In this document: piece after piece, positions 1 to 64,000 of the stretch
Position numbering within the stretch: the stretch's first letter is position 1
Layout of the letters: the number at the start of each line of letters is the position of its first letter
From: Stigmatella aurantiaca DW4/3-1
GTDB lineage: Bacteria; Myxococcota; Myxococcia; Myxococcales; Myxococcaceae
Assembly (NCBI RefSeq): GCF_000165485.1
Contig: NC_014623.1
Span: 5,412,893-5,476,892, forward strand
Length of the DNA stretch: 64,000 nucleotides
Direction: 5' to 3'
Position numbers and translations under genes: made by a program
Notes under the pieces: model-generated
Databases searched by the model: none
Told to the model about the DNA's origin: nothing
What the model saw: only the letters and a program-made list of their open reading frames with translations

Positions 1-2
1 TC

Positions 3-716
3 CAGGGCAAGCCCGAGGGGCTCTCGGCCCCCGTCGTGGAGCGGGCGCTGGAGCAAAGCCTGGAGCGCCTCGGCACCGACCACGTGGACCTCTTCTATCT
101 CCACCAGCCGGATCCCGCGACCCCCATCGAGGAGACGTTGGGGGCCGTGGAGCGCCTGCTCCGAGCGGGGAAGGCGCGGCACTGGGGGGTGTCCAACTTC
201 GCGGCGTGGCAACTCCTGGAGCTGGACACGCTGTGCGATGCGCGGGGCATGCCCCGGCCCGCCGTCTCCCAGGTGCTGTACAACCTGGTCGTGCGCCAGA
301 TTGAGATGGAGTACCTGCCCTTCGCGCGCCGCTACCCCGTGCACACCACCGTCTACAACCCCTTGGCCGGAGGCGTGCTCACGGGCCGCTACGTCCGGGG
401 CGCCGCCCCGCCCCGAGGTTCCCGGTTGGTCACGAACCGGATGTACCAGGGCCGCTATGGCTCGGACCGGCTGCTGGAGCAGGTGGAGGCGCTTCAGGCC
501 GTGGCCACGGCCGAGGGCATGACGCTGGTGGAGATGGCCTATGCCTGGCTCCTGGGACGGCCTGGCGTGGACTCCCTGCTGGTGGGGCCCGGCTCCGTCG
601 AGCACCTGGACGCCGCGCTGGCGGCGCAAGCGCGGCCCCTGTCTCCAGACACCCTTGCCCGGCTCGATGAGTTGCACCAGGCGTTCCTGGGCACGGACGC
701 CCGCTACGCGAGGTGA
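3..716 (+). CDS. Aldo/keto reductase, 3' part (5' end outside window)
   Basis: The open frame is already running at the left edge, so the N-terminus (nucleotide-binding start and catalytic Asp/Tyr) lies upstream of the window. What remains is the C-terminal two thirds of an aldo/keto reductase TIM barrel: [16 protein letters not shown] (the strand carrying the conserved D-x-x-x-x-H), [16 protein letters not shown] (the conserved GVSNF), the [14 protein letters not shown] strand, and a C-terminal block [20 protein letters not shown] typical of the NADPH-binding end. The family reduces aldehydes and ketones with NADPH in the cytoplasm; the substrate cannot be read from the sequence. The stop overlaps the region just before the next gene, suggesting the two are co-transcribed. 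Confidence 0.9.
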
Positions 717-718
717 CC

Positions 719-1540
719 ATGCTGCGCGTGGATCCCCTGGGCTTCGATGTGGACGCGGCGCTCGCGCACTACGCCGAGCACGGCTACGCCCGCCTGGGCC
801 TGCTGCTGAGCGAGGAGGGCCTGGCCGCCCTGCGCGAACGGGCCGATGACCTGATGCTCGGGCGTGTGAGCTACCCGGGCCTCTTCTTTCAGCTCGATGC
901 ACCCTCCGGCCGCTATGAGGATGCGCCCTTGGGACTGGGGTGGCAGGGCCCCTCGCTCGATTACCGGAAGCTGGAGAAGCTGGAGTTGGATCCTCGCTTC
1001 CGGGCGTGGCTGGAGAACCCCCTCTTCGAACGCATCGTCCGGGCCCGCATCGCTGGGGACATCGTTCTTTACCGCTCCATCCTCTTTCACAAGGGCCAGG
1101 CAGGGGGCAGCAACCTTCCCTGGCACCAGGATGGCGGCAAGCTCTGGGGCATCACCCAGGAGCCGGAACTCCAGATCTGGACCGCCCTGGACGACGCGCC
1201 CGAGGAGGGTGGCTGCCTGGAGGTGGTGCCTGGCTCCCACCGGGACGGACTGGTCACCCCCCTGGGAGGCGTCATTCCCCCGGATCAGGTGGCCGCGAAG
1301 GAGGCAGAGGCGCACCGGTTGCTCCTCCCCGTGCGCGCGGGCGAAGTGCTGCTGGTGCACAACCACCTCTGGCACCGCTCGGGCCGAGGGCGCGCGGGCC
1401 AGCGTCGCCGCGCCTTCTCCGTTTGCTACATGAGCGCCAGCACGCGCTGTGTCCGCAAGAAGAAGGCCCCCCGGGTGTTTCCCCCCGTCTTCCGTCACGC
1501 GCTGGAGGCGAGGGAGCCGCACCTCGGCAGGGAGGACTGA
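719..1540 (+). CDS. Phytanoyl-CoA dioxygenase (PhyH) family protein
   Basis: A 273-residue protein of the PhyH branch of Fe(II)/2-oxoglutarate oxygenases, which hydroxylate varied small molecules. The facial triad is visible: the HxD pair in [14 protein letters not shown] (around residue 140) and a distal His in [15 protein letters not shown], followed by the Arg-rich stretch that would hold 2-oxoglutarate. [11 protein letters not shown] is also typical. I chose the ATG at 719 (GAGGTG just upstream); a GTG at 713 is also possible and would overlap the reductase stop. It sits directly behind the aldo/keto reductase in the same direction, so a short redox operon for a small-molecule substrate is likely. 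Its 3' end overlaps the convergent histidine kinase by about 46 bases. Substrate unknown. Confidence 0.88.
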
Positions 1541-3933
1541 GCCCCCGTCTCGCGGCGGGTCCGCTCCGCGGGGAAGATCAGCCGGAACGTCGTCCCTTGC
1601 CCTGCCTGGCTGTCGACGGAGATCTCCCCGCCGAAGCGCGTGACGATGCCCTGGCAGACGAAGAGCCCCAGCCCCGTGCCTTCTCCCACCGGCTTGGTGG
1701 TGAAGAACGGATCGAAGATGCGGGCCCTCAGGTCCGCGGGAATGCCGCCCCCCGTGTCCTTCACCTCGACGATGACGTGCTCCTGGGCCGAGCGCAGCGT
1801 GATGCGGATCTCGTTGTTCTCGGGCTGACCCGGCGCGATGGCCTGGGCGGCATTGATGAAGAGGTTGAGGAAGACCTGGGCGAAGCGGCCCTCGCTGCCC
1901 TCCACCAGGGGGATGTCCGAATAGTCCCGCACCACCTGGGCCCGGGGGCGCAGCTCCGCGCGGGCGATGGTGAGCGCCGACTCGATGACGTGCTTGAGGT
2001 TGACGGGGGCCGGTGCTTCATCGTCCGCGCGGGAGAGCATTTTGAGATCCCCGACGATCTGCCGCATCCGGGAGGTTCCCATGGAGGCCTCGCGCAGCAC
2101 CTCCTCCACCTCCGTCAATCGGCCCGGGGGCAACTCCCGCGCCACCGCTTGCAGCTCGGCCGCCATGAAGTCCAGGTTCGACACCACGAAGGCGAGCGGG
2201 TTGTTGATCTCATGCGCCACGCCGGCGGCCAGCGTGCCCATGGCCACCAACCGATCCGAGAGCACCAGCCGCGTCTGCATCTGCCTGCGCTCGGTGAGAT
2301 CCCTCGCGCTGATGACGGTGGCCGGCTCGCCCAGGAAGACGAGGTTCAGAAAGCTCACCTCGGCCGTCAGCACCCGGCCATTGGCGTTCAGGAAGCGCAA
2401 CTCCCGGGCGCCCGACTGGCCTCGCCCCGGCGGCCCCAGCATCCCCTGGGCCAGGGCACGATCCTCTGGGTGCACGAAGTCCAGCAGCGACGCGCCCTCC
2501 ACCCGGGACGCGGGTTGCTTCAGGAAAACCAGCGCGGAGGGGTTCACGTAGACGAGGGGGCCTCCCCGGTGGACGAAGATGGCCTCGGGCGAGCGCTCGA
2601 TCAGGGAGCGGAAGCTCTCCTCGGAGTGCCGCAGGGCCACCTCCGCCTGGGTGTGCTCGGTGATGTCCAGCGCCGCATGGGCCAGCAGGGTCTGACCGGC
2701 CTTGTCCCGCAGGATGAAGCGGTAGGTGATCCAGTGGAACTCCTTGCCGTCCAGGGACGGGACCATCGACTCGGTCACCGAGGGCAGCCCCGTCTCGAGC
2801 ACCTCGAGATCCTTCTGGCGCATCTGCCGGGCCACGTCGGGAGGCATGAGATCCTCGTCCGTCACGTTCCGCAGCTCCGCCATGCCCAGCTTGTAGAAGC
2901 GCCGGTAGGGCTCGTTGGCCCAGACCCTCCGGCCCTCGGCGTCTCTCACGAAGGCCAGGGCGGGGCTGTTGTCCATGAAGGACGTGAACATCTGCTGCGT
3001 GTCCTGAAGCGCGGCGAGCGCGGCGCCGTGCTCGGCCACCAGCTTCTGCTTGGCCTCGTACTCCGAGGCATTGGCCATGGCCGCCCCCAGCATCACGGCC
3101 AGCAGCTCCAAGGTCCGCCGGCTCCGCTCGCCGAAGGCCTGGGGCCGGGACGAAACGATGTTGAGCACTCCCGCCACGTGCTCCCCGGCCTTCAAGGGCA
3201 CGGTGATCATGGAGCGGATGCCCAACCGCCGGCTGCCCTCCCGGTTCACCCGGGTGTCCGCCTCGGTATCATGAATGAGCAGCACCTCCCCGCTCAGGAG
3301 GCTGGGACCCGCCAGGCTCGTGTCCGCCTGGAGCTGGTAGCCCGAGAAGGCCTCCAGGCTCCCGAGGGAGACGCGATAGCGCAGCGTGTTGGCCTCCAGC
3401 AGCCCGAGGGACACCCCCTCCGCCTCGCAGAGCGCCCGCGCCTGCTCGCAGATGCGCTCCATGACGCGCTGGAGATCCAACCCCGCCTGCATGATGTCGC
3501 GCTGGATCTGGATGACGTCCGCCATCCGCGACAGCTCGTTGCGGCTGGAGGCGCCCAGGGCTTGCTGCCGGGCGAAGGCCGCCCGCCGGTGGGCCAGCAA
3601 CCCGAGCCGCGTGCGCACCTCCGCGGGCGGAAACGGGGCCGCCAGGAACTCATCCACTCCCGCCGCCAGCAGGGGGGCCAACATCGCCTCTTCCAGGCTG
3701 GGCGCCAGGCCCAGGACGAGCGTCCCGGGGGCCGCACAGGCCCGCAGCGACTCCAGCCATTGCGCATCGCGGCTGAGCCGCGAGGCCTCCACGGCCAACA
3801 CCTCCACGCACTCCGTCGCAAGCAACCGTCCCGCGGCCATGGGCTCGGGCTCGAACAGGACGTGGTGGCCCAGACGGGTCATCTCCTCGATGAGTTCTGG
3901 ATAGGCCCCGATGGTGACGAGAAGAATTCTCAT
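1495..3933 (-). CDS. Sensor histidine kinase with pseudo-receiver, GAF and two PAS domains
   Basis: An 812-residue cytoplasmic sensor kinase. The order is a receiver-like N-terminus (about 1-120), a GAF domain (about 150-300), PAS (about 315-430), a second PAS (about 440-550), a HisKA H-box [13 protein letters not shown] (about 570) and a HATPase domain with N box ([11 protein letters not shown]), DTGGGI and [11 protein letters not shown] (about 675-795). The N-terminal receiver-like domain has VEVLAVEAS where the phospho-acceptor Asp would be and FLAAPF in place of the usual F-x-K-P, so it probably cannot be phosphorylated. There is no transmembrane segment, so the ligand or signal is likely intracellular. 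No response regulator lies next to it (an orphan kinase, common in myxobacteria). Start ATG at 3933 lies 104 bases from the divergent WbqC-like gene. Confidence 0.92.
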
Positions 3934-4036
3934 TTTGTTGAAAGTCCCCCCCTTCGCCGTTGTGTCCCCACCATTTCAGCGCGGAGTGGAAAAGTCCACT
4001 CTCAATGTGATTTTACAGCAGGACGCTGTCTTCCGA

Positions 4037-4840
4037 ATGTCGGATGGTATACTCCCACCTGTGTCAGGCACCCCGGGCGTCGTCGTGGCGGAGCAACCCC
4101 ATTACCTGCCATGGCTGGACTTCTACGAGCAGCTGGCGCGGGCCCACACGTTGGTGGTCCTGGACAACGTGCAGTGGCTGCGGCGGGGGTGGCAGCGGCG
4201 GACGCGCGTCGCCCTGCCCCACCATGTGCCCACCCCTGCGCCAACAGAGCCGGGCTTCCAGTGGCTCACCGTTCCCCTGGAGGACGCCCACCGGGACAGC
4301 CTCTTGTCAGAGCTGGCGGTGGACGCGCGCCAGCCCTGGACGCGCAAGCACTTGCAGACTTTTCGTACACTGTACGGACAGCGACCCTATTTCCGTACCC
4401 AGGTGTTGCCCCGGCTGGAGTCCTTCTATGGGCAAGTGGCCGCGGAGCACGGGCCGGGGTCGCTGCTGCGCACCTTGCTGGCCAGCATGGCGCTCTTCTA
4501 CGAGCCGCTGGGCCTGAACCCCCGGCTGGTGCTGGCGTCCACGCTGGACCGCTCCCATCCGGACCGGACGGGGCGCCTGGCCTCGTACTGCGTGCAGACG
4601 GGGGGAGACACGTATTACTCGGCGGCCGGCTCGATGTACGTCCAACCCTCGTTCTTCCGCGAGCGGGGGTTGCGCCTGCTCTGGCAGCGCTTCCGCTACC
4701 CGGCGTATCCCCAGGGGCGCGAGGGGCGGTTCGTGGTGGGCCTGTCCATCGTGGACGTGCTCTCCAACGTGTCCGTGGACGAGGTGCGCGAGTGGCTGAA
4801 GCCCTCGCCGTGGGGGCCCTTCGCCCCTCCGGCCGGGTGA
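4037..4840 (+). CDS. WbqC-like family protein
   Basis: About 267 residues. The N-terminal block VVAEQPHYLPWLDFYEQLAR followed by LDNVQWLRRGWQRRTRV is the hallmark of the WbqC family, whose members occur in O-antigen and other sugar-modification loci and are thought to act on nucleotide-sugar or aminosugar intermediates; the reaction is not firmly established. I placed the start at ATG 4037. The frame stays open upstream to 3911, but that would run antisense into the start of the histidine kinase and no ribosome-binding site supports it. The stop lies one base from the stop of the convergent AAA ATPase. No other polysaccharide genes are adjacent, so its pathway cannot be inferred from context. 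Confidence 0.8.
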   Translation: MSDGILPPVSGTPGVVVAEQPHYLPWLDFYEQLARAHTLVVLDNVQWLRRGWQRRTRVALPHHVPTPAPTEPGFQWLTVPLEDAHRDSLLSELAVDARQPWTRKHLQTFRTLYGQRPYFRTQVLPRLESFYGQVAAEHGPGSLLRTLLASMALFYEPLGLNPRLVLASTLDRSHPDRTGRLASYCVQTGGDTYYSAAGSMYVQPSFFRERGLRLLWQRFRYPAYPQGREGRFVVGLSIVDVLSNVSVDEVREWLKPSPWGPFAPPAG

Positions 4841-4841
4841 G

Positions 4842-6500
4842 CTACGGGAGGGGGGGTTCCGCCTTGTCGAAGCGGACGAAGTAGCTGCGCACGGCGCGAT
4901 CCAGCAGCACGGGGTTGAGCTGGGGGACGATGCCCAGGTAGTTCGCCATGTCGATGACCTGATCCAGCAGATCTCTGGGCTGGCAGGCGGAGAAGAGGCG
5001 GCCCGTGGCGCGGTAGTGCTTCTCCACGAGGTACTCCACCATGGCGGCGTCAAAGGCCACCCCGCGCTTGTGGCAGATGTCCTCGAAGATCTCGAAGAAC
5101 TGCTCCTCGTCCGGGCGATGCACCTCCAGCTTGTAGCGCACGCGGCGCAGGAAGGCGTCATCCACCAGATCCGCGGGCTCCAGGTTGGTGGAGAAGGCGG
5201 CGAACACATCGAAGGGCACCTGCACCTTCTTGCCCGTGTGCAGGGTGATGTTGTCCGTGTCGCTCTCCAGCGGGACGATCCACCGGTTGAGCAGATCCAC
5301 CGGGGAGACCTTCTGCCGTCCAAAGTCGTCGATGAGCAGGATGCCGTTGGTGGCCTTCATCTGGAAGGGCGCCTCGTAGAACTTCACCTCGGGCGAGTAG
5401 ACGAGATCCAGCATCTCCAGCGTCAGCTCGCCGCCCACGACCACCATGGGCCTTCGGCAGCGCACCCAGCGCCGGTCATACGGGGGCTGGCCCGGCTCAT
5501 CGTCGATGGCCCGGTGGAGGATGTTGTCGTAGATGCGGACGATGAAGTCGTCGATGAGGACGGCATGGGGAACGAAGATGTCCCCCTCGAAGCAGTTGAC
5601 CATGCGCTGGCAGATGGCCGTCTTGCCGTTGCCGGGAGGACCGTAGAAGAAGATGGCGCGGCCCGAGTTCATCGCGGGGCCGATGCCGTCGAAGATGTAG
5701 TCGCGGATGATGAGATCGCTGAACTTGTCCTCCATCTGCTCGCGGGTGATGCGGTTGCCGCGGATGGTCTGCTTGCGCACGGCCTGGATCCACTCCTGGA
5801 GGGGCACGGGGGCGGGGCCGTTGTAGCGGTTGCGGTCGAGGATCTGCCGCAGCATCTCGGTGGCGAACGAGGTGAGCTGGTAGATCATGGTGGACTTGCC
5901 CACGCCGGAGGCGCCGCCACCGCGGATGTCCAGGTACTTCTGGCGGCGCAACCCCTCGATGATTTCATCCACGAGGGCGGTGGGCAGCTTGAGGCGGTTG
6001 GCGATGTCCATGCCGCGCATCTCGCCGGCGAAGAAGATGGCCTTGAGGATGAGCTCCTCGACCATGGAGACGGTGAGGCCGCACTCCTCGAGGGTCCGAG
6101 GCTGCTGGGGCCAATACCGGTGGGTGGGCGGCGTGACCGGCTCGATGGCGCGGCGCTGGGAGGTGGCCGTGCGGCGCTCGGGAAGGGCGCCCACCTGCAC
6201 GGGCGTGCGCCGCTCGGTGCCCGAGTACCCCCCGGGAGCCGCCGCGCGGCGGTCGGGGCCGACGTACCCCGGAGGATGGACGGCACGGCGCTCGGCCACC
6301 GGCTCGCTGGGAGGAGGCAAGGACGGCCCCCCGAGAGCAGCCTTGGGCCGAGGGGTCGCAGGCAAAGCCGGATTCATGGAGAGCTGTGGCTCGACCACGA
6401 CCGACGGCATCTCCTTCGGCGTGATGCTGCGGTTCGGATCGGTGTCCAGTTCCGGGGGCTCGAAACCTGGGGGAACTCCCGGCCTCTTCATCTCGGGCAT
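4842..6500 (-). CDS. AAA-type ATPase with Arg-rich N-terminal extension
   Basis: A 552-residue ATPase. Residues about 1-130 are Pro/Arg-rich with a recurring (D/E)RR motif (AERRAV, PDRRAA, TERRTP, PERRTA), probably disordered. A winged-helix-like segment (about 140-230, with IANRLKLPTALVDEIIEGL) follows, then an AAA domain with Walker A FYGPPGNGKTAI (about residue 285) and Walker B GILLIDDFGRQK. The sensor region FSTNLEPADLVDDAFLRRV is also conserved. Members of this family are annotated only as ATPases with possible chaperone activity, and I cannot name the client. It stands alone on the minus strand, between the convergent WbqC-like gene and a divergent acyl-CoA dehydrogenase that starts 85 bases away. 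Confidence 0.85.
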   Translation of the reverse strand: MPEMKRPGVPPGFEPPELDTDPNRSITPKEMPSVVVEPQLSMNPALPATPRPKAALGGPSLPPPSEPVAERRAVHPPGYVGPDRRAAAPGGYSGTERRTPVQVGALPERRTATSQRRAIEPVTPPTHRYWPQQPRTLEECGLTVSMVEELILKAIFFAGEMRGMDIANRLKLPTALVDEIIEGLRRQKYLDIRGGGASGVGKSTMIYQLTSFATEMLRQILDRNRYNGPAPVPLQEWIQAVRKQTIRGNRITREQMEDKFSDLIIRDYIFDGIGPAMNSGRAIFFYGPPGNGKTAICQRMVNCFEGDIFVPHAVLIDDFIVRIYDNILHRAIDDEPGQPPYDRRWVRCRRPMVVVGGELTLEMLDLVYSPEVKFYEAPFQMKATNGILLIDDFGRQKVSPVDLLNRWIVPLESDTDNITLHTGKKVQVPFDVFAAFSTNLEPADLVDDAFLRRVRYKLEVHRPDEEQFFEIFEDICHKRGVAFDAAMVEYLVEKHYRATGRLFSACQPRDLLDQVIDMANYLGIVPQLNPVLLDRAVRSYFVRFDKAEPPLP

Positions 6501-6585
6501 GGGGCTCAGCCTACCCCACTCTTCCTGTTTTCTCCGCCGCCGCTTGGGGGACGTCCCCCCTTGATTCCAGTGTTACCGTAGGAGC

Positions 6586-8244
6586 ATGAGCTTCTTCCAG
6601 GACGCCCCCCGCCTCGGGAACCAATACGACGATGACTCCCTGCTCCAAGGCTACCTGGCTCGCAAGCTGCCCGAGGAGCTGAGACGCTCCCTCACGGACA
6701 CGTTTCGCGAGCTGGGCGAGCTGAGCGGGCAGTACTTCTATGCGTTTCAACTGAGGGATCGGCTCAACGAGCCGGAGCTGACGCAGTGGGATGCGTGGGG
6801 CCGGCGGGTGGACCGGATCGACGTGACGCCGCTGTGGCGCGAGGCGGAGGTGCTGACGGCCCGGCACGGCCTGGTGGCGGTGGCCTACGAGCAGAAGAGC
6901 GCCGAGCTGAGCCGGATCCACCAGTTCGCGCTCAACTACGTCATCCAGCCCTCGCTCGATGTCTACTCGTGCCCCCTGGCGATGACGGACGGGGCGGCGC
7001 GGACGCTGCTGTCGCTGGGCAACACGGCGCTGATCGATCGTGCCCTGCCCCACCTGACGTCGCGGGATCCGGCGGAGTTCTGGACGTCGGGCCAGTGGAT
7101 GACCGAGCGCACGGGAGGCTCGGACGTGGGGCTGACGCAGACGGTGGCGCGGCAGACGCCAGAGGGCTGGCGGTTGTACGGAACGAAGTGGTTCACCTCG
7201 GCGACGACGGCCCAGATGGCCCTGACCCTGGCGCGGCCAGAGGGCAACGGGCCGGGAGGCAAGGGGCTGGCGCTGTTCTACGTGGAGACACGCCAGCCGG
7301 ATGGGTTCCTGAATGGGATTCTCATCAATCGGCTGAAGGACAAGCTGGGAACGCGCAAGGTGCCCACGGCGGAGTTGACGCTGGACGGGGCGCTGGCGGT
7401 CCCGGTGGCGGGGCTGACGGATGGGATCCGGAACATGTCCTCCATGCTGAACGTGACCCGGACGTGGAACGCGGTCGCCTCGGTCTGGATGATGCGGCGG
7501 GCGATGGCGCTGGCCAGGGACTACGCCTCGCGGCGGGTGCAGTTCGGCGCGAAGCTCTCGGAGAAGCCGCTGCACGTGGACACGCTGGCGGGGATGGAGG
7601 CGGAGTTCGAAGGAGCCTTCCTCCTGGCCTTCCGCGCGGCGGAGCTGCTGGGCCGGATGGAGGCGAAGGTGGCCACCGAGCAAGACCTTCAGTTGCAGCG
7701 GTTGGTGACGCCGCTGGCGAAACTGACCACGGGCAAGCAGACGGTGGCGCTGACCTCGGAGGCGCTGGAGAGCTTTGGCGGGGCGGGCTACGTGGAGGAC
7801 ACGGGCCTGCCGAGGATGCTGGCGGACGCCCAGGTCTTGAGCATCTGGGAGGGCACGACGAACGTGCTCTCGCTGGATGCGCTGCGGGCCCTGGCGAAGG
7901 AAGGCACGCTGGACGTGTTCCACGAGGATGTGGAGGCCCGGCTGGCGGTGGCGAAGGAGTCCGGTCTCAAGCCGTGCGTGAAGGCAGCCCAGGACGCGCT
8001 GGAGCACGCCCGGGGCTGGGCGTCCCAGACCCTCGCGAACCCGGTGGGCTTGGAAGCGGGGGCCAGGCGCTTCGCGCTCACGCTGGGCCGGACGATGGAG
8101 CTGGCCTTGTTGGTGGAGCACGCCCAGTGGTGCGTGGACCATGGCCACGGCCCGAAAGTCCTGGCCGCGGCCCGGCGGTTCGCGCGCCACGGCGTGAACC
8201 TGATCACCGACATGGATCTGGACGACTCCCGGCTACTGGCCTGA
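6586..8244 (+). CDS. Acyl-CoA dehydrogenase family protein, AidB-like
   Basis: A 552-residue flavoprotein, longer than the usual 380-residue acyl-CoA dehydrogenase and close to the length of AidB-type members. The signature MTERTGGSDVGLTQT (about residue 175), the middle beta domain YGTKWFTSATTAQMALTLAR, and the C-terminal LSIWEGTTNVLSLDALRAL mark the family; AidB proteins end the fold with a similar block. The family oxidises acyl-CoA thioesters with FAD, whereas AidB itself is linked to the response to DNA alkylation; which role applies here cannot be told. AGGAG lies one base before the ATG. The last 12 bases overlap the convergent lnt gene. Confidence 0.88.
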   Translation: MSFFQDAPRLGNQYDDDSLLQGYLARKLPEELRRSLTDTFRELGELSGQYFYAFQLRDRLNEPELTQWDAWGRRVDRIDVTPLWREAEVLTARHGLVAVAYEQKSAELSRIHQFALNYVIQPSLDVYSCPLAMTDGAARTLLSLGNTALIDRALPHLTSRDPAEFWTSGQWMTERTGGSDVGLTQTVARQTPEGWRLYGTKWFTSATTAQMALTLARPEGNGPGGKGLALFYVETRQPDGFLNGILINRLKDKLGTRKVPTAELTLDGALAVPVAGLTDGIRNMSSMLNVTRTWNAVASVWMMRRAMALARDYASRRVQFGAKLSEKPLHVDTLAGMEAEFEGAFLLAFRAAELLGRMEAKVATEQDLQLQRLVTPLAKLTTGKQTVALTSEALESFGGAGYVEDTGLPRMLADAQVLSIWEGTTNVLSLDALRALAKEGTLDVFHEDVEARLAVAKESGLKPCVKAAQDALEHARGWASQTLANPVGLEAGARRFALTLGRTMELALLVEHAQWCVDHGHGPKVLAAARRFARHGVNLITDMDLDDSRLLA

Positions 8245-9903
8245 GGCCGATGGGGCTCCGGCCGGGCGCCTGCGCCGGGCGTGGAGCCCCTGAGCCAGCA
8301 GCAGCGCCACGCCCAGCACCAGGGCCGTGGGCCCGAACCAGTCCCCCCAGGCCACCATCAGCGTGCCCATGGGCTGGGTGGGCGGCACCGTCATCAGCAC
8401 GCCGGCGCGCTGGCCCACCAGGGCCTCGCGGGTGATGTCGCCCGTGGGGGTGATGAGCGCGGAGATGCCTGAGTTCGTCGCCCGGACCTGGGGCAACCGC
8501 GTCTCGATGCTCCGGAACGCCGCCAACGTCAGGTGCAGCCTCGGCCCGGCGGAGGTTCCAAACCACGAGTCGTTCGAGAGCGTCACGATGAGTTCCGCGC
8601 CTTGGCTCACCGCCTGCGCCACATAGCCAGGGAAGATGGCCTCGTAGCAGATGAGCGGCGCCACCTTGAGCACCCGCCCCCCGCGCAGCGGGAAGTCCAG
8701 CGATTGCGGACCCGGTCCCCGCTTCCACGTGCCCAGCCAGGGCAAGAGGCCTCGGAGCCAGGGCGTGTCCACCGCCTCGGGGATCCACTCCGTCAGCGGG
8801 AACAAGAGCGTCTTGCGGTAGGAGGCGAACTCCAGCCGCTTCTCCTCCTCCCGTCCCACGGGGCCCAGGAACATCGCGGCATTGAACTCACGCTCCTGCG
8901 CCAACTCGTAAGCGCCGAAGATGAGCGGCATCTGACGCTCGCCCACGAAGGTGATGAGCTCGCGATCGAACTCCTCGCCCTCTTCGCTTTTCGGAGAGCC
9001 GAACGTCGTTGGATACACCGTCTCCGGCCAGACGAGCAGATCGGGCCGGGTGTCCTTCATCAGCTCATCGGACAGCGCATAGTGCGTATCCAGGATCATC
9101 CGGAGTGCATCGAACGTCCCCATCTTCGCCGCGAGCTGGCCGTAATTGGTGATGTTCGCCTGCACCACGCCCACGGTCAGACCCGGACCTGTCCCCACGT
9201 GTTCGAGCACCTGCCGGTACCGGAGCGCGCCATAGGCGGCGAGCGTCCCGATCAGGGCCACGGCCACCCCCACCGGGGCGCGCAGCGGCTTGCTGCCGGG
9301 CCACTTCCAGCCCTGGGCCGCGAAAGCCCGCACCGCCGCGAGCACGCATTCATTGACGAGGAAGAGCACCCCCGTCAGCCCATGCGCCCCAGCGATGTCC
9401 GCGCCCTGCCTCAACCAGACGGAGCCATGCAGGCCGTGTCCCAGCGTGTCCGCGAAGAGCTTGGGCCATGCCCATTCCGTGCCCACGTAGACCAGTGCCG
9501 CCGTCAGCCCCACCCGGAGGAAGGCGCCCTCGGGCGCAGCCCGCCGCGCCAGGTGCCGTGCCAGCGCCGCGGTGATGAACTGGGGCTGAAGCACCGGCGC
9601 GCACAGCAGCAACACGAGCCAGTAGGCCCACCCGCCGGAGGACTGGGCGTACTCGCGCAGAGCGTCCGCGAACCACCCGAAGACGATCCCGGTGAAGACG
9701 GTGCTGAGCACCCATCCAGCGGCCAGGGCCTGCCACGCCGTGCGAAGCCGGTGCAGCACGGCCAGCCAGGGCACCAGCGCCACGAAGCCCACCCACACCC
9801 AGGCCGCCTCCACCCGCCCATACAGCAAGACCAGCAACGAGGCCGCCACGGACCCGAGGAAGATCTCCCCCGCCCGGCGCCCCAGGGACAGCCCTGTGCT
9901 CAT
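8233..9903 (-). CDS. lnt: Apolipoprotein N-acyltransferase
   Basis: A 556-residue inner-membrane enzyme that adds the third acyl chain to the N-terminal Cys of lipoproteins. The first 200 residues hold about six hydrophobic segments (such as VAASLLVLLYGRVEAAWVWVGF and YWLVLLLCAPVLQPQFITAAL). The periplasmic nitrilase-like domain follows, with the expected catalytic residues: Glu in LLVWPETVYP (about 280), Lys in YRKTLLFPLTEW (about 355) and Cys in PLICYEAIFPGYV (about 415). A last membrane helix closes the protein (ALVLGVALLLAQGL). Its start codon overlaps the stop of the upstream gene (ATGA at 9900-9903), so the two are translationally coupled. Several predicted lipoproteins elsewhere in the window would be substrates. 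Confidence 0.95.
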   Translation of the reverse strand: MSTGLSLGRRAGEIFLGSVAASLLVLLYGRVEAAWVWVGFVALVPWLAVLHRLRTAWQALAAGWVLSTVFTGIVFGWFADALREYAQSSGGWAYWLVLLLCAPVLQPQFITAALARHLARRAAPEGAFLRVGLTAALVYVGTEWAWPKLFADTLGHGLHGSVWLRQGADIAGAHGLTGVLFLVNECVLAAVRAFAAQGWKWPGSKPLRAPVGVAVALIGTLAAYGALRYRQVLEHVGTGPGLTVGVVQANITNYGQLAAKMGTFDALRMILDTHYALSDELMKDTRPDLLVWPETVYPTTFGSPKSEEGEEFDRELITFVGERQMPLIFGAYELAQEREFNAAMFLGPVGREEEKRLEFASYRKTLLFPLTEWIPEAVDTPWLRGLLPWLGTWKRGPGPQSLDFPLRGGRVLKVAPLICYEAIFPGYVAQAVSQGAELIVTLSNDSWFGTSAGPRLHLTLAAFRSIETRLPQVRATNSGISALITPTGDITREALVGQRAGVLMTVPPTQPMGTLMVAWGDWFGPTALVLGVALLLAQGLHARRRRPAGAPSASGQ

Positions 9904-10556
9904 GGCTCCTGCTCCACCGTCTCGCCGGACTTCGGCTCTTCGAGGAGCTGGATGGGCATGCCCGGAGGCGCCAGCTCGGGCGGGACGATCCCATTCTCCG
10001 TCACCTTCATCGGCTGGCCATTCGCATCGAGGGGAGGACCATCCGGGCTGAACATCAGAATGGCGGGCAGGCGCTCGCCATCATCGGTGGCCTGGTAGTG
10101 GCGCACGTACCCGGGAGGAAGCTCGAAGTCCTCTGGCACGAGGATGCCCTTCTTGAGGGGATCCGTCCCGGGCGCGGGGAACAGCATGAGGCCCGTGGGG
10201 GCGTCGCCTGGCTTCGGCATCTCGAAGACTCCCTCGGGAATCTGCTCCAGCACCTCCTGGGGAATGGCGGCCACCTCGGCCTCCAAGTGCTTGGGCAAGG
10301 CGGGCCGGGCCGGGCCGGGGCTCAGAGAAGCCGTGGGGCGGGGCCTGGGCGGAGGGGGCTCCTGCTGGGAGAACACCGGCAGACTCTCCACCGCCGGGGT
10401 GTCGAAGATCAGCCACGCGCTCAGGGCCAAGCACAGGCAGGTGAAGACAATGCCCAGCCGGAGCACCCATGCGGCACCGCTCGTGTGCCGCCGTTCGATC
10501 CGGACGACCCCATCGCTGTCGACGCGCCGCTCGGGAGCCGGTTGCTGCGCCGACAT
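9900..10556 (-). CDS. Proline-rich single-pass membrane protein of unknown function
   Basis: A 218-residue protein. A short Arg-rich cytoplasmic start is followed by one hydrophobic segment (WVLRLGIVFTCLCLALSAWL, about residues 30-50), then a Pro-rich linker (QQEPPPPRPRPTASLSPGP) and a periplasmic region rich in Pro, Gly and acidic residues with repeated PPG/PEG turns. No catalytic motif is seen. I took the ATG at 10556; the frame is open further upstream, but that part reads antisense across the divergent gene at 10644. The ATGA overlap with lnt suggests a shared transcript. A role in the envelope or in lipoprotein handling is only suggested by that pairing. Confidence 0.7.
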   Translation of the reverse strand: MSAQQPAPERRVDSDGVVRIERRHTSGAAWVLRLGIVFTCLCLALSAWLIFDTPAVESLPVFSQQEPPPPRPRPTASLSPGPARPALPKHLEAEVAAIPQEVLEQIPEGVFEMPKPGDAPTGLMLFPAPGTDPLKKGILVPEDFELPPGYVRHYQATDDGERLPAILMFSPDGPPLDANGQPMKVTENGIVPPELAPPGMPIQLLEEPKSGETVEQEP

Positions 10557-10643
10557 GCTCGCTCGTGACCTCCTGGCTTCATATAGTACCGGCCCCTCCC
10601 TCCGAGGCCAACCGCCCCGCCCGGACGTCCTTCCCCGAGTCTC

Positions 10644-11507
10644 ATGTCCGAAGCCGCCCCTCACTTCCCCATCCATGCCTGGAGGCCTGCCCTCCGGCTG
10701 CTCGCCGCCGGGGCCCAGGTGCTGAGCGTGGCGAACCTGCTCTTCCTCGTGGGGCGGTTCGTCCTCGACACCTTCGAGGGCGAGGAGTCCATGACGCCCG
10801 TGAGGGCGGGCATCCAGCTCGTGGGGTTCTCGCTGTTCCCTACCTGTCTCACCTGGCTGCTGCGCCGCGCTTCCAAGGCCACGCTCGAGGTGGGCCCGGA
10901 GCGCCTCGTCCTGACCCTGCGAGAGGCGCGCTTCGAAGTCCCCCGGGAGTCCATCGCGAGCGTTCACCCCTGGCGGCTCCCGTTGCCTGGCGCGGGGGTG
11001 GTGCTGCGAATGAAGTCAGGGCGGTTCTTCACGCATCACCTCGAAGTCCCATCGCCCCTGCCGCTGCTCGCCGCCTTGGGAGCAGTGTCCCCCACCGCTG
11101 CGGTGGCGGCCCAGCACCCCCATTCGCTCTTCGGACAGGCCCGGTACGAGGGACGGCGCAAGTACTGGGACTCGTGGGTCCTCAAGTTCGGCCTGTTCCC
11201 GCTCCTCCCCACGGGCATCATGTTCCGGGCGCACCAGTACATCACCTTCGGGGGGCCTTTCGGGCAGTACCGCATGTTTGGGCTCGCCTCGTACCTGAAG
11301 ACCTTCGCGGGGTACTGGCTGCTCTTCACCACCAGCCTCGTGCTGTATGCCGGTCTCTGGCGGATCCTTTCGGAGGTGCTGGCCTTCGCGCTCACCTGGT
11401 TGATGCCCGCGCGGGCGCGCGGGGTGCGGCAATCCGTGGAGTGGCTCTGCCGGCTCGTCTACTACGTGGGGATTCCCGCGATCTTGGCGCTGCGCTTTCT
11501 CAGCTGA
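10644..11507 (+). CDS. Integral membrane protein of unknown function
   Basis: A 287-residue protein with about four hydrophobic stretches: two near the N-terminus (LLAAGAQVLSVANLLFLVGRFVL and GIQLVGFSLFPTCLTWLL) and two near the C-terminus (YWLLFTTSLVLYAGLWRILSEVLAFALTWL and LVYYVGIPAILALRFL). Between them lies a soluble part (about 70-180) of beta character (ATLEVGPERLVLTLREARFEVPRESIASVHPW) that resembles a small PH-like module as seen in other bacterial membrane proteins; that resemblance is an impression, not a match. It is divergent from the lnt-linked gene (87 bases between starts). No function assigned. Confidence 0.7.
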   Translation: MSEAAPHFPIHAWRPALRLLAAGAQVLSVANLLFLVGRFVLDTFEGEESMTPVRAGIQLVGFSLFPTCLTWLLRRASKATLEVGPERLVLTLREARFEVPRESIASVHPWRLPLPGAGVVLRMKSGRFFTHHLEVPSPLPLLAALGAVSPTAAVAAQHPHSLFGQARYEGRRKYWDSWVLKFGLFPLLPTGIMFRAHQYITFGGPFGQYRMFGLASYLKTFAGYWLLFTTSLVLYAGLWRILSEVLAFALTWLMPARARGVRQSVEWLCRLVYYVGIPAILALRFLS

Positions 11508-11592
11508 AGCGGAAAACACGAGGGCGCGCCCTGCTTCCACTCGAAGCGAAGGCGCGCCCGGTGCACGGCGGCGCTCGAAGCGCGTCAGCGGA

Positions 11593-12690
11593 CTACGGGG
11601 CCACCGGGTTGTAGGTGGAGATCGACCAGCCGGACTTCTCGTGGCCCGTCTTGTTCCACTCGGACTGCTTGCCATTGGAGATGGCGCTGTCGGCGAAGTC
11701 CGAGGCCCCCGAGCCCGAGCCGCTCCCCGTGAAGATGCTCACGCTGATGGTGGAGGAGGTGTGGTAGGTGGGGTGGGTGTTGTCCGACTGGATGTAGTCG
11801 AAGCTGGCGCTGCTGCTGGCGTAGTGGGTGTTGGCGTCGCGGAGCGTCGAGCGCAGCGTGCTGGAGATGCGGGTGACGTAAGCGGCCTCGGACTCACCGC
11901 TCTTGTAGCGCAGGGCGTCCACGTCGTTCAGGCCGTCACCGTTGGAGTCGTAGTCCGAGCCCATCATCTCGGCGAACGCATCGGCGCACTTGAAGCCGTA
12001 CTTCTCCGCCAGGTTACAAGCGCGCCAGTTGCTCTTGGCCAGGTACGGGATGAACTTCTCTTGCCGGTTCTCCTTCTTCCCGGTCGAGGCGTCCGTGCAC
12101 CCGTTCTGTACATTGTCCGCGTCATAGCCCGGGTAGTAGATGTTCATGATGATCTTGGACTTGGCGGAGGTGGCATACTGGTTGATGGCCTGCATGCCCT
12201 TCTCCATGTACGTGGTGCAGTTGGCCAACGCCGTGTCCAGACCGCTGTAGTTACACGTCCCCGTCTGCTCCGCGAACGCGCTGCGGGCCTGCAAGTAGTC
12301 ATTGCCGCACATCTCGAACATCACGACGCGGGTCTTCGCATCCTGCATGTAGGAGCGGTCCCCGATGATCTTGTTGTTATAGATGTCGTCGGCCTTGGCG
12401 CCGGATTTGGTGCGGCGAACGACTTCCACGTTGGCGTTCCACTTGTGCGCCAGGTACTCGCCACTGGTGTAGGGCGAGGCGCGGCGGGCCACGCTGAACA
12501 GACCCCCGTTGTAGCCAGCGAAGATGGAGTCGCCGTAGGCCACCACCCGGTAGGTGCTGGAGGCGCCGCTGCGCGTGATGGTCCACGAGGTGTTCTGATT
12601 GATGGTGCTCGCGAACGCGGAGCCGCTCACCACGCTGGCCGCGAAGACACAGGCCAGGGACGCATCACGCACGTTGAGACGAAGAAACAT
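11593..12690 (-). CDS. Secreted SGNH/GDSL-type hydrolase, copy 1
   Basis: A 365-residue protein with an N-terminal signal peptide (about 1-26, ending SGSAFAS). The SGNH blocks are present: YGDSIFAGYNG (nucleophile Ser), the Gly/Asn pair in MCGNDYLQA, and SDNTHPTYH with the catalytic Asp/His. The family hydrolyses esters of lipids, carbohydrates or small molecules; the long insertion with DYDSNGDGLNDVDAL resembles a calcium-binding loop. I set the start at ATG 12690 so that the signal peptide is N-terminal; the same frame is open upstream to 12804. It is a tandem duplicate of the gene at 12869-13945. It differs mainly by a longer Ser/Gly-rich loop after the HPTY motif (SSTISVSIFTGSGSGSG) and by scattered substitutions. 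Cysteines are conserved between the copies. Confidence 0.87.
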   Translation of the reverse strand: MFLRLNVRDASLACVFAASVVSGSAFASTINQNTSWTITRSGASSTYRVVAYGDSIFAGYNGGLFSVARRASPYTSGEYLAHKWNANVEVVRRTKSGAKADDIYNNKIIGDRSYMQDAKTRVVMFEMCGNDYLQARSAFAEQTGTCNYSGLDTALANCTTYMEKGMQAINQYATSAKSKIIMNIYYPGYDADNVQNGCTDASTGKKENRQEKFIPYLAKSNWRACNLAEKYGFKCADAFAEMMGSDYDSNGDGLNDVDALRYKSGESEAAYVTRISSTLRSTLRDANTHYASSSASFDYIQSDNTHPTYHTSSTISVSIFTGSGSGSGASDFADSAISNGKQSEWNKTGHEKSGWSISTYNPVAP

Positions 12691-12768
12691 GAAACCAACT
12701 CCTTGGAAACGAGGGGGATAAGGCGCGCAGGCTACCGGCCTTCCTCCCCCCCGTTCCAGGGGAAGCTG

Positions 12769-12802
12769 GTAAAAAGATCTCTCCTGGAATTTGACGCAAT
12801 GC
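12769..12802 (-). promoter_or_regulatory. Shared promoter-like element upstream of SGNH copy 1
   Basis: Read on the gene's strand this is GCAATGCGTCAA, 15 bases, then TTTTTAC, ending 78 bases before the start codon. The same two boxes with the same 15-base spacing lie before copy 2 (14015-14048) although the bases between them have diverged. Conservation of boxes and spacing suggests a functional promoter or activator site; the sigma factor is not known. Confidence 0.45.
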
Positions 12803-12868
12803 ACCAGCCTGTTTCACGAATGAAACACTGACGCAACGCACCATTCCCGGAGGGGGACCGCCGGGAAA

Positions 12869-13945
12869 CTACGGGGTCGCCGGGTTGTAAGTGGAGATCG
12901 ACCAGCCGGACTTCTCGTGGCCCCACTTGTTCCACTCGGACTGCTTGCCATTGGAGATGGCGCTGTCGGCGAAGTCCGAGGCCCCCGAACCCGAGCCCGT
13001 GCTGATGGTGGACTTGAAGTAGGTGGGGTGGGTGTTGTCCGACTGGATGTAGTCGAAGCTGGTGCTGCTGTTGGCGTAGTGGGTGTTGGCGTCGCGGAGC
13101 GTCGAGCGCAGCGTGCTGGAGATGCGGGTGACGTAAGCGGCCTCGGACTCACCGCTCTTGTAGCGCAGGGCGTCCACGTCGTTCAGGCCGTCACCGTTGG
13201 AGTCGTAGTCCGAGCCCATCATCTCGGCGAACGCATCGGCGCACTTGAAGCCGTACTTCTCCGCCAGGTTGCAGGCGCGCCAGTTGCTCTTGGCCAGGTA
13301 CGGAATGAACTTGTCCTGGCGGTTCTCCTTCTTCCCGGTCGAGGCGTCCGTGCACCCGTTCAGCACGTTGTCCGCGGCGTAGCCCGGGTAGTAGATGTTC
13401 ATGATGATCTTGGACTTGGCGGAGGTGGCGTACTGGTTGACGGCCTGCATGCCCTTCTCCATGTACGTGGTGCAGTTGGCCAGCGCCGTGTCCAGACCGC
13501 TGTAGCTGCACGTCCCCGTCTGCTCCGCGAACGCGCTGCGGGCCTGCAAGTAGTCATTGCCGCACATCTCGAACATCACGACGCGGGTCTTCGCGTCCTG
13601 CATGTACGAACGCTCGGAGATGATCTTGTTGTTGTAGATGTCGTCGGCCTTGGCGCCGGACTTGGTGCGGCGAACGACTTCCACGTTGGCGTTCCACTTG
13701 TGCGCCAGGTACTCGCTGCTGGTGTAGGGCGAGGCGCGGCGGGCCACGCTGAACAGGCTCCCGTTGTAGCCAGCGAAGATGGAGTCGCCGTAGGCCACCA
13801 CCCGGTAGGTGCTGGAGGCGCCGCTGCGCGTGATGGTCCACGAGGTGTTCTGATTGATGGTGCTCGCGAACGCGGAACCGCTCACCACACTGGCCGCGAA
13901 CGCGCACGCCAAGGACACATCACGCACGTTGAGACGAAGGGACAT
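12869..13945 (-). CDS. Secreted SGNH/GDSL-type hydrolase, copy 2
   Basis: A 358-residue paralogue of the preceding gene, nearly identical over most of its length. It has the same signal peptide type (MSLRLNVRDVSLACAFAASV...), the GDS nucleophile block YGDSIFAGYNG, MCGNDYLQA, and SDNTHPTYF as the catalytic Asp/His block. The loop after HPTY is shorter (KSTISTGSGSGAS). The start is ATG 13945; the open frame extends to 14101 but without signal-peptide logic. The two genes point the same way, with 178 bases between the stop of copy 2 and the start of copy 1. Each has its own promoter-like element, so they may be separately transcribed. The substrate is unknown. Confidence 0.87.
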   Translation of the reverse strand: MSLRLNVRDVSLACAFAASVVSGSAFASTINQNTSWTITRSGASSTYRVVAYGDSIFAGYNGSLFSVARRASPYTSSEYLAHKWNANVEVVRRTKSGAKADDIYNNKIISERSYMQDAKTRVVMFEMCGNDYLQARSAFAEQTGTCSYSGLDTALANCTTYMEKGMQAVNQYATSAKSKIIMNIYYPGYAADNVLNGCTDASTGKKENRQDKFIPYLAKSNWRACNLAEKYGFKCADAFAEMMGSDYDSNGDGLNDVDALRYKSGESEAAYVTRISSTLRSTLRDANTHYANSSTSFDYIQSDNTHPTYFKSTISTGSGSGASDFADSAISNGKQSEWNKWGHEKSGWSISTYNPATP

Positions 13946-14014
13946 GAACTGCCTCCTGGAACTGCCTGGGATCGGGAGGCGCGCAGGGTAAGGGCAACCT
14001 TCAATGCTATTCCA

Positions 14015-14048
14015 GTAAAAACAAATCAAACGAATATTGACGCATTGC
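14015..14048 (-). promoter_or_regulatory. Shared promoter-like element upstream of SGNH copy 2
   Basis: On the gene's strand: GCAATGCGTCAA (12 bases), 15 bases, TTTTTAC, ending 69 bases before the start codon. This is the partner of the element at 12769-12802. Around it the sequence is AT-rich for this genome (AAAAACAAATCAAACGAATA), as expected for a promoter. Confidence 0.45.
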
Positions 14049-14136
14049 GTGGAAAACTCGTTCAGCTTGCAACGACCGTGCAACGCGTCAGACAAAGCCA
14101 TCCGCCGAAAGTTTCACTCTGGCGAGCGGGTTTGAA

Positions 14137-17100
14137 TCACCCCACCGCCCCTTCGAGTGCGTGGATCCGGAGGGCCTTGACGTTCAGAACCTTGCCGGAT
14201 CGCTCGAGGACGCCCTCGCCCACCAGGAACAGCGCCCCATGGATGTCGCGCCGGGAACGCTCGTAGACATCCGGGGGCACCACCAGGTTGGCGATCCCCG
14301 TCTCATCCTCCAGGGAGAGGAAACACATGCCCCTGGCCGTGGGGGGACGCTGCCGACAAATGAGCATGCCGCCCACGGCCACGCGTCTTCCGGAGGACAC
14401 GCGCTGAAGCCCCTCGGCGGAGACGGCGCCCAGCGTGCGCAGCGTGGGCCGCAACAGCTCCAGCGGGTGCTTCTCCAGGGACAGGCCCACCGTCTCGTAG
14501 TCCGCCGTCACCCGCTCGGCCACGCCCATGGGCGGCAGTTCCACCTGCGTGCCGTCCATGGACATCCCGAAGAACAGATCATCGGCGTCCAGGGGACCCA
14601 AGGCCTGGATCTCCCAGAGCGCCTGGCGCCGCGAGCCGCACAGTGAGGCCAGCGCCCCGGCCAGCGCCAGCCGCGTCAGTTCGTGGCGGGGGATGCGGGT
14701 CCGGCGGGCCACGTCTCCCAGGCAGGAGAAGCCCCCGGCCCGCGCCGCCGCCACGCGCTTTCCCGCCGCCTCGCCCAGGCCGCGCACCATGCGCAGCCCG
14801 AGGCGCAGCGCGCCCCCCTCTTCGAGGGTGCAGTCCCACCCTGAGTGGCGCACGTCCACCGGCCGCACCTCCACCCCGTGCCGGCGCGCGTCGGCCACCA
14901 GCGTGTGGGGCGCGTAGAAGCCCATGGGCTGGGAGTTGAGCAGCGCCGTGGTGAAGGCCTGCGGGTAGTGGCACTTGAGCCACGAGGAGGCGTAAGCAAT
15001 GAGCGCGAACGAGGCCGAGTGCGATTCGGGGAAGCCATAGTGGGCGAAGCCCCGGAACTGGGCGAACAGCTCCTCCATATAGGCGGCTGGGTAGCCCCGC
15101 TTCCGCCCGCCCTCCACGAAGCGCATGCGGTAGGGCTCCAGGAGTTGCTCGGCGCGCTTGTGGCCCAGCGCCCGCCGCAGCCCATCCGCCTCCCCCGCGG
15201 TGAAGCCCGCCGCCACCATGGCCAGCTTCATGGCCTGCTCCTGGAAGAGGGGCACGCCCAGCGTCTTCTCGAGGATGGCTTGAACGTCGGGCGTGGGGTA
15301 CGTGGGCACCTCTTCGCCGTTGCGCCGCCGCAGGTAGGGGTGGACCATGTTGCCCACGATGGGACCGGGGCGGATGAGGGCGATCTCGATCACCAGATCA
15401 TAGAAGGTGCGAGGCTTCAGGCGCGGCAGCATGTTCATCTGCGCCCGGCTCTCGATCTGGAACACCCCCACGGTGTCCGCCTCGCACAGCATGTCGTAGA
15501 CCTTCGGATCCTCCGGCGGGATGGTGGCCAGGGACAGCTCCCGCCCGAAGTGCTCGCGGATGAGGGCCAGGCACTTCGAGACCGCCGTGAGCATGCCCAG
15601 CGCCAGCAGATCCACCTTCAGCACGCCCAGGGCATTGGTGTCGTCCTTCTCCCACTGGATGACGGTGCGGCCCTTCATGGCCGCGTTCTCCACGGGGATG
15701 AGATCCACCAGCGGCTCGCGGGTGATGACGAAGCCCCCCACGTGGATGGAGACATGGCGGGGAAAGCCTTCCATCTCCCGCGCCAGCGTGAGCGTTTGCC
15801 TCACCCGCGAGTCGAACGCGGACAGCCCTGCCTCGACCAGCACCTCCGGGGTGACCTCGAAGCCCGAGGCCGCCGCCACCTTGGAGAGCCGGTCCACCTG
15901 ATCCAGGGACAACCCCAGGGACTTGCCCACCTCGCGCAGCGCCAGCCGTCCCCGGTAGCAGATGAATTCACACACCATGCCGGCGCGGTGCCGGCCGTGC
16001 TTCTCGTAGACGTACTGGAGCACCTCCTCGCGGCGCTCGTGCTCGAAGTCCACGTCGATGTCGGGGGGCTCCTTGCGCTCCATGCTCAAGAAGCGCTCGA
16101 AGAGCAGCCCCATGCGCACCGGATCGATGGCGGTGAGTTGGAGCGCGTAGCAGACCACCGAGTTCGCCGCGCTCCCCCGCCCCTGGCAGAGGATGCCTCG
16201 CGAGCGCGCGAAGCGGACGATGTCCCAGAGCGCCAGAAAGTACCCGGGGAAGTCCAACGCCTCGATGAGCCGCATCTCATGCTCGACCTGCTTGCGCACC
16301 TCGGGGGGCACGCCCGCCGGGTAGCGCACCCCGAGCCCCTCCTCGGTGAGCTGCCGCAGGTGTCCCATGGCCGTGAGCCCCGGCGGCAGGTCTTCCTCGG
16401 AGAAGTGATAGCGCAGGTCATCCAACGTGGCGTGGCAACGCTGGGCAATCTCCAGTGTGCGCTCGATCGCCTCGGGTCGATCCCGGAACAGCCGTGCCAT
16501 CTCCGCGGGAGACTTCAGTGTCCGCTCGGCGTTGGGCAACAGGCGCGTTCCCGCTTTGTCCACGGTCGTCTTGTGGCGGATGGCCGTGAGCACATCCTGG
16601 AGCGGCTGACGGCGCCGGTGGTGAACGTGGACATCGTTGTGCGCGCACAGCGGCACGCCCAGCTCCCGCGCCAGGGCCTCTGCCCGAGCCTCTCGGGGCC
16701 CATCCCCCGCGGACAGCGTGCGGCACAGACCGACATGGAAGCGTCCTGGGAAAGCCTCCGCCAAGCCGCCCACCTGTTCGATCGGGGCGGGATGGGGCAG
16801 CAGCGCGATCAGCCCTTCGGACCGCTCGGCCACCTCCCGCCAGGGGAGCCCCGTCTCGCCCTTGGGGTGGGCCATCCGGCTGGCGGACACCAACCGGCAC
16901 ATGTTGGCGTACCCGCCCGCGTCCATCGCGTACACCACCACGGGAGGACCCTCTGTCAGGGTCAGCTCGGTGCCCAGAATCAGCTTCAAGCCATGCTCCC
17001 GGGCAGCCAGGTGGGCCTTCACCACACCGTACAGCCCGTCCCCATCCGTCAACGCCAGGGCGGGCAGCCCCAACCGCGCGGCCGTGGCCACCAGCTCCTC

Positions 17101-17160
17101 GGGATGCGAAGCCCCTCGGAGAAAGGAGAAGTTGGAGCGGCAGACCAGCTCGGCGTACAC
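14137..17160 (-). CDS. dnaE2: Error-prone DNA polymerase III alpha-type subunit, DnaE2/ImuC
   Basis: A 1007-residue C-family DNA polymerase of the DnaE2 (ImuC) type, which extends DNA across lesions as part of the ImuA-ImuB-DnaE2 mutasome. The PHP domain (about 1-210) begins YAELVCRSNFSFLRGASHPEEL, a start typical of DnaE2. The palm carries the catalytic Asp residues in PPDIDVDFEHERREEVL (about 365) and a further Asp in KVDLLALGML; a helix-hairpin-helix region and an OB-fold (VAVGGMLICRQRPPTARGM) follow near the C-terminus. The length is normal for DnaE2, which is shorter than replicative DnaE. The start is GTG 17160, just inside a LexA-box-like palindrome at 17173-17188. Its partners imuB and imuA lie 4-6 kb away on the same strand, split off by five intervening genes on the other strand. 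Confidence 0.95.
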   Translation of the reverse strand: MYAELVCRSNFSFLRGASHPEELVATAARLGLPALALTDGDGLYGVVKAHLAAREHGLKLILGTELTLTEGPPVVVYAMDAGGYANMCRLVSASRMAHPKGETGLPWREVAERSEGLIALLPHPAPIEQVGGLAEAFPGRFHVGLCRTLSAGDGPREARAEALARELGVPLCAHNDVHVHHRRRQPLQDVLTAIRHKTTVDKAGTRLLPNAERTLKSPAEMARLFRDRPEAIERTLEIAQRCHATLDDLRYHFSEEDLPPGLTAMGHLRQLTEEGLGVRYPAGVPPEVRKQVEHEMRLIEALDFPGYFLALWDIVRFARSRGILCQGRGSAANSVVCYALQLTAIDPVRMGLLFERFLSMERKEPPDIDVDFEHERREEVLQYVYEKHGRHRAGMVCEFICYRGRLALREVGKSLGLSLDQVDRLSKVAAASGFEVTPEVLVEAGLSAFDSRVRQTLTLAREMEGFPRHVSIHVGGFVITREPLVDLIPVENAAMKGRTVIQWEKDDTNALGVLKVDLLALGMLTAVSKCLALIREHFGRELSLATIPPEDPKVYDMLCEADTVGVFQIESRAQMNMLPRLKPRTFYDLVIEIALIRPGPIVGNMVHPYLRRRNGEEVPTYPTPDVQAILEKTLGVPLFQEQAMKLAMVAAGFTAGEADGLRRALGHKRAEQLLEPYRMRFVEGGRKRGYPAAYMEELFAQFRGFAHYGFPESHSASFALIAYASSWLKCHYPQAFTTALLNSQPMGFYAPHTLVADARRHGVEVRPVDVRHSGWDCTLEEGGALRLGLRMVRGLGEAAGKRVAAARAGGFSCLGDVARRTRIPRHELTRLALAGALASLCGSRRQALWEIQALGPLDADDLFFGMSMDGTQVELPPMGVAERVTADYETVGLSLEKHPLELLRPTLRTLGAVSAEGLQRVSSGRRVAVGGMLICRQRPPTARGMCFLSLEDETGIANLVVPPDVYERSRRDIHGALFLVGEGVLERSGKVLNVKALRIHALEGAVG

Positions 17161-17172
17161 CCCGCCAAGTTA

Positions 17173-17188
17173 CTGGACGGACGTTCAG
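17173..17188 (-). promoter_or_regulatory. LexA-box-like palindrome before dnaE2
   Basis: CTGGACGGACGTTCAG, 13 bases before the dnaE2 start. It ends in GTTCAG and begins CTG-x-AC, as does the Myxococcus xanthus LexA-binding motif as I remember it (CTRHAMRYBYGTTCAGS), matching at 13 of 17 positions. A better match lies upstream of imuA. The position, overlapping where a promoter or leader must be, fits repression. Binding has not been shown here. Confidence 0.5.
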
Positions 17189-17297
17189 ACGTCAGCTCGA
17201 ATGCGTGTGAAGTGTCGAATCCTTGAGGATTCGGGGGGTTGAGGGGGCCGTCTGCGGTTTGACAGGACAGCGAACGGGGTGACAGACAGAATGTCCC

Positions 17298-17780
17298 ATG
17301 GATCTGACCCCTACCGCCTGGCAGCTCTGGCTCGCCGCGGCGCTCGTCTTTGGTGCCTTGGAGATCAAACTCTCTGGCTTCGTGACGTTGTGGTTCGCCA
17401 TCGGCGCGCTCGTGGCCTCACTCGCCTCGGCGCTGGGGTTGGGCATCGATGGACAGTTGTTGCTCTTCACCGTCGTATGCGGCGCGCTCTTCGCGGCCTC
17501 GCGCACCCTCTTCAAGGAGGCGTTCATGCGCACGGCGACCCCCTTGCGGACGGGGGTGGAGGCCATGCTGGGCCAGGACGCGGTGGTCACCGAGGCGCTC
17601 CTGGATCCCCAGGGGGGTACAGTGCGAATCAACGGTGAGCTGTGGGCGGCGCGGTCTCTCTCGGGCCCCATGGGCGAGGGCGAGCGCGTCACCGTCGAGC
17701 AGGTTGAAGGCTTGAAGCTGTGGGTGCGGCGCCCGACGGCGCGGCACGAGGTTCTCCTCCAGAAGAAAGAAGGGGCGTGA
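17298..17780 (+). CDS. NfeD-like membrane protein
   Basis: A 160-residue protein of the short NfeD type. Two or three hydrophobic segments (about 5-70: LWLAAALVFGALEIKLSGFVTLWFAIGALVAS and LLLFTVVCGALFAASRTLF) are followed by a C-terminal OB-fold (about 85-155: AMLGQDAVVTEALLDPQGGTVRINGELWAAR). NfeD proteins partner with SPFH/stomatin proteins in membrane microdomains and protein quality control. The next gene is exactly such a partner, and the stop and start overlap by one base (TGATG). It is divergent from dnaE2; the 137 bases between hold the LexA-like site and a TTGACA-like hexamer at about 17258. Confidence 0.9.
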   Translation: MDLTPTAWQLWLAAALVFGALEIKLSGFVTLWFAIGALVASLASALGLGIDGQLLLFTVVCGALFAASRTLFKEAFMRTATPLRTGVEAMLGQDAVVTEALLDPQGGTVRINGELWAARSLSGPMGEGERVTVEQVEGLKLWVRRPTARHEVLLQKKEGA

Positions 17781-18847
17781 TGACGTTTTTGACCCTGTTG
17801 CTCATCCTCCTGGCCGTGGGGGCGAGCATTGCCATCGTCACCGGTCTGAGAACGGTTCCTCAGGCCAAGGTCATGGTGGTGGAACGGCTGGGGAAGTTCC
17901 ACCACGTGGCCCACAGTGGCCTGAACATCCTCATCCCCTTCGTGGACAGTCCCCGCGCCATCGAGATGCGCACGGGCAACCGCTATCTGCGCAGCAACAC
18001 GGTGGACCTGCGCGAGCAGGTCATGGGCTTCGACACCGTGCAAGTCATCACCCATGACAACGTGACCATGGAGGTGGGCTCGGTCATCTATTACCAGATC
18101 ATCGATCCGGCCAAGACGCTCTACCAGGTGGAGAACCTGGCGCTGGCCATCGAGCAGCTGACGATGACGAACCTGCGCAACATCATGGGCGGGCTGACGC
18201 TGGACCAGACGCTGACCAGCCGCGAGACGGTGAACACCAAGCTGCGCATGGTGCTGGACGAGGCCACGGAGAAGTGGGGTGTGAAGGTGACGCGCGTGGA
18301 GCTGCGCGAGATCGAACCCCCGCAGGCCATCAAGGACGCGATGGCCAAGCAGATGACGGCCGAGCGCGAGCGCCGCGCCGAGGTGACGAAGGCCGAGGGC
18401 GACAAGGCCGCGGCGATTCTCCAGGCGGAAGGCGAGAAGATCTCCCGGATCCTCCGCGCCGAGGCGGAGCGCGACGCGGAGGTCGCCCGTGCCGAGGGCC
18501 ACAAGCGCGCGGTGGTGCTGGAGGCCGAGGCGAAGGCGGAGGCCACGCGGCTGGTGTTCGAGGCGGTGCACGCTGGACGGGCCACGCCAGAGATCCTGGC
18601 ACTGCGCTATCTGGAGACGCTGCAGGAGCTGGGCAAGGGGGACAACAAGGTGTTCGTCCCGTACGAGGCCTCGGCCGCCCTGGGCAGCGTGGGCATGCTC
18701 AAGGAGCTGTTTGCCAAGGAGGCCTCCCCTGCCCCGGCCAGCAAGCCAACCCCTTCTGCCTCGTCGCTGAGCGCCCAGGCCCTCGCGCGCAGCGTGGCAC
18801 AGCCTCAGCCCGTGCGCCGCGGCCCCTCGCCGACCCAGGACGAGTAG
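17780..18847 (+). CDS. SPFH/stomatin-like membrane protein
   Basis: A 355-residue stomatin/prohibitin homologue. One N-terminal membrane anchor (TFLTLLLILLAVGASIAIV) is followed by the SPFH domain beginning AKVMVVERLGKFHHVAHSGLNILIPFVD. A long charged coiled coil follows (about 190-270, AEGDKAAAILQAEGEKISRIL and similar repeats), then a Ser/Pro/Ala-rich tail. These proteins oligomerise in the membrane and act with NfeD proteins. The start at ATG 17780 overlaps the nfeD-like stop, so translation is coupled. The length is a little above the usual 300 because of the tail. Confidence 0.93.
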   Translation: MTFLTLLLILLAVGASIAIVTGLRTVPQAKVMVVERLGKFHHVAHSGLNILIPFVDSPRAIEMRTGNRYLRSNTVDLREQVMGFDTVQVITHDNVTMEVGSVIYYQIIDPAKTLYQVENLALAIEQLTMTNLRNIMGGLTLDQTLTSRETVNTKLRMVLDEATEKWGVKVTRVELREIEPPQAIKDAMAKQMTAERERRAEVTKAEGDKAAAILQAEGEKISRILRAEAERDAEVARAEGHKRAVVLEAEAKAEATRLVFEAVHAGRATPEILALRYLETLQELGKGDNKVFVPYEASAALGSVGMLKELFAKEASPAPASKPTPSASSLSAQALARSVAQPQPVRRGPSPTQDE

Positions 18848-18952
18848 CGGCGCCCGTCCTCCCCTGAAGGATCCGGGAACCGGGGCGGCCTGGCTGGCCT
18901 CGGTGGGCGCGTGGCGGCTGTCGCGCGCTTGCGCCGGGGCGGCCCCGCGACT

Positions 18953-19012
18953 ATGATTTTCGCCAATCACCCTCACGCGAGGTCTGAAACGCCAGTGAAG
19001 CTGAACGCCTGA
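18953..19012 (+). CDS. Candidate leader peptide of the ABC-F gene (19 residues)
   Basis: A short ORF, MIFANHPHARSETPVKLNA, starts at ATG 18953. Its TGA (19010-19012) lies inside the 5' arm of a long-range stem whose 3' arm reaches the Shine-Dalgarno sequence of the ABC-F gene. Position, size and overlap with the hairpin resemble leader peptides that control antibiotic-resistance ABC-F and erm genes by ribosome stalling. The weakness is the absence of a strong ribosome-binding site before its ATG (a GC-rich hairpin precedes it). Expression is inferred only from layout. Confidence 0.35.
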   Translation: MIFANHPHARSETPVKLNA

Positions 19013-19066
19013 AATCCGCGGCCTTTGTGCTTTTTCGCACGCCGGGTCCTGCCCGGCCGGATTCAG
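19009..19066 (+). promoter_or_regulatory. Candidate attenuator: nested hairpins before the ABC-F gene
   Basis: An outer stem pairs CTGAAATCCG (19009-19018, one bulged A) with CGGATTCAG (19058-19066). Inside it are a small hairpin GTGC/GCAC (19027-19040) and a strong one, GCCGGG TCCTG CCCGGC (19041-19057). The 3' arm of the outer stem overlaps the first two bases of AGGAG (19065-19069), which is the ribosome-binding site 7 bases before the ABC-F start. The leader ORF stop lies in the 5' arm. This suggests translational control; no U-run follows the hairpins, so a transcription terminator is unlikely. Confidence 0.4.
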
Positions 19067-19076
19067 GAGTCGCTTC

Positions 19077-20576
19077 ATGCCGTCCCTTCGCGCTCATGGC
19101 GTGTCTTTCGCTTTTTCAGATGCTGTTCCCCTGCTGACCGGAGTGGAGTTTCACCTCTCGCCTGGCTGGACGGGCCTCGTGGGCGCCAATGGCGCTGGCA
19201 AGTCCACGCTGCTGCGCTTGCTGGCCAGGGAGCTGATGCCCACCGAGGGTCATCTCCAATACGAGCCTCGCGAGCCCCTCATCCGCTTCTGTCCGCAGGG
19301 TGTCGAGGCCCTGACGGAAGACATCACCGCCTTCGCGGAATCCTGGGAGGCGGTGGCGCGGCGGGTGCTCGGGCAGCTCGGGTTGGATCCAGGCGCCCTC
19401 GAGCGCTGGACCACCCTGTCTCCCGGTGAGCGCAAGCGCTGGCAGGTGGGCGCGGCGCTGGCGAGCGAGCCCGATGTGCTGCTGCTCGATGAGCCCACCA
19501 ACCACCTGGATGCCGAGGCGCGCGAGTGGCTCATCTCCGCGCTGCGCCGGTTCCGCGGCATCGGCATCCTCGTGTCCCATGACCGGGTGTTGCTGGAGAC
19601 CCTGACCACCCACACGCTGCGCGTCCATGCGGGGGAGGCCCGGCTCTGGCCCGGGGCCTATGCCGCCGCCCGGGAGACGTGGGAAGCCGAGCGCGAAGGA
19701 CAGCTCGCTGCCCGGCAGCAAGCCCAGGAAGCCCACCGGCGTGTGCGTCAACAACTCGATCAGGCCCGCCGCGAGCAGCAGTCCGCCAACGCCGCGCGCA
19801 ATGCAGGCCGACGGATGAAGGACAAGAACGACAATGATGCGCGCTCCATGGGCGCCAAGGTCGTCGCGGGCTGGGCGGAGAATCACGCGGGCCGGCGTGT
19901 GGGGGTGCTGCGAGACGAGGCGGAGCGGGCCGCCGAGGCCATCGGCGAGTTCCAGGCCGACAAGACGTTGGGTCGCTCGGTCTTCGTGGACTACGTGCGC
20001 TCACCCAACCCATGGCTGTTCACCCTGGAGTCCTACACCTTGCGCGCGGGAGAGGTGGAGCTGCTCGGCCCCGTGAGCCTCGGCGTGGGCCGGGACAGCC
20101 GCATCCGCATCGAGGGACCCAATGGGGCTGGCAAGACGACCCTGCTGCGGGCCTTGCTGGAACACGCCCGGGTTCCCCTGGAGCGGGTGCTCTATCTGCC
20201 CCAGGACGTGAGCCCGGAGGAAGCCCGGGAGGCATTGGAGACGGTGCGGGAGCTTCCACCTGAAGAGCGCGGGCGGGTGCTGTCCCTGGTGTCCGCGCTG
20301 GGGGTAGACCCCGAGCGGCTGCTGGCCTCCGAGCAGCCCTCACCGGGCGAGGCGCGCAAACTGCTGATCGCCCGGGGGCTGGGACAACATGCCTGGGCAC
20401 TGGTGCTGGACGAGCCCACCAACCACTTGGACTTGCCCTCCATCGAACGCCTGGAAGCGGCACTGGCCAACTACCCGGGAGCCCTGCTGATGGTGACGCA
20501 TGACACCCACTTCGCGCGCCGGTGTACCACGGAGCGGTGGCTCGTGGAGGGAGGCCAGATTTCCAGCGCCCATTAA
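19077..20576 (+). CDS. ABC-F family ATP-binding protein
   Basis: A 499-residue soluble protein with two ABC domains and no membrane segments. The first has Walker A GANGAGKSTLLRLL (about residue 38), signature LSPGERKRWQVGAAL and Walker B VLLLDEPTNHLD; the second has GPNGAGKTTLLRALL (about 345), PSPGEARKLLIARGL and ALVLDEPTNHLD. The charged linker between them (about 205-290, with RRMKDKNDNDARSMGAK) is the P-site tRNA interaction motif region of ABC-F factors, which bind the ribosome; some are housekeeping, others displace antibiotics. The linker and the leader arrangement upstream hint at a resistance-type member, but the class cannot be settled from sequence alone. AGGAG lies 7 bases before ATG 19077. 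Confidence 0.92.
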   Translation: MPSLRAHGVSFAFSDAVPLLTGVEFHLSPGWTGLVGANGAGKSTLLRLLARELMPTEGHLQYEPREPLIRFCPQGVEALTEDITAFAESWEAVARRVLGQLGLDPGALERWTTLSPGERKRWQVGAALASEPDVLLLDEPTNHLDAEAREWLISALRRFRGIGILVSHDRVLLETLTTHTLRVHAGEARLWPGAYAAARETWEAEREGQLAARQQAQEAHRRVRQQLDQARREQQSANAARNAGRRMKDKNDNDARSMGAKVVAGWAENHAGRRVGVLRDEAERAAEAIGEFQADKTLGRSVFVDYVRSPNPWLFTLESYTLRAGEVELLGPVSLGVGRDSRIRIEGPNGAGKTTLLRALLEHARVPLERVLYLPQDVSPEEAREALETVRELPPEERGRVLSLVSALGVDPERLLASEQPSPGEARKLLIARGLGQHAWALVLDEPTNHLDLPSIERLEAALANYPGALLMVTHDTHFARRCTTERWLVEGGQISSAH

Positions 20577-20641
20577 CCTTCGTTCCGCCCCGGGGTTCTC
20601 TGTGCAGGACGGCGATTCGTCCCCTACCAAGGACCTTCTCA

Positions 20642-21022
20642 ATGCGCATTCAGTCCACCCTGATGGCTTCTCTTCTCGGTTCGTTGTTGCTTGCCACCCC
20701 CGTGCTCGCCGCCCAGGAGACCGCCCCCACGGGCCAGGCTCCCGCCGGGGAGTGCCACGGTGGAAAGCAAAAGGGGCACCATGGCCGGTGGGGCCACAAG
20801 GGCCGGCACCTGGACCGCGCGGTGCAGGAGGGACGGCTCACGCAAGCCCAGGCGGATCAATTCAAGGCCGAGGCCCGCCAGCTTCGCGAAGAGGCCCGGG
20901 CCCTGCGCCAGAGCAGCGGCGGGCAGCTCTCCGACGCCCAGAAGGAGCAACTCCGGCAGCGCCGCCATGCCTTGCGTGAGAAGGTGAAGGCCGCCATGGG
21001 GCCTCCTCCCTCCGGCGCCTGA
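20642..21022 (+). CDS. Small periplasmic His/Lys-rich helical protein
   Basis: A 126-residue exported protein. The signal peptide is about residues 1-23 (ends PVLAAQ). It is followed by a His/Lys/Gly-rich patch (CHGGKQKGHHGRWGHKGRH, about 38-58) that could bind metal, then two charged amphipathic helices (LTQAQADQFKAEARQLREE and LSDAQKEQLRQRRHALREK). The layout recalls Spy/CpxP-like periplasmic proteins, but I do not see the LTxxQ repeats clearly enough to name it. It is 65 bases behind the ABC-F gene, and its stop lies 5 bases from the convergent imuB stop. Confidence 0.75.
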   Translation: MRIQSTLMASLLGSLLLATPVLAAQETAPTGQAPAGECHGGKQKGHHGRWGHKGRHLDRAVQEGRLTQAQADQFKAEARQLREEARALRQSSGGQLSDAQKEQLRQRRHALREKVKAAMGPPPSGA

Positions 21023-21027
21023 GGCGG

Positions 21028-22539
21028 TCAGTCGAAGAGCCCCTGAAGATAAAAGCGCCCATCCCGCGCATCCCGGAAGACCCAGGCAGGGCCCAACCCT
21101 TCGAAGTGGACCCGGTAGTAGTCCCGGCTGAAGGGCGTCTCGGCCCACCACTCTCCGCTCAGGCGCTCGGGACCGGCCATCGCCGTCACCCGGCGTCTCC
21201 GGCCCAGCAGCCAAGCGGCGAGCAGCTCACCTGACTCGGTGACCTCGGCGTCCAGCGGGGCGGGAGCCTCCAAAAGACGCGCCGGGCGCTCTCGAAACGC
21301 CTCGTCCACGGACACCTCCACCTCCTCCTTGGGGAGGAGTTCCCCCGCCATGCCCCGCGGGGAGGAAGGCGGCCGGAAGGCCCGGGCCACATAGGCCTGC
21401 TCGGGGCGATGCACGGCCTCCAGCGCCGCACAGAAGAGGGAGCCCTCCCCCAGCGTCGTGGCCAGCCTCGACAGCACCACCTCCAGGGCCGCATCCCCTT
21501 CCGGAGCGTCTCCGAGGGCGAGCTGCTGTCCTCGATCCTCGCTGTGCTCCTCGACCCGGATCGAGAGCGCGGCCACGGGGTTCTCCAGTTTCAAGTCGGA
21601 GAGCCGGTGCCTCGCCAGATCCAGCAGGAGCTTCGAGCGTGCCGTGGGCCTCGCCAGGGTCAGGGGGAGCTCCACCTGCCCTTTGGGATCCAACCGCAAG
21701 ACGAAGGACAACTGGACGGCGGCCCTGCGCCGCCCGGCCAGCCGCGCACAGATCCGGTCCAGCACCGTCTTGAGGGCGAACTGAAGGGGCTCGAACGACT
21801 CTGCGGGCCACTCCAGCGTCATGCGCTCCTCCAGAACCTCCTCCAGCACCGCCGCCACGAAGGGTGTGTCATCCCGGCCTTGGCAGAGCATGTGCGCACG
21901 CAGCCCCTCGGCGCCTCCTCGCGCCGTCACCGCACCGGCGGGCAACGCGGCCACCTCTCCAAGGGTGCTGAACCCGAGCGCCGTGAAGGGCGCCCGGGAG
22001 GCCTCCGCCAATGCCAGGAGCGGGAGGGAGGCCAATGCCGGGGCGCTCTCTTGGGGCGCAACGACTTGCACGGGACGCGTTCCGTGGCGGGCCAGCGCCT
22101 GGCTGGTGAACAGCTCCGACGCCACCACCGCCCTGCCCCGGTACCCATGGCCTGAGCACACCTCCAGCGCCCTCAGGCACAGGCCCTCCTCTCCCCCAAA
22201 GAGGTGCGCCGCGCTCGCGTCGAACCACAGGCCATCCGGCGCGGCGAGCTGAAAGGCCGGCGCGACACACAGCAGGGCCTCGCCCAACGAACTCAGCGCC
22301 CGTGCCTCCTCCTCGGCCCGGTAGGCGAAGTGCTGGAGGGCGGGCTCCAGGGCATTCGCGGCCGTCAGCGTCATGCCCGCCCGTGCCCCAGCTTTCAGGG
22401 CGCTCGTCGAGGCAAAGGCCACCCGCCGCTGACCGCGCACCTCCTCCACCAACGCGAAGGGCTTGCCCGCCAGCCCTGGTGACTCGATGACCTTCCGCTG
22501 CGCTGGAAAGCGCGCGAAGTGCAGATAGCCCCACCGCAT
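21028..22539 (-). CDS. imuB: ImuB-like Y-family polymerase homologue (mutasome hub)
   Basis: A 503-residue member of the ImuB branch of Y-family polymerases. The N-terminus (RWGYLHFARFPAQRK) lacks the catalytic D-x-D-x-F of active Y polymerases, as in other ImuB proteins, so it should act as a non-catalytic hub linking DnaE2, ImuA and the beta clamp. Fingers/palm remnants (FASTSALKAGARAGMTLTAANAL) and a little-finger region (VQLSFVLRLDPKGQVELPLTLA) are visible. QQLALGD (about 335) is a candidate clamp-binding motif. The C-terminal tail GEWWAETPFSRDYYRVHFEG, with FRDARDGRFYLQGLFD at the end, is typical. It lies 24 bases downstream of imuA on the same strand. Confidence 0.9.
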   Translation of the reverse strand: MRWGYLHFARFPAQRKVIESPGLAGKPFALVEEVRGQRRVAFASTSALKAGARAGMTLTAANALEPALQHFAYRAEEEARALSSLGEALLCVAPAFQLAAPDGLWFDASAAHLFGGEEGLCLRALEVCSGHGYRGRAVVASELFTSQALARHGTRPVQVVAPQESAPALASLPLLALAEASRAPFTALGFSTLGEVAALPAGAVTARGGAEGLRAHMLCQGRDDTPFVAAVLEEVLEERMTLEWPAESFEPLQFALKTVLDRICARLAGRRRAAVQLSFVLRLDPKGQVELPLTLARPTARSKLLLDLARHRLSDLKLENPVAALSIRVEEHSEDRGQQLALGDAPEGDAALEVVLSRLATTLGEGSLFCAALEAVHRPEQAYVARAFRPPSSPRGMAGELLPKEEVEVSVDEAFRERPARLLEAPAPLDAEVTESGELLAAWLLGRRRRVTAMAGPERLSGEWWAETPFSRDYYRVHFEGLGPAWVFRDARDGRFYLQGLFD

Positions 22540-22563
22540 GCTCCCCGCTCCTTCCCCTGCCCC

Positions 22564-23445
22564 TCAGCGCGACACCGGGCCCGCCCCCAGACGGGAGCGG
22601 AAAGACGGCATCGCCGCATCGCGGCCCGGGCGCTGCCCCTGGATGCCACACACCCCGTTGCGGCGTTCCCAGGAGCGCCCCCGGTAGAACTCCGGCATGA
22701 GCTCTTCCTCACCGGTGGGCAGCTCTTCCGCGGGCCGCAGGGCGGCAGCATTCTCCGTCCCCAGCGCGGGATAGAAGGCGTGCAACGGCAACACGGCCCG
22801 GGTGCCCAGACCTCCCTGCCTGCTGCGCACCACTTCCACCGAGAGCTGGTCCGCCCCCTCGGACTCGGTCCTCAGGCGCGTCACGCCGTCCGCCGGAGCG
22901 CTGGGGGACGACAGCAGCAGCAAGAGGCTGCCCCCTCGGAAGGCGGCATCCGCCAGCTTTTTGCCCTCCGCCAAGGACAGGCGCACGCCGGGCGCCTGTC
23001 CCTGCCCCCCCGCTGCCAGCCCCTGGGAGAGATCCAGCACCACGCAAGCGAAGGCCCCGCTGCGGGCGAGCTGCACCGCGGTCCAGGCCAGCTGTGCCGG
23101 CAGCTTGGGGCGCACGATGAGCAGCCGCGCCAGATCCACCCCCATGGCCGCCGCGGCGGGGGGATAGAGTTCTTTGGGTCCATCCACCCAGGCGCACAAC
23201 CGGCGCTCCTGGTGGGCCGCCGCCACCGCGCGCAGCGCCAGGCTGGTGCGGCCTGAAGCCATCTCCCCACACAGCTCCAGGGCTTGTCCCAGGGGGAACC
23301 CCCCCGAGGGCAGCAGGGCGTCCACCTCCTCGACGCCCGTACGCAGCGTGGCCAGAGCGCTGCGCGGCGCCGCCTGGAGCTGGCGGATCCGTTCGCGCAG
23401 CTGCTCCACCACCGCCCCCGTCCGATCCTCCGCTGCAGCGCTCAT
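22564..23445 (-). CDS. imuA: ImuA-like RecA-fold protein
   Basis: About 293 residues. The RecA-like core begins LRTGVEEVDALLPSGGFPLGQALELCGEMASGRTSLALRAV; the P-loop is degenerate (GEMASGRTS, with Arg where Lys is usual). FACVVLDLSQGL takes the Walker B position, and the C-terminus is rich in Arg. ImuA/SulA-like proteins work with ImuB and DnaE2 in SOS mutagenesis. I chose ATG 23445 over the adjoining GTG at 23448 because AGGAGG ends four bases before it. A LexA-box-like palindrome lies 24 bases upstream (23470-23485). imuA and imuB form a two-gene operon, while dnaE2 is located elsewhere in the window. Confidence 0.88.
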   Translation of the reverse strand: MSAAAEDRTGAVVEQLRERIRQLQAAPRSALATLRTGVEEVDALLPSGGFPLGQALELCGEMASGRTSLALRAVAAAHQERRLCAWVDGPKELYPPAAAAMGVDLARLLIVRPKLPAQLAWTAVQLARSGAFACVVLDLSQGLAAGGQGQAPGVRLSLAEGKKLADAAFRGGSLLLLLSSPSAPADGVTRLRTESEGADQLSVEVVRSRQGGLGTRAVLPLHAFYPALGTENAAALRPAEELPTGEEELMPEFYRGRSWERRNGVCGIQGQRPGRDAAMPSFRSRLGAGPVSR

Positions 23446-23469
23446 CACCCCTCCTCACGAACCCAGCGC

Positions 23470-23485
23470 CTACACGCTCGTTCAG
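23470..23485 (-). promoter_or_regulatory. LexA-box-like palindrome before imuA
   Basis: CTACACGCTCGTTCAG, then T. It fits the remembered M. xanthus LexA motif CTRHAMRYBYGTTCAGS at 16 of 17 positions; only the last base differs. It lies 24 bases before the imuA start, a place suited to repression. Together with the weaker site at dnaE2 it suggests SOS control of both halves of the cassette. Confidence 0.6.
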
Positions 23486-23649
23486 TATGCTCGGGGATCT
23501 GACAGAAACCTCGAAGGACCCACTGCGGTGGCCTGACGGGGAGTCTCAGGGCCGCGCGATCCGGGCGGGATCACGGGCCTCTTGGAGGCTTGCCCAACCT
23601 TTCACGGTGGATCTCCCTTCAGAACTGCGGAGATCCCCGGCCGCGCGGG

Positions 23650-24861
23650 CTACTCGGCGCAGAGCAACTTCACTTCCACCGCCTGATCATCCGCCTGGCG
23701 CAGGCAGCTGCCCAGGAAGAAGAGGCGCGCGGGACGGCCTTCGCCAGAAGCGTCGTAGCGCAGATCCCCCCCGGCCACGCTGCACTTCTGGACCGTGCCG
23801 TCCCCCCGGCTCACCAGCACCTGCGCCAGCAGCGGATCCGGGATGTTCATCACCTCCACGCTCTGAGAGATGGCGGCCAGCGCCGCGATGGAGACCAGGG
23901 ACTCGCGGTAGTTCGCCTTGCAGATGGAGTCGAGGTTCTCCAGCGTGCGGTTGAAGCGCTCCGCCATGGCCCGCTGGCGGATGCCTGGCCCGTAGGAGGT
24001 CGGGCAGTCTACGTTGCGCACGTACGTCGTCCCCTGCGATGAGTCCTGGATCAGCCTCGCCTCTTTGGTGCTCAGCCCCACCGGGCCAATGGTGGCCCAC
24101 AGCACCTCCCGCGACGCCCCCCGCCCGTCCCGCAACGACTGGAAGATCTGGAAGTACTCGTCCACGGACGTGAGCGTGTCGGCCTGCTCCGAGCACAAGT
24201 CCCGCGACGTCTCCGCCGTGAGGATGACCGGGGGCGGACGCTGGGTCGAACTGCAGTCCTCCTCATCCGTGACCACCACCACCAGCAGCCGGGCCCCGTC
24301 CCTCAGAAACCCCTTGTTCCCTCCCTGCTCCAGCGGGAGTTCGGCCAGCCCCGGGTCGGCCACCGCCAGCCGGACGGCCTCGAAGGGCGTCTCCTGGCCG
24401 CTGCCCTTGATTCCCTGCACCACCAACCGCCGGAACTTCTCCAGCAACTCTGGATCCGAGCCCTCGATGTACCTCTCGGCGCTTGGCTCATTGCCCGGGG
24501 TGGGAACGGGCCGCAGGCGCCCCCCTTCCTCCGCAAAGTAGTCGACCCCTCCCCGGGTCCGCAGATACACGGACGTGGTGATGACCCCCACCCGGAAGTC
24601 CTGGGCCACCCCACCGCCCTGGCGCAGCTGCTCCAGGAAGGCAGGCAGCTCGGTGGCGATCGCCGCTTGCTCCTCGGACATCGAGCCCGAGTTGTCGATG
24701 ACGAACAGGATGTCCGTCTTCTGCGGGGGGATGACCGGCGCCTCGGCTTGGCACCGGCCAGGAACTCCTGAACCCGGCCGATCCACCGGGGAGTCACATG
24801 CCGCCCCCCACCCCAAGATGGCGGACAACAGGACGATTCGAGCAGGCACTTGGACCCTCAC
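23650..24861 (-). CDS. von Willebrand factor A domain lipoprotein
   Basis: A 403-residue lipoprotein. The signal peptide ends in the lipobox GWGAAC (Cys about 20). The start is GTG 24861, preceded by GGAGGA at good spacing; an upstream ATG-like start at 24882 lacks this. The VWA domain (about 45-330) has the MIDAS motif DILFVIDNSGSMSEEQ and a later conserved Asp in LLVVVVTDEEDCSS. Metal-dependent adhesion or ligand binding at the cell surface is expected. Myxobacteria have many such VWA lipoproteins and the ligand is unknown. It stands alone, divergent from lon. Confidence 0.88.
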   Translation of the reverse strand: MRVQVPARIVLLSAILGWGAACDSPVDRPGSGVPGRCQAEAPVIPPQKTDILFVIDNSGSMSEEQAAIATELPAFLEQLRQGGGVAQDFRVGVITTSVYLRTRGGVDYFAEEGGRLRPVPTPGNEPSAERYIEGSDPELLEKFRRLVVQGIKGSGQETPFEAVRLAVADPGLAELPLEQGGNKGFLRDGARLLVVVVTDEEDCSSTQRPPPVILTAETSRDLCSEQADTLTSVDEYFQIFQSLRDGRGASREVLWATIGPVGLSTKEARLIQDSSQGTTYVRNVDCPTSYGPGIRQRAMAERFNRTLENLDSICKANYRESLVSIAALAAISQSVEVMNIPDPLLAQVLVSRGDGTVQKCSVAGGDLRYDASGEGRPARLFFLGSCLRQADDQAVEVKLLCAE

Positions 24862-25076
24862 GTGGGCTCCTCCGGCAGGCACGGCGCAGCAGGACGCGCC
24901 GCATTAAGAAAGAATGGGGCCAAGCATGCCCCACCTGCCGCCCGGCCGCGAGCAACCGTCTGACACACGACTGACCCCCCTCCACTGGGTGGAAAAATGC
25001 ACGCCGCGTTTGCCATGGCCGTTTTGGTTGCTACGTTGGGTCAACCGTCACAGAAGAACATCCTAGGTGTTCAACA

Positions 25077-25095
25077 GTCCGATACCCCATCGGAC
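25077..25095 (+). promoter_or_regulatory. Hairpin in the lon leader
   Basis: GTCCGAT ACCCC ATCGGAC is a perfect 7-bp stem with a 5-base loop. It lies 19 bases before the lon start, just ahead of the ribosome-binding site (GAGGAA at 25101-25106). It could modulate translation or mRNA stability; no thermometer-type pairing with the binding site is seen. Confidence 0.35.
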
Positions 25096-25114
25096 GCTTT
25101 GAGGAACGAACCGA

Positions 25115-27622
<2,508 letters not shown>

Positions 27623-27648
27623 GCGTTTCCTGGCATCCCTGATGTGAC

Positions 27649-27687
27649 ACGGGCGGGCTCCCTGGGGGGAACCCGCCCGTTGTCTTT
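27649..27687 (+). terminator. Rho-independent terminator after lon
   Basis: The stem ACGGGCGGG / CCCGCCCGT (27649-27657 with 27672-27680) encloses a 14-base loop and is followed by TGTCTTTT. It starts 26 bases after the lon stop. The T run serves the plus strand, so the terminator belongs to lon. Confidence 0.85.
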
Positions 27688-27711
27688 TGTGTGCAATGAC
27701 TCCGGACGAAC

Positions 27712-28038
27712 TCAGGATGGCACGGGGAGCGCACGCAGCAGGGTGATGTCCGAGCCAGGCGGCTGCAGGCGGAGAAGGCCTTGGGCTGCGACGGGCTCGC
27801 GTGCCTGAACCTCCACGTTGACGACAGCCCCCTTGACAGACTCGACCAGTGGGGCGAGCGAGCCAGGCGTGGGCACGGAGACAGACGGAATGACGGGGGC
27901 CACGAGGGACGCATTCGCCGCTCGTTGAACAGCAGGCGGCGGAGCCGCCGTACCGGCTGCCTGGCAGGCCGAGGCCAACACCATGAAGGGAAACAGCACC
28001 CCGCGCGCGATTCGACGGGAAGAAGAGAGAGAAGACAC
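27712..28038 (-). CDS. Small lipoprotein resembling only the N-terminus of HtrA/DegP
   Basis: About 108 residues. The start is GTG 28038 with AAGGGG six bases ahead; an ATG at 28065 is in frame but has no ribosome-binding site. The N-terminal segment is hydrophobic and ends LASAC, a plausible lipobox. After a Pro/Ala linker comes SLAPLVESVKGAVVNVEVQARE, which closely recalls the first helix and strand of DegP/HtrA proteases (S-x-x-x-LVE-x-V-x-x-AVVNI). The protein then ends within about 30 residues, with no His/Asp/Ser triad and no PDZ domain. It may be a truncated htrA relic or a deliberate mini-protein. It lies convergent with lon behind the lon terminator. Confidence 0.55.
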   Translation of the reverse strand: MSSLSSSRRIARGVLFPFMVLASACQAAGTAAPPPAVQRAANASLVAPVIPSVSVPTPGSLAPLVESVKGAVVNVEVQAREPVAAQGLLRLQPPGSDITLLRALPVPS

Positions 28039-28225
28039 AGTGAACCCCTTTCGGACCGGGCTCATACCCAGTGCATTGTCCTGGAGGGGTCCATTTGCAT
28101 CGGCCGCGCCAAGTCCCGCGCGCCAGCGGGACACGCCTTGTCACACGCATGGCGAGCCAGCCTTCCCTCGGGTGAGTTCAACGAGACATTTATTCCCGAA
28201 GGTTCATTTCAATCCATGACGGGGC

Positions 28226-28259
28226 GAAATGCCCATGGCCCGGGGGCATGGGGCATTTC
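28226..28259 (-). terminator. Hairpin downstream of the giant kinase gene
   Basis: GAAATGCCCATG (28226-28237) pairs with CATGGGGCATTTC (28247-28259), with one bulged G and a 9-base loop. It begins 25 bases after the stop of the minus-strand kinase gene. No T run follows on that strand, so it may be a Rho-assisted or 3'-stabilising hairpin rather than a classical terminator. Confidence 0.4.
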
Positions 28260-28284
28260 TCCCAGGCAGCCGCTGCCGGAGGCC

Positions 28285-31200
28285 TCACACCGCGGGTGCG
28301 CGCCTGGGCACTTCGATGATCAGCTCGGTGAACTCCCCCTCCACCGATTCGACGCGAATGTCGCCCTGATGTCCCCCCACGATGATGTCATGGCTGATGG
28401 ACAACCCCAGCCCTGTTCCCTCACCGGCGGGCTTGGTGGTGAAGAAGGGGTTGAACACCTTGCCGAGGAGGGCTTTGGGGATGCCAAGGCCGTTGTCCCT
28501 GAGCCGGATCTCCACCCGCTCTCCCAGGGCCCGCGTGCGGATGTCCAATTGTGGCGAGAACGGCTCCGCCGAAACAGCCTGCTTCTTCCACAGGGAATAA
28601 CACGCGTTGTCGACAAGGTTGATGAAGACGCGGCCGAGCTCCGAAGCCACCCCTTCTACCTCACCGGCCTCCGGATCGTAGTCCTGCTGGAGGCTCAGCT
28701 CGAAGTCAGATACCCGGGCGCGGAACCCGCGGTAACTGAGGTGGAGACTCTCCTCCAGCACGCGATTGAGCTCCACGGCGGTTTTCGCTTCCGCCGTCCC
28801 CCGGGAGAGCATCAACATCCCATTGATGATCTGGGTCGCCCGTTGGCCATGGTCCTGGATCTTCGACACGCTCTGTTGGAGCCGAGCCAGCATCCTCCCC
28901 AATTCGTGTGAGTTCTCGAAAAGGTTCCGGGCCAGCTGGGTTCCCAACCCCGTGGACAGCTCATCCGCGTACTCCGTGGACAGCTCCGCGAAGTTGTTGA
29001 TGAAATTGAGTGGGTTTCTCAGCTCGTGGGCAATCCCGGCCGTGAGTGCTCCAAGCGAAGCCAACTTCTCCTGCGCCACGAGCTGCTTCTGGGTGTCGCG
29101 CAACCGCCCCATCGCTCGGCCCAACTCCTCGTTCTTTGCCTGAAGCTCGTGCGTGCGCTCCTCCACCCGTTGCTCCAGTTTGTGGCTGTAGTGCTGCTGC
29201 TGCGCGAAGAGGAGCGCGTTCTGAAGCGAGAGTGCCGCCTGGGCCGAGAGCAGGTTCAAAACCCCGAGCCGAGCTTCCGTGAAGGCCCCGGTGATGTGGT
29301 TGTTCTCGAGGTAGATGATCGCCACCAACTTGCCCTGGTTGACCAGCGGCGCACAGAGGACAGACCGGGGGCGCTGCCTGGAGACATACGGGTCCTGGGT
29401 GAACATCCCCTTCACCGAGGCATCGTCCAGCACCACGTTCTCGAGTGTCCGCGCCACGAAGTGCACGATGGCTGCGGACAGCAGCGAGGTGGTCTCGACG
29501 GGCGCGGGGAGCTCCGCGGGAGCAGCGGGCTCGACGCTTTGCTCCGCCTCGACGATCAGCTGCCCCTCGCGGACCAGGACAAGGAGTCCTCGCTGTGCGC
29601 CCGCGTTCTCGATCGCGATCCGCATCAACCGGTCCAACAACCGGCCAAGCACGATTTCGCCCGAGATGGCCTGAGCGGCCTTGAGCACCGTGGCCAAGTC
29701 CAAGAGGTGCTCCCCCTCGCTGCTGGAGGCAGAAGCGGTGCTCTCCAGGGGACTCCGCGGTTTCGCCAGGGTTCGCTTCCGTTCGAACGCCTCTGGGTAG
29801 CGCCGCTCCAGATCGGCCACCTTGGCCTCGGCGCCCCAGCGACGGTAGGCCGTCGCCGCATCCACGAAGCTGTCATGTGCGAGCCGGGAGCGGCCCAGTC
29901 TGAGGAAGAACTCCCCCACGAGTTCATGGAACAGGGCCTCGTCGTTGACATAGCCCTGCGTCCTCGCGCCCTCGATGGCCTCTTCGTAGAGCTGGGCCGC
30001 CGCGGGGGTGTCTCCCCGCACACGCGCCAGTTCCGCTTCCACCACCTGGTAGCGGTGACGCCAGTTCATCGGCGCGTGCCCAGCCCAGCACTGGAAGCCC
30101 TCCTGGTTTTGGCGCACCTTGGCCAGATACCTCACCCGGTCCTCCTCGGAGGCGCTGCCGCAAGCCAGGAGCAGCGCCAGCGACTCGAAGAAGTTCAGCA
30201 TGGGCTGGGCGATCTGGCCGAGCTGGGTGTTCGTGTACGGCGCACCTGCTTCCGACATGGCCAGGGCAAGCGCCCCATCCCGGAAGTAGCAGGCCAGGAG
30301 GGTCTTCTGGAGATAAAACTGTGACAGGGCCTCACCGTACTTCCGGGCCTTGAGCCGGGGCAGCTCCACCTCCTCGTCAAAGGCTTCTCCCTGGAGCCGC
30401 TTGGGATCCCGGGCGCGTCCCATCAGGCAGAAGCACGTCTGCTGGATGGATTGAATGGCGTGGGCGCCCAGCTTCAGCCGCCATTGTGTCATCAGCTCCA
30501 GATAGCGGGCATGTTCCCGGACCACCTCATCGAGCGGCTCGCTGGCATAGAAGGCATGCCGGGAGAGGAAGGTGGCGGCGTACGCCATGAACTCCACGTC
30601 CCCGTTCTCCTGGCCCGCCTGGATGGCTTCCTTCAGCGGCGCGAGCGTCTCCCGCAGGTGGGTCTTCAAGTGCAGGATGAACGCGGACCGCTGCATGTAC
30701 ACCTTGGCTTTGACCCGGTTCACCGCCAAGAGATCGAGCAGATCCCGGGCGGCATCGCCATATTCGATGGCGGTGTTCACATCGCCCTGGAGCGCCGCAT
30801 GAGCTGCTGCATAGCTGGAGTAGTGGTAAGGCGCCTCGGGGGCGTTTCCATACCGCAGGCACAGCTTCACCATCTCCAGGGTGATGACCAGCGAGGTGAG
30901 GGTGCTCTTCACCATGTAGACCAGCGGGATCAACGTCAAGGCGATCTGGTTGGCCGCCAGCCAGTGGGGATGGGTCATCGGCGGCAGGCGCAGGAGTTCC
31001 TGGGCGCTCCGGCCCGCCAGCAGCTTTTTGACCGAGTCCATCTCCTCCAGATACGCCGGTAACTCCACGTGCCGAGGGAGTTGCAGCCCTAGCAGCGCGA
31101 GCGCCTGGTAGCCCTCCTCGATGGCCTGGGAGATGTCGTGCCGCGCGGACGCGAAGCTGGCCCGGATGCCGTAGACCTTGGCTTTCTCGAGGGGTTCCCG

Positions 31201-33651
31201 GGCCCTGGCGAGCACGAGCTGGGAGAGCGCGTCGCCTCGGCTGGTGTGGAGGTTGAGGTACTCTGCCTCCATGGCCTCCATGTGCAGTTCGAGGCACGCG
31301 TCATAATGCCGGATCCAGGCCTCCTCCGGCAGGAGGGAGAGTCCCGTGGAGAAATACCTCAAGGCCGGCTCGAACGCCGCGGAGGCCTTGGCCTTCTGGC
31401 CCGCTTTGAGGTTGAGCCACGCCACCTCGTACCGCTCCTCCTCATTCGTGACGAGGGAACGGCCCAGGTTGAGTTGGTGGACCAGTTCGGTGAGCCGCTC
31501 TTCCAAGAGCCTGGGCGCCGTGTTGTCCAGCAGCAACCGGGCGATCTCGAGGTGAATGCTCGCCCGGGAACCTTCCGGGATGAGCGAGTAGGTGGCCTGC
31601 TGGACGCGGTCGTGGAGAAACCTGTAGGTGGCCTCTCCCAAGGTGTCCTCCAGCGGCAGAATGAGCCCTTCCTCGATGGCCGGATACAGCGTCTTCTCTG
31701 TCACTGCCGCCGAGTCCCCATACACGATGGCCAGGGGGACAAGCTCGAACCGGTTGCCGATGCACGAGGCGAAGGCCAACACGCGCTGGGTCGCTTCGGG
31801 CAGCTTCTGGATCTTGAGCGTCATCAACTCGATGACGTTGTCGGTGAGCCCTCGCGCGCGGATGACCTCGAGGTTCCAGCTCCACGCCCCCACGTCCGGC
31901 AGGAACTCAATGAGTCTGTCCTCATGCAACGTGCTCAACAGCTGCTTGAGGAAGAAGGGATTGCCGTTGGAGCGCTCCCAGAGCAGCCGCGCCAGCGGCG
32001 CCGAGCGGTCGGCATCACAGAGGAAGGCGTCCGCGACGAGCTGCTCCACGTGCTCGAGCCCAAGAGCGTTCAAGGAGAGAGAGGTGATCCGGGTCCCCCC
32101 CTTCTCCAGCGTCTCCCAGAGCAGGCGCAGCGGATGGGCCTCGCCCACCTCACTCTCCCGGTAGGCGCCGATGATCAGCAGGTGCTGGATCTGCGGCGCC
32201 GCCAGGACCGTCTGGAGGACATGGAGTGAGGGAAGATCGGCCCACTGGAGATCATCGAGAAAGAGCACCAGGGGGACGTGCTCGGTGCCCAGCGCCATGA
32301 TGAAGCGCTGGAAGACGAAGTTGAACCGCAGCTGCGCCTCATGGGCCGGGAGCGCGGACACTGGCTGCGGGGGCCCGATGATCTGCTCGAGCATGGGCAG
32401 GACGTCGATGATCACCTGACCGTTGTCTCCCAGCGCTTCACGGAGCCGCTGGCGCCAGTGCCTCAGCTGTTCCTCGCTCGAGGCCAGCAGGTGACGGACG
32501 AAGTCGGAGAAGCCCTGGATCAGCGACGCGTAGGGAACATCGCGCTGAAGCAGATCGAACTTCCCCGAGACGAAGTGAGCGCGCCGATCCGGGACAGACC
32601 GTTTCAGTTCGTGGACCAGCACGCTCTTGCCCACGCCAGATTCCCCCCCCACCAGCGCCAGCTCCGCCCGGCCCCGGGCGGCTCGCTCCAGGGTCTTCAT
32701 CAACAGGTCGAGCGGTTCTGTCCGGCCATAGAGCGTCTGCGGGAGGTGAAGCCGGTGGGAGATGTCTTTCTGGCCTGGGAGAAAGTCCGCCCATTCCATC
32801 GGGAGACTCCCCTCCCCTCTCCTCCAGGTTTGAAGAAAGGCCTCCAGATCCGCCTTCACCCCGAGGGCGCTCTGGTACCGGTCCTCGGCCATCTTCGCCA
32901 GCAGCTTCAACACGATCTCCGAGACCGGCCGGGGAATGGAGGGATCCACCCGGTGTGGAGGAACGGGCTGTTGGGCGATGTGCAAATGAACCAGCTCCAT
33001 CGCATCCGCCGCGGTGAAGGGCACCTGTCCCGTCAGCAGCTCGTACAGGGTGATGCCCAGAGAGTAGAGATCCGCGCGGTGATCGATCTCGCGGTTCATC
33101 CGCCCCGTCTGCTCGGGGGAGATGTAGCGGAGCGTTCCCTCGATCAGGTTGGGCCTGAGGGGGCCGGGCGTCTCCCGGGACAGCAGCGTGGCCAAGCCGA
33201 AGTCGATGAGCCGGACCTCCCCGCGCATGGGCTCGACGATGATGTTGGAGGGGTTGATGTCCTTGTGGATCACGTTCAGCCGGTGAATCGCGTCGAGCGC
33301 GGCGGCCATGTGGACACCGAGCTGAAGGATTTCCTTCAAGCCGAGCCGGCGCTCGTCGATGAGGCTGCGGAGCGCACGGGCACCGAGATCCTCCATGACG
33401 ATCGCCCAGCTGTTGCTCACCGGCTCCAAGGCGAGCACGGCCACCGCGCCCTCCCCCGATACCCTGCGGCCAATCTCGTACTCGCGCTTGAAGCGGGTGG
33501 CCTCCTCGAAGCTCGGGTACTCCCCGCTCAAAAGCTTGAGGACCACGGGCAGGCCATCGCGCTCCCGGTGTCCCCGGTAGACCAGCGTCCGGGCGCTCCT
33601 GTGAAGCTGGACCTTGAGCGCGTAGCCTGCAATCCCCTGTGGGGCCATCAT
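28285..33651 (-). CDS. Trifunctional Ser/Thr kinase - AAA ATPase - GAF histidine kinase
   Basis: A 1788-residue signalling protein. Residues about 1-270 are a Ser/Thr kinase (VVLKLLSGEYPS with the Lys; HKDINPSNIIV in place of HRD; DFGLATLL). About 310-600 is a predicted ATPase with Walker A GGESGVGKSVLVHELK and Walker B LVLFLDDLQWAD, as in AAA16/MalT-like STAND domains. About 620-1330 is a helical TPR-like region. About 1370-1510 is a GAF domain. About 1525-1785 is a histidine kinase with H box GIAHELRNPLNFINNF and ATPase motifs DNGLGIP and GTGLGLSISHDII. This architecture recurs in myxobacteria and cyanobacteria, but the inputs are unknown. Its start is 13 bases behind the DyP peroxidase stop, so the two are probably co-transcribed. 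Confidence 0.93.
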   Translation of the reverse strand: MMAPQGIAGYALKVQLHRSARTLVYRGHRERDGLPVVLKLLSGEYPSFEEATRFKREYEIGRRVSGEGAVAVLALEPVSNSWAIVMEDLGARALRSLIDERRLGLKEILQLGVHMAAALDAIHRLNVIHKDINPSNIIVEPMRGEVRLIDFGLATLLSRETPGPLRPNLIEGTLRYISPEQTGRMNREIDHRADLYSLGITLYELLTGQVPFTAADAMELVHLHIAQQPVPPHRVDPSIPRPVSEIVLKLLAKMAEDRYQSALGVKADLEAFLQTWRRGEGSLPMEWADFLPGQKDISHRLHLPQTLYGRTEPLDLLMKTLERAARGRAELALVGGESGVGKSVLVHELKRSVPDRRAHFVSGKFDLLQRDVPYASLIQGFSDFVRHLLASSEEQLRHWRQRLREALGDNGQVIIDVLPMLEQIIGPPQPVSALPAHEAQLRFNFVFQRFIMALGTEHVPLVLFLDDLQWADLPSLHVLQTVLAAPQIQHLLIIGAYRESEVGEAHPLRLLWETLEKGGTRITSLSLNALGLEHVEQLVADAFLCDADRSAPLARLLWERSNGNPFFLKQLLSTLHEDRLIEFLPDVGAWSWNLEVIRARGLTDNVIELMTLKIQKLPEATQRVLAFASCIGNRFELVPLAIVYGDSAAVTEKTLYPAIEEGLILPLEDTLGEATYRFLHDRVQQATYSLIPEGSRASIHLEIARLLLDNTAPRLLEERLTELVHQLNLGRSLVTNEEERYEVAWLNLKAGQKAKASAAFEPALRYFSTGLSLLPEEAWIRHYDACLELHMEAMEAEYLNLHTSRGDALSQLVLARAREPLEKAKVYGIRASFASARHDISQAIEEGYQALALLGLQLPRHVELPAYLEEMDSVKKLLAGRSAQELLRLPPMTHPHWLAANQIALTLIPLVYMVKSTLTSLVITLEMVKLCLRYGNAPEAPYHYSSYAAAHAALQGDVNTAIEYGDAARDLLDLLAVNRVKAKVYMQRSAFILHLKTHLRETLAPLKEAIQAGQENGDVEFMAYAATFLSRHAFYASEPLDEVVREHARYLELMTQWRLKLGAHAIQSIQQTCFCLMGRARDPKRLQGEAFDEEVELPRLKARKYGEALSQFYLQKTLLACYFRDGALALAMSEAGAPYTNTQLGQIAQPMLNFFESLALLLACGSASEEDRVRYLAKVRQNQEGFQCWAGHAPMNWRHRYQVVEAELARVRGDTPAAAQLYEEAIEGARTQGYVNDEALFHELVGEFFLRLGRSRLAHDSFVDAATAYRRWGAEAKVADLERRYPEAFERKRTLAKPRSPLESTASASSSEGEHLLDLATVLKAAQAISGEIVLGRLLDRLMRIAIENAGAQRGLLVLVREGQLIVEAEQSVEPAAPAELPAPVETTSLLSAAIVHFVARTLENVVLDDASVKGMFTQDPYVSRQRPRSVLCAPLVNQGKLVAIIYLENNHITGAFTEARLGVLNLLSAQAALSLQNALLFAQQQHYSHKLEQRVEERTHELQAKNEELGRAMGRLRDTQKQLVAQEKLASLGALTAGIAHELRNPLNFINNFAELSTEYADELSTGLGTQLARNLFENSHELGRMLARLQQSVSKIQDHGQRATQIINGMLMLSRGTAEAKTAVELNRVLEESLHLSYRGFRARVSDFELSLQQDYDPEAGEVEGVASELGRVFINLVDNACYSLWKKQAVSAEPFSPQLDIRTRALGERVEIRLRDNGLGIPKALLGKVFNPFFTTKPAGEGTGLGLSISHDIIVGGHQGDIRVESVEGEFTELIIEVPRRAPAV

Positions 33652-33664
33652 GGCACTTTACCAC

Positions 33665-35083
33665 CTAGGAACCGGAAGCAGGCTCCTTTGGGACCAGCGT
33701 GCTGGGCAGGCCCGCCAGCATCCGGAGCGTGGCCATGCTGGGCAACAGGGCGTAGATCATGCCTCGGGTGGTAATGAACTGCGGCAGCCCCTCGAGCTGG
33801 ATGGCCTCGCCCGCCGGCATGGGGATGGTGAACGTGTTCTTGATGGGCAGGTTCTTGTCCCGGTTGCCGCACACGCCGTCCTGCCGGTCCTCGTCGGGCG
33901 CATAGACAGGGCTGAAATTGTTCCGGTTGATCCAGCCCATGATCATCTCGAACTGGCGCGCCAGGCTCCCACAGATGAACAGGCCCACGATGCCGCGGTC
34001 CACTCCGTCATCGGTACTGGAGGTGAGGGTTGGACCGTAAGGCATTCCGCGCCGCAACAGGCGAGGCGGGACGGAGACAATGGATTTGAGCTCCTCGTCG
34101 CGCGGATGGGTGACGCGGATGTGTGCGGAAAAGGGACAACGAAAGCTGCTTTGGATGTCCTGTGAGGGATCCCCCACCTCCGTGTAGCCAAAGGACGTCT
34201 CATCTTGGGTCTTCTTGTCAGGGCGTTCTGGAGAAAGCACCAGCGGCGAGCCGTTTCTCCAGCGGCCCATCATCTTGGCGGCGATCCACTCCCGGGTCTC
34301 TTCCAAGGAGCGCCCCAGCTTTTGATACACGCGTTCGGCCTGCTGCGTGAGGAATCCCTCGAATGCGGCGGCATCCTGATGCATGATCCGGAAGGCCATG
34401 TAGCTGCCGTCCTTCGCGAACTCGAGCGCCTTGCCCTCCGTGGGGGCTGGCTGGGAGGCCGAACTGGCGGAGTAGCCAATCAAAAAGCTGTTCAGGGCCT
34501 CGGGCGCCTGCGACTGCTCATCGTCATCGAGGCTGGGGTTGGAGATGCCATCTTTGTAGCCAAAATGGACGGTTCCATCCTCGCGAAGGTATCCCTCGAT
34601 ACGGCCCGAGCCACTCTTCAGCGGGAGCCGCTCCCGGACACCCCACTGGGAGGCGCTGGAGGTCACCTCACCGACCTTCTGGGTTAGTGCCTCGGCGCTC
34701 AGCGCGTAGACGTGGACGATGCAATGGACGTCCGAGGAACTGAACCGGCCGTACCACCAATTCGCGGGGGCGCTTGGACCCACGTCCCCGATCTCCTCCG
34801 CCGGGTTCTGCGCGAAGTCCTGGGGGAAGTTCTCCAAGTCGCTGGGCGCCAGTACGCCGAGCGATTGAATGCCGGTGAAGGTCAGGCCGATGTTGAGCAA
34901 CACCTGCGGCTTGGCTGTCCCCCACGCTTCCGCGGAGGTGACGGATGGGTAGAGCGCCTTCAAGAAACCCGGTGCCTTCGCTGGCACATCAAAAGAGAAG
35001 AGCAGGTGGCAGGAATAGGGATGTGTGTAGCCCCTCAGAATGAGGCCTTGGATGTTGGCAACGTGCTCGGCGAAAAGCGCCAT
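33665..35083 (-). CDS. DyP-type haem peroxidase
   Basis: A 472-residue peroxidase. The family signature G-x-x-D-G appears in HFGYKDGISNPS (about residue 178; its Asp acts on hydrogen peroxide), and the haem-ligand region is FSAHIRVTHPRDE (about 323, with the proximal His). The N-terminus (NIQGLILRGYTHPYSCHLLFSF) is typical of the longer DyP subfamily. There is no signal or Tat motif, so it acts in the cytoplasm. DyP enzymes oxidise dyes, phenols or other substrates with peroxide; the natural substrate is unknown. It lies between a small HFAR-motif protein (83 bases upstream) and the giant kinase (13 bases downstream). No encapsulin gene is nearby. Confidence 0.92.
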   Translation of the reverse strand: MALFAEHVANIQGLILRGYTHPYSCHLLFSFDVPAKAPGFLKALYPSVTSAEAWGTAKPQVLLNIGLTFTGIQSLGVLAPSDLENFPQDFAQNPAEEIGDVGPSAPANWWYGRFSSSDVHCIVHVYALSAEALTQKVGEVTSSASQWGVRERLPLKSGSGRIEGYLREDGTVHFGYKDGISNPSLDDDEQSQAPEALNSFLIGYSASSASQPAPTEGKALEFAKDGSYMAFRIMHQDAAAFEGFLTQQAERVYQKLGRSLEETREWIAAKMMGRWRNGSPLVLSPERPDKKTQDETSFGYTEVGDPSQDIQSSFRCPFSAHIRVTHPRDEELKSIVSVPPRLLRRGMPYGPTLTSSTDDGVDRGIVGLFICGSLARQFEMIMGWINRNNFSPVYAPDEDRQDGVCGNRDKNLPIKNTFTIPMPAGEAIQLEGLPQFITTRGMIYALLPSMATLRMLAGLPSTLVPKEPASGS

Positions 35084-35166
35084 GGCGGACTCCAGACAAG
35101 GGAGGAATCGCCCCCCCGGTCCAGCGAAGGCCGGGGAGGCAGGAGAACATCAGAGACGGCAGAGAT

Positions 35167-35595
35167 TCAGGCGCCCGCCGAGAACTTGTTCAGGATCTGC
35201 GCCACCGACTGGGTGTACGCGCTGAACATGCTGTCGTCCGTTTTGCTCAGGTTGTTCCTCGCGACCCAGTTGATGAAGTCGTTGAGGTTCAGCGGGAGTG
35301 CCGGCGGATTCACGGACACCTCCGCAATCAACGTGAACGCCTTGTTGATGCTCGGGTCGTTGAAGAAGAACTCGACGTAGCTGTCCATCGACTCGTCGAA
35401 CTCCGTGATGACCATCATGGCTTGGACGCCCTGCCCGCCAGGGTTCGGAACCGCCACGAAGCGAGCGAAGTGAACGATCTTCGAATTGATCAGCGCATCA
35501 CGCATCGTGGGGATTGCCGCCTGGATTTGCTGCATTTTCTGCTGCGACTCGGCATCTTGCTTCACGGCGGTGTAGAACGTCAGTGGACTGGTCAT
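35167..35595 (-). CDS. Small HFAR-motif protein, possibly a ferredoxin-like fold partner of the peroxidase
   Basis: A 142-residue soluble protein (start ATG 35595; a longer in-frame start at 35622 is less likely). The middle reads IVHFARFVAVPN, then VMVITEFDESMDSYVEFF. An HFARF/W strand followed by a strand and the D-(E/G)-S-x-x-x-Y loop is seen in ferredoxin-like, dimeric alpha-beta barrel domains of DyP-related and other peroxidase-associated proteins. No haem-binding His is obvious. It is probably in the same transcript as the DyP gene and is divergent from the catalase-like gene (136 bases between starts). No assigned function. Confidence 0.65.
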   Translation of the reverse strand: MTSPLTFYTAVKQDAESQQKMQQIQAAIPTMRDALINSKIVHFARFVAVPNPGGQGVQAMMVITEFDESMDSYVEFFFNDPSINKAFTLIAEVSVNPPALPLNLNDFINWVARNNLSKTDDSMFSAYTQSVAQILNKFSAGA

Positions 35596-35731
35596 GGAAG
35601 CCTCGGGTGTGGGGAGGAACAACGAGAGCCACCCTAGACCCAGTGAACAGAACCGGCTGTGACGGGCATCACCGCGTTCCTGTGAAGCCGTTCACGGCCG
35701 CTCCGCCTGTCCCCGTGTCTGATGGGTGCCC

Positions 35732-36781
35732 ATGACAAACACTCATCGCAGGGATTTCACCTCCGTTCGTCCAAGCAAGAACTGGAAGGAAGTTTATCTG
35801 GATGGCTCTCCGGAGAAAGAGAAGCAGCAGCACGAAATCTGGGCGCAAGAGCATGCAGCCATTCAGAAGATGGTGGGCCAGCAGATCGGAACGATCATGC
35901 GCGGCCAGCACGCCTCCCCGTTGCATTCGGTGCGGGTCGTCTTGGAGCCGTATGACGGGCTCCCCGAGTTCGCCAGACAAGGGTTCTTGAAGGAGAAGAA
36001 GATCCTGACTGGGACCGCGCGGTTCTCGACGGGCTCAAGCGTCCCCGAGAAGGATGACAGTCACCCTGGCGTCCGAGGGCTTGCCGTGGCGCTTCGAGGG
36101 CCGGACGGCCCAAGGCAAGACTTCCTCACGGTCAACATGAGCTGGTTCTTCAAGAACACGAGCGAAGTCATGACCATCGTGCGGGCGCAGGCAGCTGCCT
36201 CCAAGGCTCCGTCCGCTCAGTCCAAGAGCACGATGTTGGAAGTCACTGCGAAGGCCTTGGGGGCCGAGAGAGCGCAGTTTCTGCTCGACCGCATTGGGAA
36301 CCAATTGGCGAAACCCGTTTACAGCCTCGCGGCCGAAGATTATTTCGGAACCATGCCCATCCGGTGGGGGCCTTATGCGGTCAAGCCCTGCTTCCTGTCG
36401 CTCAACCCCGCAGGCCAACCCTCCCCCACCTCTCCGACGTATCTTCGGGACGGGCTCAAGGCGCGGCTCCGGGAGCAAGAGCTCGCCTTCGAGCTCTGCT
36501 TGCAGTTCTACGAGGACGACCAGCGAACCCCCATCGAGGACTTGACGAATCCCTGGCAGGTTGACGCGGTTCCCGTCGCTCGGTTGACCATGCCTCGCCA
36601 GGATCTGGACGCTCCCGCAGGCACCAGCAGAGAACAAGCGGCCGAAGAGCTGTCGTTCTCACCTTGGAACACGCACGGGCATGAGCCCGTCGGTGAGATT
36701 GGGCGCGCGCGCAAGAGCATTTACGGGTTGAGCGCCAAGACGCGCGGAGCGTGCATGCACATGACACCGCAGGTGGATTGA
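35732..36781 (+). CDS. Catalase-related haem protein
   Basis: A 349-residue protein of the short catalase-like group. GTARFSTGSSVPEKDDSHPGVRGLAVAL (about 94-120, quoted in two parts: GTARFSTGSSVPEKDD and SHPGVRGLAVAL) matches the catalase core around the distal haem pocket. FLTVNMSWFFKNTSEV and SFSPWNTHGHEPVGEIGRARK near the C-terminus match the catalase framework. The distal His at the usual N-terminal place and the proximal R-x-x-x-Y ligand motif are not evident, so true catalase activity is doubtful. Relatives act as allene oxide synthase-like or fatty-acid hydroperoxide enzymes, or are uncharacterised. It is divergent from the DyP cluster, so peroxide or lipid-peroxide metabolism is likely for the neighbourhood. 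Confidence 0.78.
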   Translation: MTNTHRRDFTSVRPSKNWKEVYLDGSPEKEKQQHEIWAQEHAAIQKMVGQQIGTIMRGQHASPLHSVRVVLEPYDGLPEFARQGFLKEKKILTGTARFSTGSSVPEKDDSHPGVRGLAVALRGPDGPRQDFLTVNMSWFFKNTSEVMTIVRAQAAASKAPSAQSKSTMLEVTAKALGAERAQFLLDRIGNQLAKPVYSLAAEDYFGTMPIRWGPYAVKPCFLSLNPAGQPSPTSPTYLRDGLKARLREQELAFELCLQFYEDDQRTPIEDLTNPWQVDAVPVARLTMPRQDLDAPAGTSREQAAEELSFSPWNTHGHEPVGEIGRARKSIYGLSAKTRGACMHMTPQVD

Positions 36782-36874
36782 TCCGAATTCCATTGCGGAG
36801 GGTGCGTCTGCGGTCACCTGTAAGGTAGGTTGAGCGAGGGCGGGGAGGTACAGCCCCTGCTCCGGAGGAGGCCG

Positions 36875-38215
36875 ATGGAAACGAGCTTACCAGCGCGGAA
36901 CTTGAATCCCGCCTACCTGCTGCCCGGGGGGCTGGTGGGGCCATGGCGGGTGATAGGCTGGCGAGGTCAGGGGGCCTATGGCACGGTGTATCAGGTGGAA
37001 CGCGTCGGAGAGGAAAAGGTCGGCCCTTTTGCTCTCAAGCTGGCCCTTTATCCGGACGATGAACGGTTCGAACGCGAGGCGGAGTTGTTGTCGCGCATCA
37101 ATCATCAGCACATCCCTGGCCTTGTTGAAGAGGGCGTATGGCAGCACCGCGACGGAGCCTTTCCCTATCTGGTGATGCAATGGATAGAGGGGGTTCCGCT
37201 GTATACATGGGCTGCACAACGCAACCCCTCATCTGAAGCAGGAGGCGTGCACCGGGATGTGAAAGGAGCCAATGTCCTGGTGCGATCTGCGGAACTTTCA
37301 GCCATTTTGATGGACTTTGGGGCGGGAGACGTCAAGGGGACAGCGACGATTACAAAACGGACACTGCCACTAGGTACTCCCGCCTACAGAAGTCCCGAAG
37401 CGTGGGCCTTCGAACGCGTGTTCTGGCGTCACCCCACGGCTCACTACAAGGCCAGTTCATGCGATGATCTGTTCGCGTTGGGGATCACCGCATATCGGCT
37501 GGTGACGGACGAGTACCCTCCTCCTACCTGTCCAGGAGAACTTGGCTCAAAGGTCTGGAGAGAGGAAGGACCCGGTCCTCACGAGGTGGCCGAAGCTTTG
37601 GAGAAAAGCGCGAGGAATGCGGGAGCCGAGGCCGACGCCCCGTTGTTCGCCTGGGAAAGACAGGGGCACGGCCTTCGGCGGCGAACTCCGGATGAAGTAC
37701 TCCGCTTCAACCTGCAAGATGCCGCAGCCCGAGAGAAGGAGGAACACCCAAAGGCCGAAGAAAAAAAGTGGGCCTTGGCACAAACCAGGAAGAAGCGAGT
37801 GCATGCATTGGCGGCCAAGCTCTGGCTCGCCTTGCCCGTGGTGGGGTTGTTCCTCATCCAGATGATCCAAGAACCGGGGAATTTCCCAGATGAACAGGGA
37901 GGGCCTTGGGATACGCAGCATGGGGGCGTCGTGGCCACGGGTGACAGGTCCGTGGCCATGGCCCTGAGACAAGAAGAGGCTGGGTTACAGCGGCCCGGCC
38001 TCTTTCTGGACATGCCGAAGGCCCCATTGCCTGGGCAGCGCCGCACTCCTTGCAAACCACGGTTCGAGGTCGAAATTCGCGGCAGTTGCTGGATTCCGCA
38101 CGGTGACTTCAAACCACCCTGTGGCGAGGAGACTTACGAGTGGCAAGGGCGGTGCTTCGCGCCCAGTTATTCCCCCCTCCGTCCATACACCTCGGAAGAA
38201 CCTCTGGACCCTTAG
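36875..38215 (+). CDS. Ser/Thr protein kinase with two internal losses, probably degenerate
   Basis: A 446-residue protein with GGAGGAG four bases before its ATG. The kinase part keeps G-x-G-x-x-G (GWRGQGAYGTVYQ), Lys in FALKLALY, HRDVKGANVLV, DFGAG and SPEAW. Two conserved pieces appear to be missing in frame. Between GVPLYTWAAQRNPSS and GGVHRD (about residue 120) the alpha-D/alpha-E helices are shortened by roughly 20 residues. After PPPTCPGELGSKVWREEGPGP (about 235) the sequence jumps to the post-kinase EALEKSARNAG segment, omitting the alpha-G to alpha-I lobe with its conserved Arg. A membrane helix (LWLALPVVGLFLIQM, about 325-340) and a Cys-containing C-terminal domain remain. The reading frame is intact, but an active fold is unlikely. 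GC is lower than in neighbouring genes. Confidence 0.75.
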   Translation: METSLPARNLNPAYLLPGGLVGPWRVIGWRGQGAYGTVYQVERVGEEKVGPFALKLALYPDDERFEREAELLSRINHQHIPGLVEEGVWQHRDGAFPYLVMQWIEGVPLYTWAAQRNPSSEAGGVHRDVKGANVLVRSAELSAILMDFGAGDVKGTATITKRTLPLGTPAYRSPEAWAFERVFWRHPTAHYKASSCDDLFALGITAYRLVTDEYPPPTCPGELGSKVWREEGPGPHEVAEALEKSARNAGAEADAPLFAWERQGHGLRRRTPDEVLRFNLQDAAAREKEEHPKAEEKKWALAQTRKKRVHALAAKLWLALPVVGLFLIQMIQEPGNFPDEQGGPWDTQHGGVVATGDRSVAMALRQEEAGLQRPGLFLDMPKAPLPGQRRTPCKPRFEVEIRGSCWIPHGDFKPPCGEETYEWQGRCFAPSYSPLRPYTSEEPLDP

Positions 38216-38269
38216 GAACAAGGTAGTTGGATGCAAATGGCGACGTAGGGGCTCTCTTGGCCCACCGTA

Positions 38270-38461
38270 CGAGCGTCTACTGCACGCGCACGGGCGCGAC
38301 GCTGATGCTGTACCAGCCCGTCGAATACTCCCGGCCTGTCCAGAGGAGATCATTAACCTGAGCATGTATTCCAAAGCAGGGTCTACAATCAAAACATCAC
38401 CGGCTCTGCGTCCAATGACGTGCAGGCCACGTTCTACAGCGTGACCCATACCCATCCTTGA
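38270..38461 (+). pseudogene. Frameshifted remnant of an unidentified gene
   Basis: Two short protein-like segments lie in different frames. VYCTRTGATLMLYQPVEY is at about 38275-38328, in a frame closed by TGA at 38359. VYNQNITGSASNDVQATFY is at 38381-38437, closed by TGA at 38459-38461. They look like pieces of one secreted-type domain broken by indels. The sequence from 38216 to 38680 otherwise holds no supported gene. The parent family is unknown, so this is a tentative call. Confidence 0.3.
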
Positions 38462-38680
38462 TCACGCCGTAGAGGTCCCCGGCCGAACGCCTCCACCGGG
38501 GCACCCTCCCGGACGCGAGCAAGCCCCCTCGCCTACTGTCCCGCCGGGCACTCAAGGCGTCGAGGCGCACGGCCTTGACGGTACTGGGTTGCGTCCCTCG
38601 TCTGGCGCATGGCCGCGCGGAGAATGAACTTGGAAAGGGGAGATTCGCCCGAGAAGGGCGGGCTGGAACGGAGGCTCCGA

Positions 38681-39106
38681 ATGCTGCACGACACCAGAAC
38701 AACCACTGCGCAGAGTGCGGCCCGCGGACTGCTGGGCACGTTCATGACAGCGGCCGGCACGGGCCACCTCACCTTCGCGCGGTCACCTTTTCAGGCGCAA
38801 GTGCCCGATTGGGTGCCGATGGACAAGGACACCGTGGTGCTGCTGTCGGGGGTAGTCGAGATAGGACTCGGGCTGTCCTTAATCTTCAATACGCGGCACA
38901 AGGTGCCCATGGGACTTGGACTGGCCGTGTTCTTCGCGCTGGTGTTTCCCGGAAACCTGCACCAGTACGCCAAGCGCATTTCCGCGTTCGGACTTGATAC
39001 CGATACCAAGCGGTTCGTGCGGCTCTTCTTCCAACCCGTGCTGATGGGTTGGGCGTTGTGGTCCACCGGTGCCTGGAAAGTGTTGCGGCAGAAGCGTGTC
39101 CGTTGA
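38681..39106 (+). CDS. Small four-helix membrane protein, DoxX-like
   Basis: A 141-residue membrane protein. I chose ATG 38681 because GGAGG lies six bases before it; the open frame starts earlier at 38609. Four hydrophobic segments fit the DoxX-like fold: ARGLLGTFMTAAGTGHLTF, VLLSGVVEIGLGLSLIF, PMGLGLAVFFALVFPGNLHQYA and FFQPVLMGWALWSTGAW. The motif GNLHQYAKR between helices 3 and 4 is typical of this small family. DoxX-like proteins are widespread and mostly uncharacterised, some being linked to redox stress. It stands alone. Confidence 0.75.
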   Translation: MLHDTRTTTAQSAARGLLGTFMTAAGTGHLTFARSPFQAQVPDWVPMDKDTVVLLSGVVEIGLGLSLIFNTRHKVPMGLGLAVFFALVFPGNLHQYAKRISAFGLDTDTKRFVRLFFQPVLMGWALWSTGAWKVLRQKRVR

Positions 39107-39474
39107 AGGTGAAGCGGGGCTCGCCTTGGGTAAGCGCCAACAGTGCCCCCTCAGCAGGGGTGAAGCGTAGGCTCCCTGCGAGCAGCCACACAAAGTGCGG
39201 GAGAGCCACAAAGCTCCGTTGGTTCAGCACGGACGCCAACGCAATCTTCGCGGGAGAACAGATGCTTCATGCCTTCGGTTGGATGATGGCAGTTTTTCTG
39301 TAAGGACGCAGGGAGGCCCTGGGCATTCAGCGCCTGCTGCCCCAGGCTCAGAGGGCTACCCACCCCCATCCCCATGCATGGGCCCCCTTCATCGCCCTGG
39401 GCAGTGATGCCCCTCTGCGCTTCACTCCCCCCCCACTGAGATGCAGATGCAGAAACCAGCGGCTCCGCCCGCTC
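39107..39474. other. Intergenic stretch without a supported gene
   Basis: About 370 bases between the DoxX-like gene and the haem oxygenase stop. Only short, compositionally odd open frames occur, and none has a ribosome-binding site or recognisable motif. I see no terminator with a T run, no repeat and no RNA gene. It may be gene decay continuing from the remnant at 38.3 kb. Confidence 0.5.
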
Positions 39475-40260
39475 TTACCGGCCCTGGCCGGGGCCCTTCA
39501 TGCCGAGGGCACCTCGCGACAGGGCGTCGGAGAGCTGGATCTCGATCCGGAAGGCGAGCCGCGCTTCCTGCACCACCTCCCGCATCTCATCGTCCGTGAG
39601 GTTGAGCGCGTCCATGTTGCGGTTCACCCGGCGCTGGAAGATCTCCAGCGAGCTGGGCCCCACGGACTGGTAGAGGGCAATCCCCTCCCCGTCCGTCAGA
39701 TCGAACGCGCGCGACACCATGCTGCCCAGCATCGGCCCCGACAGGATGTCCCGGATGTAGCGCACGTAGGCATGCGCCACGAGCAGGTGGGGCGCCTCCT
39801 CCGCCAACTCATGGATGCGCGTCACGTGGGTGGTGGTGAGGTGCAAGGGCCGGGGCGTGTCCCGCCACTCCTCGCCCAGGAAGCAGCTCAGATCCTCCTG
39901 GATCGCGTGCGAGCGCCAGAGCTCGGGGAAGACAAACCCGCCCACCGCGGCGTGCGTGCGCTGGGACTCCAGCGCCTCCTCCAGGGCCTCGTACACCTCC
40001 AGGAGGCACTGGAGGTACGTGACGTAGTGGCGCCCCCGGACGAATTGGCCGTACACGCCCGTGCCCCACGCGCCCCGGAAGAGCCCCTTCATGAAGAGCG
40101 TCTGCTCGGATTCCCGGCGCGGGGCCGCCGTTCCCTCCTCCAAGCGCTTGGACAGCGGGATGCGCTCCAGCAACGGCTCCATCTCCCGGGCGACGGCGCT
40201 GCTGGCCTCGGACCCCGCGGCGAAGGGGCGGGCAATTCTCAGAACGGCGGTGGCAGACAT
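39475..40260 (-). CDS. Haem oxygenase
   Basis: A 261-residue all-helical protein of the biliverdin-producing haem oxygenase family, which opens haem to biliverdin, CO and Fe(II). AYVRYIRDILSGPMLGSMV (about 163-181) is the distal-helix motif (usual form YTRYLGDLSGG, here slightly altered at the second Gly). The early helices (EQTLFMKGLFRGAWG, then YGQFVRGRHYVTYLQCLLEVYEALEEAL) contain the expected aromatic/His pattern. The start ATG 40260 has GGGAGGCACC before it. It is divergent from mltG, and a Fur-box-like AT-rich element lies at 40284-40307. The product could feed iron recovery or a bacteriophytochrome chromophore. Confidence 0.85.
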   Translation of the reverse strand: MSATAVLRIARPFAAGSEASSAVAREMEPLLERIPLSKRLEEGTAAPRRESEQTLFMKGLFRGAWGTGVYGQFVRGRHYVTYLQCLLEVYEALEEALESQRTHAAVGGFVFPELWRSHAIQEDLSCFLGEEWRDTPRPLHLTTTHVTRIHELAEEAPHLLVAHAYVRYIRDILSGPMLGSMVSRAFDLTDGEGIALYQSVGPSSLEIFQRRVNRNMDALNLTDDEMREVVQEARLAFRIEIQLSDALSRGALGMKGPGQGR

Positions 40261-40283
40261 GGTGCCTCCCAACAAACGATATC

Positions 40284-40307
40284 GATAATCAAAATCGAAA
40301 TCATGAT
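40284..40307 (-). promoter_or_regulatory. Fur-box-like element before haem oxygenase
   Basis: GATAATCAAAATCGAAATCATGAT is an AT-rich run of degenerate GATAAT-like hexamers in an otherwise GC-rich context, 24 bases before the haem oxygenase start. It resembles the Fur box built from NATWAT repeats (GATAATGATAATCATTATC), with several mismatches. Iron-responsive control of haem breakdown would be expected. Confidence 0.4.
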
Positions 40308-40420
40308 GCATGCAGGCCATACCTGGAGTCAAGAGGCAGAACGCCATTGCTTCCTTGGGGAGGGCCCGGGGGGGCATGTCCCACCGCCCACCCTGGCGGA
40401 GCTTTGGTAGCTTCCCGGGC

Positions 40421-41437
40421 ATGAAGAAGCTCCTCATCGTCTTTCTCGGGCTCGTCGTCCTGGCCGCCGCCGCCCTCACGGGAACGTACCTCTGGGCGGA
40501 GAAAGGGACGAAGACACCGAAGCTCGCCAGCGGCGCGCCGGAGGTCGTCTTCGTGGTGAAGAAAGGGACGACGGCCCGTGCGCTGGGCCCCGAGCTCCAG
40601 GCGCAGGGCTTCATCGATGACCCCCGGCTGTGGCGCTACCACCTCTGGCGGCGCGGAGGCCTGGCGCTGAAGGCGGGGCGCTTCAAGCTCCGCGCCTCGA
40701 TGCCCATCGTGGAGATCGCCAACGTCCTGGAGAGTTCCCCGCTCCCCGAGGACATCCCGTTCGTCATGATCGAAGGGTGGCGGCTCCGGGACACCGATGA
40801 GGCCCTCACCGCCAAGGGGCTCATCAAGGCAGGCGAGTACGTCGCCGCGGCGAGCCGCCCCTCCCAGTTCACGGCCTCGTTCCCCCTCCCCTCGCGCAGC
40901 CTGGAGGGCTACCTCTACCCGGAGACCTATGGGGTGGTGCCCGAAGGGTTCAACGTGCACGACTTCATCCAGCGGCAGCTCAACACCTTCGGGCTGCGCT
41001 TCTACGACATCCACAAGAGCGAGATCGAAAAGGGCAAGCGCAGCCTGCACGACATCGTCGTGATGGCCTCCATGCTGGAGCGCGAGGAGCCCCTGCCGGA
41101 GCAGCGGCCCCTCGTCGCGGGGATCCTCTGGAAGCGGATCGACAAGGGCTTTCCCCTCGGCGTCGATGCCACGAGCCGCTACGAGCTCGTGGAGTGGAAC
41201 GAGCGCAAGGAGTTCCTGAAGAAGCTGCGCGACAACACGGACCCCTGGAACACCCGCACCCGTCCCGGGCTGCCGCCGGGCCCCATCGGGGCCCCGACCG
41301 TGGACTCCCTCCTGTCGGCGCTCCGGCCTCAGGCCAGCGAGTACTGGTACTACCTGCACGACGCGCAGCGGAAGCTCCGCCCCTCGCGCAATGCCCAGGA
41401 GCACGAGGAGCTGCGGGCCAAGTACAACGTGTATTAG
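40421..41437 (+). CDS. mltG: Endolytic murein transglycosylase MltG
   Basis: A 338-residue inner-membrane enzyme that cleaves nascent glycan strands and helps set their length. One N-terminal anchor (KKLLIVFLGLVVLAAAALTGTYLWA) is followed by a LysM-like region (EVVFVVKKGTTARALGPELQ) and the YceG domain. LEGYLYPETYGV is followed by the catalytic Glu in VMASMLEREEPLPEQ (about 224), and TRTRPGLPPGPIGAPTVDSL is the conserved C-terminal block. I set the start at ATG 40421; the longer open frame to 40310 runs into the haem oxygenase promoter. Its stop touches the convergent kinase stop. Confidence 0.95.
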   Translation: MKKLLIVFLGLVVLAAAALTGTYLWAEKGTKTPKLASGAPEVVFVVKKGTTARALGPELQAQGFIDDPRLWRYHLWRRGGLALKAGRFKLRASMPIVEIANVLESSPLPEDIPFVMIEGWRLRDTDEALTAKGLIKAGEYVAAASRPSQFTASFPLPSRSLEGYLYPETYGVVPEGFNVHDFIQRQLNTFGLRFYDIHKSEIEKGKRSLHDIVVMASMLEREEPLPEQRPLVAGILWKRIDKGFPLGVDATSRYELVEWNERKEFLKKLRDNTDPWNTRTRPGLPPGPIGAPTVDSLLSALRPQASEYWYYLHDAQRKLRPSRNAQEHEELRAKYNVY

Positions 41438-43999
41438 CTAACGCTCCGCCGGAGGCGCTCCTCCGGCGAGCTGCGCCAGGGCCCGGCCGATGCCGGCCAG
41501 ATCATAGGGCTTCGGCAGCAGCACGGCGCTCCCCAACAGAGCCCCCTCCCCGGGGGTCAAGGTCACGCCGTAGCCCGAGGCGATGATGACCTGCAAGCGG
41601 GGGTACTGGTGCACGGCCTCGCGCGCCAGCTCCACGCCCGACTGGCCCGGCAGGCTCACGTCCGTGAACAGGATGTCGAAGTGGTCCGTGGCGAGGGCCG
41701 CGCGGGCTTCCTCCGCGCTCGCCACGGCCAGCACCCGGTGCCCGAGGACATCCAGCAGCTCCAGCGCGGACGTCCGGATGGCCTCATCATCCTCCACGAG
41801 GAGCACATGCCGGGACCCTTTCGCGGCGGGGAGGGAGCCTCCGCCCGCCGTCAAGGGCGGATGGCGGAACATGTGGCGCAGCTTCCGGGCCAGATCCTCC
41901 CGCCGGTAGGGCTTGCTCAGCAGGCTGACGCCGGGGTCGAGCCGTCCTCCATGAACGATGGCGTTCTCCGTGTAGCCCGAGGTGAACAGGACCTGGATGT
42001 GCGGGAAGAGCGCTTTGGCCTGCCGGGCCAGCTCGGGGCTGCGGACCGGGCCGGGCATGACCACATCGGTGAACACCAGATCGATGGGCACCCCACTCTG
42101 GAGGACCGCCAGCGCGGTCTGTCCGTCATTGGCCTTGAGCACGCGGTAGCCCAGCTCCGCGAGGAGCTCCACCACGGTGGCGCGCACCTCGGCATCGTCT
42201 TCGACCACCAGGATGGTCTCGGAGCCCCCCTCAACGGGGCCCGTGACGATCTCGGGCAGGCTCACCTCGGCCTGGAACGTGCGAGGCAAGTAGATCCGGA
42301 TGGTCGTCCCGTGGCCGACCTCACTGTAGATCTTGATGTGGCCCTCGGTCTGCTTGACGAAGCCATACACCATGCTCAGCCCGAGGCCCGTCCCGCGCCC
42401 CTCGGTCTTGGTGGTGAAGAACGGCTCGAAGGCGCGCTCCAGGACTTCGGCGGACATGCCACAGCCCGTATCGGAGACGGCCAACAGCACGTACTGGCCG
42501 GGCACCACGTCCGGGTGCTGCAGGGCGTAGTGGTCATCCAGCATGGCGTTGCCCGCCTCGATGGTGAGCTTGCCCTCCCCTTCCATGGCATCCCGGGCGT
42601 TGATCGCCAGGTTCAGGATGACGTTCTCGAGCTGGTTGGGATCCACCAAGGTGTTCCAGAGCCCGCCGCCGATGACCGTCTCGAGCTGGATGTTCTCGCC
42701 CAGCGCACGCCGCAACAGCTCGTCCATGCCGCGCACCAGCCGGCCCAGGTTGAGGACCTTGGGTTCGAGCGGCTGCCGCCGGGCGAAGGCGAGCAGTTGA
42801 GAGGCCAGCCGGGCCCCTCGGTCAACGGCGCCAATGGCGGTCTCCACGCGGCGCTGCGCCCGCTCATTCCCGGGCACGTCCCGGTGCAGGAGCTGGAGGT
42901 TGCCGCTGATGACTTGAAGCAGGTTGTTGAAGTCGTGCGCCACCCCGCCCGTCAGCTTGCCGACCGCCTCCATCTTCTGGGCCTGCCGCAACGCGGCCTC
43001 GGTCTTGCGCTGCTCCGCCTCGCTCTCCTCGAGCGCGCGGGTGCGTTCCCGGACCAGATCCTCCAGGTGCTCCCGGTACTTGCGCAGCTCATCCTGGGCA
43101 CGCTTCTGCTCGGTGATGTCGTGGCCCTGGACGAAAATCCCCGAGATCGCTCCATCAGGACCCGTGATCGGCTGGTACATGAAATCGAGGCACACCTGCT
43201 CCAGGGGAGCGTTGGGATGCCTTTGCAAGAGCAGCTCCATGGCCCGGCCGACGAAGGGCTCTCCCGTGGAGATCACCCGGTCGAGCAGCTCGAAGTAGCC
43301 CTGTCCTTCGAGCTCGGGGAGGATCTCCCGGACGCTCTTGCCGATGATGTCCCGGTGGCCCACCAGCTGTAAGTAGGCGGTGTTCGCCATCTCGAACACA
43401 TGCTGGTGTCCCCTCAGGAAGGCCATGAAGCTGGGGGCCTGCTCGAACAGCCTCAGCAGGTGGCGGCGCTCCGCGTCCAGCATCCGGTTGGCCTCTTGAA
43501 CGGCCCGCGCACGATAGAGGACCCCCGCCTCCATCTGCTCCGGGGGAACCCTCGCCGCGAGCGCCTCCTCGGAGGTCTTCACGGACTGCTTGAGGTGCTG
43601 CAGCTCGGTCACGTCCACCGTGTGCTGGAGGATGTGGGCCACCTCGCCCTTCGCATCGAGCAAGGGGGTGTGGGTCGCGCTCCAGTAGCGCTCCTCGATG
43701 ACCGTCCTTCCGCCGATCTCCTTGGGGACCCGGTAGGAAATCAACGCCAGCGAGTCTGGAGTGCGCTGGGTCAGAACCCGGACGAACGACTCCCGGAGCT
43801 GGCGCGCGCTGCTGTTCTCGAGGTCATCCGGATCATGGGGGAAGGCCGCGAACACGTCGCGGCCGATGAGCTCCTCGCGCCGGCTCGCGGTGATCCGCAG
43901 GTAGGCCTCATTGGCCGCGACGTACTTCAGCTCGCGATCCAGCACCATGTACGGATTGGGGGAGAGGTTGAAGAGCGTCTCGAAATCAATGTGGGACAT
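41438..43999 (-). CDS. Hybrid histidine kinase: PAS-PAS-HisKA-HATPase-REC-REC
   Basis: An 853-residue cytoplasmic hybrid kinase. PAS1 is at about 8-125 (FNLSPNPYMVLDRELKYVAANEAYL). PAS2 is at about 185-300 (FEQAPSFMAFLRGHQHVFEMANTAYLQLVG), followed by a coiled coil. The H box is GVAHDFNNLLQVISG (about 353). The ATPase domain (about 440-580) has DTGCGM and GTGLGLSMVYGFV. Two receivers follow, about 595-715 and 730-845, both with intact phospho-acceptor Asp (VFTDVVMPG and LFTDVSLPG) and K-P motifs (LSKPY and LPKPY). There is no membrane segment. No cognate regulator is adjacent; the double receiver suggests a relay or a built-in sink. Confidence 0.94.
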   Translation of the reverse strand: MSHIDFETLFNLSPNPYMVLDRELKYVAANEAYLRITASRREELIGRDVFAAFPHDPDDLENSSARQLRESFVRVLTQRTPDSLALISYRVPKEIGGRTVIEERYWSATHTPLLDAKGEVAHILQHTVDVTELQHLKQSVKTSEEALAARVPPEQMEAGVLYRARAVQEANRMLDAERRHLLRLFEQAPSFMAFLRGHQHVFEMANTAYLQLVGHRDIIGKSVREILPELEGQGYFELLDRVISTGEPFVGRAMELLLQRHPNAPLEQVCLDFMYQPITGPDGAISGIFVQGHDITEQKRAQDELRKYREHLEDLVRERTRALEESEAEQRKTEAALRQAQKMEAVGKLTGGVAHDFNNLLQVISGNLQLLHRDVPGNERAQRRVETAIGAVDRGARLASQLLAFARRQPLEPKVLNLGRLVRGMDELLRRALGENIQLETVIGGGLWNTLVDPNQLENVILNLAINARDAMEGEGKLTIEAGNAMLDDHYALQHPDVVPGQYVLLAVSDTGCGMSAEVLERAFEPFFTTKTEGRGTGLGLSMVYGFVKQTEGHIKIYSEVGHGTTIRIYLPRTFQAEVSLPEIVTGPVEGGSETILVVEDDAEVRATVVELLAELGYRVLKANDGQTALAVLQSGVPIDLVFTDVVMPGPVRSPELARQAKALFPHIQVLFTSGYTENAIVHGGRLDPGVSLLSKPYRREDLARKLRHMFRHPPLTAGGGSLPAAKGSRHVLLVEDDEAIRTSALELLDVLGHRVLAVASAEEARAALATDHFDILFTDVSLPGQSGVELAREAVHQYPRLQVIIASGYGVTLTPGEGALLGSAVLLPKPYDLAGIGRALAQLAGGAPPAER

Positions 44000-44142
44000 G
44001 GGTAAGCGAGGGCCGGTGCCGTCCCCTTCCTGACCTCCGCACTTACACGGACTCGCGGGCTCCCTCTAGTGACGTGTGAGGGCCCAGCCGCTCGGCGCCT
44101 CATCGTGGACACATGAAGCGACACCTGAAAAAAGAGAAATCC

Positions 44143-44715
44143 TCAAGATCCGACAGGCCCCTGCCCGTTCCCCGGGGCGGCATAGAGGTAGATGGGCGTG
44201 CGGTAGAGATCCGCCGCCACGGCGGTGCGGGACGGCGTCCACCCTCGCAGCGCGAAGGTATGGCTGAGGATGAAAGCCCCTGGGGGAAGCTCCTCCGCCA
44301 GCTTGGGGGCCAGGCGCCGCATGGCCTCGGGAAAGAGGTAACAGACGGCGAGTGAAGCTCCCTCGTACGAGACGTTGGTGAAGTCCTGACGCACAAGCCG
44401 GAGGTTGGGCCGAGGCGCCAGCCGCTGGCGCAGCCAGCTGAACGCGTACGGGAGCGGTGACAGCTCGAAGCCCACCACCTGGGCCCTCGGGCATGCATCC
44501 GCCAACGCAAAGGCCAGCGTCCCCCAGCCGGAGCCCAGCTCCAACACCGTCCCCTCTAGGCCCGGAGGGATGAGTGCGAGCAGTTCCCTCCGGACCTTGG
44601 CCGAGGTGGGCATGGGGGAGATGCCCGTCCGCAGCGTGAAGAAGACAATGGACAGCATGCCCCCCAGCAGGAGGGCCAGCAGCAGCAGATAGAGGAAGGT
44701 GCCGCCCGTGCTCAC
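44143..44715 (-). CDS. Membrane-anchored SAM-dependent methyltransferase
   Basis: A 190-residue protein. A hydrophobic N-terminal anchor (FLYLLLLALLLGGMLSIVFFTL) is followed by a class I methyltransferase core: motif I VLELGSGWGTLAFALA (about 53-68), the acidic strand end VVGFELSPLPYAF, then LRLVRQDFTN and LAVCYLFPEAM. The fold looks short but complete. A membrane-bound enzyme suggests a lipid, quinone or membrane-protein substrate, but the substrate cannot be read. The start is GTG 44715. It lies 52 bases before the serpin stop region, on the same strand but downstream of it. Confidence 0.82.
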   Translation of the reverse strand: MSTGGTFLYLLLLALLLGGMLSIVFFTLRTGISPMPTSAKVRRELLALIPPGLEGTVLELGSGWGTLAFALADACPRAQVVGFELSPLPYAFSWLRQRLAPRPNLRLVRQDFTNVSYEGASLAVCYLFPEAMRRLAPKLAEELPPGAFILSHTFALRGWTPSRTAVAADLYRTPIYLYAAPGNGQGPVGS

Positions 44716-44767
44716 GCCGGCGGATCATGGCAACCGCCGGGGGAAAGGACCACCCTCTACCGGCGGC

Positions 44768-46099
44768 TTACGGCTTCACGAAGCGCCCGAGGAAGAGCAC
44801 GGTCTTCGTCTCCTTATCCTCGATGAGGAAGAGGAAGGGCCGATTCACGGTGAGCGGCTCGGGCACGGACGGAGGCGCGACGATGACCGCCGTGGCCGCC
44901 GCCGCCTCGGTGCCCTTCTCATCCACGGCCACGAAGGCCTTGTGCTCCACACGCGCGATGGCCAGAGCCTCCTGGGTGGTCAGCCCCGAGAAATTGGCCC
45001 ACTCCGAGAACGCATCGGTCATGCCCAGCGCCTGCAGGCTATCGGCCAGGGAGAAGCTCTTCTCCACCTGGAAGCGTGGGAAGCCGAGGGCCACGAAGCG
45101 GTTCACCAGGGCGCCTCGGATTTCTGACAGGAAGCCCGCGGAGAGCCGCGACTCGATCTCGGCGAACCGCCCCTGCTGGGGGACGATGAGCAGCATGCGG
45201 TAGGTGTTCTTCTGGTAAGGCAGGCCCACCGCCTCGAAACCCTCTCCCTGCATGTACTCGACGCTGCCCGTGCGGTTCATCATCTGAACCTGCTGCGTGC
45301 CGCCATTCAGCAAGTAGAAGGGCGCGTTCTGGGTCGCCTGCGGTGCGAACGGAGAGGCCCACGCGCCCTTGAAATAGAGCGCGTTGACCAGCAGCAGACG
45401 CGTGTTGCGATTCACCCCGTCCGGTGGGAGCAGATCCTGGATGCGGCCTTCCGTCTGGTCCTTGACCCACGTGTTGATGCCATCGCGGATGGCCGAGGCT
45501 TGGGTGGAGAAGTCCACCACGCGCATGCCATTGCCATAATGGAGCGCCAGCACATCGAGGAACGCGGGCTCGAACGAGAAGCCTTGCTGGCTCCAGGTGG
45601 CGTTCACCAGGCGCAGAAAGGTCGGCGTGCCCACTCCTCCCACCGTTTCCTCCGCCTGCGCCTGGAGCTTCAGGTTCAGCGCATTGGCGGCCGGGTGAAG
45701 CCGCGCCTGGGGGAGCGAGAAGTGCAGGGTCTCGGCCATCTCGGCTTCGGTGTTGCCCCGGGCGCCCGTGTACACCATGGACAAGGCCTGGGAGATGCTG
45801 AACGGAGAGAAGAAGAGGTTCTCCCCTGGCTTCGCGATCTTCCGGTACAGGGATGCGCCAAAGTCGGTGTTCCCGGTGACAAGCGCGGCGATGTCCTGTG
45901 AAGGCACATTGGGGGAGGTCACCCGCTCCTTGCCCGAAGAGACATACTCACCAGGAGCGTTTGTCCCATCGGGAGACTCTGTCCTTGGCTGCTCCTGCTC
46001 CTGCTCTTGCTCCTGCTCCTGCTTCTCGGCATCCGCGCAGTGCGCGAGGGCCATTGCGGCGGTGAACAGGGGGACGAGCCATCTGCGGGATGAAGTCAT
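44768..46099 (-). CDS. Serpin-family lipoprotein
   Basis: A 443-residue protein. The signal peptide ends ALAHC, a possible lipobox, and is followed by a Gln/Glu repeat tract (KQEQEQEQEQEQP) and a linker. The serpin domain (about 80-443) starts NTDFGASLYRKIAKPGENLFFSPFSISQALSMVYTGA (quoted as NTDFGASLYRK and NLFFSPFSISQALSMVYTGA). The reactive-centre loop hinge KGTEAAAATAVIV (about 393-405) fits the inhibitory consensus of small residues at P12-P9. Counting from it puts P1 near the Pro-Pro-Ser of APPSVPEP. The C-terminal NRPFLFLIEDKETKTVLFLGRF is the usual strand. Inhibition of an extracellular Ser or Cys protease is likely. I used ATG 46099 (AGGAGC upstream) rather than 46126. Confidence 0.92.
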   Translation of the reverse strand: MTSSRRWLVPLFTAAMALAHCADAEKQEQEQEQEQEQPRTESPDGTNAPGEYVSSGKERVTSPNVPSQDIAALVTGNTDFGASLYRKIAKPGENLFFSPFSISQALSMVYTGARGNTEAEMAETLHFSLPQARLHPAANALNLKLQAQAEETVGGVGTPTFLRLVNATWSQQGFSFEPAFLDVLALHYGNGMRVVDFSTQASAIRDGINTWVKDQTEGRIQDLLPPDGVNRNTRLLLVNALYFKGAWASPFAPQATQNAPFYLLNGGTQQVQMMNRTGSVEYMQGEGFEAVGLPYQKNTYRMLLIVPQQGRFAEIESRLSAGFLSEIRGALVNRFVALGFPRFQVEKSFSLADSLQALGMTDAFSEWANFSGLTTQEALAIARVEHKAFVAVDEKGTEAAAATAVIVAPPSVPEPLTVNRPFLFLIEDKETKTVLFLGRFVKP

Positions 46100-46226
46100 G
46101 CGTTGCTCCTGACTGCGTGTCTTCACCGTCAGAAAGCAATTGGCATGCTCACGGGCAGCTTCAGTGACTCCAAGGGCTTGGCGTCTGTCCTTGGAGGGAA
46201 GCCCTCAAATTTCCATCGCGGACCAC

Positions 46227-49200
46227 TCACCGATTCGAGCGGCGCCGGCGCACCCTGGGCAGCAGGGCCAGCACGGCCCATCCCAGCAGGCTGCCAGGGG
46301 ATGCCGCACACCCAGGCTTCTCCGGCTTCGGCTCGGGGTCCGGATCCGGCAAGGGTCCCGTGTCTTCCTTCACCTTCACCGTAACGAAGAACGTGCAGGC
46401 GGACGTGTTGCCCGAGGCATCCTCGGCGGTCACCCGCACCGCCGTCGAGCCCACGTCAAAGGCAGACCCCGAGGCCTTGCTGTAGGTGAGCACCACGTCC
46501 GAGAACTCATCCTCGGCCCGGGCGGCTTCGTAAATCACCGGGCCCGAGGTGCCTTCGGGCACCTCCAGCGCCGTCTCCGCCGGGCAGATCAGCTTGGGGG
46601 GCACCGTGTCCCGGAAGCCATTGTCCCCGATGGCCCAGAGCTCCGTGCCCGTGGTGCCCACCTGGGCCGTGAAGAACACGAAGTTGCCAGCGCCCGTGAA
46701 GCCTCGGGGCTCGGAGCTGTCGTTGCCCGGAGCCAGGTCCACCAGGCGAAAGGTTCCCCCTTCGGTCCCGTCGCTGGTCCAAGGCTCGAGCGAGCTCTCG
46801 CCATCCGATGCCGCGAAGTAGAGCCTCTCGCCCACGGCGCGCAACTCTTGCGGAAGGGAGTCCGCCGTGCCTGGGGAGATGTCCCTCACCCGCAGCGTCC
46901 CCGAGTTCGTTCCGTTGCTCTTCCAGAGTTCAATGCCATTGATGCCGTTCGAGCCCGCGAAGAAGAGCGTGGAGCCCACCACGGTCAGCTCGTTGAGCAC
47001 GGGCTCTCCGGACCCCACGAAGAGATCCTTCACCTCCACCGTGCCCTGCTCCGTTCCATCGCTTCGCCAGAGCGCCAGACCATTTCCATCGTTCGCGGCG
47101 AAGAAGAGCGTGCTCCCCATGCCGACAAGTTGTGAGGGGTACGCGCTGGCCGCCCCCGGCGCAATGTCCTTGACGCGCACGGTGCCCGCTTCCGTCCCAT
47201 CGCTCTTCCACAGCTCTTGATCTCCCCGCGCATCCGCGGCCACGAAGAAGAGCGTGTTGCCCACGCCCACCAGGAAGGTGGGCTCCGAGCTCGGAGCCCC
47301 CTCGGCGATGTCCTTGACGCGCACGGTGCCCGCTTCCGTCCCATCGCTCTTCCACAGCTCGCGCCCCACCGCACTGGACTCCCAGACGGAGAAGAAGACG
47401 CGATCCGCCACCACCGTGAGCCCCGCGGGCTGGACACTGTTGGGATCCAGGCCAAACGCCTTGACCTGCACCGTGCCGGTCTCCGTTCCATCGCTTTTCC
47501 AAAGGCCCAGCGGCTCTCCCGCCCGGTTTCCAAAGAAGAACAGCGTGTTGCCGCGCACCCCCATGGACGTACGGCCCCGGGGATCCACGAACACCTGCAC
47601 GTCCTTCACCCGCACCGTGCCCTCCTCGGTGCCATCGCTTCGCCACAGGCCCGTTTGCGTTCCATCGGAGGCGCTGAAGTAGAGCTGTCCCTGGAAGGCC
47701 GTCAGTGCCTCCGGGTTCCCACTCGCCGCTCCCGGGGCCAGGTCCTTCACCCGGGACGTCCCTCGGAAGCGCGCATTGCTCTTCCAGAGTTCCGTCCCCG
47801 TGACGCCATCATCCGCCTGGAAAAAGAGCGTTCCATTCACCTGCGTCAAATGGCGGGGATTCGATGGGCTCTCGGGCGGAGAGGCGAAGTCCTTGACCAG
47901 GGCCGTGCCCCCTTCCGTCCCATCGCTCTTCCACAGCTGGAGCTGGCGCGCCTCCGTGCCAGCGTTCACCGTGAAGAGGACCGCCCCGTCCACCTCCGTG
48001 AACCCCGAGGGGGCGGGCCCCTCCGCGCCCGGCAGGATGTCCTTCACCCGCACGGTGCCCGCCGCCGTCCCGTCGCTCTTCCAGAGTTGCTGATCCCCCG
48101 CGCGGAAGAACAGCGTGCCGTTGATGACGCGGTGGTCCGAGCCGTTGTCCAAGGGGGCGGGAAGGTCCGCCCGCACCTTCACGGTGTCGGCTTCCGTTCC
48201 ATCGCTCTTCCACAACACCGTGCGCCCGGCCGCATCTTCCGCCTTGAAGACGAGCTGTCCGTTCAGTTCCCGGAAGCCCATGGGCTGCGAGCCTTCCACC
48301 CCGGGAAAGATGTCCTTCACCCGCACGGTACCGGCTTCCGTCCCATCGCTCTTCCACAGTTCGGCCCCGGTGCTGCCATCCTCGGCGCGCAGGAAGAGCT
48401 GTCCATTCACCCAGAGCATCTCGCGGATGTCCGAGCCTTCGGCCCCCGGGTACAGGTCCTTGACCATCACCGTGCCGGCTTCCGTCCCATCGCTCTTCCA
48501 CAGCTCGTTCCCATGCGCCCCATCCGTGGCCTGGAAGTAAAAACTGTTTCCCCCCGAGGGGACGAAGGACACCTCCGGTTTCAGGTGGAGATCCTTCACG
48601 CGCACCGTTCCGGTGGAGGTCCCATCGCTCTTCCACAGCTCCGTGGCACCGTTGGCGCCCATCGCACCAAAGTAGAGCGTCCCGCCGATCACCCGCGGAT
48701 TGCTGAGGGGCAGACCGCGCTCTCCCGGGATGATCTCTCGGATGAGCTGGGTCCCCTCCACCGTTCCATTGCTCTTCCACAACTCGTAGCCCGTCTTCCC
48801 GTCGCTGGCCTGGAAGATGATTCCCCCCGCGAAGGGCTGGAGAAAGCGCGGCTCGGAGTCGCCTGGCCCTGGGGCAATGTCCCGGACCATCACCGTGCCC
48901 GCTTCCGTCCCATCACTCTTCCACAGCTCCGTGCCCGTGGCCGTCGCGCCCCGGGCGGTGAAAAAGAGCGTCTCCCCGGCCGCCAGCAGGTTGTGGGGGT
49001 TGGAGCTGCCAGGGCCCGGAAAGATGTCCTTCACCCGGACCGTGCCCGCCACCGTGCCATCGCTCTTCCACAGCTCCGTGCCCGTGCGGGCATCCGTGGA
49101 GACGAAGAAGACCTTCTTGCCCACCGTGGTGCTCCCAGTGGGCCCCGCCTCGACCGGAGGACCCTCCACGAAGTGCGTTCCGTTGATGTCCTGCACCTGG

Positions 49201-49358
49201 AAGGCCCACCAGTCCGAGGGGCCCGCGAGGGAGCCCTCCGCCTGGGCGCGCGGAGATTCCAGGGGCCGTGCGTCGTGCGCCGGCTCCATCGGACCACAGC
49301 CAGCCCCCAGCGCCAGTGCGACATACACCCATCCCCATCGGGGGCTTCCAGTCATCAT
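46227..49358 (-). CDS. ELWxxDGT-repeat lipoprotein with HYR domain and MYXO-CTERM-like tail
   Basis: A 1043-residue surface protein. The signal peptide ends ALGAGC (lipobox, Cys about 20). About 17 copies of a repeat of roughly 47-52 residues follow, each with (E/Q)LWKSDGT-x-x-GT-VRVKDI-x-PG and a second strand like G-x-LFF-x-A-x-D. They should form a beta-propeller-like stack. A HYR-type beta-sandwich is near the end (PPKLICPAETALEVPEGTSG to ASGNTSACTFFVTV). The C-terminus GCAASPGSLLGWAVLALLPRVRRRRSNR has Cys, a hydrophobic helix and an Arg cluster, like MYXO-CTERM sorting tags. Having both a lipobox and this tail is notable. It starts 13 bases behind the FHA gene stop. Confidence 0.93.
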   Translation of the reverse strand: MMTGSPRWGWVYVALALGAGCGPMEPAHDARPLESPRAQAEGSLAGPSDWWAFQVQDINGTHFVEGPPVEAGPTGSTTVGKKVFFVSTDARTGTELWKSDGTVAGTVRVKDIFPGPGSSNPHNLLAAGETLFFTARGATATGTELWKSDGTEAGTVMVRDIAPGPGDSEPRFLQPFAGGIIFQASDGKTGYELWKSNGTVEGTQLIREIIPGERGLPLSNPRVIGGTLYFGAMGANGATELWKSDGTSTGTVRVKDLHLKPEVSFVPSGGNSFYFQATDGAHGNELWKSDGTEAGTVMVKDLYPGAEGSDIREMLWVNGQLFLRAEDGSTGAELWKSDGTEAGTVRVKDIFPGVEGSQPMGFRELNGQLVFKAEDAAGRTVLWKSDGTEADTVKVRADLPAPLDNGSDHRVINGTLFFRAGDQQLWKSDGTAAGTVRVKDILPGAEGPAPSGFTEVDGAVLFTVNAGTEARQLQLWKSDGTEGGTALVKDFASPPESPSNPRHLTQVNGTLFFQADDGVTGTELWKSNARFRGTSRVKDLAPGAASGNPEALTAFQGQLYFSASDGTQTGLWRSDGTEEGTVRVKDVQVFVDPRGRTSMGVRGNTLFFFGNRAGEPLGLWKSDGTETGTVQVKAFGLDPNSVQPAGLTVVADRVFFSVWESSAVGRELWKSDGTEAGTVRVKDIAEGAPSSEPTFLVGVGNTLFFVAADARGDQELWKSDGTEAGTVRVKDIAPGAASAYPSQLVGMGSTLFFAANDGNGLALWRSDGTEQGTVEVKDLFVGSGEPVLNELTVVGSTLFFAGSNGINGIELWKSNGTNSGTLRVRDISPGTADSLPQELRAVGERLYFAASDGESSLEPWTSDGTEGGTFRLVDLAPGNDSSEPRGFTGAGNFVFFTAQVGTTGTELWAIGDNGFRDTVPPKLICPAETALEVPEGTSGPVIYEAARAEDEFSDVVLTYSKASGSAFDVGSTAVRVTAEDASGNTSACTFFVTVKVKEDTGPLPDPDPEPKPEKPGCAASPGSLLGWAVLALLPRVRRRRSNR

Positions 49359-49371
49359 CGGTGTCCTCAAC

Positions 49372-50370
49372 TCACTCTTCTTTCGCCAGCGTATCCACCT
49401 GCTCCTGGAGCCCTGCCGTCTCCTGGAAGAACTCTTCCAGGGTCGAGGCAGGCACCAGCCGCAGCGATGACGGCAGCAAGGTGCGAGGAAAATCCAGCTC
49501 GGTGCTGAACCCCTCGTTGCCCAGCAGCTCCTGCGCCTGGACGAGCGTGCCAAAGCCCAGCACGACCACGCCCACCACCGCGCCCAACCGCCGTGAATCC
49601 CAGCGCGTCACATAACGCATGTGCCAGAACAGGCCCCATGCCATCAACACCAAGTAACCGAGCAAGCCCAGCCACTGGATGCTCGTGCCCAGGGAGAAGC
49701 TGAAGCCCAGCACAGTGAGGAATCCCGGTACACAGACGAATCCCAGCAACGACAGGCTGCCGATGGCGCCGTGCGCGCGGAAGTAGAACTGCCTTCGGGC
49801 AATCCGGCTCGCGATGGACCAGGCGCCCGCCCAGAAGAGGGAGATCGCCGCCGGCAAGAGCACCGCGTACACCAGCTCGCCCCAGTCCGTTTTGTCGTAG
49901 CTCGTCAGGTATTCGGACAGCGCCGAGGCCACCAGCGCCGCCGCCAGCGCCACCATGAAGAGCTGGGGTTGCTCGAAGAAGCGCCGGCGGACCACCACGG
50001 GCGCCTCGGACACCCAGGTGGTCTCCACCGCGTGGCTCTGGCCCCTGAAGCGCAGCACCGTGTCCCCCACCGCCACGCGGGCCCCCGGGGTGAGCATCAG
50101 CTCGGCCAGCGGTGCCCAGGGCTCCAACCGGAAGGTTCCATTGCGGCTGCCCACATCCCGCACCAGCAGCCCACCGCCCTCGGTGCGCTCGATGCGCAGG
50201 TGGTTCGCGGAGACCTTGGGATCATCGAGGATGACGTCGTTGGTGTAGCCCCGCCCCACCGTGGCGGGGAATCGCTCCAAGCGGTGGCGTGCCTGGACGG
50301 TGTCCCCTTCCAGCACCTCCAGGAAGACCACCTCGTCGTTCAGCAATGCCCCGGGCGTTACCGCTTCCAC
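49372..50370 (-). CDS. FHA-domain multi-pass membrane protein
   Basis: A 332-residue protein. The FHA domain (about 30-105) has VGRGYTNDVILDDPKVSANHLRI and the SRNGTF motif, with the Arg, Ser and Asn that read phosphothreonine. About six hydrophobic segments follow (about 140-275, including LFMVALAAALVASALSEYL and SLLGFVCVPGFLTVLGFSF), and a short acidic tail ends the protein. It probably brings a phosphorylated partner to the inner membrane. The GTG start at 50370 has GGAGGGG upstream and overlaps the protease stop by 13 bases, so the genes are coupled. Confidence 0.85.
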   Translation of the reverse strand: MEAVTPGALLNDEVVFLEVLEGDTVQARHRLERFPATVGRGYTNDVILDDPKVSANHLRIERTEGGGLLVRDVGSRNGTFRLEPWAPLAELMLTPGARVAVGDTVLRFRGQSHAVETTWVSEAPVVVRRRFFEQPQLFMVALAAALVASALSEYLTSYDKTDWGELVYAVLLPAAISLFWAGAWSIASRIARRQFYFRAHGAIGSLSLLGFVCVPGFLTVLGFSFSLGTSIQWLGLLGYLVLMAWGLFWHMRYVTRWDSRRLGAVVGVVVLGFGTLVQAQELLGNEGFSTELDFPRTLLPSSLRLVPASTLEEFFQETAGLQEQVDTLAKEE

Positions 50371-51722
50371 GACATCCCCTCCAGGTAGCGGCGGGCGAGC
50401 CGTTGGGCGTTCTCCGGCGAGAAGCCGGCCAGGGTCAGGCTGGTGTCCACCCCTTGGGTGCCCGAGGGGAGCGCCGCGGCCCGGAGCACCAGATCATAGA
50501 TACCGGGGAACTTCTTGTAGGCCCTCATGCACAGCGCGGCCCGCAGGGTCAGGCCTCCCGAGTCCACGAACTCCGAGCGGCACCGGAAGTTCGTCACGTC
50601 GTCGCGCGTGGCCTCCACGAGCATCGGATCCGAGGAGAAGATCTCTCCATAGAGCGTCGCGAAGCGCAGGGTGCTCAGCTTCGTCGAGGCGACGTACTGG
50701 TGGACATAGGAGACCACGCCGGTGCGGTGCTCGGAGTTCAGGAACAGATCTTCCTCGGAGGAGCACTGGTAGTTCGTCACCGAGTAGGGGCGCTCGGCAT
50801 CGTGGGGGGTATCCCCCCAGCACTTGAGGAAGGGCAGCCACCGGCCGGGAACCTGGTAGGCCCCGAGGGTCTGCGGCGGCAGGGGCGTGGCGAGCAAGTG
50901 ATCCGTGACGCGCTGCTGGTGCTCGAAGATCTGGGTGCGGACCGAGTTGAACAGCGTCTCCTGGGAAGGGCCCTCCTCCGGGATCTGCCGGGCACGCGTC
51001 AGCAGCGCCCGCGCATGCTCCACCGGGACGAGAAAGCCCACCTGGTTGCCCATGGTGGCCACATTGACGCCCACGACGCGGCCTTCGCCCGTGAGGGTGG
51101 GCCCGCCGCTCATGCCTGGGTTGATGGCCCCGCTGAAGTGGACACGATCATAGAAAGCCTCCTGAACGAGGCCGTTGTAGGTCCCTTCCACGATGGTGGT
51201 TCCCAGATCGCGCGGGTTGCCCATGGCAAACAGGCGCGCGCCTTGCGGGGGAGGACGCTCTTCCAGGGCGAAGAAATCCGTCATCCGCTGATCGAACCGG
51301 ACCACCGCCAAGTCATGCACCACGTCCACGTCGATCAACCGCACCGGGACGGCCTGTTGCCCGTCACGGACCAGCTCGGCGGTGTAGTCCTCCGGGTGGA
51401 ACACGAGGTCCGAGACGACATGGTAGTTGGTGATGGCGTGCCCCTGGGCGCTCACGAAGAAGGCGGAGCCGATGGAGGACTTGGTGCCCGAGCGGCGCTC
51501 GATGATGCGCACTTGAGCCACCCGGCGCTTGATGCGCTCGAACAGCTCATGCGTGGCCGGAGGAAGTGAGGCCACCGGCAGCGGGGGAATGGTCTCCTGG
51601 GCGTCTCCAGTCCCCGGCGAGGGCTCCGTGGCTTGCTCGGGGACAGCCACCGGATCAGGCTCCCGCGGGGGGATGGGCACCGGCACCTGGGCAAGCGTGA
51701 CGAGGACAAGAAGGGCGAGCAT
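50358..51722 (-). CDS. Trypsin-like (S1/HtrA-type) serine protease, exported
   Basis: A 454-residue protein. A hydrophobic N-terminus (LALLVLVTLAQVPVP) and a Pro-rich linker precede the protease fold. The triad is visible: His in AITNYHVVSD (about 99), Asp in DVVHDLAVVRFD (about 136) and Ser in GAINPGMSGGPTL (about 204). The C-terminal third (about 260-450) has no PDZ motif. It contains about six Cys residues (including KCWGDTPH, YQCSSEED, RCRSEF and LCMRAYKKF) that could pair in the periplasm. It is the first gene of the protease-FHA-ELWxxDGT cluster, so processing or surface display of the ELW lipoprotein is a possible role (inference). Confidence 0.87.
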   Translation of the reverse strand: MLALLVLVTLAQVPVPIPPREPDPVAVPEQATEPSPGTGDAQETIPPLPVASLPPATHELFERIKRRVAQVRIIERRSGTKSSIGSAFFVSAQGHAITNYHVVSDLVFHPEDYTAELVRDGQQAVPVRLIDVDVVHDLAVVRFDQRMTDFFALEERPPPQGARLFAMGNPRDLGTTIVEGTYNGLVQEAFYDRVHFSGAINPGMSGGPTLTGEGRVVGVNVATMGNQVGFLVPVEHARALLTRARQIPEEGPSQETLFNSVRTQIFEHQQRVTDHLLATPLPPQTLGAYQVPGRWLPFLKCWGDTPHDAERPYSVTNYQCSSEEDLFLNSEHRTGVVSYVHQYVASTKLSTLRFATLYGEIFSSDPMLVEATRDDVTNFRCRSEFVDSGGLTLRAALCMRAYKKFPGIYDLVLRAAALPSGTQGVDTSLTLAGFSPENAQRLARRYLEGMSWKR

Positions 51723-51958
51723 GGAGGCCGCACAGTAGCGGACGGCCGCCCCTTCAGGGGACGTTCACCGGGCGTTTCACGCATCGTCTCACGCCGCGCC
51801 AGGCCTCCCCGTCCCCCTGCACAACCCAACAGGTCGTTCGGATTCACACACCCTTGGACAACCTGTTAGGTCTCCAATAGCATCGTTCGCGACCCTCGAA
51901 GGAGTTGTGTCGAGCCTCTCGCCACGTCATGACAGGATGCCCTCTGGAGACCTCTCGC

Positions 51959-52744
51959 ATGCACCACCTCCTCGCCTCGCTCTGCGTCTGTGCCCTGCTC
52001 GTTTCCCCTGCCGCCCTTGCGGTGGACGATCCCCTGGCCAAAGGCCAGGGAGACCCCATGGCCCAGGTCATGGGCTGGTCCCAGGATGAGAAGCGCTTCG
52101 CCCTCCGGCTCTATGTCCGCGTTCAGCGCCCTGGCCAGGAAGGGCAGACAGCGCCAGAGGCCTGCGAAGGCTACGTCACCCCCGAGGGAAACCCCTTCCA
52201 TGGGAGCCTCTCCCTGCTGGCCTATGAGGGAACCCGGCTCCTGGCCCAGATGCCCATCCAGGACGCGGGCGCATGCACGCCCTTGAGCGAGGCGCAGAAA
52301 CGGCTCGACGCGGCGACGAAGCGGCTGGAGACCCTGGGCATCCGCCTGGGCAATCCCTCCAACGAGCTTTTCTTCTCGGGGTCGGGAAGCCTCCGGGTCC
52401 AGGAGGGGCTCCAAGCGCCCTACAGCTTGGAGTACATCGAGCGAATCCTGCCTCAGGCCCCCGAGCCGAAGTCCGGCATGCAGCGGGGCACCCTGGAGCA
52501 GGAGGTGTATGTGATCAAGGCAGAGGCCCGGAAGAAGGTGCTCAGCCGCCGGAGCGCGTATGCCTATGCCACGGGGGCCGCGGGCTACTGGCGGCCAGGG
52601 ACGGACCGGGTCTTCGTGTCTCCCTCGGGCAAGACGCTGGTCGTGATGGGCGCCGAGCGCGTGGGAAACCTGAGTGGCGGACACAGGTCACTTCGGCTTC
52701 TGGGCGTGTTGAGCTGGTTAGGTGAGACGCTCAAACCCTACTAG
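51959..52744 (+). CDS. Secreted protein of unknown function
   Basis: A 261-residue exported protein. The signal peptide is about 1-22 (HHLLASLCVCALLVSPAALA). The mature part has mixed alpha/beta character and two Cys in the first half (EACEGYV and GACTPLSE), which could form a disulphide. A predicted helix (SEAQKRLDAATKRLETLGI) follows. The remainder (DRVFVSPSGKTLVVMGAERVGN) looks like a repeating WD/propeller-type strand pattern but is too short for that fold. The start is ATG 51959 with GGAG ahead. It reads toward the kinase gene at 52810, with 65 bases between; co-transcription is possible. I recognise no family. Confidence 0.7.
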   Translation: MHHLLASLCVCALLVSPAALAVDDPLAKGQGDPMAQVMGWSQDEKRFALRLYVRVQRPGQEGQTAPEACEGYVTPEGNPFHGSLSLLAYEGTRLLAQMPIQDAGACTPLSEAQKRLDAATKRLETLGIRLGNPSNELFFSGSGSLRVQEGLQAPYSLEYIERILPQAPEPKSGMQRGTLEQEVYVIKAEARKKVLSRRSAYAYATGAAGYWRPGTDRVFVSPSGKTLVVMGAERVGNLSGGHRSLRLLGVLSWLGETLKPY

Positions 52745-52809
52745 ATTCGCCAGGCTCGACTTGGAACCTTGTCCGAGCGCAGAGCAACCGACCACCCGGG
52801 AGAGCTGTC

Positions 52810-55800
52810 GTGGGGACGTACCGGATCATCCGAAGACTGGCCGTGGGCGGCATGGCCGAGGTCTTCCTCGGCAAGATGGTGGGCGCGGAGGGTTTCGAGA
52901 AGCCCGTGGCCGTCAAACGCATCCTCCCTTCCTTTGGGCAGGACGAGGCCTTCATCCACCTGTTCCTGCGTGAGGCCAAGGTCTCCGTGGCGCTCCAGCA
53001 CGGCAACGTCGTGCAAGTGCTGGATCTGGGCGCGGTCAAGGGCCAGTACTACATGGTCATGGAGTTCGTGGACGGGGAAAACCTCCGCGCCCTCCTCCGG
53101 GCCGCCCGGGCGCGTCAGCTCTCGCTGGGACTGCGCGAGGTGTGCTTCATCACCCAGCAGGTGGCCGATGGGCTCGCCTATGCCCATTCCCGGATGGACT
53201 CCACCGGGGCACCGCTCAACATCGTCCACCGGGACGTCAATCCCTCCAATGTGATGATTGGGAGCAATGGTGAAGTCAAACTCGCCGACTTCGGCATCGC
53301 CAAGGTCGCCGATGGGCACCAGGAGACGCAAGCAGGCGTGCTCAAGGGGAAGATCAATTATCTGTCCCCGGAGCAAGTGCTCAGCAAGCCGGTCGATAAA
53401 CGCAGCGACATCTTCCTGCTCGGCTTGCTGCTCCATGAATTGCTCGCGGGAAAGCAACTGCTTCAGGGCACGCAATTGCAGATCGTCCAGCAGTTGGGCA
53501 CCTTCAACGAGCGCGCGCTCGAGCCCATCCCGGGGGTTCCCGCCCCCTTGTGGAGCATTCTCCAGCGCGCCCTGGCCTTCTCCCCGGCGGCGCGCTTCCG
53601 CACGGCCAACGAATTCTCCTCGGCCCTCCAGAGCTTCCTGTTCGATCACCGGCTCCGGGTGGGAACCGCTGACATCGCCGCGCTCTTCGGCCGGGCCTTT
53701 CCCGCGCGGCGCTCGCCGCTGGAGGATCTGGCCGGCGCCCGGGGAGAGGAGATCCACCTGGACAGCCGGGAGACGCCCCGGGCGATGGCTCCGCCCGTTC
53801 TCCAGCCCGATGTGCGCGCCCCCAGTGCCCTGGCCCAGACGGCAGTGCTGCGCACAACCCCCGTCCCCATTGCCAGCCCGGGCCGTGTCCCGCCCGCGCC
53901 CCCCGCGGCCCGCCCCGCCCCGGAGGGGCCTCCCCGCGCTGTCCCTGGCGCGGAGCCCCCGCCCAGTCCTTCCCCGCTCCGGCCTCCGGGACGGCAGCCC
54001 CGCGCCGGCCGCCGCATTGGAGACATCCTCGTCGCGCGGGGGATGCTGCCCCCCGAGGCGCTGGAGCAAGCCCTGACCCTTCAGAAGCGGTTGGGGGGCA
54101 AGCTGGGACAAGTCTTGGTCGGGGAGCGGCTGCTGGAGGCGGAGGAGTTGGTCCGGGCGCTCTCCGAACAATCGGGCATGCCTCACATCTCCGGAGAGAG
54201 GCTCCAGACGATGCCGGTCCCCGCGGAGTTGATCCGGCTGTTGCCCATGGAGATGTGCGAGAAGCTCTGCGCGGTCCCGGTGGCCCAACGCAACCGGGAG
54301 CTCTACTGCGCCGTGCTGGAGCCGCGTGACCTCAAGGTCATGGATGCGTTGAAGTTCGCCACCGGCACCATCTCGGTGCATGGCCTGTTCGCGACGGAGT
54401 CCGCCATCCGCCGGGCCATCCGGCGCTTCTACCTGGGCGAGGAGGCCGCCGAACTCGAGGAGAAGAGCGAGACGAGCCTCAACCGCGAGCGCGTCCTGAA
54501 CTTCGTGGAGCGCTTCACCGGCCGCACCATGGTCAACCTCGATCTCGATCTTGAGGCCGAACCCCCCGCCGCCGCCCAAGCCCCCCCGCCGCCGCCCAAG
54601 CCCCCCCCCGCGCTCACGCCAGCCCCGGTGCCCATCCCTCCAGCGCGCACCCTCGCCTCCCCGGGGAGCAGCTCGCGCGCCCGCATGGTGCTGGTGGTGG
54701 GAGATGCGTCCGAGATCGTGAGCGTCGCCGTGACGCTGCTCCTCCAGCAGGGCATCGCGGCGGCGGAGAGCCGGGCGAACACCGCCGAGAAGGCCTTGGC
54801 CCTGGGTGGGTACGATCTGGTGTTGGTGTTGGAGGACGCGGTGGCGGATCCCCCGGCGGTCGCAGCACGGCTGCGCGCCGCGTACCCTGGGATGGGCGTG
54901 CGCTCCATGCCCTCGCTCAGCGCGGCGCTGCTCGGCGAAGGAGGGCCCCTGGCCCGGCTGCTGGCGGTCCACGCCCGGATGCTCGAGAGCGCCGTGGCGA
55001 TGATGGGGGGCAGCGCCATGATGGCGCCCTTCCTGGTGAAGCTCGCACGGCGCTGCGCGGTGCGGCTGGGGGCAGGCAGCGTCGAGGAGAGCCTCGCGGG
55101 CACCGCGGCGGCCGCGCTCGCGCTGGGCGCGCGAATGGAGGAGTCCTCGCACTTCGTCCTCCCCTCGCTGGCGCGCGTCCACTCCCTGGTGGGCCACGAG
55201 CTGCCAGAGGTGGCGGAGGTGTTGACGGCGGTGTTGTCCGGGGGGGCCGAGGCAGGTCCTCCTCCGGACCGGTTGGCCTTGGCCGTTCTGGCCGCGACGG
55301 CCTTCGTCCTTCAGACCCAGAGTGCCCAACCCACCCCCACGGAGGCCATCGAGGCCCTGCTGGCGCTGCGAAAGAGTTCGCGGTTGACCCCGGCGGCCCT
55401 CGAGGCCCTGGCCCAGGAACTGGGCACGGGTGCCGAGGGGACCCACAGCACGGCGCCCCGGGTCGTGGTGGTGGACAACGATCTGAGCACGGCCCTGGCG
55501 CTCCAGCTGCGCCTCATGGCCGAGGGCCTCGGGATGAAGCGCGTCCGCACCCTGGCCGAAGTCGAGCAGGCCCTCGGCGGCGCCCAGGCCGCCATCCTGG
55601 AGGCGCCCTTGCCGGACGGAGATGTCCACACCCTCGTCCGGACGCTGCGGGCCGCGCCCGCCACCGCCCATCTGCCCCTGTTCCTGATCGTCCCGCGCGA
55701 GGACCCCAACGGGGTGATGACGGGCATCGATGCGGGCGCGGACGATGTGCTCGTCCGGCCGGTGAACGTGGAAGTCCTGATGGCGAAGCTGCGCCGGGCG

Positions 55801-55848
55801 ATTGCCCAGCAACATGCCGTCCAGCGCGCGGGAGGGCCTCATTCCTGA
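52810..55848 (+). CDS. Ser/Thr kinase fused to MshEN-like domain and two pseudo-receivers
   Basis: A 1012-residue fusion, start GTG 52810. Residues about 1-270 are a complete Ser/Thr kinase (LAVGGMAEVFLG, Lys in VAVKRIL, HRDVNPSNVMI, ADFGIAKV). After a Pro-rich linker, about 395-545 resemble the N-terminal MshEN/GspE-N domain of type II secretion and pilus ATPases (RIGDILVARGMLPPEALEQAL, then KLGQVLVGERLL), which in relatives can bind c-di-GMP. About 620-710 is receiver-like. About 885-1005 is a second receiver fold whose Asp position reads AAILEAPLP and whose Lys position reads VLVRPV, so it cannot be phosphorylated normally. The region 710-870 is helical and unassigned. Such a kinase could link c-di-GMP and protein phosphorylation. 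Confidence 0.88.
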   Translation: MGTYRIIRRLAVGGMAEVFLGKMVGAEGFEKPVAVKRILPSFGQDEAFIHLFLREAKVSVALQHGNVVQVLDLGAVKGQYYMVMEFVDGENLRALLRAARARQLSLGLREVCFITQQVADGLAYAHSRMDSTGAPLNIVHRDVNPSNVMIGSNGEVKLADFGIAKVADGHQETQAGVLKGKINYLSPEQVLSKPVDKRSDIFLLGLLLHELLAGKQLLQGTQLQIVQQLGTFNERALEPIPGVPAPLWSILQRALAFSPAARFRTANEFSSALQSFLFDHRLRVGTADIAALFGRAFPARRSPLEDLAGARGEEIHLDSRETPRAMAPPVLQPDVRAPSALAQTAVLRTTPVPIASPGRVPPAPPAARPAPEGPPRAVPGAEPPPSPSPLRPPGRQPRAGRRIGDILVARGMLPPEALEQALTLQKRLGGKLGQVLVGERLLEAEELVRALSEQSGMPHISGERLQTMPVPAELIRLLPMEMCEKLCAVPVAQRNRELYCAVLEPRDLKVMDALKFATGTISVHGLFATESAIRRAIRRFYLGEEAAELEEKSETSLNRERVLNFVERFTGRTMVNLDLDLEAEPPAAAQAPPPPPKPPPALTPAPVPIPPARTLASPGSSSRARMVLVVGDASEIVSVAVTLLLQQGIAAAESRANTAEKALALGGYDLVLVLEDAVADPPAVAARLRAAYPGMGVRSMPSLSAALLGEGGPLARLLAVHARMLESAVAMMGGSAMMAPFLVKLARRCAVRLGAGSVEESLAGTAAAALALGARMEESSHFVLPSLARVHSLVGHELPEVAEVLTAVLSGGAEAGPPPDRLALAVLAATAFVLQTQSAQPTPTEAIEALLALRKSSRLTPAALEALAQELGTGAEGTHSTAPRVVVVDNDLSTALALQLRLMAEGLGMKRVRTLAEVEQALGGAQAAILEAPLPDGDVHTLVRTLRAAPATAHLPLFLIVPREDPNGVMTGIDAGADDVLVRPVNVEVLMAKLRRAIAQQHAVQRAGGPHS

Positions 55849-55908
55849 GGCCCAGGGGACTCCCCCTCCCCCCTCCCCGGTTTTGCCCGTTGGTTGCATC
55901 ATGTGCCC

Positions 55909-56688
55909 ATGGCTCCCCCGACCTACGAGACCTTGGATGGCTCGACGCCGGACATCACCCCGCTGGCCGCCGAGCATGGGCGTCGGCTGCCCCTGTCCGC
56001 CTTCACGCTGCTGAGCGGAGGGGACATCTTCGAATCACGCCAGGGACGGCCTCCCGCCGAGGGCCCTGCCCGGGCACGGGCCTACGTGAAGGCGCAGATC
56101 ACCTTCGTGGCCCACGGCGCCCCCACCGGGCTGCTCCAGCGCGTCGAGGGCGACATCGTCCGGCAGCTCTCGGCGAACCTGCAGCTCATCGGCCGGCTGG
56201 AGGCCTCCCGCCCCCTCACCATCGACTTCATCCCCGCCGGACAGTCCATGGCGAAGTACGGCTACCCCCGATCCGTGTCCCCGCAAGCCGCGGGGCTGTT
56301 CTGGGATCACCCCAGCTGGGAGCGGGCCCGCATCGCCCTGCGGCAGGACAAGCTGGAGACAGAGCCCCACCTCGTCTTCCACGAGATGGCCCACGCGGTT
56401 CAGGGGCTGGCCTTCACCCAGGAGGAGAACGATCTCATCTACCGGGTCATGCTGCGCACCTACCGGAGCCGGGCCATGGTGGACGAGGTGTTCGCCCTCT
56501 ACAGCGAGCGGGAGTTCGTCCCCTCCGTCACCGCCCATGATCTGCGCGCGCCCGGCGTTTACGGCATGGCCCGCCAGCGCTGGAACGAGGAGCACCTCTT
56601 CACCCGCTTCGTGCGCAACCTGTACGCGCCCCACAAGCCCCTCGCTGGACAGGGCTCCGGCAACCAGGCCTCCTCTTTCGAGGGGTAA
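55909..56688 (+). CDS. HExxH-type putative metallopeptidase
   Basis: A 259-residue soluble protein. LVFHEMAHAVQGLAF (about 160) gives the zinc-binding H-E-x-x-H; a third ligand may be the Glu in MVDEVFALYSEREF (about 190), as in several gluzincin-type families. No signal peptide is seen. The N-terminal 90 residues (LSAFTLLSGGDIFESRQG) are unassigned. The start is ATG 55909. It follows the kinase fusion by 60 bases and could be its operon partner. Peptidase activity is inferred only from the motif. Confidence 0.7.
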   Translation: MAPPTYETLDGSTPDITPLAAEHGRRLPLSAFTLLSGGDIFESRQGRPPAEGPARARAYVKAQITFVAHGAPTGLLQRVEGDIVRQLSANLQLIGRLEASRPLTIDFIPAGQSMAKYGYPRSVSPQAAGLFWDHPSWERARIALRQDKLETEPHLVFHEMAHAVQGLAFTQEENDLIYRVMLRTYRSRAMVDEVFALYSEREFVPSVTAHDLRAPGVYGMARQRWNEEHLFTRFVRNLYAPHKPLAGQGSGNQASSFEG

Positions 56689-56796
56689 GGCTCGGGCGCC
56701 TGCCCGCCTGGCCGCCGTTGACAGGCCATCCGCTATAGCAGATATATTGGTTATCCGCTTTCACGGACAACTGTCCAATTTCAAAGAGGCCGTCTC

Positions 56797-56931
56797 ATGG
56801 GTGCCGCCGTCATTGACCTGGAGGACTTTCGCAAGAAGCGTGGTGTCGGCCAGTGTCAAATGATGCGGCCTACTCCTACCTCCCGCCCATGGATCCCCAT
56901 CTGGGTGTGGGTCATAGTCTGGCCGGTATGA
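56797..56931 (+). CDS. Small ORF overlapping the XRE regulator start (44 residues)
   Basis: ATG 56797 with AGAGG seven bases ahead gives MGAAVIDLEDFRKKR and so on for 44 residues. It ends in TGA that overlaps the regulator's ATG (ATGA at 56928-56931). The first 19 residues look like a true protein start. The rest (WIPIWVWVIVWPV) looks like a wrong frame: in the +2 frame the same bases read SNDAAYSYLPPMDPHLG, continuous with the regulator. So this is either a real coupled leader ORF or the true N-terminus of the regulator separated from it by a one-base loss near 56853. Confidence 0.4.
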   Translation: MGAAVIDLEDFRKKRGVGQCQMMRPTPTSRPWIPIWVWVIVWPV

Positions 56932-57707
56932 AGTCCGTTCGGGAGAACTCAGGGCGAAAAGGCCGCGGGGGCGCACCGCGCCGCGACGAGGACGAGCCAG
57001 CAGCCAAGGCCCCGGCCGCCGTGCCGACACAACCTGTGACGTCCGTGGTGCCACCTGAACCCGCCGAGGAGGCCGTGGCGTCGGGTCCTCCCCCCGAAGG
57101 CGAGGCGGCCTGGGCGTACGAAGTGGCTCACCCGGATGCGGACCAGGATCTGGCCCCCGTGGTGGGGAAGAACCTGCGCCGGCTGCGCATCCAGCGCGGA
57201 CTCTCGCTCGAGCGGCTCTCGAAGGCCTCCGGCGTCAGCCGGGCCATGCTGGGCCAGATCGAGCTGGGGCAGAGCGCGCCCACCATCAATGTGCTCTGGA
57301 AGATCGCCCGCGCGCTGGATCTGCCCTTCTCGGCGCTCATCAGCAATTCGGGCGGTGCTGGCACGCGGCTGATGCGGGCCCCGCAGGCCAAGCGGCTCAC
57401 CTCGCACGATGGGCGCTTCACCTCGCGCGCGCTCTTCCCGTTCGATGAGCCTCGCCGGGTGGAGTTCTACGAGCTGTCGCTGAAGGCGCACAGCGAGGAG
57501 CGGGCGGATGCCCATCCCCCGGGAACGATGGAGAACCTCATCGTCACGCGGGGCACGCTGGAGATGGAGATCGGTGCCGATCACCACCTGCTCACCACCG
57601 GCGACGCCATCCTCTTCGAGGCGGACAAGCCCCACGTCTACCGGAACGTCGGGGCCGAGGACATCACCATGTATCTGGTGATGTCCTATGCCGAGGAAGT
57701 GGGCTGA
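56928..57707 (+). CDS. XRE-family regulator with C-terminal cupin domain
   Basis: A 259-residue transcription regulator with ATG at 56928. A disordered Arg/Pro/Ala-rich N-terminus (about 1-70) is followed by an XRE-type helix-turn-helix (about 78-135: KNLRRLRIQRGLSLERLSKASGVSRAMLGQIE). The C-terminal cupin (about 180-255) contains HPPGTMENLIVTRG and GDAILFEADKPHVYRNVG. This layout is shared by PuuR/SutR-type repressors that sense small ligands. It is followed in convergent orientation by the Met-rich gene, with only 7 bases between the stops. The true N-terminus may extend upstream (see the small ORF). Targets unknown. Confidence 0.85.
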   Translation: MKSVRENSGRKGRGGAPRRDEDEPAAKAPAAVPTQPVTSVVPPEPAEEAVASGPPPEGEAAWAYEVAHPDADQDLAPVVGKNLRRLRIQRGLSLERLSKASGVSRAMLGQIELGQSAPTINVLWKIARALDLPFSALISNSGGAGTRLMRAPQAKRLTSHDGRFTSRALFPFDEPRRVEFYELSLKAHSEERADAHPPGTMENLIVTRGTLEMEIGADHHLLTTGDAILFEADKPHVYRNVGAEDITMYLVMSYAEEVG

Positions 57708-57714
57708 GCAGGCC

Positions 57715-58206
57715 TTAGCGGGCCATGCACATCATCATCGGCATGCCGTTACACATCATCATCATCGGCGCGCCCATGGCCATCATGGAGTTCATGGCGT
57801 CACAGCACTCCTTCATCATCGCCATGTCCTGACCTTCCATCGGCATCATCTTGCACATCATGCCGTCCTTGCCCATCTCGCAGGTCATCCGGACCATCAT
57901 CGGCGCCATCTGACGCATCATCATCGGCATCATCATCGGCATGCCCATGCCGCCCATCATGGGGTTCATCCCCATCATGCCGCCCATCATGGGGTTCATG
58001 CCGCCCATCATGGGGTTCATCCCCATCATGCCGCCCATCATCGGCATCGGCATCATGCCGCCCATCATGGGGTTCATCCCGCCCATCATCGGCATGGGCA
58101 TCATGTTCCCCATCGGCATGCTCTGATTCGCGTTCATCGGCATCGTGTTCATGGCCATCATGGGCAGCGCTCCTCCCGCATCGCGGGCGTAAAGAATCCG
58201 CTGCAT
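57715..58206 (-). CDS. Extremely methionine-rich protein
   Basis: A 163-residue protein in which 68 residues (about 42 percent) are Met. The core (about 35-100) is a tandem (MNPMMGG)(MMGMNPMMGG) pattern. The ends carry Cys: MTCEMGKDGMMCKMM, KECCDAMNSMM and MMMMCNGM, six Cys in all. I see no signal peptide or membrane segment. Start ATG 58206 has GGAGAGGGGG upstream, and the frame is free of stops with Met/Gly/Pro codons throughout. The composition fits Cu(I)/Ag(I) binding, or an oxidation-buffering sink of methionine thioethers; both are inference. The plus-strand mirror frame is His-rich and is not real. It is next to the XRE-cupin regulator (convergent). Confidence 0.7.
   Translation of the reverse strand: MQRILYARDAGGALPMMAMNTMPMNANQSMPMGNMMPMPMMGGMNPMMGGMMPMPMMGGMMGMNPMMGGMNPMMGGMMGMNPMMGGMGMPMMMPMMMRQMAPMMVRMTCEMGKDGMMCKMMPMEGQDMAMMKECCDAMNSMMAMGAPMMMMCNGMPMMMCMAR
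57949..58100. repeat. Tandem 21-base repeats within the Met-rich gene
   Basis: Four near-identical copies of a 21-base unit (beginning GCCGCCCATCATGGGG on the plus strand) occur, separated by short related spacers. They encode the MNPMMGG blocks. The repeats are in frame (multiples of three), so length variation would keep the gene open. Confidence 0.7.
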
Positions 58207-58378
58207 GAATAAGTCCCCCTCTCCGGCGCGGTCGAGTGGACGCCAGACACACCGGTCGTTTTCCTCTAACGCAACAGACAGCTGACCAAGACGGCGGAAA
58301 GAATGCCGACTCAGACGGATGCATATCTGTTTACACGGACAGTGAAGTAGGCAGGCCACCTGGGCGGGGCTGAATTGC

Positions 58379-59041
58379 TTACAGGCGGGAGGCCCCCGGT
58401 CTGCGTCTGCGCCATGCGGTGTATGAGGCCACCAGCGCTCCGGCCAGCGCCCCCGCCAGGGCACCGGCCGCCCGGTTGGACAGCCCCGTGTGGGCAGGCG
58501 CCTCCATCCGGAAGGTCTCCAGCGAGGCACGCACCTGAGGGGCCAGCTCTTCCCACCGGCTGGCCGGCGCACTCACCGTCACCACCGCATGGCGCCCGGC
58601 GGAGGCCAGCCCGGCAATCAGCACCGTCCTCACCTGTCCGGCCTCTCGCAGCGTTCCCAGCACCTCGACGCGCGGCACGGATCCCGTCAGCCGATCCACG
58701 CGTTCCGGCGTCAGCGCCAATCCCAGCTCTCGCTCGAAGTGCCGCATCACCGCCGCGCTGAAGTCGTCCCGCTCGGACGGGCTCGCCGAGAACGTTCCCT
58801 CCACCACCGCGACGAGCATGACCGCCGCCTCGTCCCCCGCTCCATCCGAGAGGGCCACCGAGAGCGCGCGGGGCTTGCCCGACTCCAGGGACACCGCGCC
58901 CACGCGGGTCCCCGTGAAGGGCTCCGGGCGCACCATCACGAACCCCTCGGGCGGCTGGAAGCCGTAGCCGTCCTTGCGCAGCTCGGAACCGAGCGCTCCC
59001 TGGGTCAGCAGCAGGCTGGCGGCAAGCGCGGCGAGGAACAT
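58379..59041 (-). CDS. Exported protein with C-terminal membrane tail, unknown function
   Basis: A 220-residue protein. The signal peptide is about 1-19 (FLAALAASLLLTQGALGSE). The periplasmic region begins YGFQPPEGFVMVRPEPFTG, a pattern of small periplasmic domains (photosystem II PsbP-like), with another block ELGLALTPERVDRLTG. The C-terminus has a hydrophobic helix (AAGALAGALAGALVASYTAW) and an Arg cluster (RRRRPG), like tail-anchored or sorting-tag proteins. The start ATG 59041 abuts the divergent TPR gene. No catalytic motif. Confidence 0.72.
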   Translation of the reverse strand: MFLAALAASLLLTQGALGSELRKDGYGFQPPEGFVMVRPEPFTGTRVGAVSLESGKPRALSVALSDGAGDEAAVMLVAVVEGTFSASPSERDDFSAAVMRHFERELGLALTPERVDRLTGSVPRVEVLGTLREAGQVRTVLIAGLASAGRHAVVTVSAPASRWEELAPQVRASLETFRMEAPAHTGLSNRAAGALAGALAGALVASYTAWRRRRPGASRL

Positions 59042-59102
59042 GGTTCAGACCGAGGATAACCCCGTGCGCGGCTTCGTCCCGTACGGTAACCTCGCACCCG
59101 CG

Positions 59103-59588
59103 ATGACCCTTGAAGCCCGGGCCGAGATGCAGGCGCGTGCCGAACGCGCCCTGCGCCGCGGAGAGCTGGCCGAAGCCGTGGGCCTCTACGAGACGCTCGT
59201 CCGGGAGTGCCCTTCCGATGAAGCCCTCTCCCAGAGGCTGGCCTTGCTGCGCGAGTCCCTCCAGCCCATGGAGCTTCAGGCCCTCCGGAAGGCCCCCGCC
59301 GCCCCGCCCGAGGAGCGGCTGACGCTCGGCCCCTCCTCGCCCATTCAGGAAGGTGAACGGCTCTTTGCCCTGGGGGACTACGCGGGGGCCGCCGCCGCCT
59401 ACCGCCGCGCCCTCCAGCAACGCCCCGACAGTGAGCTCATCCAGGAGCGGCTCATGGAGCTGTTCCAGCTGGCCCGGGTGACGCCCGGCCCCTCCCCGAC
59501 GGATCGCGCCCTCCCCAAGGAGACAGAGCCCCTCCTCCAGGCCTTGCTGGACCGGCTGGCGTCCCGGCGGCGCCTCAAGCGCGGCTGA
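59103..59588 (+). CDS. TPR-repeat protein
   Basis: A 161-residue soluble protein with two clear TPR units: ALRRGELAEAVGLYETLVRECPSDEALSQRL (quoted as GELAEAVGLYETLVRECP) and LFALGDYAGAAAAYRRALQQRP. The C-terminus is Arg-rich (RLASRRRLKRG). I chose ATG 59103; an in-frame ATG at 59040 overlaps the start of the divergent gene. A scaffold role is expected, with an unknown partner. The kinase gene at 59881 follows in the same direction after about 290 bases. Confidence 0.7.
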   Translation: MTLEARAEMQARAERALRRGELAEAVGLYETLVRECPSDEALSQRLALLRESLQPMELQALRKAPAAPPEERLTLGPSSPIQEGERLFALGDYAGAAAAYRRALQQRPDSELIQERLMELFQLARVTPGPSPTDRALPKETEPLLQALLDRLASRRRLKRG

Positions 59589-59880
59589 TTTCCGCCCCTT
59601 CCCCATTTCCTTATAGAGAGGTGAAGTCCGGCAGGGGCGAGGCCTCTCCACGATTCCCGCGTTGCGGACCCAGGGGGGGGCTCCTAAACTCCGCCCAGAC
59701 GCCGCTGTCATAGGCGCCTCACGTCCCCTGACACCCGCGTCCGACCATGCCCCATCCCCTGAGACTCGGAGTCCTGACCGCCCGTGGCCATTGCCGCAGC
59801 CTCCTTGCGTTGAGCCCGTGGCTCGTCCAGGGGCGTCTGGGGATCCGTTCGAGGGATTAGGTGGGGAACGCTTGCACACG

Positions 59881-61718
<1,838 letters not shown>

Positions 61719-61722
<4 letters not shown>

Positions 61723-62726
61723 GCCGTGGCCTGTTCCTCTCGCTGTGCCTGCTGCTGGCCTGGCTCCTGCCGGTGAGCGCTCGCGCCCAGGAGTCGGATC
61801 CCGAGGTGGCCACGATCCGCTCCAACTTCGAGTACGGCAAGTACGCCGAGGTCATCGATCGCGCCAAGGCCCGGATCGACCGGGGCAACCTCAACGAGCA
61901 GCAACTGGCGGATCTGCACGAGCTGGCGGGCCTGGCGGCCTTCAACCTCCAGCGCATGGCGGACGCGGAGCGGCACTTCGCGGCGATGCTCCGGCTGGAT
62001 CCGGACAGCAACCTGGACCCCTTCGTGGTGCCACCTCCGGCCGTGGCGTACTTCGACAAGCTCAAGGAGAAGATGGCCTCGGAGCTGGAGTTCCTGCGGC
62101 AGGAACGGCGGCTGCGCCAAGAACGGGCCCGCGGAGAGACCGAGCGGCGCGAGCGCGAGCGTCTGGCCGCCGAGGAGCAGCGCCGCCGCGTCGAGGCGCT
62201 GGCCCGTCAGGTGACGGTGCGCACCGTGGAGAAGCGCAACTTCCTCGTGAACTTCGTCCCGTTCGGCGCGGGCCAGTTCCAGCAAGGCCGCAACAGCCTC
62301 GGCATCGTCTTCGCCGCCACCGAGGGTGTGCTCGCGGTCACCAGCGTCATCGCCTACTTCGCCTACGAGGCCCTCTTCGAGACCTCCACCATCGAACTCG
62401 ACGATGTGCTCACCGAGACAGGGCACGCGTCCATCACCGTGCGTTACATCCCCACCCGCCGCTCCGGCCAGGCGGATGGGTGGCGCCTGCTCAAGGTGGG
62501 CTCGGCGGCCGGCTTCTACAGCATCTACGCGCTCGGCGTGGCGGACGCGCTCTACCACCACGAGGACCAGGTGACCCGCACCTCCATCGAGGAGCGGCCC
62601 GAGCCCTCCCGGCCTGCCCCTCCCCCGCCCCAGGCCCCCTCAGAGCCGGAGCGGGGCACCTCGGCCCGCCTCCAGCTCTTTCCCACCTCCGGCGGGCTCG
62701 GCGCCGGGCTCACCCTCACCTTCTAA
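61719..62726 (+). CDS. Secreted TPR-like membrane protein coupled to the kinase
   Basis: A 335-residue protein. The signal peptide is about 1-23 (FLSLCLLLAWLLPVSARA). TPR-like helices follow (about 30-110: FEYGKYAEVIDRAKARI and AERHFAAMLRLDPDSNLDPFVVPPP), then a charged coiled coil (about 115-170, rich in Arg/Glu). One or two hydrophobic segments (LGIVFAATEGVLAVTSVIAYFAY, about 190-215; VGSAAGFYSIYALGVADALY, about 260-280) precede a Pro-rich tail. It overlaps the kinase stop by four bases and lies just before the sigma-54 activator, so it may be the sensory partner of the kinase. Confidence 0.82.
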
Positions 62727-62756
62727 GCCCCAGGCATCCTCAGGAAGCGTCCCACC

Positions 62757-64000
62757 ATGGCCAGCCTCAGCGTTCGCACCCCTGACGGGAAGGTCCGCGC
62801 GGTCTCCCTGCTCAAGCGCATCACCAGCATTGGACGGGGGCCGGACAACGACATCCCGCTCGACGATCCTTCCGTGCCCGACAGCGCCCTGCACGTGCTC
62901 TTCGATGGCAGCCGCTACCAGGTGGGCAGCCTCGGGGCCGCGTTCCAGATCAACGGCAAGAAGCGCGACTCGCACGTGCTGGCCTCCCAGGACGTCATCC
63001 GCGTGGGCCAGACCGAGCTGACCTTCTCGCGCGACACCCCCGCCCCGCGCCCCACGCCCCCGCCCGCCATCACCGTGGAGGAGAACCCGGACTCGCACAC
63101 CGCCGAGCTGCCCGGCGTTCCCGGCCGCGAGCTGGCGATGCTGCGCCGGCTCACCACCTTCAGCGAGCGGCTGCTGGGCAGCTACGATCTGGACCGGATC
63201 CTCGAGAGCCTCATGGACGAGGCCATCGAGGTGACGCGCGCCGACAAGGGTTTCCTCATCCTGCTGGAGAGCAACGAGCCCCGGGTGAAGGTGGCCCGCA
63301 ACCTGTCCCGGGAGAACATCGAGGACGCGGTGGAGAAGTTGTCCGACTCGATCATCGCCAAGGTGGTGAAGGAGCAGAAGCCGCTCATCCTCGCCGATGC
63401 CATCGATGCCCCCGAGTTCAAGGCCAGCGAGTCGGTGGTGAACCTCAAGGTCCACTCCGTCATGTGCGTGCCCCTGATGCACAAGGCGAGCCTGTTTGGC
63501 CTCATCTACGTGGGCAATGACCGGCTGGTGAACCGCTTCGAGCCCAAGAGCCTGGACATGCTCACCATCTTCGCGGCGCAGGCCTCGCTCATCCTGCACA
63601 ACGCGCTGCTGGTCAACGAGCTGAAGCTGGACAACACCGAGCTGCGCAAGAAGCTGGAGGACCAGCGCTACGGCGACATCGTCGGGGCCTGCCAGGGCAT
63701 GAAGGAGGTGTACAAGCGCATCGACAAGATCGCCCTCACGGACATCTCCGTGCTCATCACCGGCGAGACGGGCACGGGCAAGGAGCTGATCGCCCGGGAG
63801 ATCCACCGCCACTCGCCGCGCGCCAAGGGCCCCTTCATCACCATCAACTGCGGCGCCATCCCGGAGAACCTCCTGGAGAGCGAGCTGTTCGGCCACGTGA
63901 AGGGCGCCTTCACCGGCGCGGTGGCCACCCGGCCCGGCAAGTTCCAGGCGGCCATCGGCGGCACGCTCTTTCTCGACGAGATCGGCGAGATGCCGTTGCA
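62757..64000 (+). CDS. FHA-GAF sigma-54-dependent activator (3' end outside window)
   Basis: At least 414 residues are visible; the gene continues beyond the edge. The FHA domain is about 1-95 ([28 protein letters not shown]). It has the G-R loop, but the usual S-x-x-H reads as S-A-L-H. A GAF domain is about 130-290 ([24 protein letters not shown]). The AAA+ central domain (from about 310) has Walker [18 protein letters not shown], the sigma-54 contact loop [13 protein letters not shown] and Walker [18 protein letters not shown]-terminal helix-turn-helix should follow outside. Activators with FHA domains read phosphothreonine on Ser/Thr kinases, and the first gene of this operon is such a kinase. 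It starts 30 bases after the preceding gene. Confidence 0.92.

Follow-up and report, generated by a model that had tools for sequence, protein, structure and literature searches.

In Bacillus subtilis, the ABC-F gene vmlR is preceded by a very short upstream open reading frame (uORF), encoding MIN, and by a hairpin that sequesters the Shine-Dalgarno (SD) sequence; initiation on this uORF is required for induction by lincomycin, and other tripeptides work too (PMC9226507). The vmlR leader also employs an intrinsic terminator and RNA polymerase pausing (PMC9226507). In Clostridioides difficile, cplR has the uORF MRI and an SD hidden by a stem, in a Gram-positive leader that holds a terminator as well, and translational attenuation is sufficient for its repression; the uORFs of VmlR2 and LsaA encode MK[L/Q] and MAGN, respectively (PMC10201436). 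In Streptomyces, the are5sc and tiaA leaders are reported to form terminator/antiterminator folds (PMC12421871). For cfr of the staphylococcal plasmid pSCFS1, two overlapping uORFs and an occluded ribosome-binding site (RBS) have been proposed by its authors (PMC8752094), and Gram-negative drug-sensing uORFs are known for another gene, namely TopAI-YjhQ of Escherichia coli (PMC12121999).

The ABC-F gene studied here lies on the forward strand at 19077-20576 of the window, by which we mean the whole stretch of 64,000 nucleotides from Stigmatella aurantiaca DW4/3-1 that was analysed. As in vmlR and cplR, the gene follows a very short uORF (three to four codons in the cplR type), and its SD can be hidden by a stem; the proposed switch would work like those attenuators, minus their terminator. 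Unlike in vmlR, the uORF stop codon sits directly in the anti-SD arm, and the leader showed no terminator, which also sets it apart from cplR and from the are5sc and tiaA folds. Compared with cplR, the uORFs are mostly of five codons, with mostly TTG starts in the group closest to the window; three-codon and TTG-start uORFs on ABC-F genes have precedent (PMC10201436, PMC9226507, PMC12421871). Comparison of the leaders argues with good confidence for a translation attenuator, in which ribosome arrest on the uORF would free the RBS of the ABC-F gene, and the signal would likely be an agent that arrests ribosomes early.

The ABC-F gene and its neighbourhood

The 499-aa product matches ABC_tran over two stretches (Pfam), i.e. 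tandem ATP-binding domains, and its Pfam matches include no membrane-domain family; tandem ABC domains without a transmembrane part are a trait of ARE ABC-F proteins. Its top NCBIfam model is ribo_prot_ABC_F (NF000355), at 303.9 bits, below the cut-off of 380. Since the protein misses this curated ribosomal-protection cut-off, we do not call it ARE-ABCF and describe it only as ribosome-protection-like, with a putative role in resistance. At E ≤ 1e-60, 79 of the 96 family-group genomes carry the gene, as do 95 of 145 in the order and 98 of 195 in the phylum sample; scanning a collection with the protein returned only relatives of at most 30% identity, whose upstream regions were uninformative. 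The loci read come from 94 of the 98 matching genomes of the phylum sample (fragments in G051, G056, G074 and G161 were excluded), and the main ABC-F starts were placed by aligning with the window protein and taking the nearest start codon.

On the 3' side of the gene, a small ORF (20642-21022, forward strand) has a signal-peptide-like start, judged by eye, and no Pfam match. By their Pfam families, the genes that flank the NfeD/SPFH/ABC-F stretch on the opposite strand encode polymerase III alpha (14137-17160), a Y-family (IMS) polymerase-like protein (21028-22539) and a RecA-like protein (22564-23448). We take this set to resemble a split ImuA-ImuB-DnaE2 mutagenesis cassette.

The mini-uORF and the SD-hiding helix

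The original prediction was of a 19-codon leader ORF that ends inside a stem touching the ABC-F RBS. A leader ORF with its stop in such a stem is strongly supported by the 94 loci, but the specific leader was wrong. The conserved uORF has five codons, GTG AAG CTG AAC GCC TGA (18995-19012, forward strand; MKLNA), the final five of the longer frame. A uORF of two to five codons occurs in 91 of the 92 ABC-F loci whose upstream sequence spans 115 nt or more (it is too short in L047 and L090), as against 15.6% of 4600 dinucleotide shuffles; the loci are related, and their counts are not independent. The remaining locus, L095 (G124), has an ABC-F ortholog with no two-to-five-codon uORF at the usual place; its start may be misannotated or the leader lost.

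Among the 91 uORFs, the start codon is TTG in 56, ATG in 29 and GTG in 6, and the stop is TGA in 81, TAG in 9 and TAA in 1. For this tally the aligned mini-ORF was used in L039 and L042, where the script favoured another one by energy, and where in-frame starts are nested (from L077 upwards) the inner ATG was taken. The 62 loci of the close group, with 56 distinct leaders, have T, G or A as the first base of the start codon, always followed by TG, and an invariant CTGA at the stop. The 29 distant uORF-bearing loci start with ATG in 28 cases and with GTG in L094, run for two to five codons and end with TGA, TAG or, once, TAA. It is the length and position of the leader peptide that are kept among orthologues, but not its sequence: 40 different peptides occur; of the 73 with five codons, 64 have K or R at the second position, and the remainder is more variable. 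As a control, 52 further ORFs of the window with an SD in front were taken mechanically, antisense ORFs included; a uORF of this type was found before 9 and one with SD pairing before 7, the ABC-F locus being the strongest. For other ABC proteins of the same genome (six loci), whose starts are uncertain, one of five scanned ORFs has a mini-ORF with SD pairing.

A small hairpin, CCTC-ACGC-GAGG (18971-18982, forward strand), appears in the fold 5' of the uORF. Its GAGG (18979-18982) is the best candidate SD for the uORF, at a long spacing of 12 nt from the start codon, and is almost invariant in the 56 distinct leaders; in many distant loci, the uORF's own SD is 12 nt off or not evident by eye. 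A second five-codon TTG mini-ORF (such as MTFPR) lies 3' of the conserved uORF, 63-65 nt 5' of the ABC-F start, in L022, L024, L026, L027, L029, L030, L034, L035, L038, L039 and L042.

Upstream of these elements is a promoter-like site (18929-18957, forward strand), with TTGCGC (18929-18934) as -35 box and TATGAT (18952-18957) as -10 box, 17 nt apart. The pattern TTGCNC-N16-18-TATNNT, devised after the site was seen, has a single match in the 64-kb window, with 0.13 expected; a strict sigma-70 scan gave no promoter. TTGC and TAT are kept at the same spacing in L015-L021. The -10 position reads TATATT, TATATC or TATACC in L015 and L018-L021, TATGCT in L016 and TATGGT in L017, with the ATG out of frame in the last two; L016 has an in-frame TTG near the position of the window's ATG. 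Judging from this site, transcription would begin at about 18963, which would leave ATG 18953 outside the transcript. A start downstream of 18960 had been named beforehand as evidence against an attenuator; the predicted start probably lies there, and the attenuator nonetheless stands because the conserved uORF is farther downstream. That the 19-codon peptide is translated and stalls ribosomes is highly improbable. Its frame is indeed open in the window, from ATG 18953 to TGA 19010, but this ATG is in frame in one of the eight closest loci, the window itself, and falls inside the -10-like TATGAT, on which grounds the longer leader was rejected.

The anti-SD arm, CCTGAAATCCG (19008-19018, forward strand), is supported by the fold and by conservation and contains the uORF stop TGA (19010-19012). 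Its partner, the 3' arm CGGATTCAGG (19058-19067, forward strand), was found in the fold and in the named-helix test described below, and overlaps the SD of the ABC-F gene, AGGAG (19065-19069, forward strand). The fold bears out the stem first proposed between 19009-19018 and 19058-19066, together with the stop codon in its 5' arm, the two inner hairpins and the contact with AGGAG; the full helix has 10 bp and one bulged A. In the minimum-energy fold of the window sequence only, an outer helix joins GTGAAGC (18995-19001) to GCTTCAT (19072-19078), forward strand, and reaches two bases into the ABC-F start codon.

By itself, the window sequence is only mildly unusual in structure, with fold z-scores of -2.38, -2.59 and -2.04 (3, 3 and 7 of 200 shuffles fold as well) and an equally good upstream SD partner in 151 of 1000 shuffles; conservation lifts it far above chance. 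Pairing of the uORF stop region with the SD reaches -8 kcal/mol or better in 89 of the 92 loci, which are related, versus 12% of shuffles, the misses being L082 (-7.7), L091 (-6.1) and L095 (no uORF). Identical leaders were counted separately here, as in the uORF and codon tallies, and collapsed in alignment A1 (56 rows). In A1, nine pairs of the helix, named by hand for the test and off register for the window's clade because of its bulged A, are paired in 90.1% of cells, as against 85.4% in shuffles (none of 500 reaches it) and at most 51.1% in slid registers. Cells changed on both sides number 17, versus 5.5 in shuffles (0/500), and compensatory changes occur in two of the nine pairs, UA to AU (8 rows) and CG to GC (9 rows); three pairs never vary. 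Two of the five helix measures, pairs with a double change and pair types, are no better than in the shuffles (432/500). The pairing in 89 loci and the compensatory changes agree with the expectation that the stem would be conserved and covary upstream of orthologues. RNAalifold found zero pairs on the raw alignment, in our opinion because of the bulged A in the window's clade and loops of unequal length.

A covariance model built on A1 detected 3 of 12 held-out loci at E < 0.01 and at the expected place (L110, 2.3e-12; L094, 4.8e-5; L107, 0.0093), in a search that covered 53 chosen loci. No second copy of the leader was found in the same genome, where the next match (E 0.49) has no sensible layout. 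The model gave 14 weak matches in other genomes, and the seven inspected by eye (in G100, G081, G072, G141, G047, G046 and G008) are apparent chance or coding sequence. A known RNA family was rejected as the identity of the leader, since Rfam has no match in the window at gathering score.

The helix alone might be the conserved element, acting as a plain brake on translation, with the mini-ORF a by-product of SD pairing. In close relatives the TGA falls inside the helix, so pairing alone could keep it, but the start codon column holds TG while its first base alone varies, the frame stays the same where stops shift to TAG and TAA, and the ATG-GCC-stop leaders described below use all three stops within otherwise very similar sequence. 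We regard the plain brake as very unlikely, and a switch made of uORF and SD-hiding helix as very likely, on the basis of sequence conservation.

Proposed mode of translation attenuation

The leader showed no intrinsic terminator: the sole terminator-like site in 18830-19130 lies at 19089-19103, in coding sequence (0.5 expected). Transcription attenuation by such a terminator was thus rejected, and its absence from the leader points to control of translation. Pairing of the stop region of the uORF (18995-19012) with the ABC-F SD, for which potential and conservation were computed, would keep ABC-F synthesis low. A ribosome arrested at the start or first codons of the uORF would cover the anti-SD arm, so that the RBS would be freed and ABC-F made; judging from studied ABC-F proteins, the product may then relieve arrested ribosomes, closing the loop. 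At any position on the five-codon ORF, a ribosome hides the anti-SD arm wholly or in large part, and therefore arrest at any codon should suffice.

Folding with and without a parked ribosome, a check suggested with the original prediction, raised the modelled accessibility of the SD modestly in the window, from 0.21 to 0.38-0.42, but lowered it in some loci. The median over 91 loci moved from 0.20 to 0.28, and the gain exceeded 0.2 in 29 of the 91 with the ribosome at the start codon and in 27 with it at the last codon. The model weakly supports the idea that arrest at any codon would release the SD; in GC-rich RNA a released SD may pair elsewhere, which could explain the modest gain.

Cfr-like genes and the proposed inducing signal

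A search of 142 genomes of the order at E ≤ 1e-60 found Cfr-like (23S rRNA methyltransferase) genes in eight, and all of them stand behind leaders of this kind; the window's own genome has no match at that threshold. Seven of the leaders are of the ATG-GCC-stop type and one, in G003, has the uORF TTG CGC CTG AAC TCC TGA (MRLNS) and was found by the covariance model (E 1.5e-10). In this genome (locus L110), the leader is followed by a 32-codon ORF whose start is ABC-F-like, as judged by eye, and then by the Cfr-like radical SAM gene. The L110 protein, the one that was scanned, reaches 374.7 bits with TIGR04432, the Cfr model, below its cut-off of 550, versus 233.8 with the RlmN model; it and its relatives are accordingly termed Cfr-like only. 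An ORF 3' of it (L110:3587-4723) resembles hormone-sensitive lipases; its resemblance to chloramphenicol hydrolase is weaker (122 bits, cut-off 500).

The ATG-GCC-stop leaders consist of a hairpin, ATG GCC, a stop and an arm able to pair with the next SD region. The stop is TAA in L122, L125 and L127, TAG in L120, L128 and L129, and TGA in L123. Such a leader also stands 5' of a 497-codon ABC-F ORF in G143 (L105). The ORF in the place of the ABC-F gene has 122, 84, 92 and 217 codons in L120, L122, L125 and L127, respectively, and in L123 the 371-codon Cfr-like gene is itself the first ORF that follows the leader. The former SD and start are missing from L128 and L129, which also show the weakest pairing (-13.5 and -11.3). 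The cfr gene of pSCFS1 shares the uORFs and the occluded RBS, as its authors proposed, but has two overlapping uORFs, whereas the Cfr-like genes here follow an ABC-F-type leader (PMC8752094). We see an even chance that an old, vertically kept early-arrest sensor of this lineage, made of a two-to-five-codon uORF and an SD-hiding helix, runs the core ABC-F gene, and that its ATG-GCC-stop version runs an ABC-F/Cfr-like operon whose ABC-F gene decayed and whose sensor was kept, once directly 5' of the Cfr-like gene.

By methylating A2503, Cfr confers resistance to drugs with binding sites near the peptidyl transferase centre (PMC8752094). Because the Cfr-like genes share these leaders, drugs acting at this centre (lincosamides, pleuromutilins and streptogramin A) are the signal that we somewhat favour. 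The uORF keeps its length and position and not its peptide, which makes it likely that the inducing agent stops ribosomes right after initiation; an unconserved peptide would fit drugs of that kind better than macrolide stalling on a nascent chain.

The same switch might respond to something other than an antibiotic, if the protein were a core EttA-like factor that senses slow initiation or early elongation and regulates itself through the uORF. EttA has been reported to act on the leader peptide MgtL (PMC11282234), the gene here is widespread by descent rather than sporadic (as its 79 family genomes indicate), and its best solved-structure matches by sequence include the housekeeping proteins Uup and YheS. 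Those two, however, match in two stretches, whereas LsaA and VmlR match in one uninterrupted stretch, the top NCBIfam model is one of ribosomal protection, and the same kind of leader stands before Cfr-like genes. We therefore consider an EttA-like factor with a non-antibiotic signal rather unlikely, and retain a peptidyl-transferase-centre drug as the favoured inducer.

A literature search, with most subscription papers outside its reach, gave no report of such an attenuator among the matches listed. Our results would extend the control of ABC-F genes by short uORFs, described for Gram-positive hosts, to an apparently Gram-negative predatory lineage, in a form that is apparently purely translational and whose uORFs mostly start with codons other than AUG. 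They predict that these bacteria meet or make drugs directed at the peptidyl transferase centre. As a minimal system, the ATG-GCC-stop leaders may serve to ask which drugs a two-codon ORF can sense; if the proposal is true, few regulatory ORFs that act as a drug sensor would be smaller than one of two codons and a stop.
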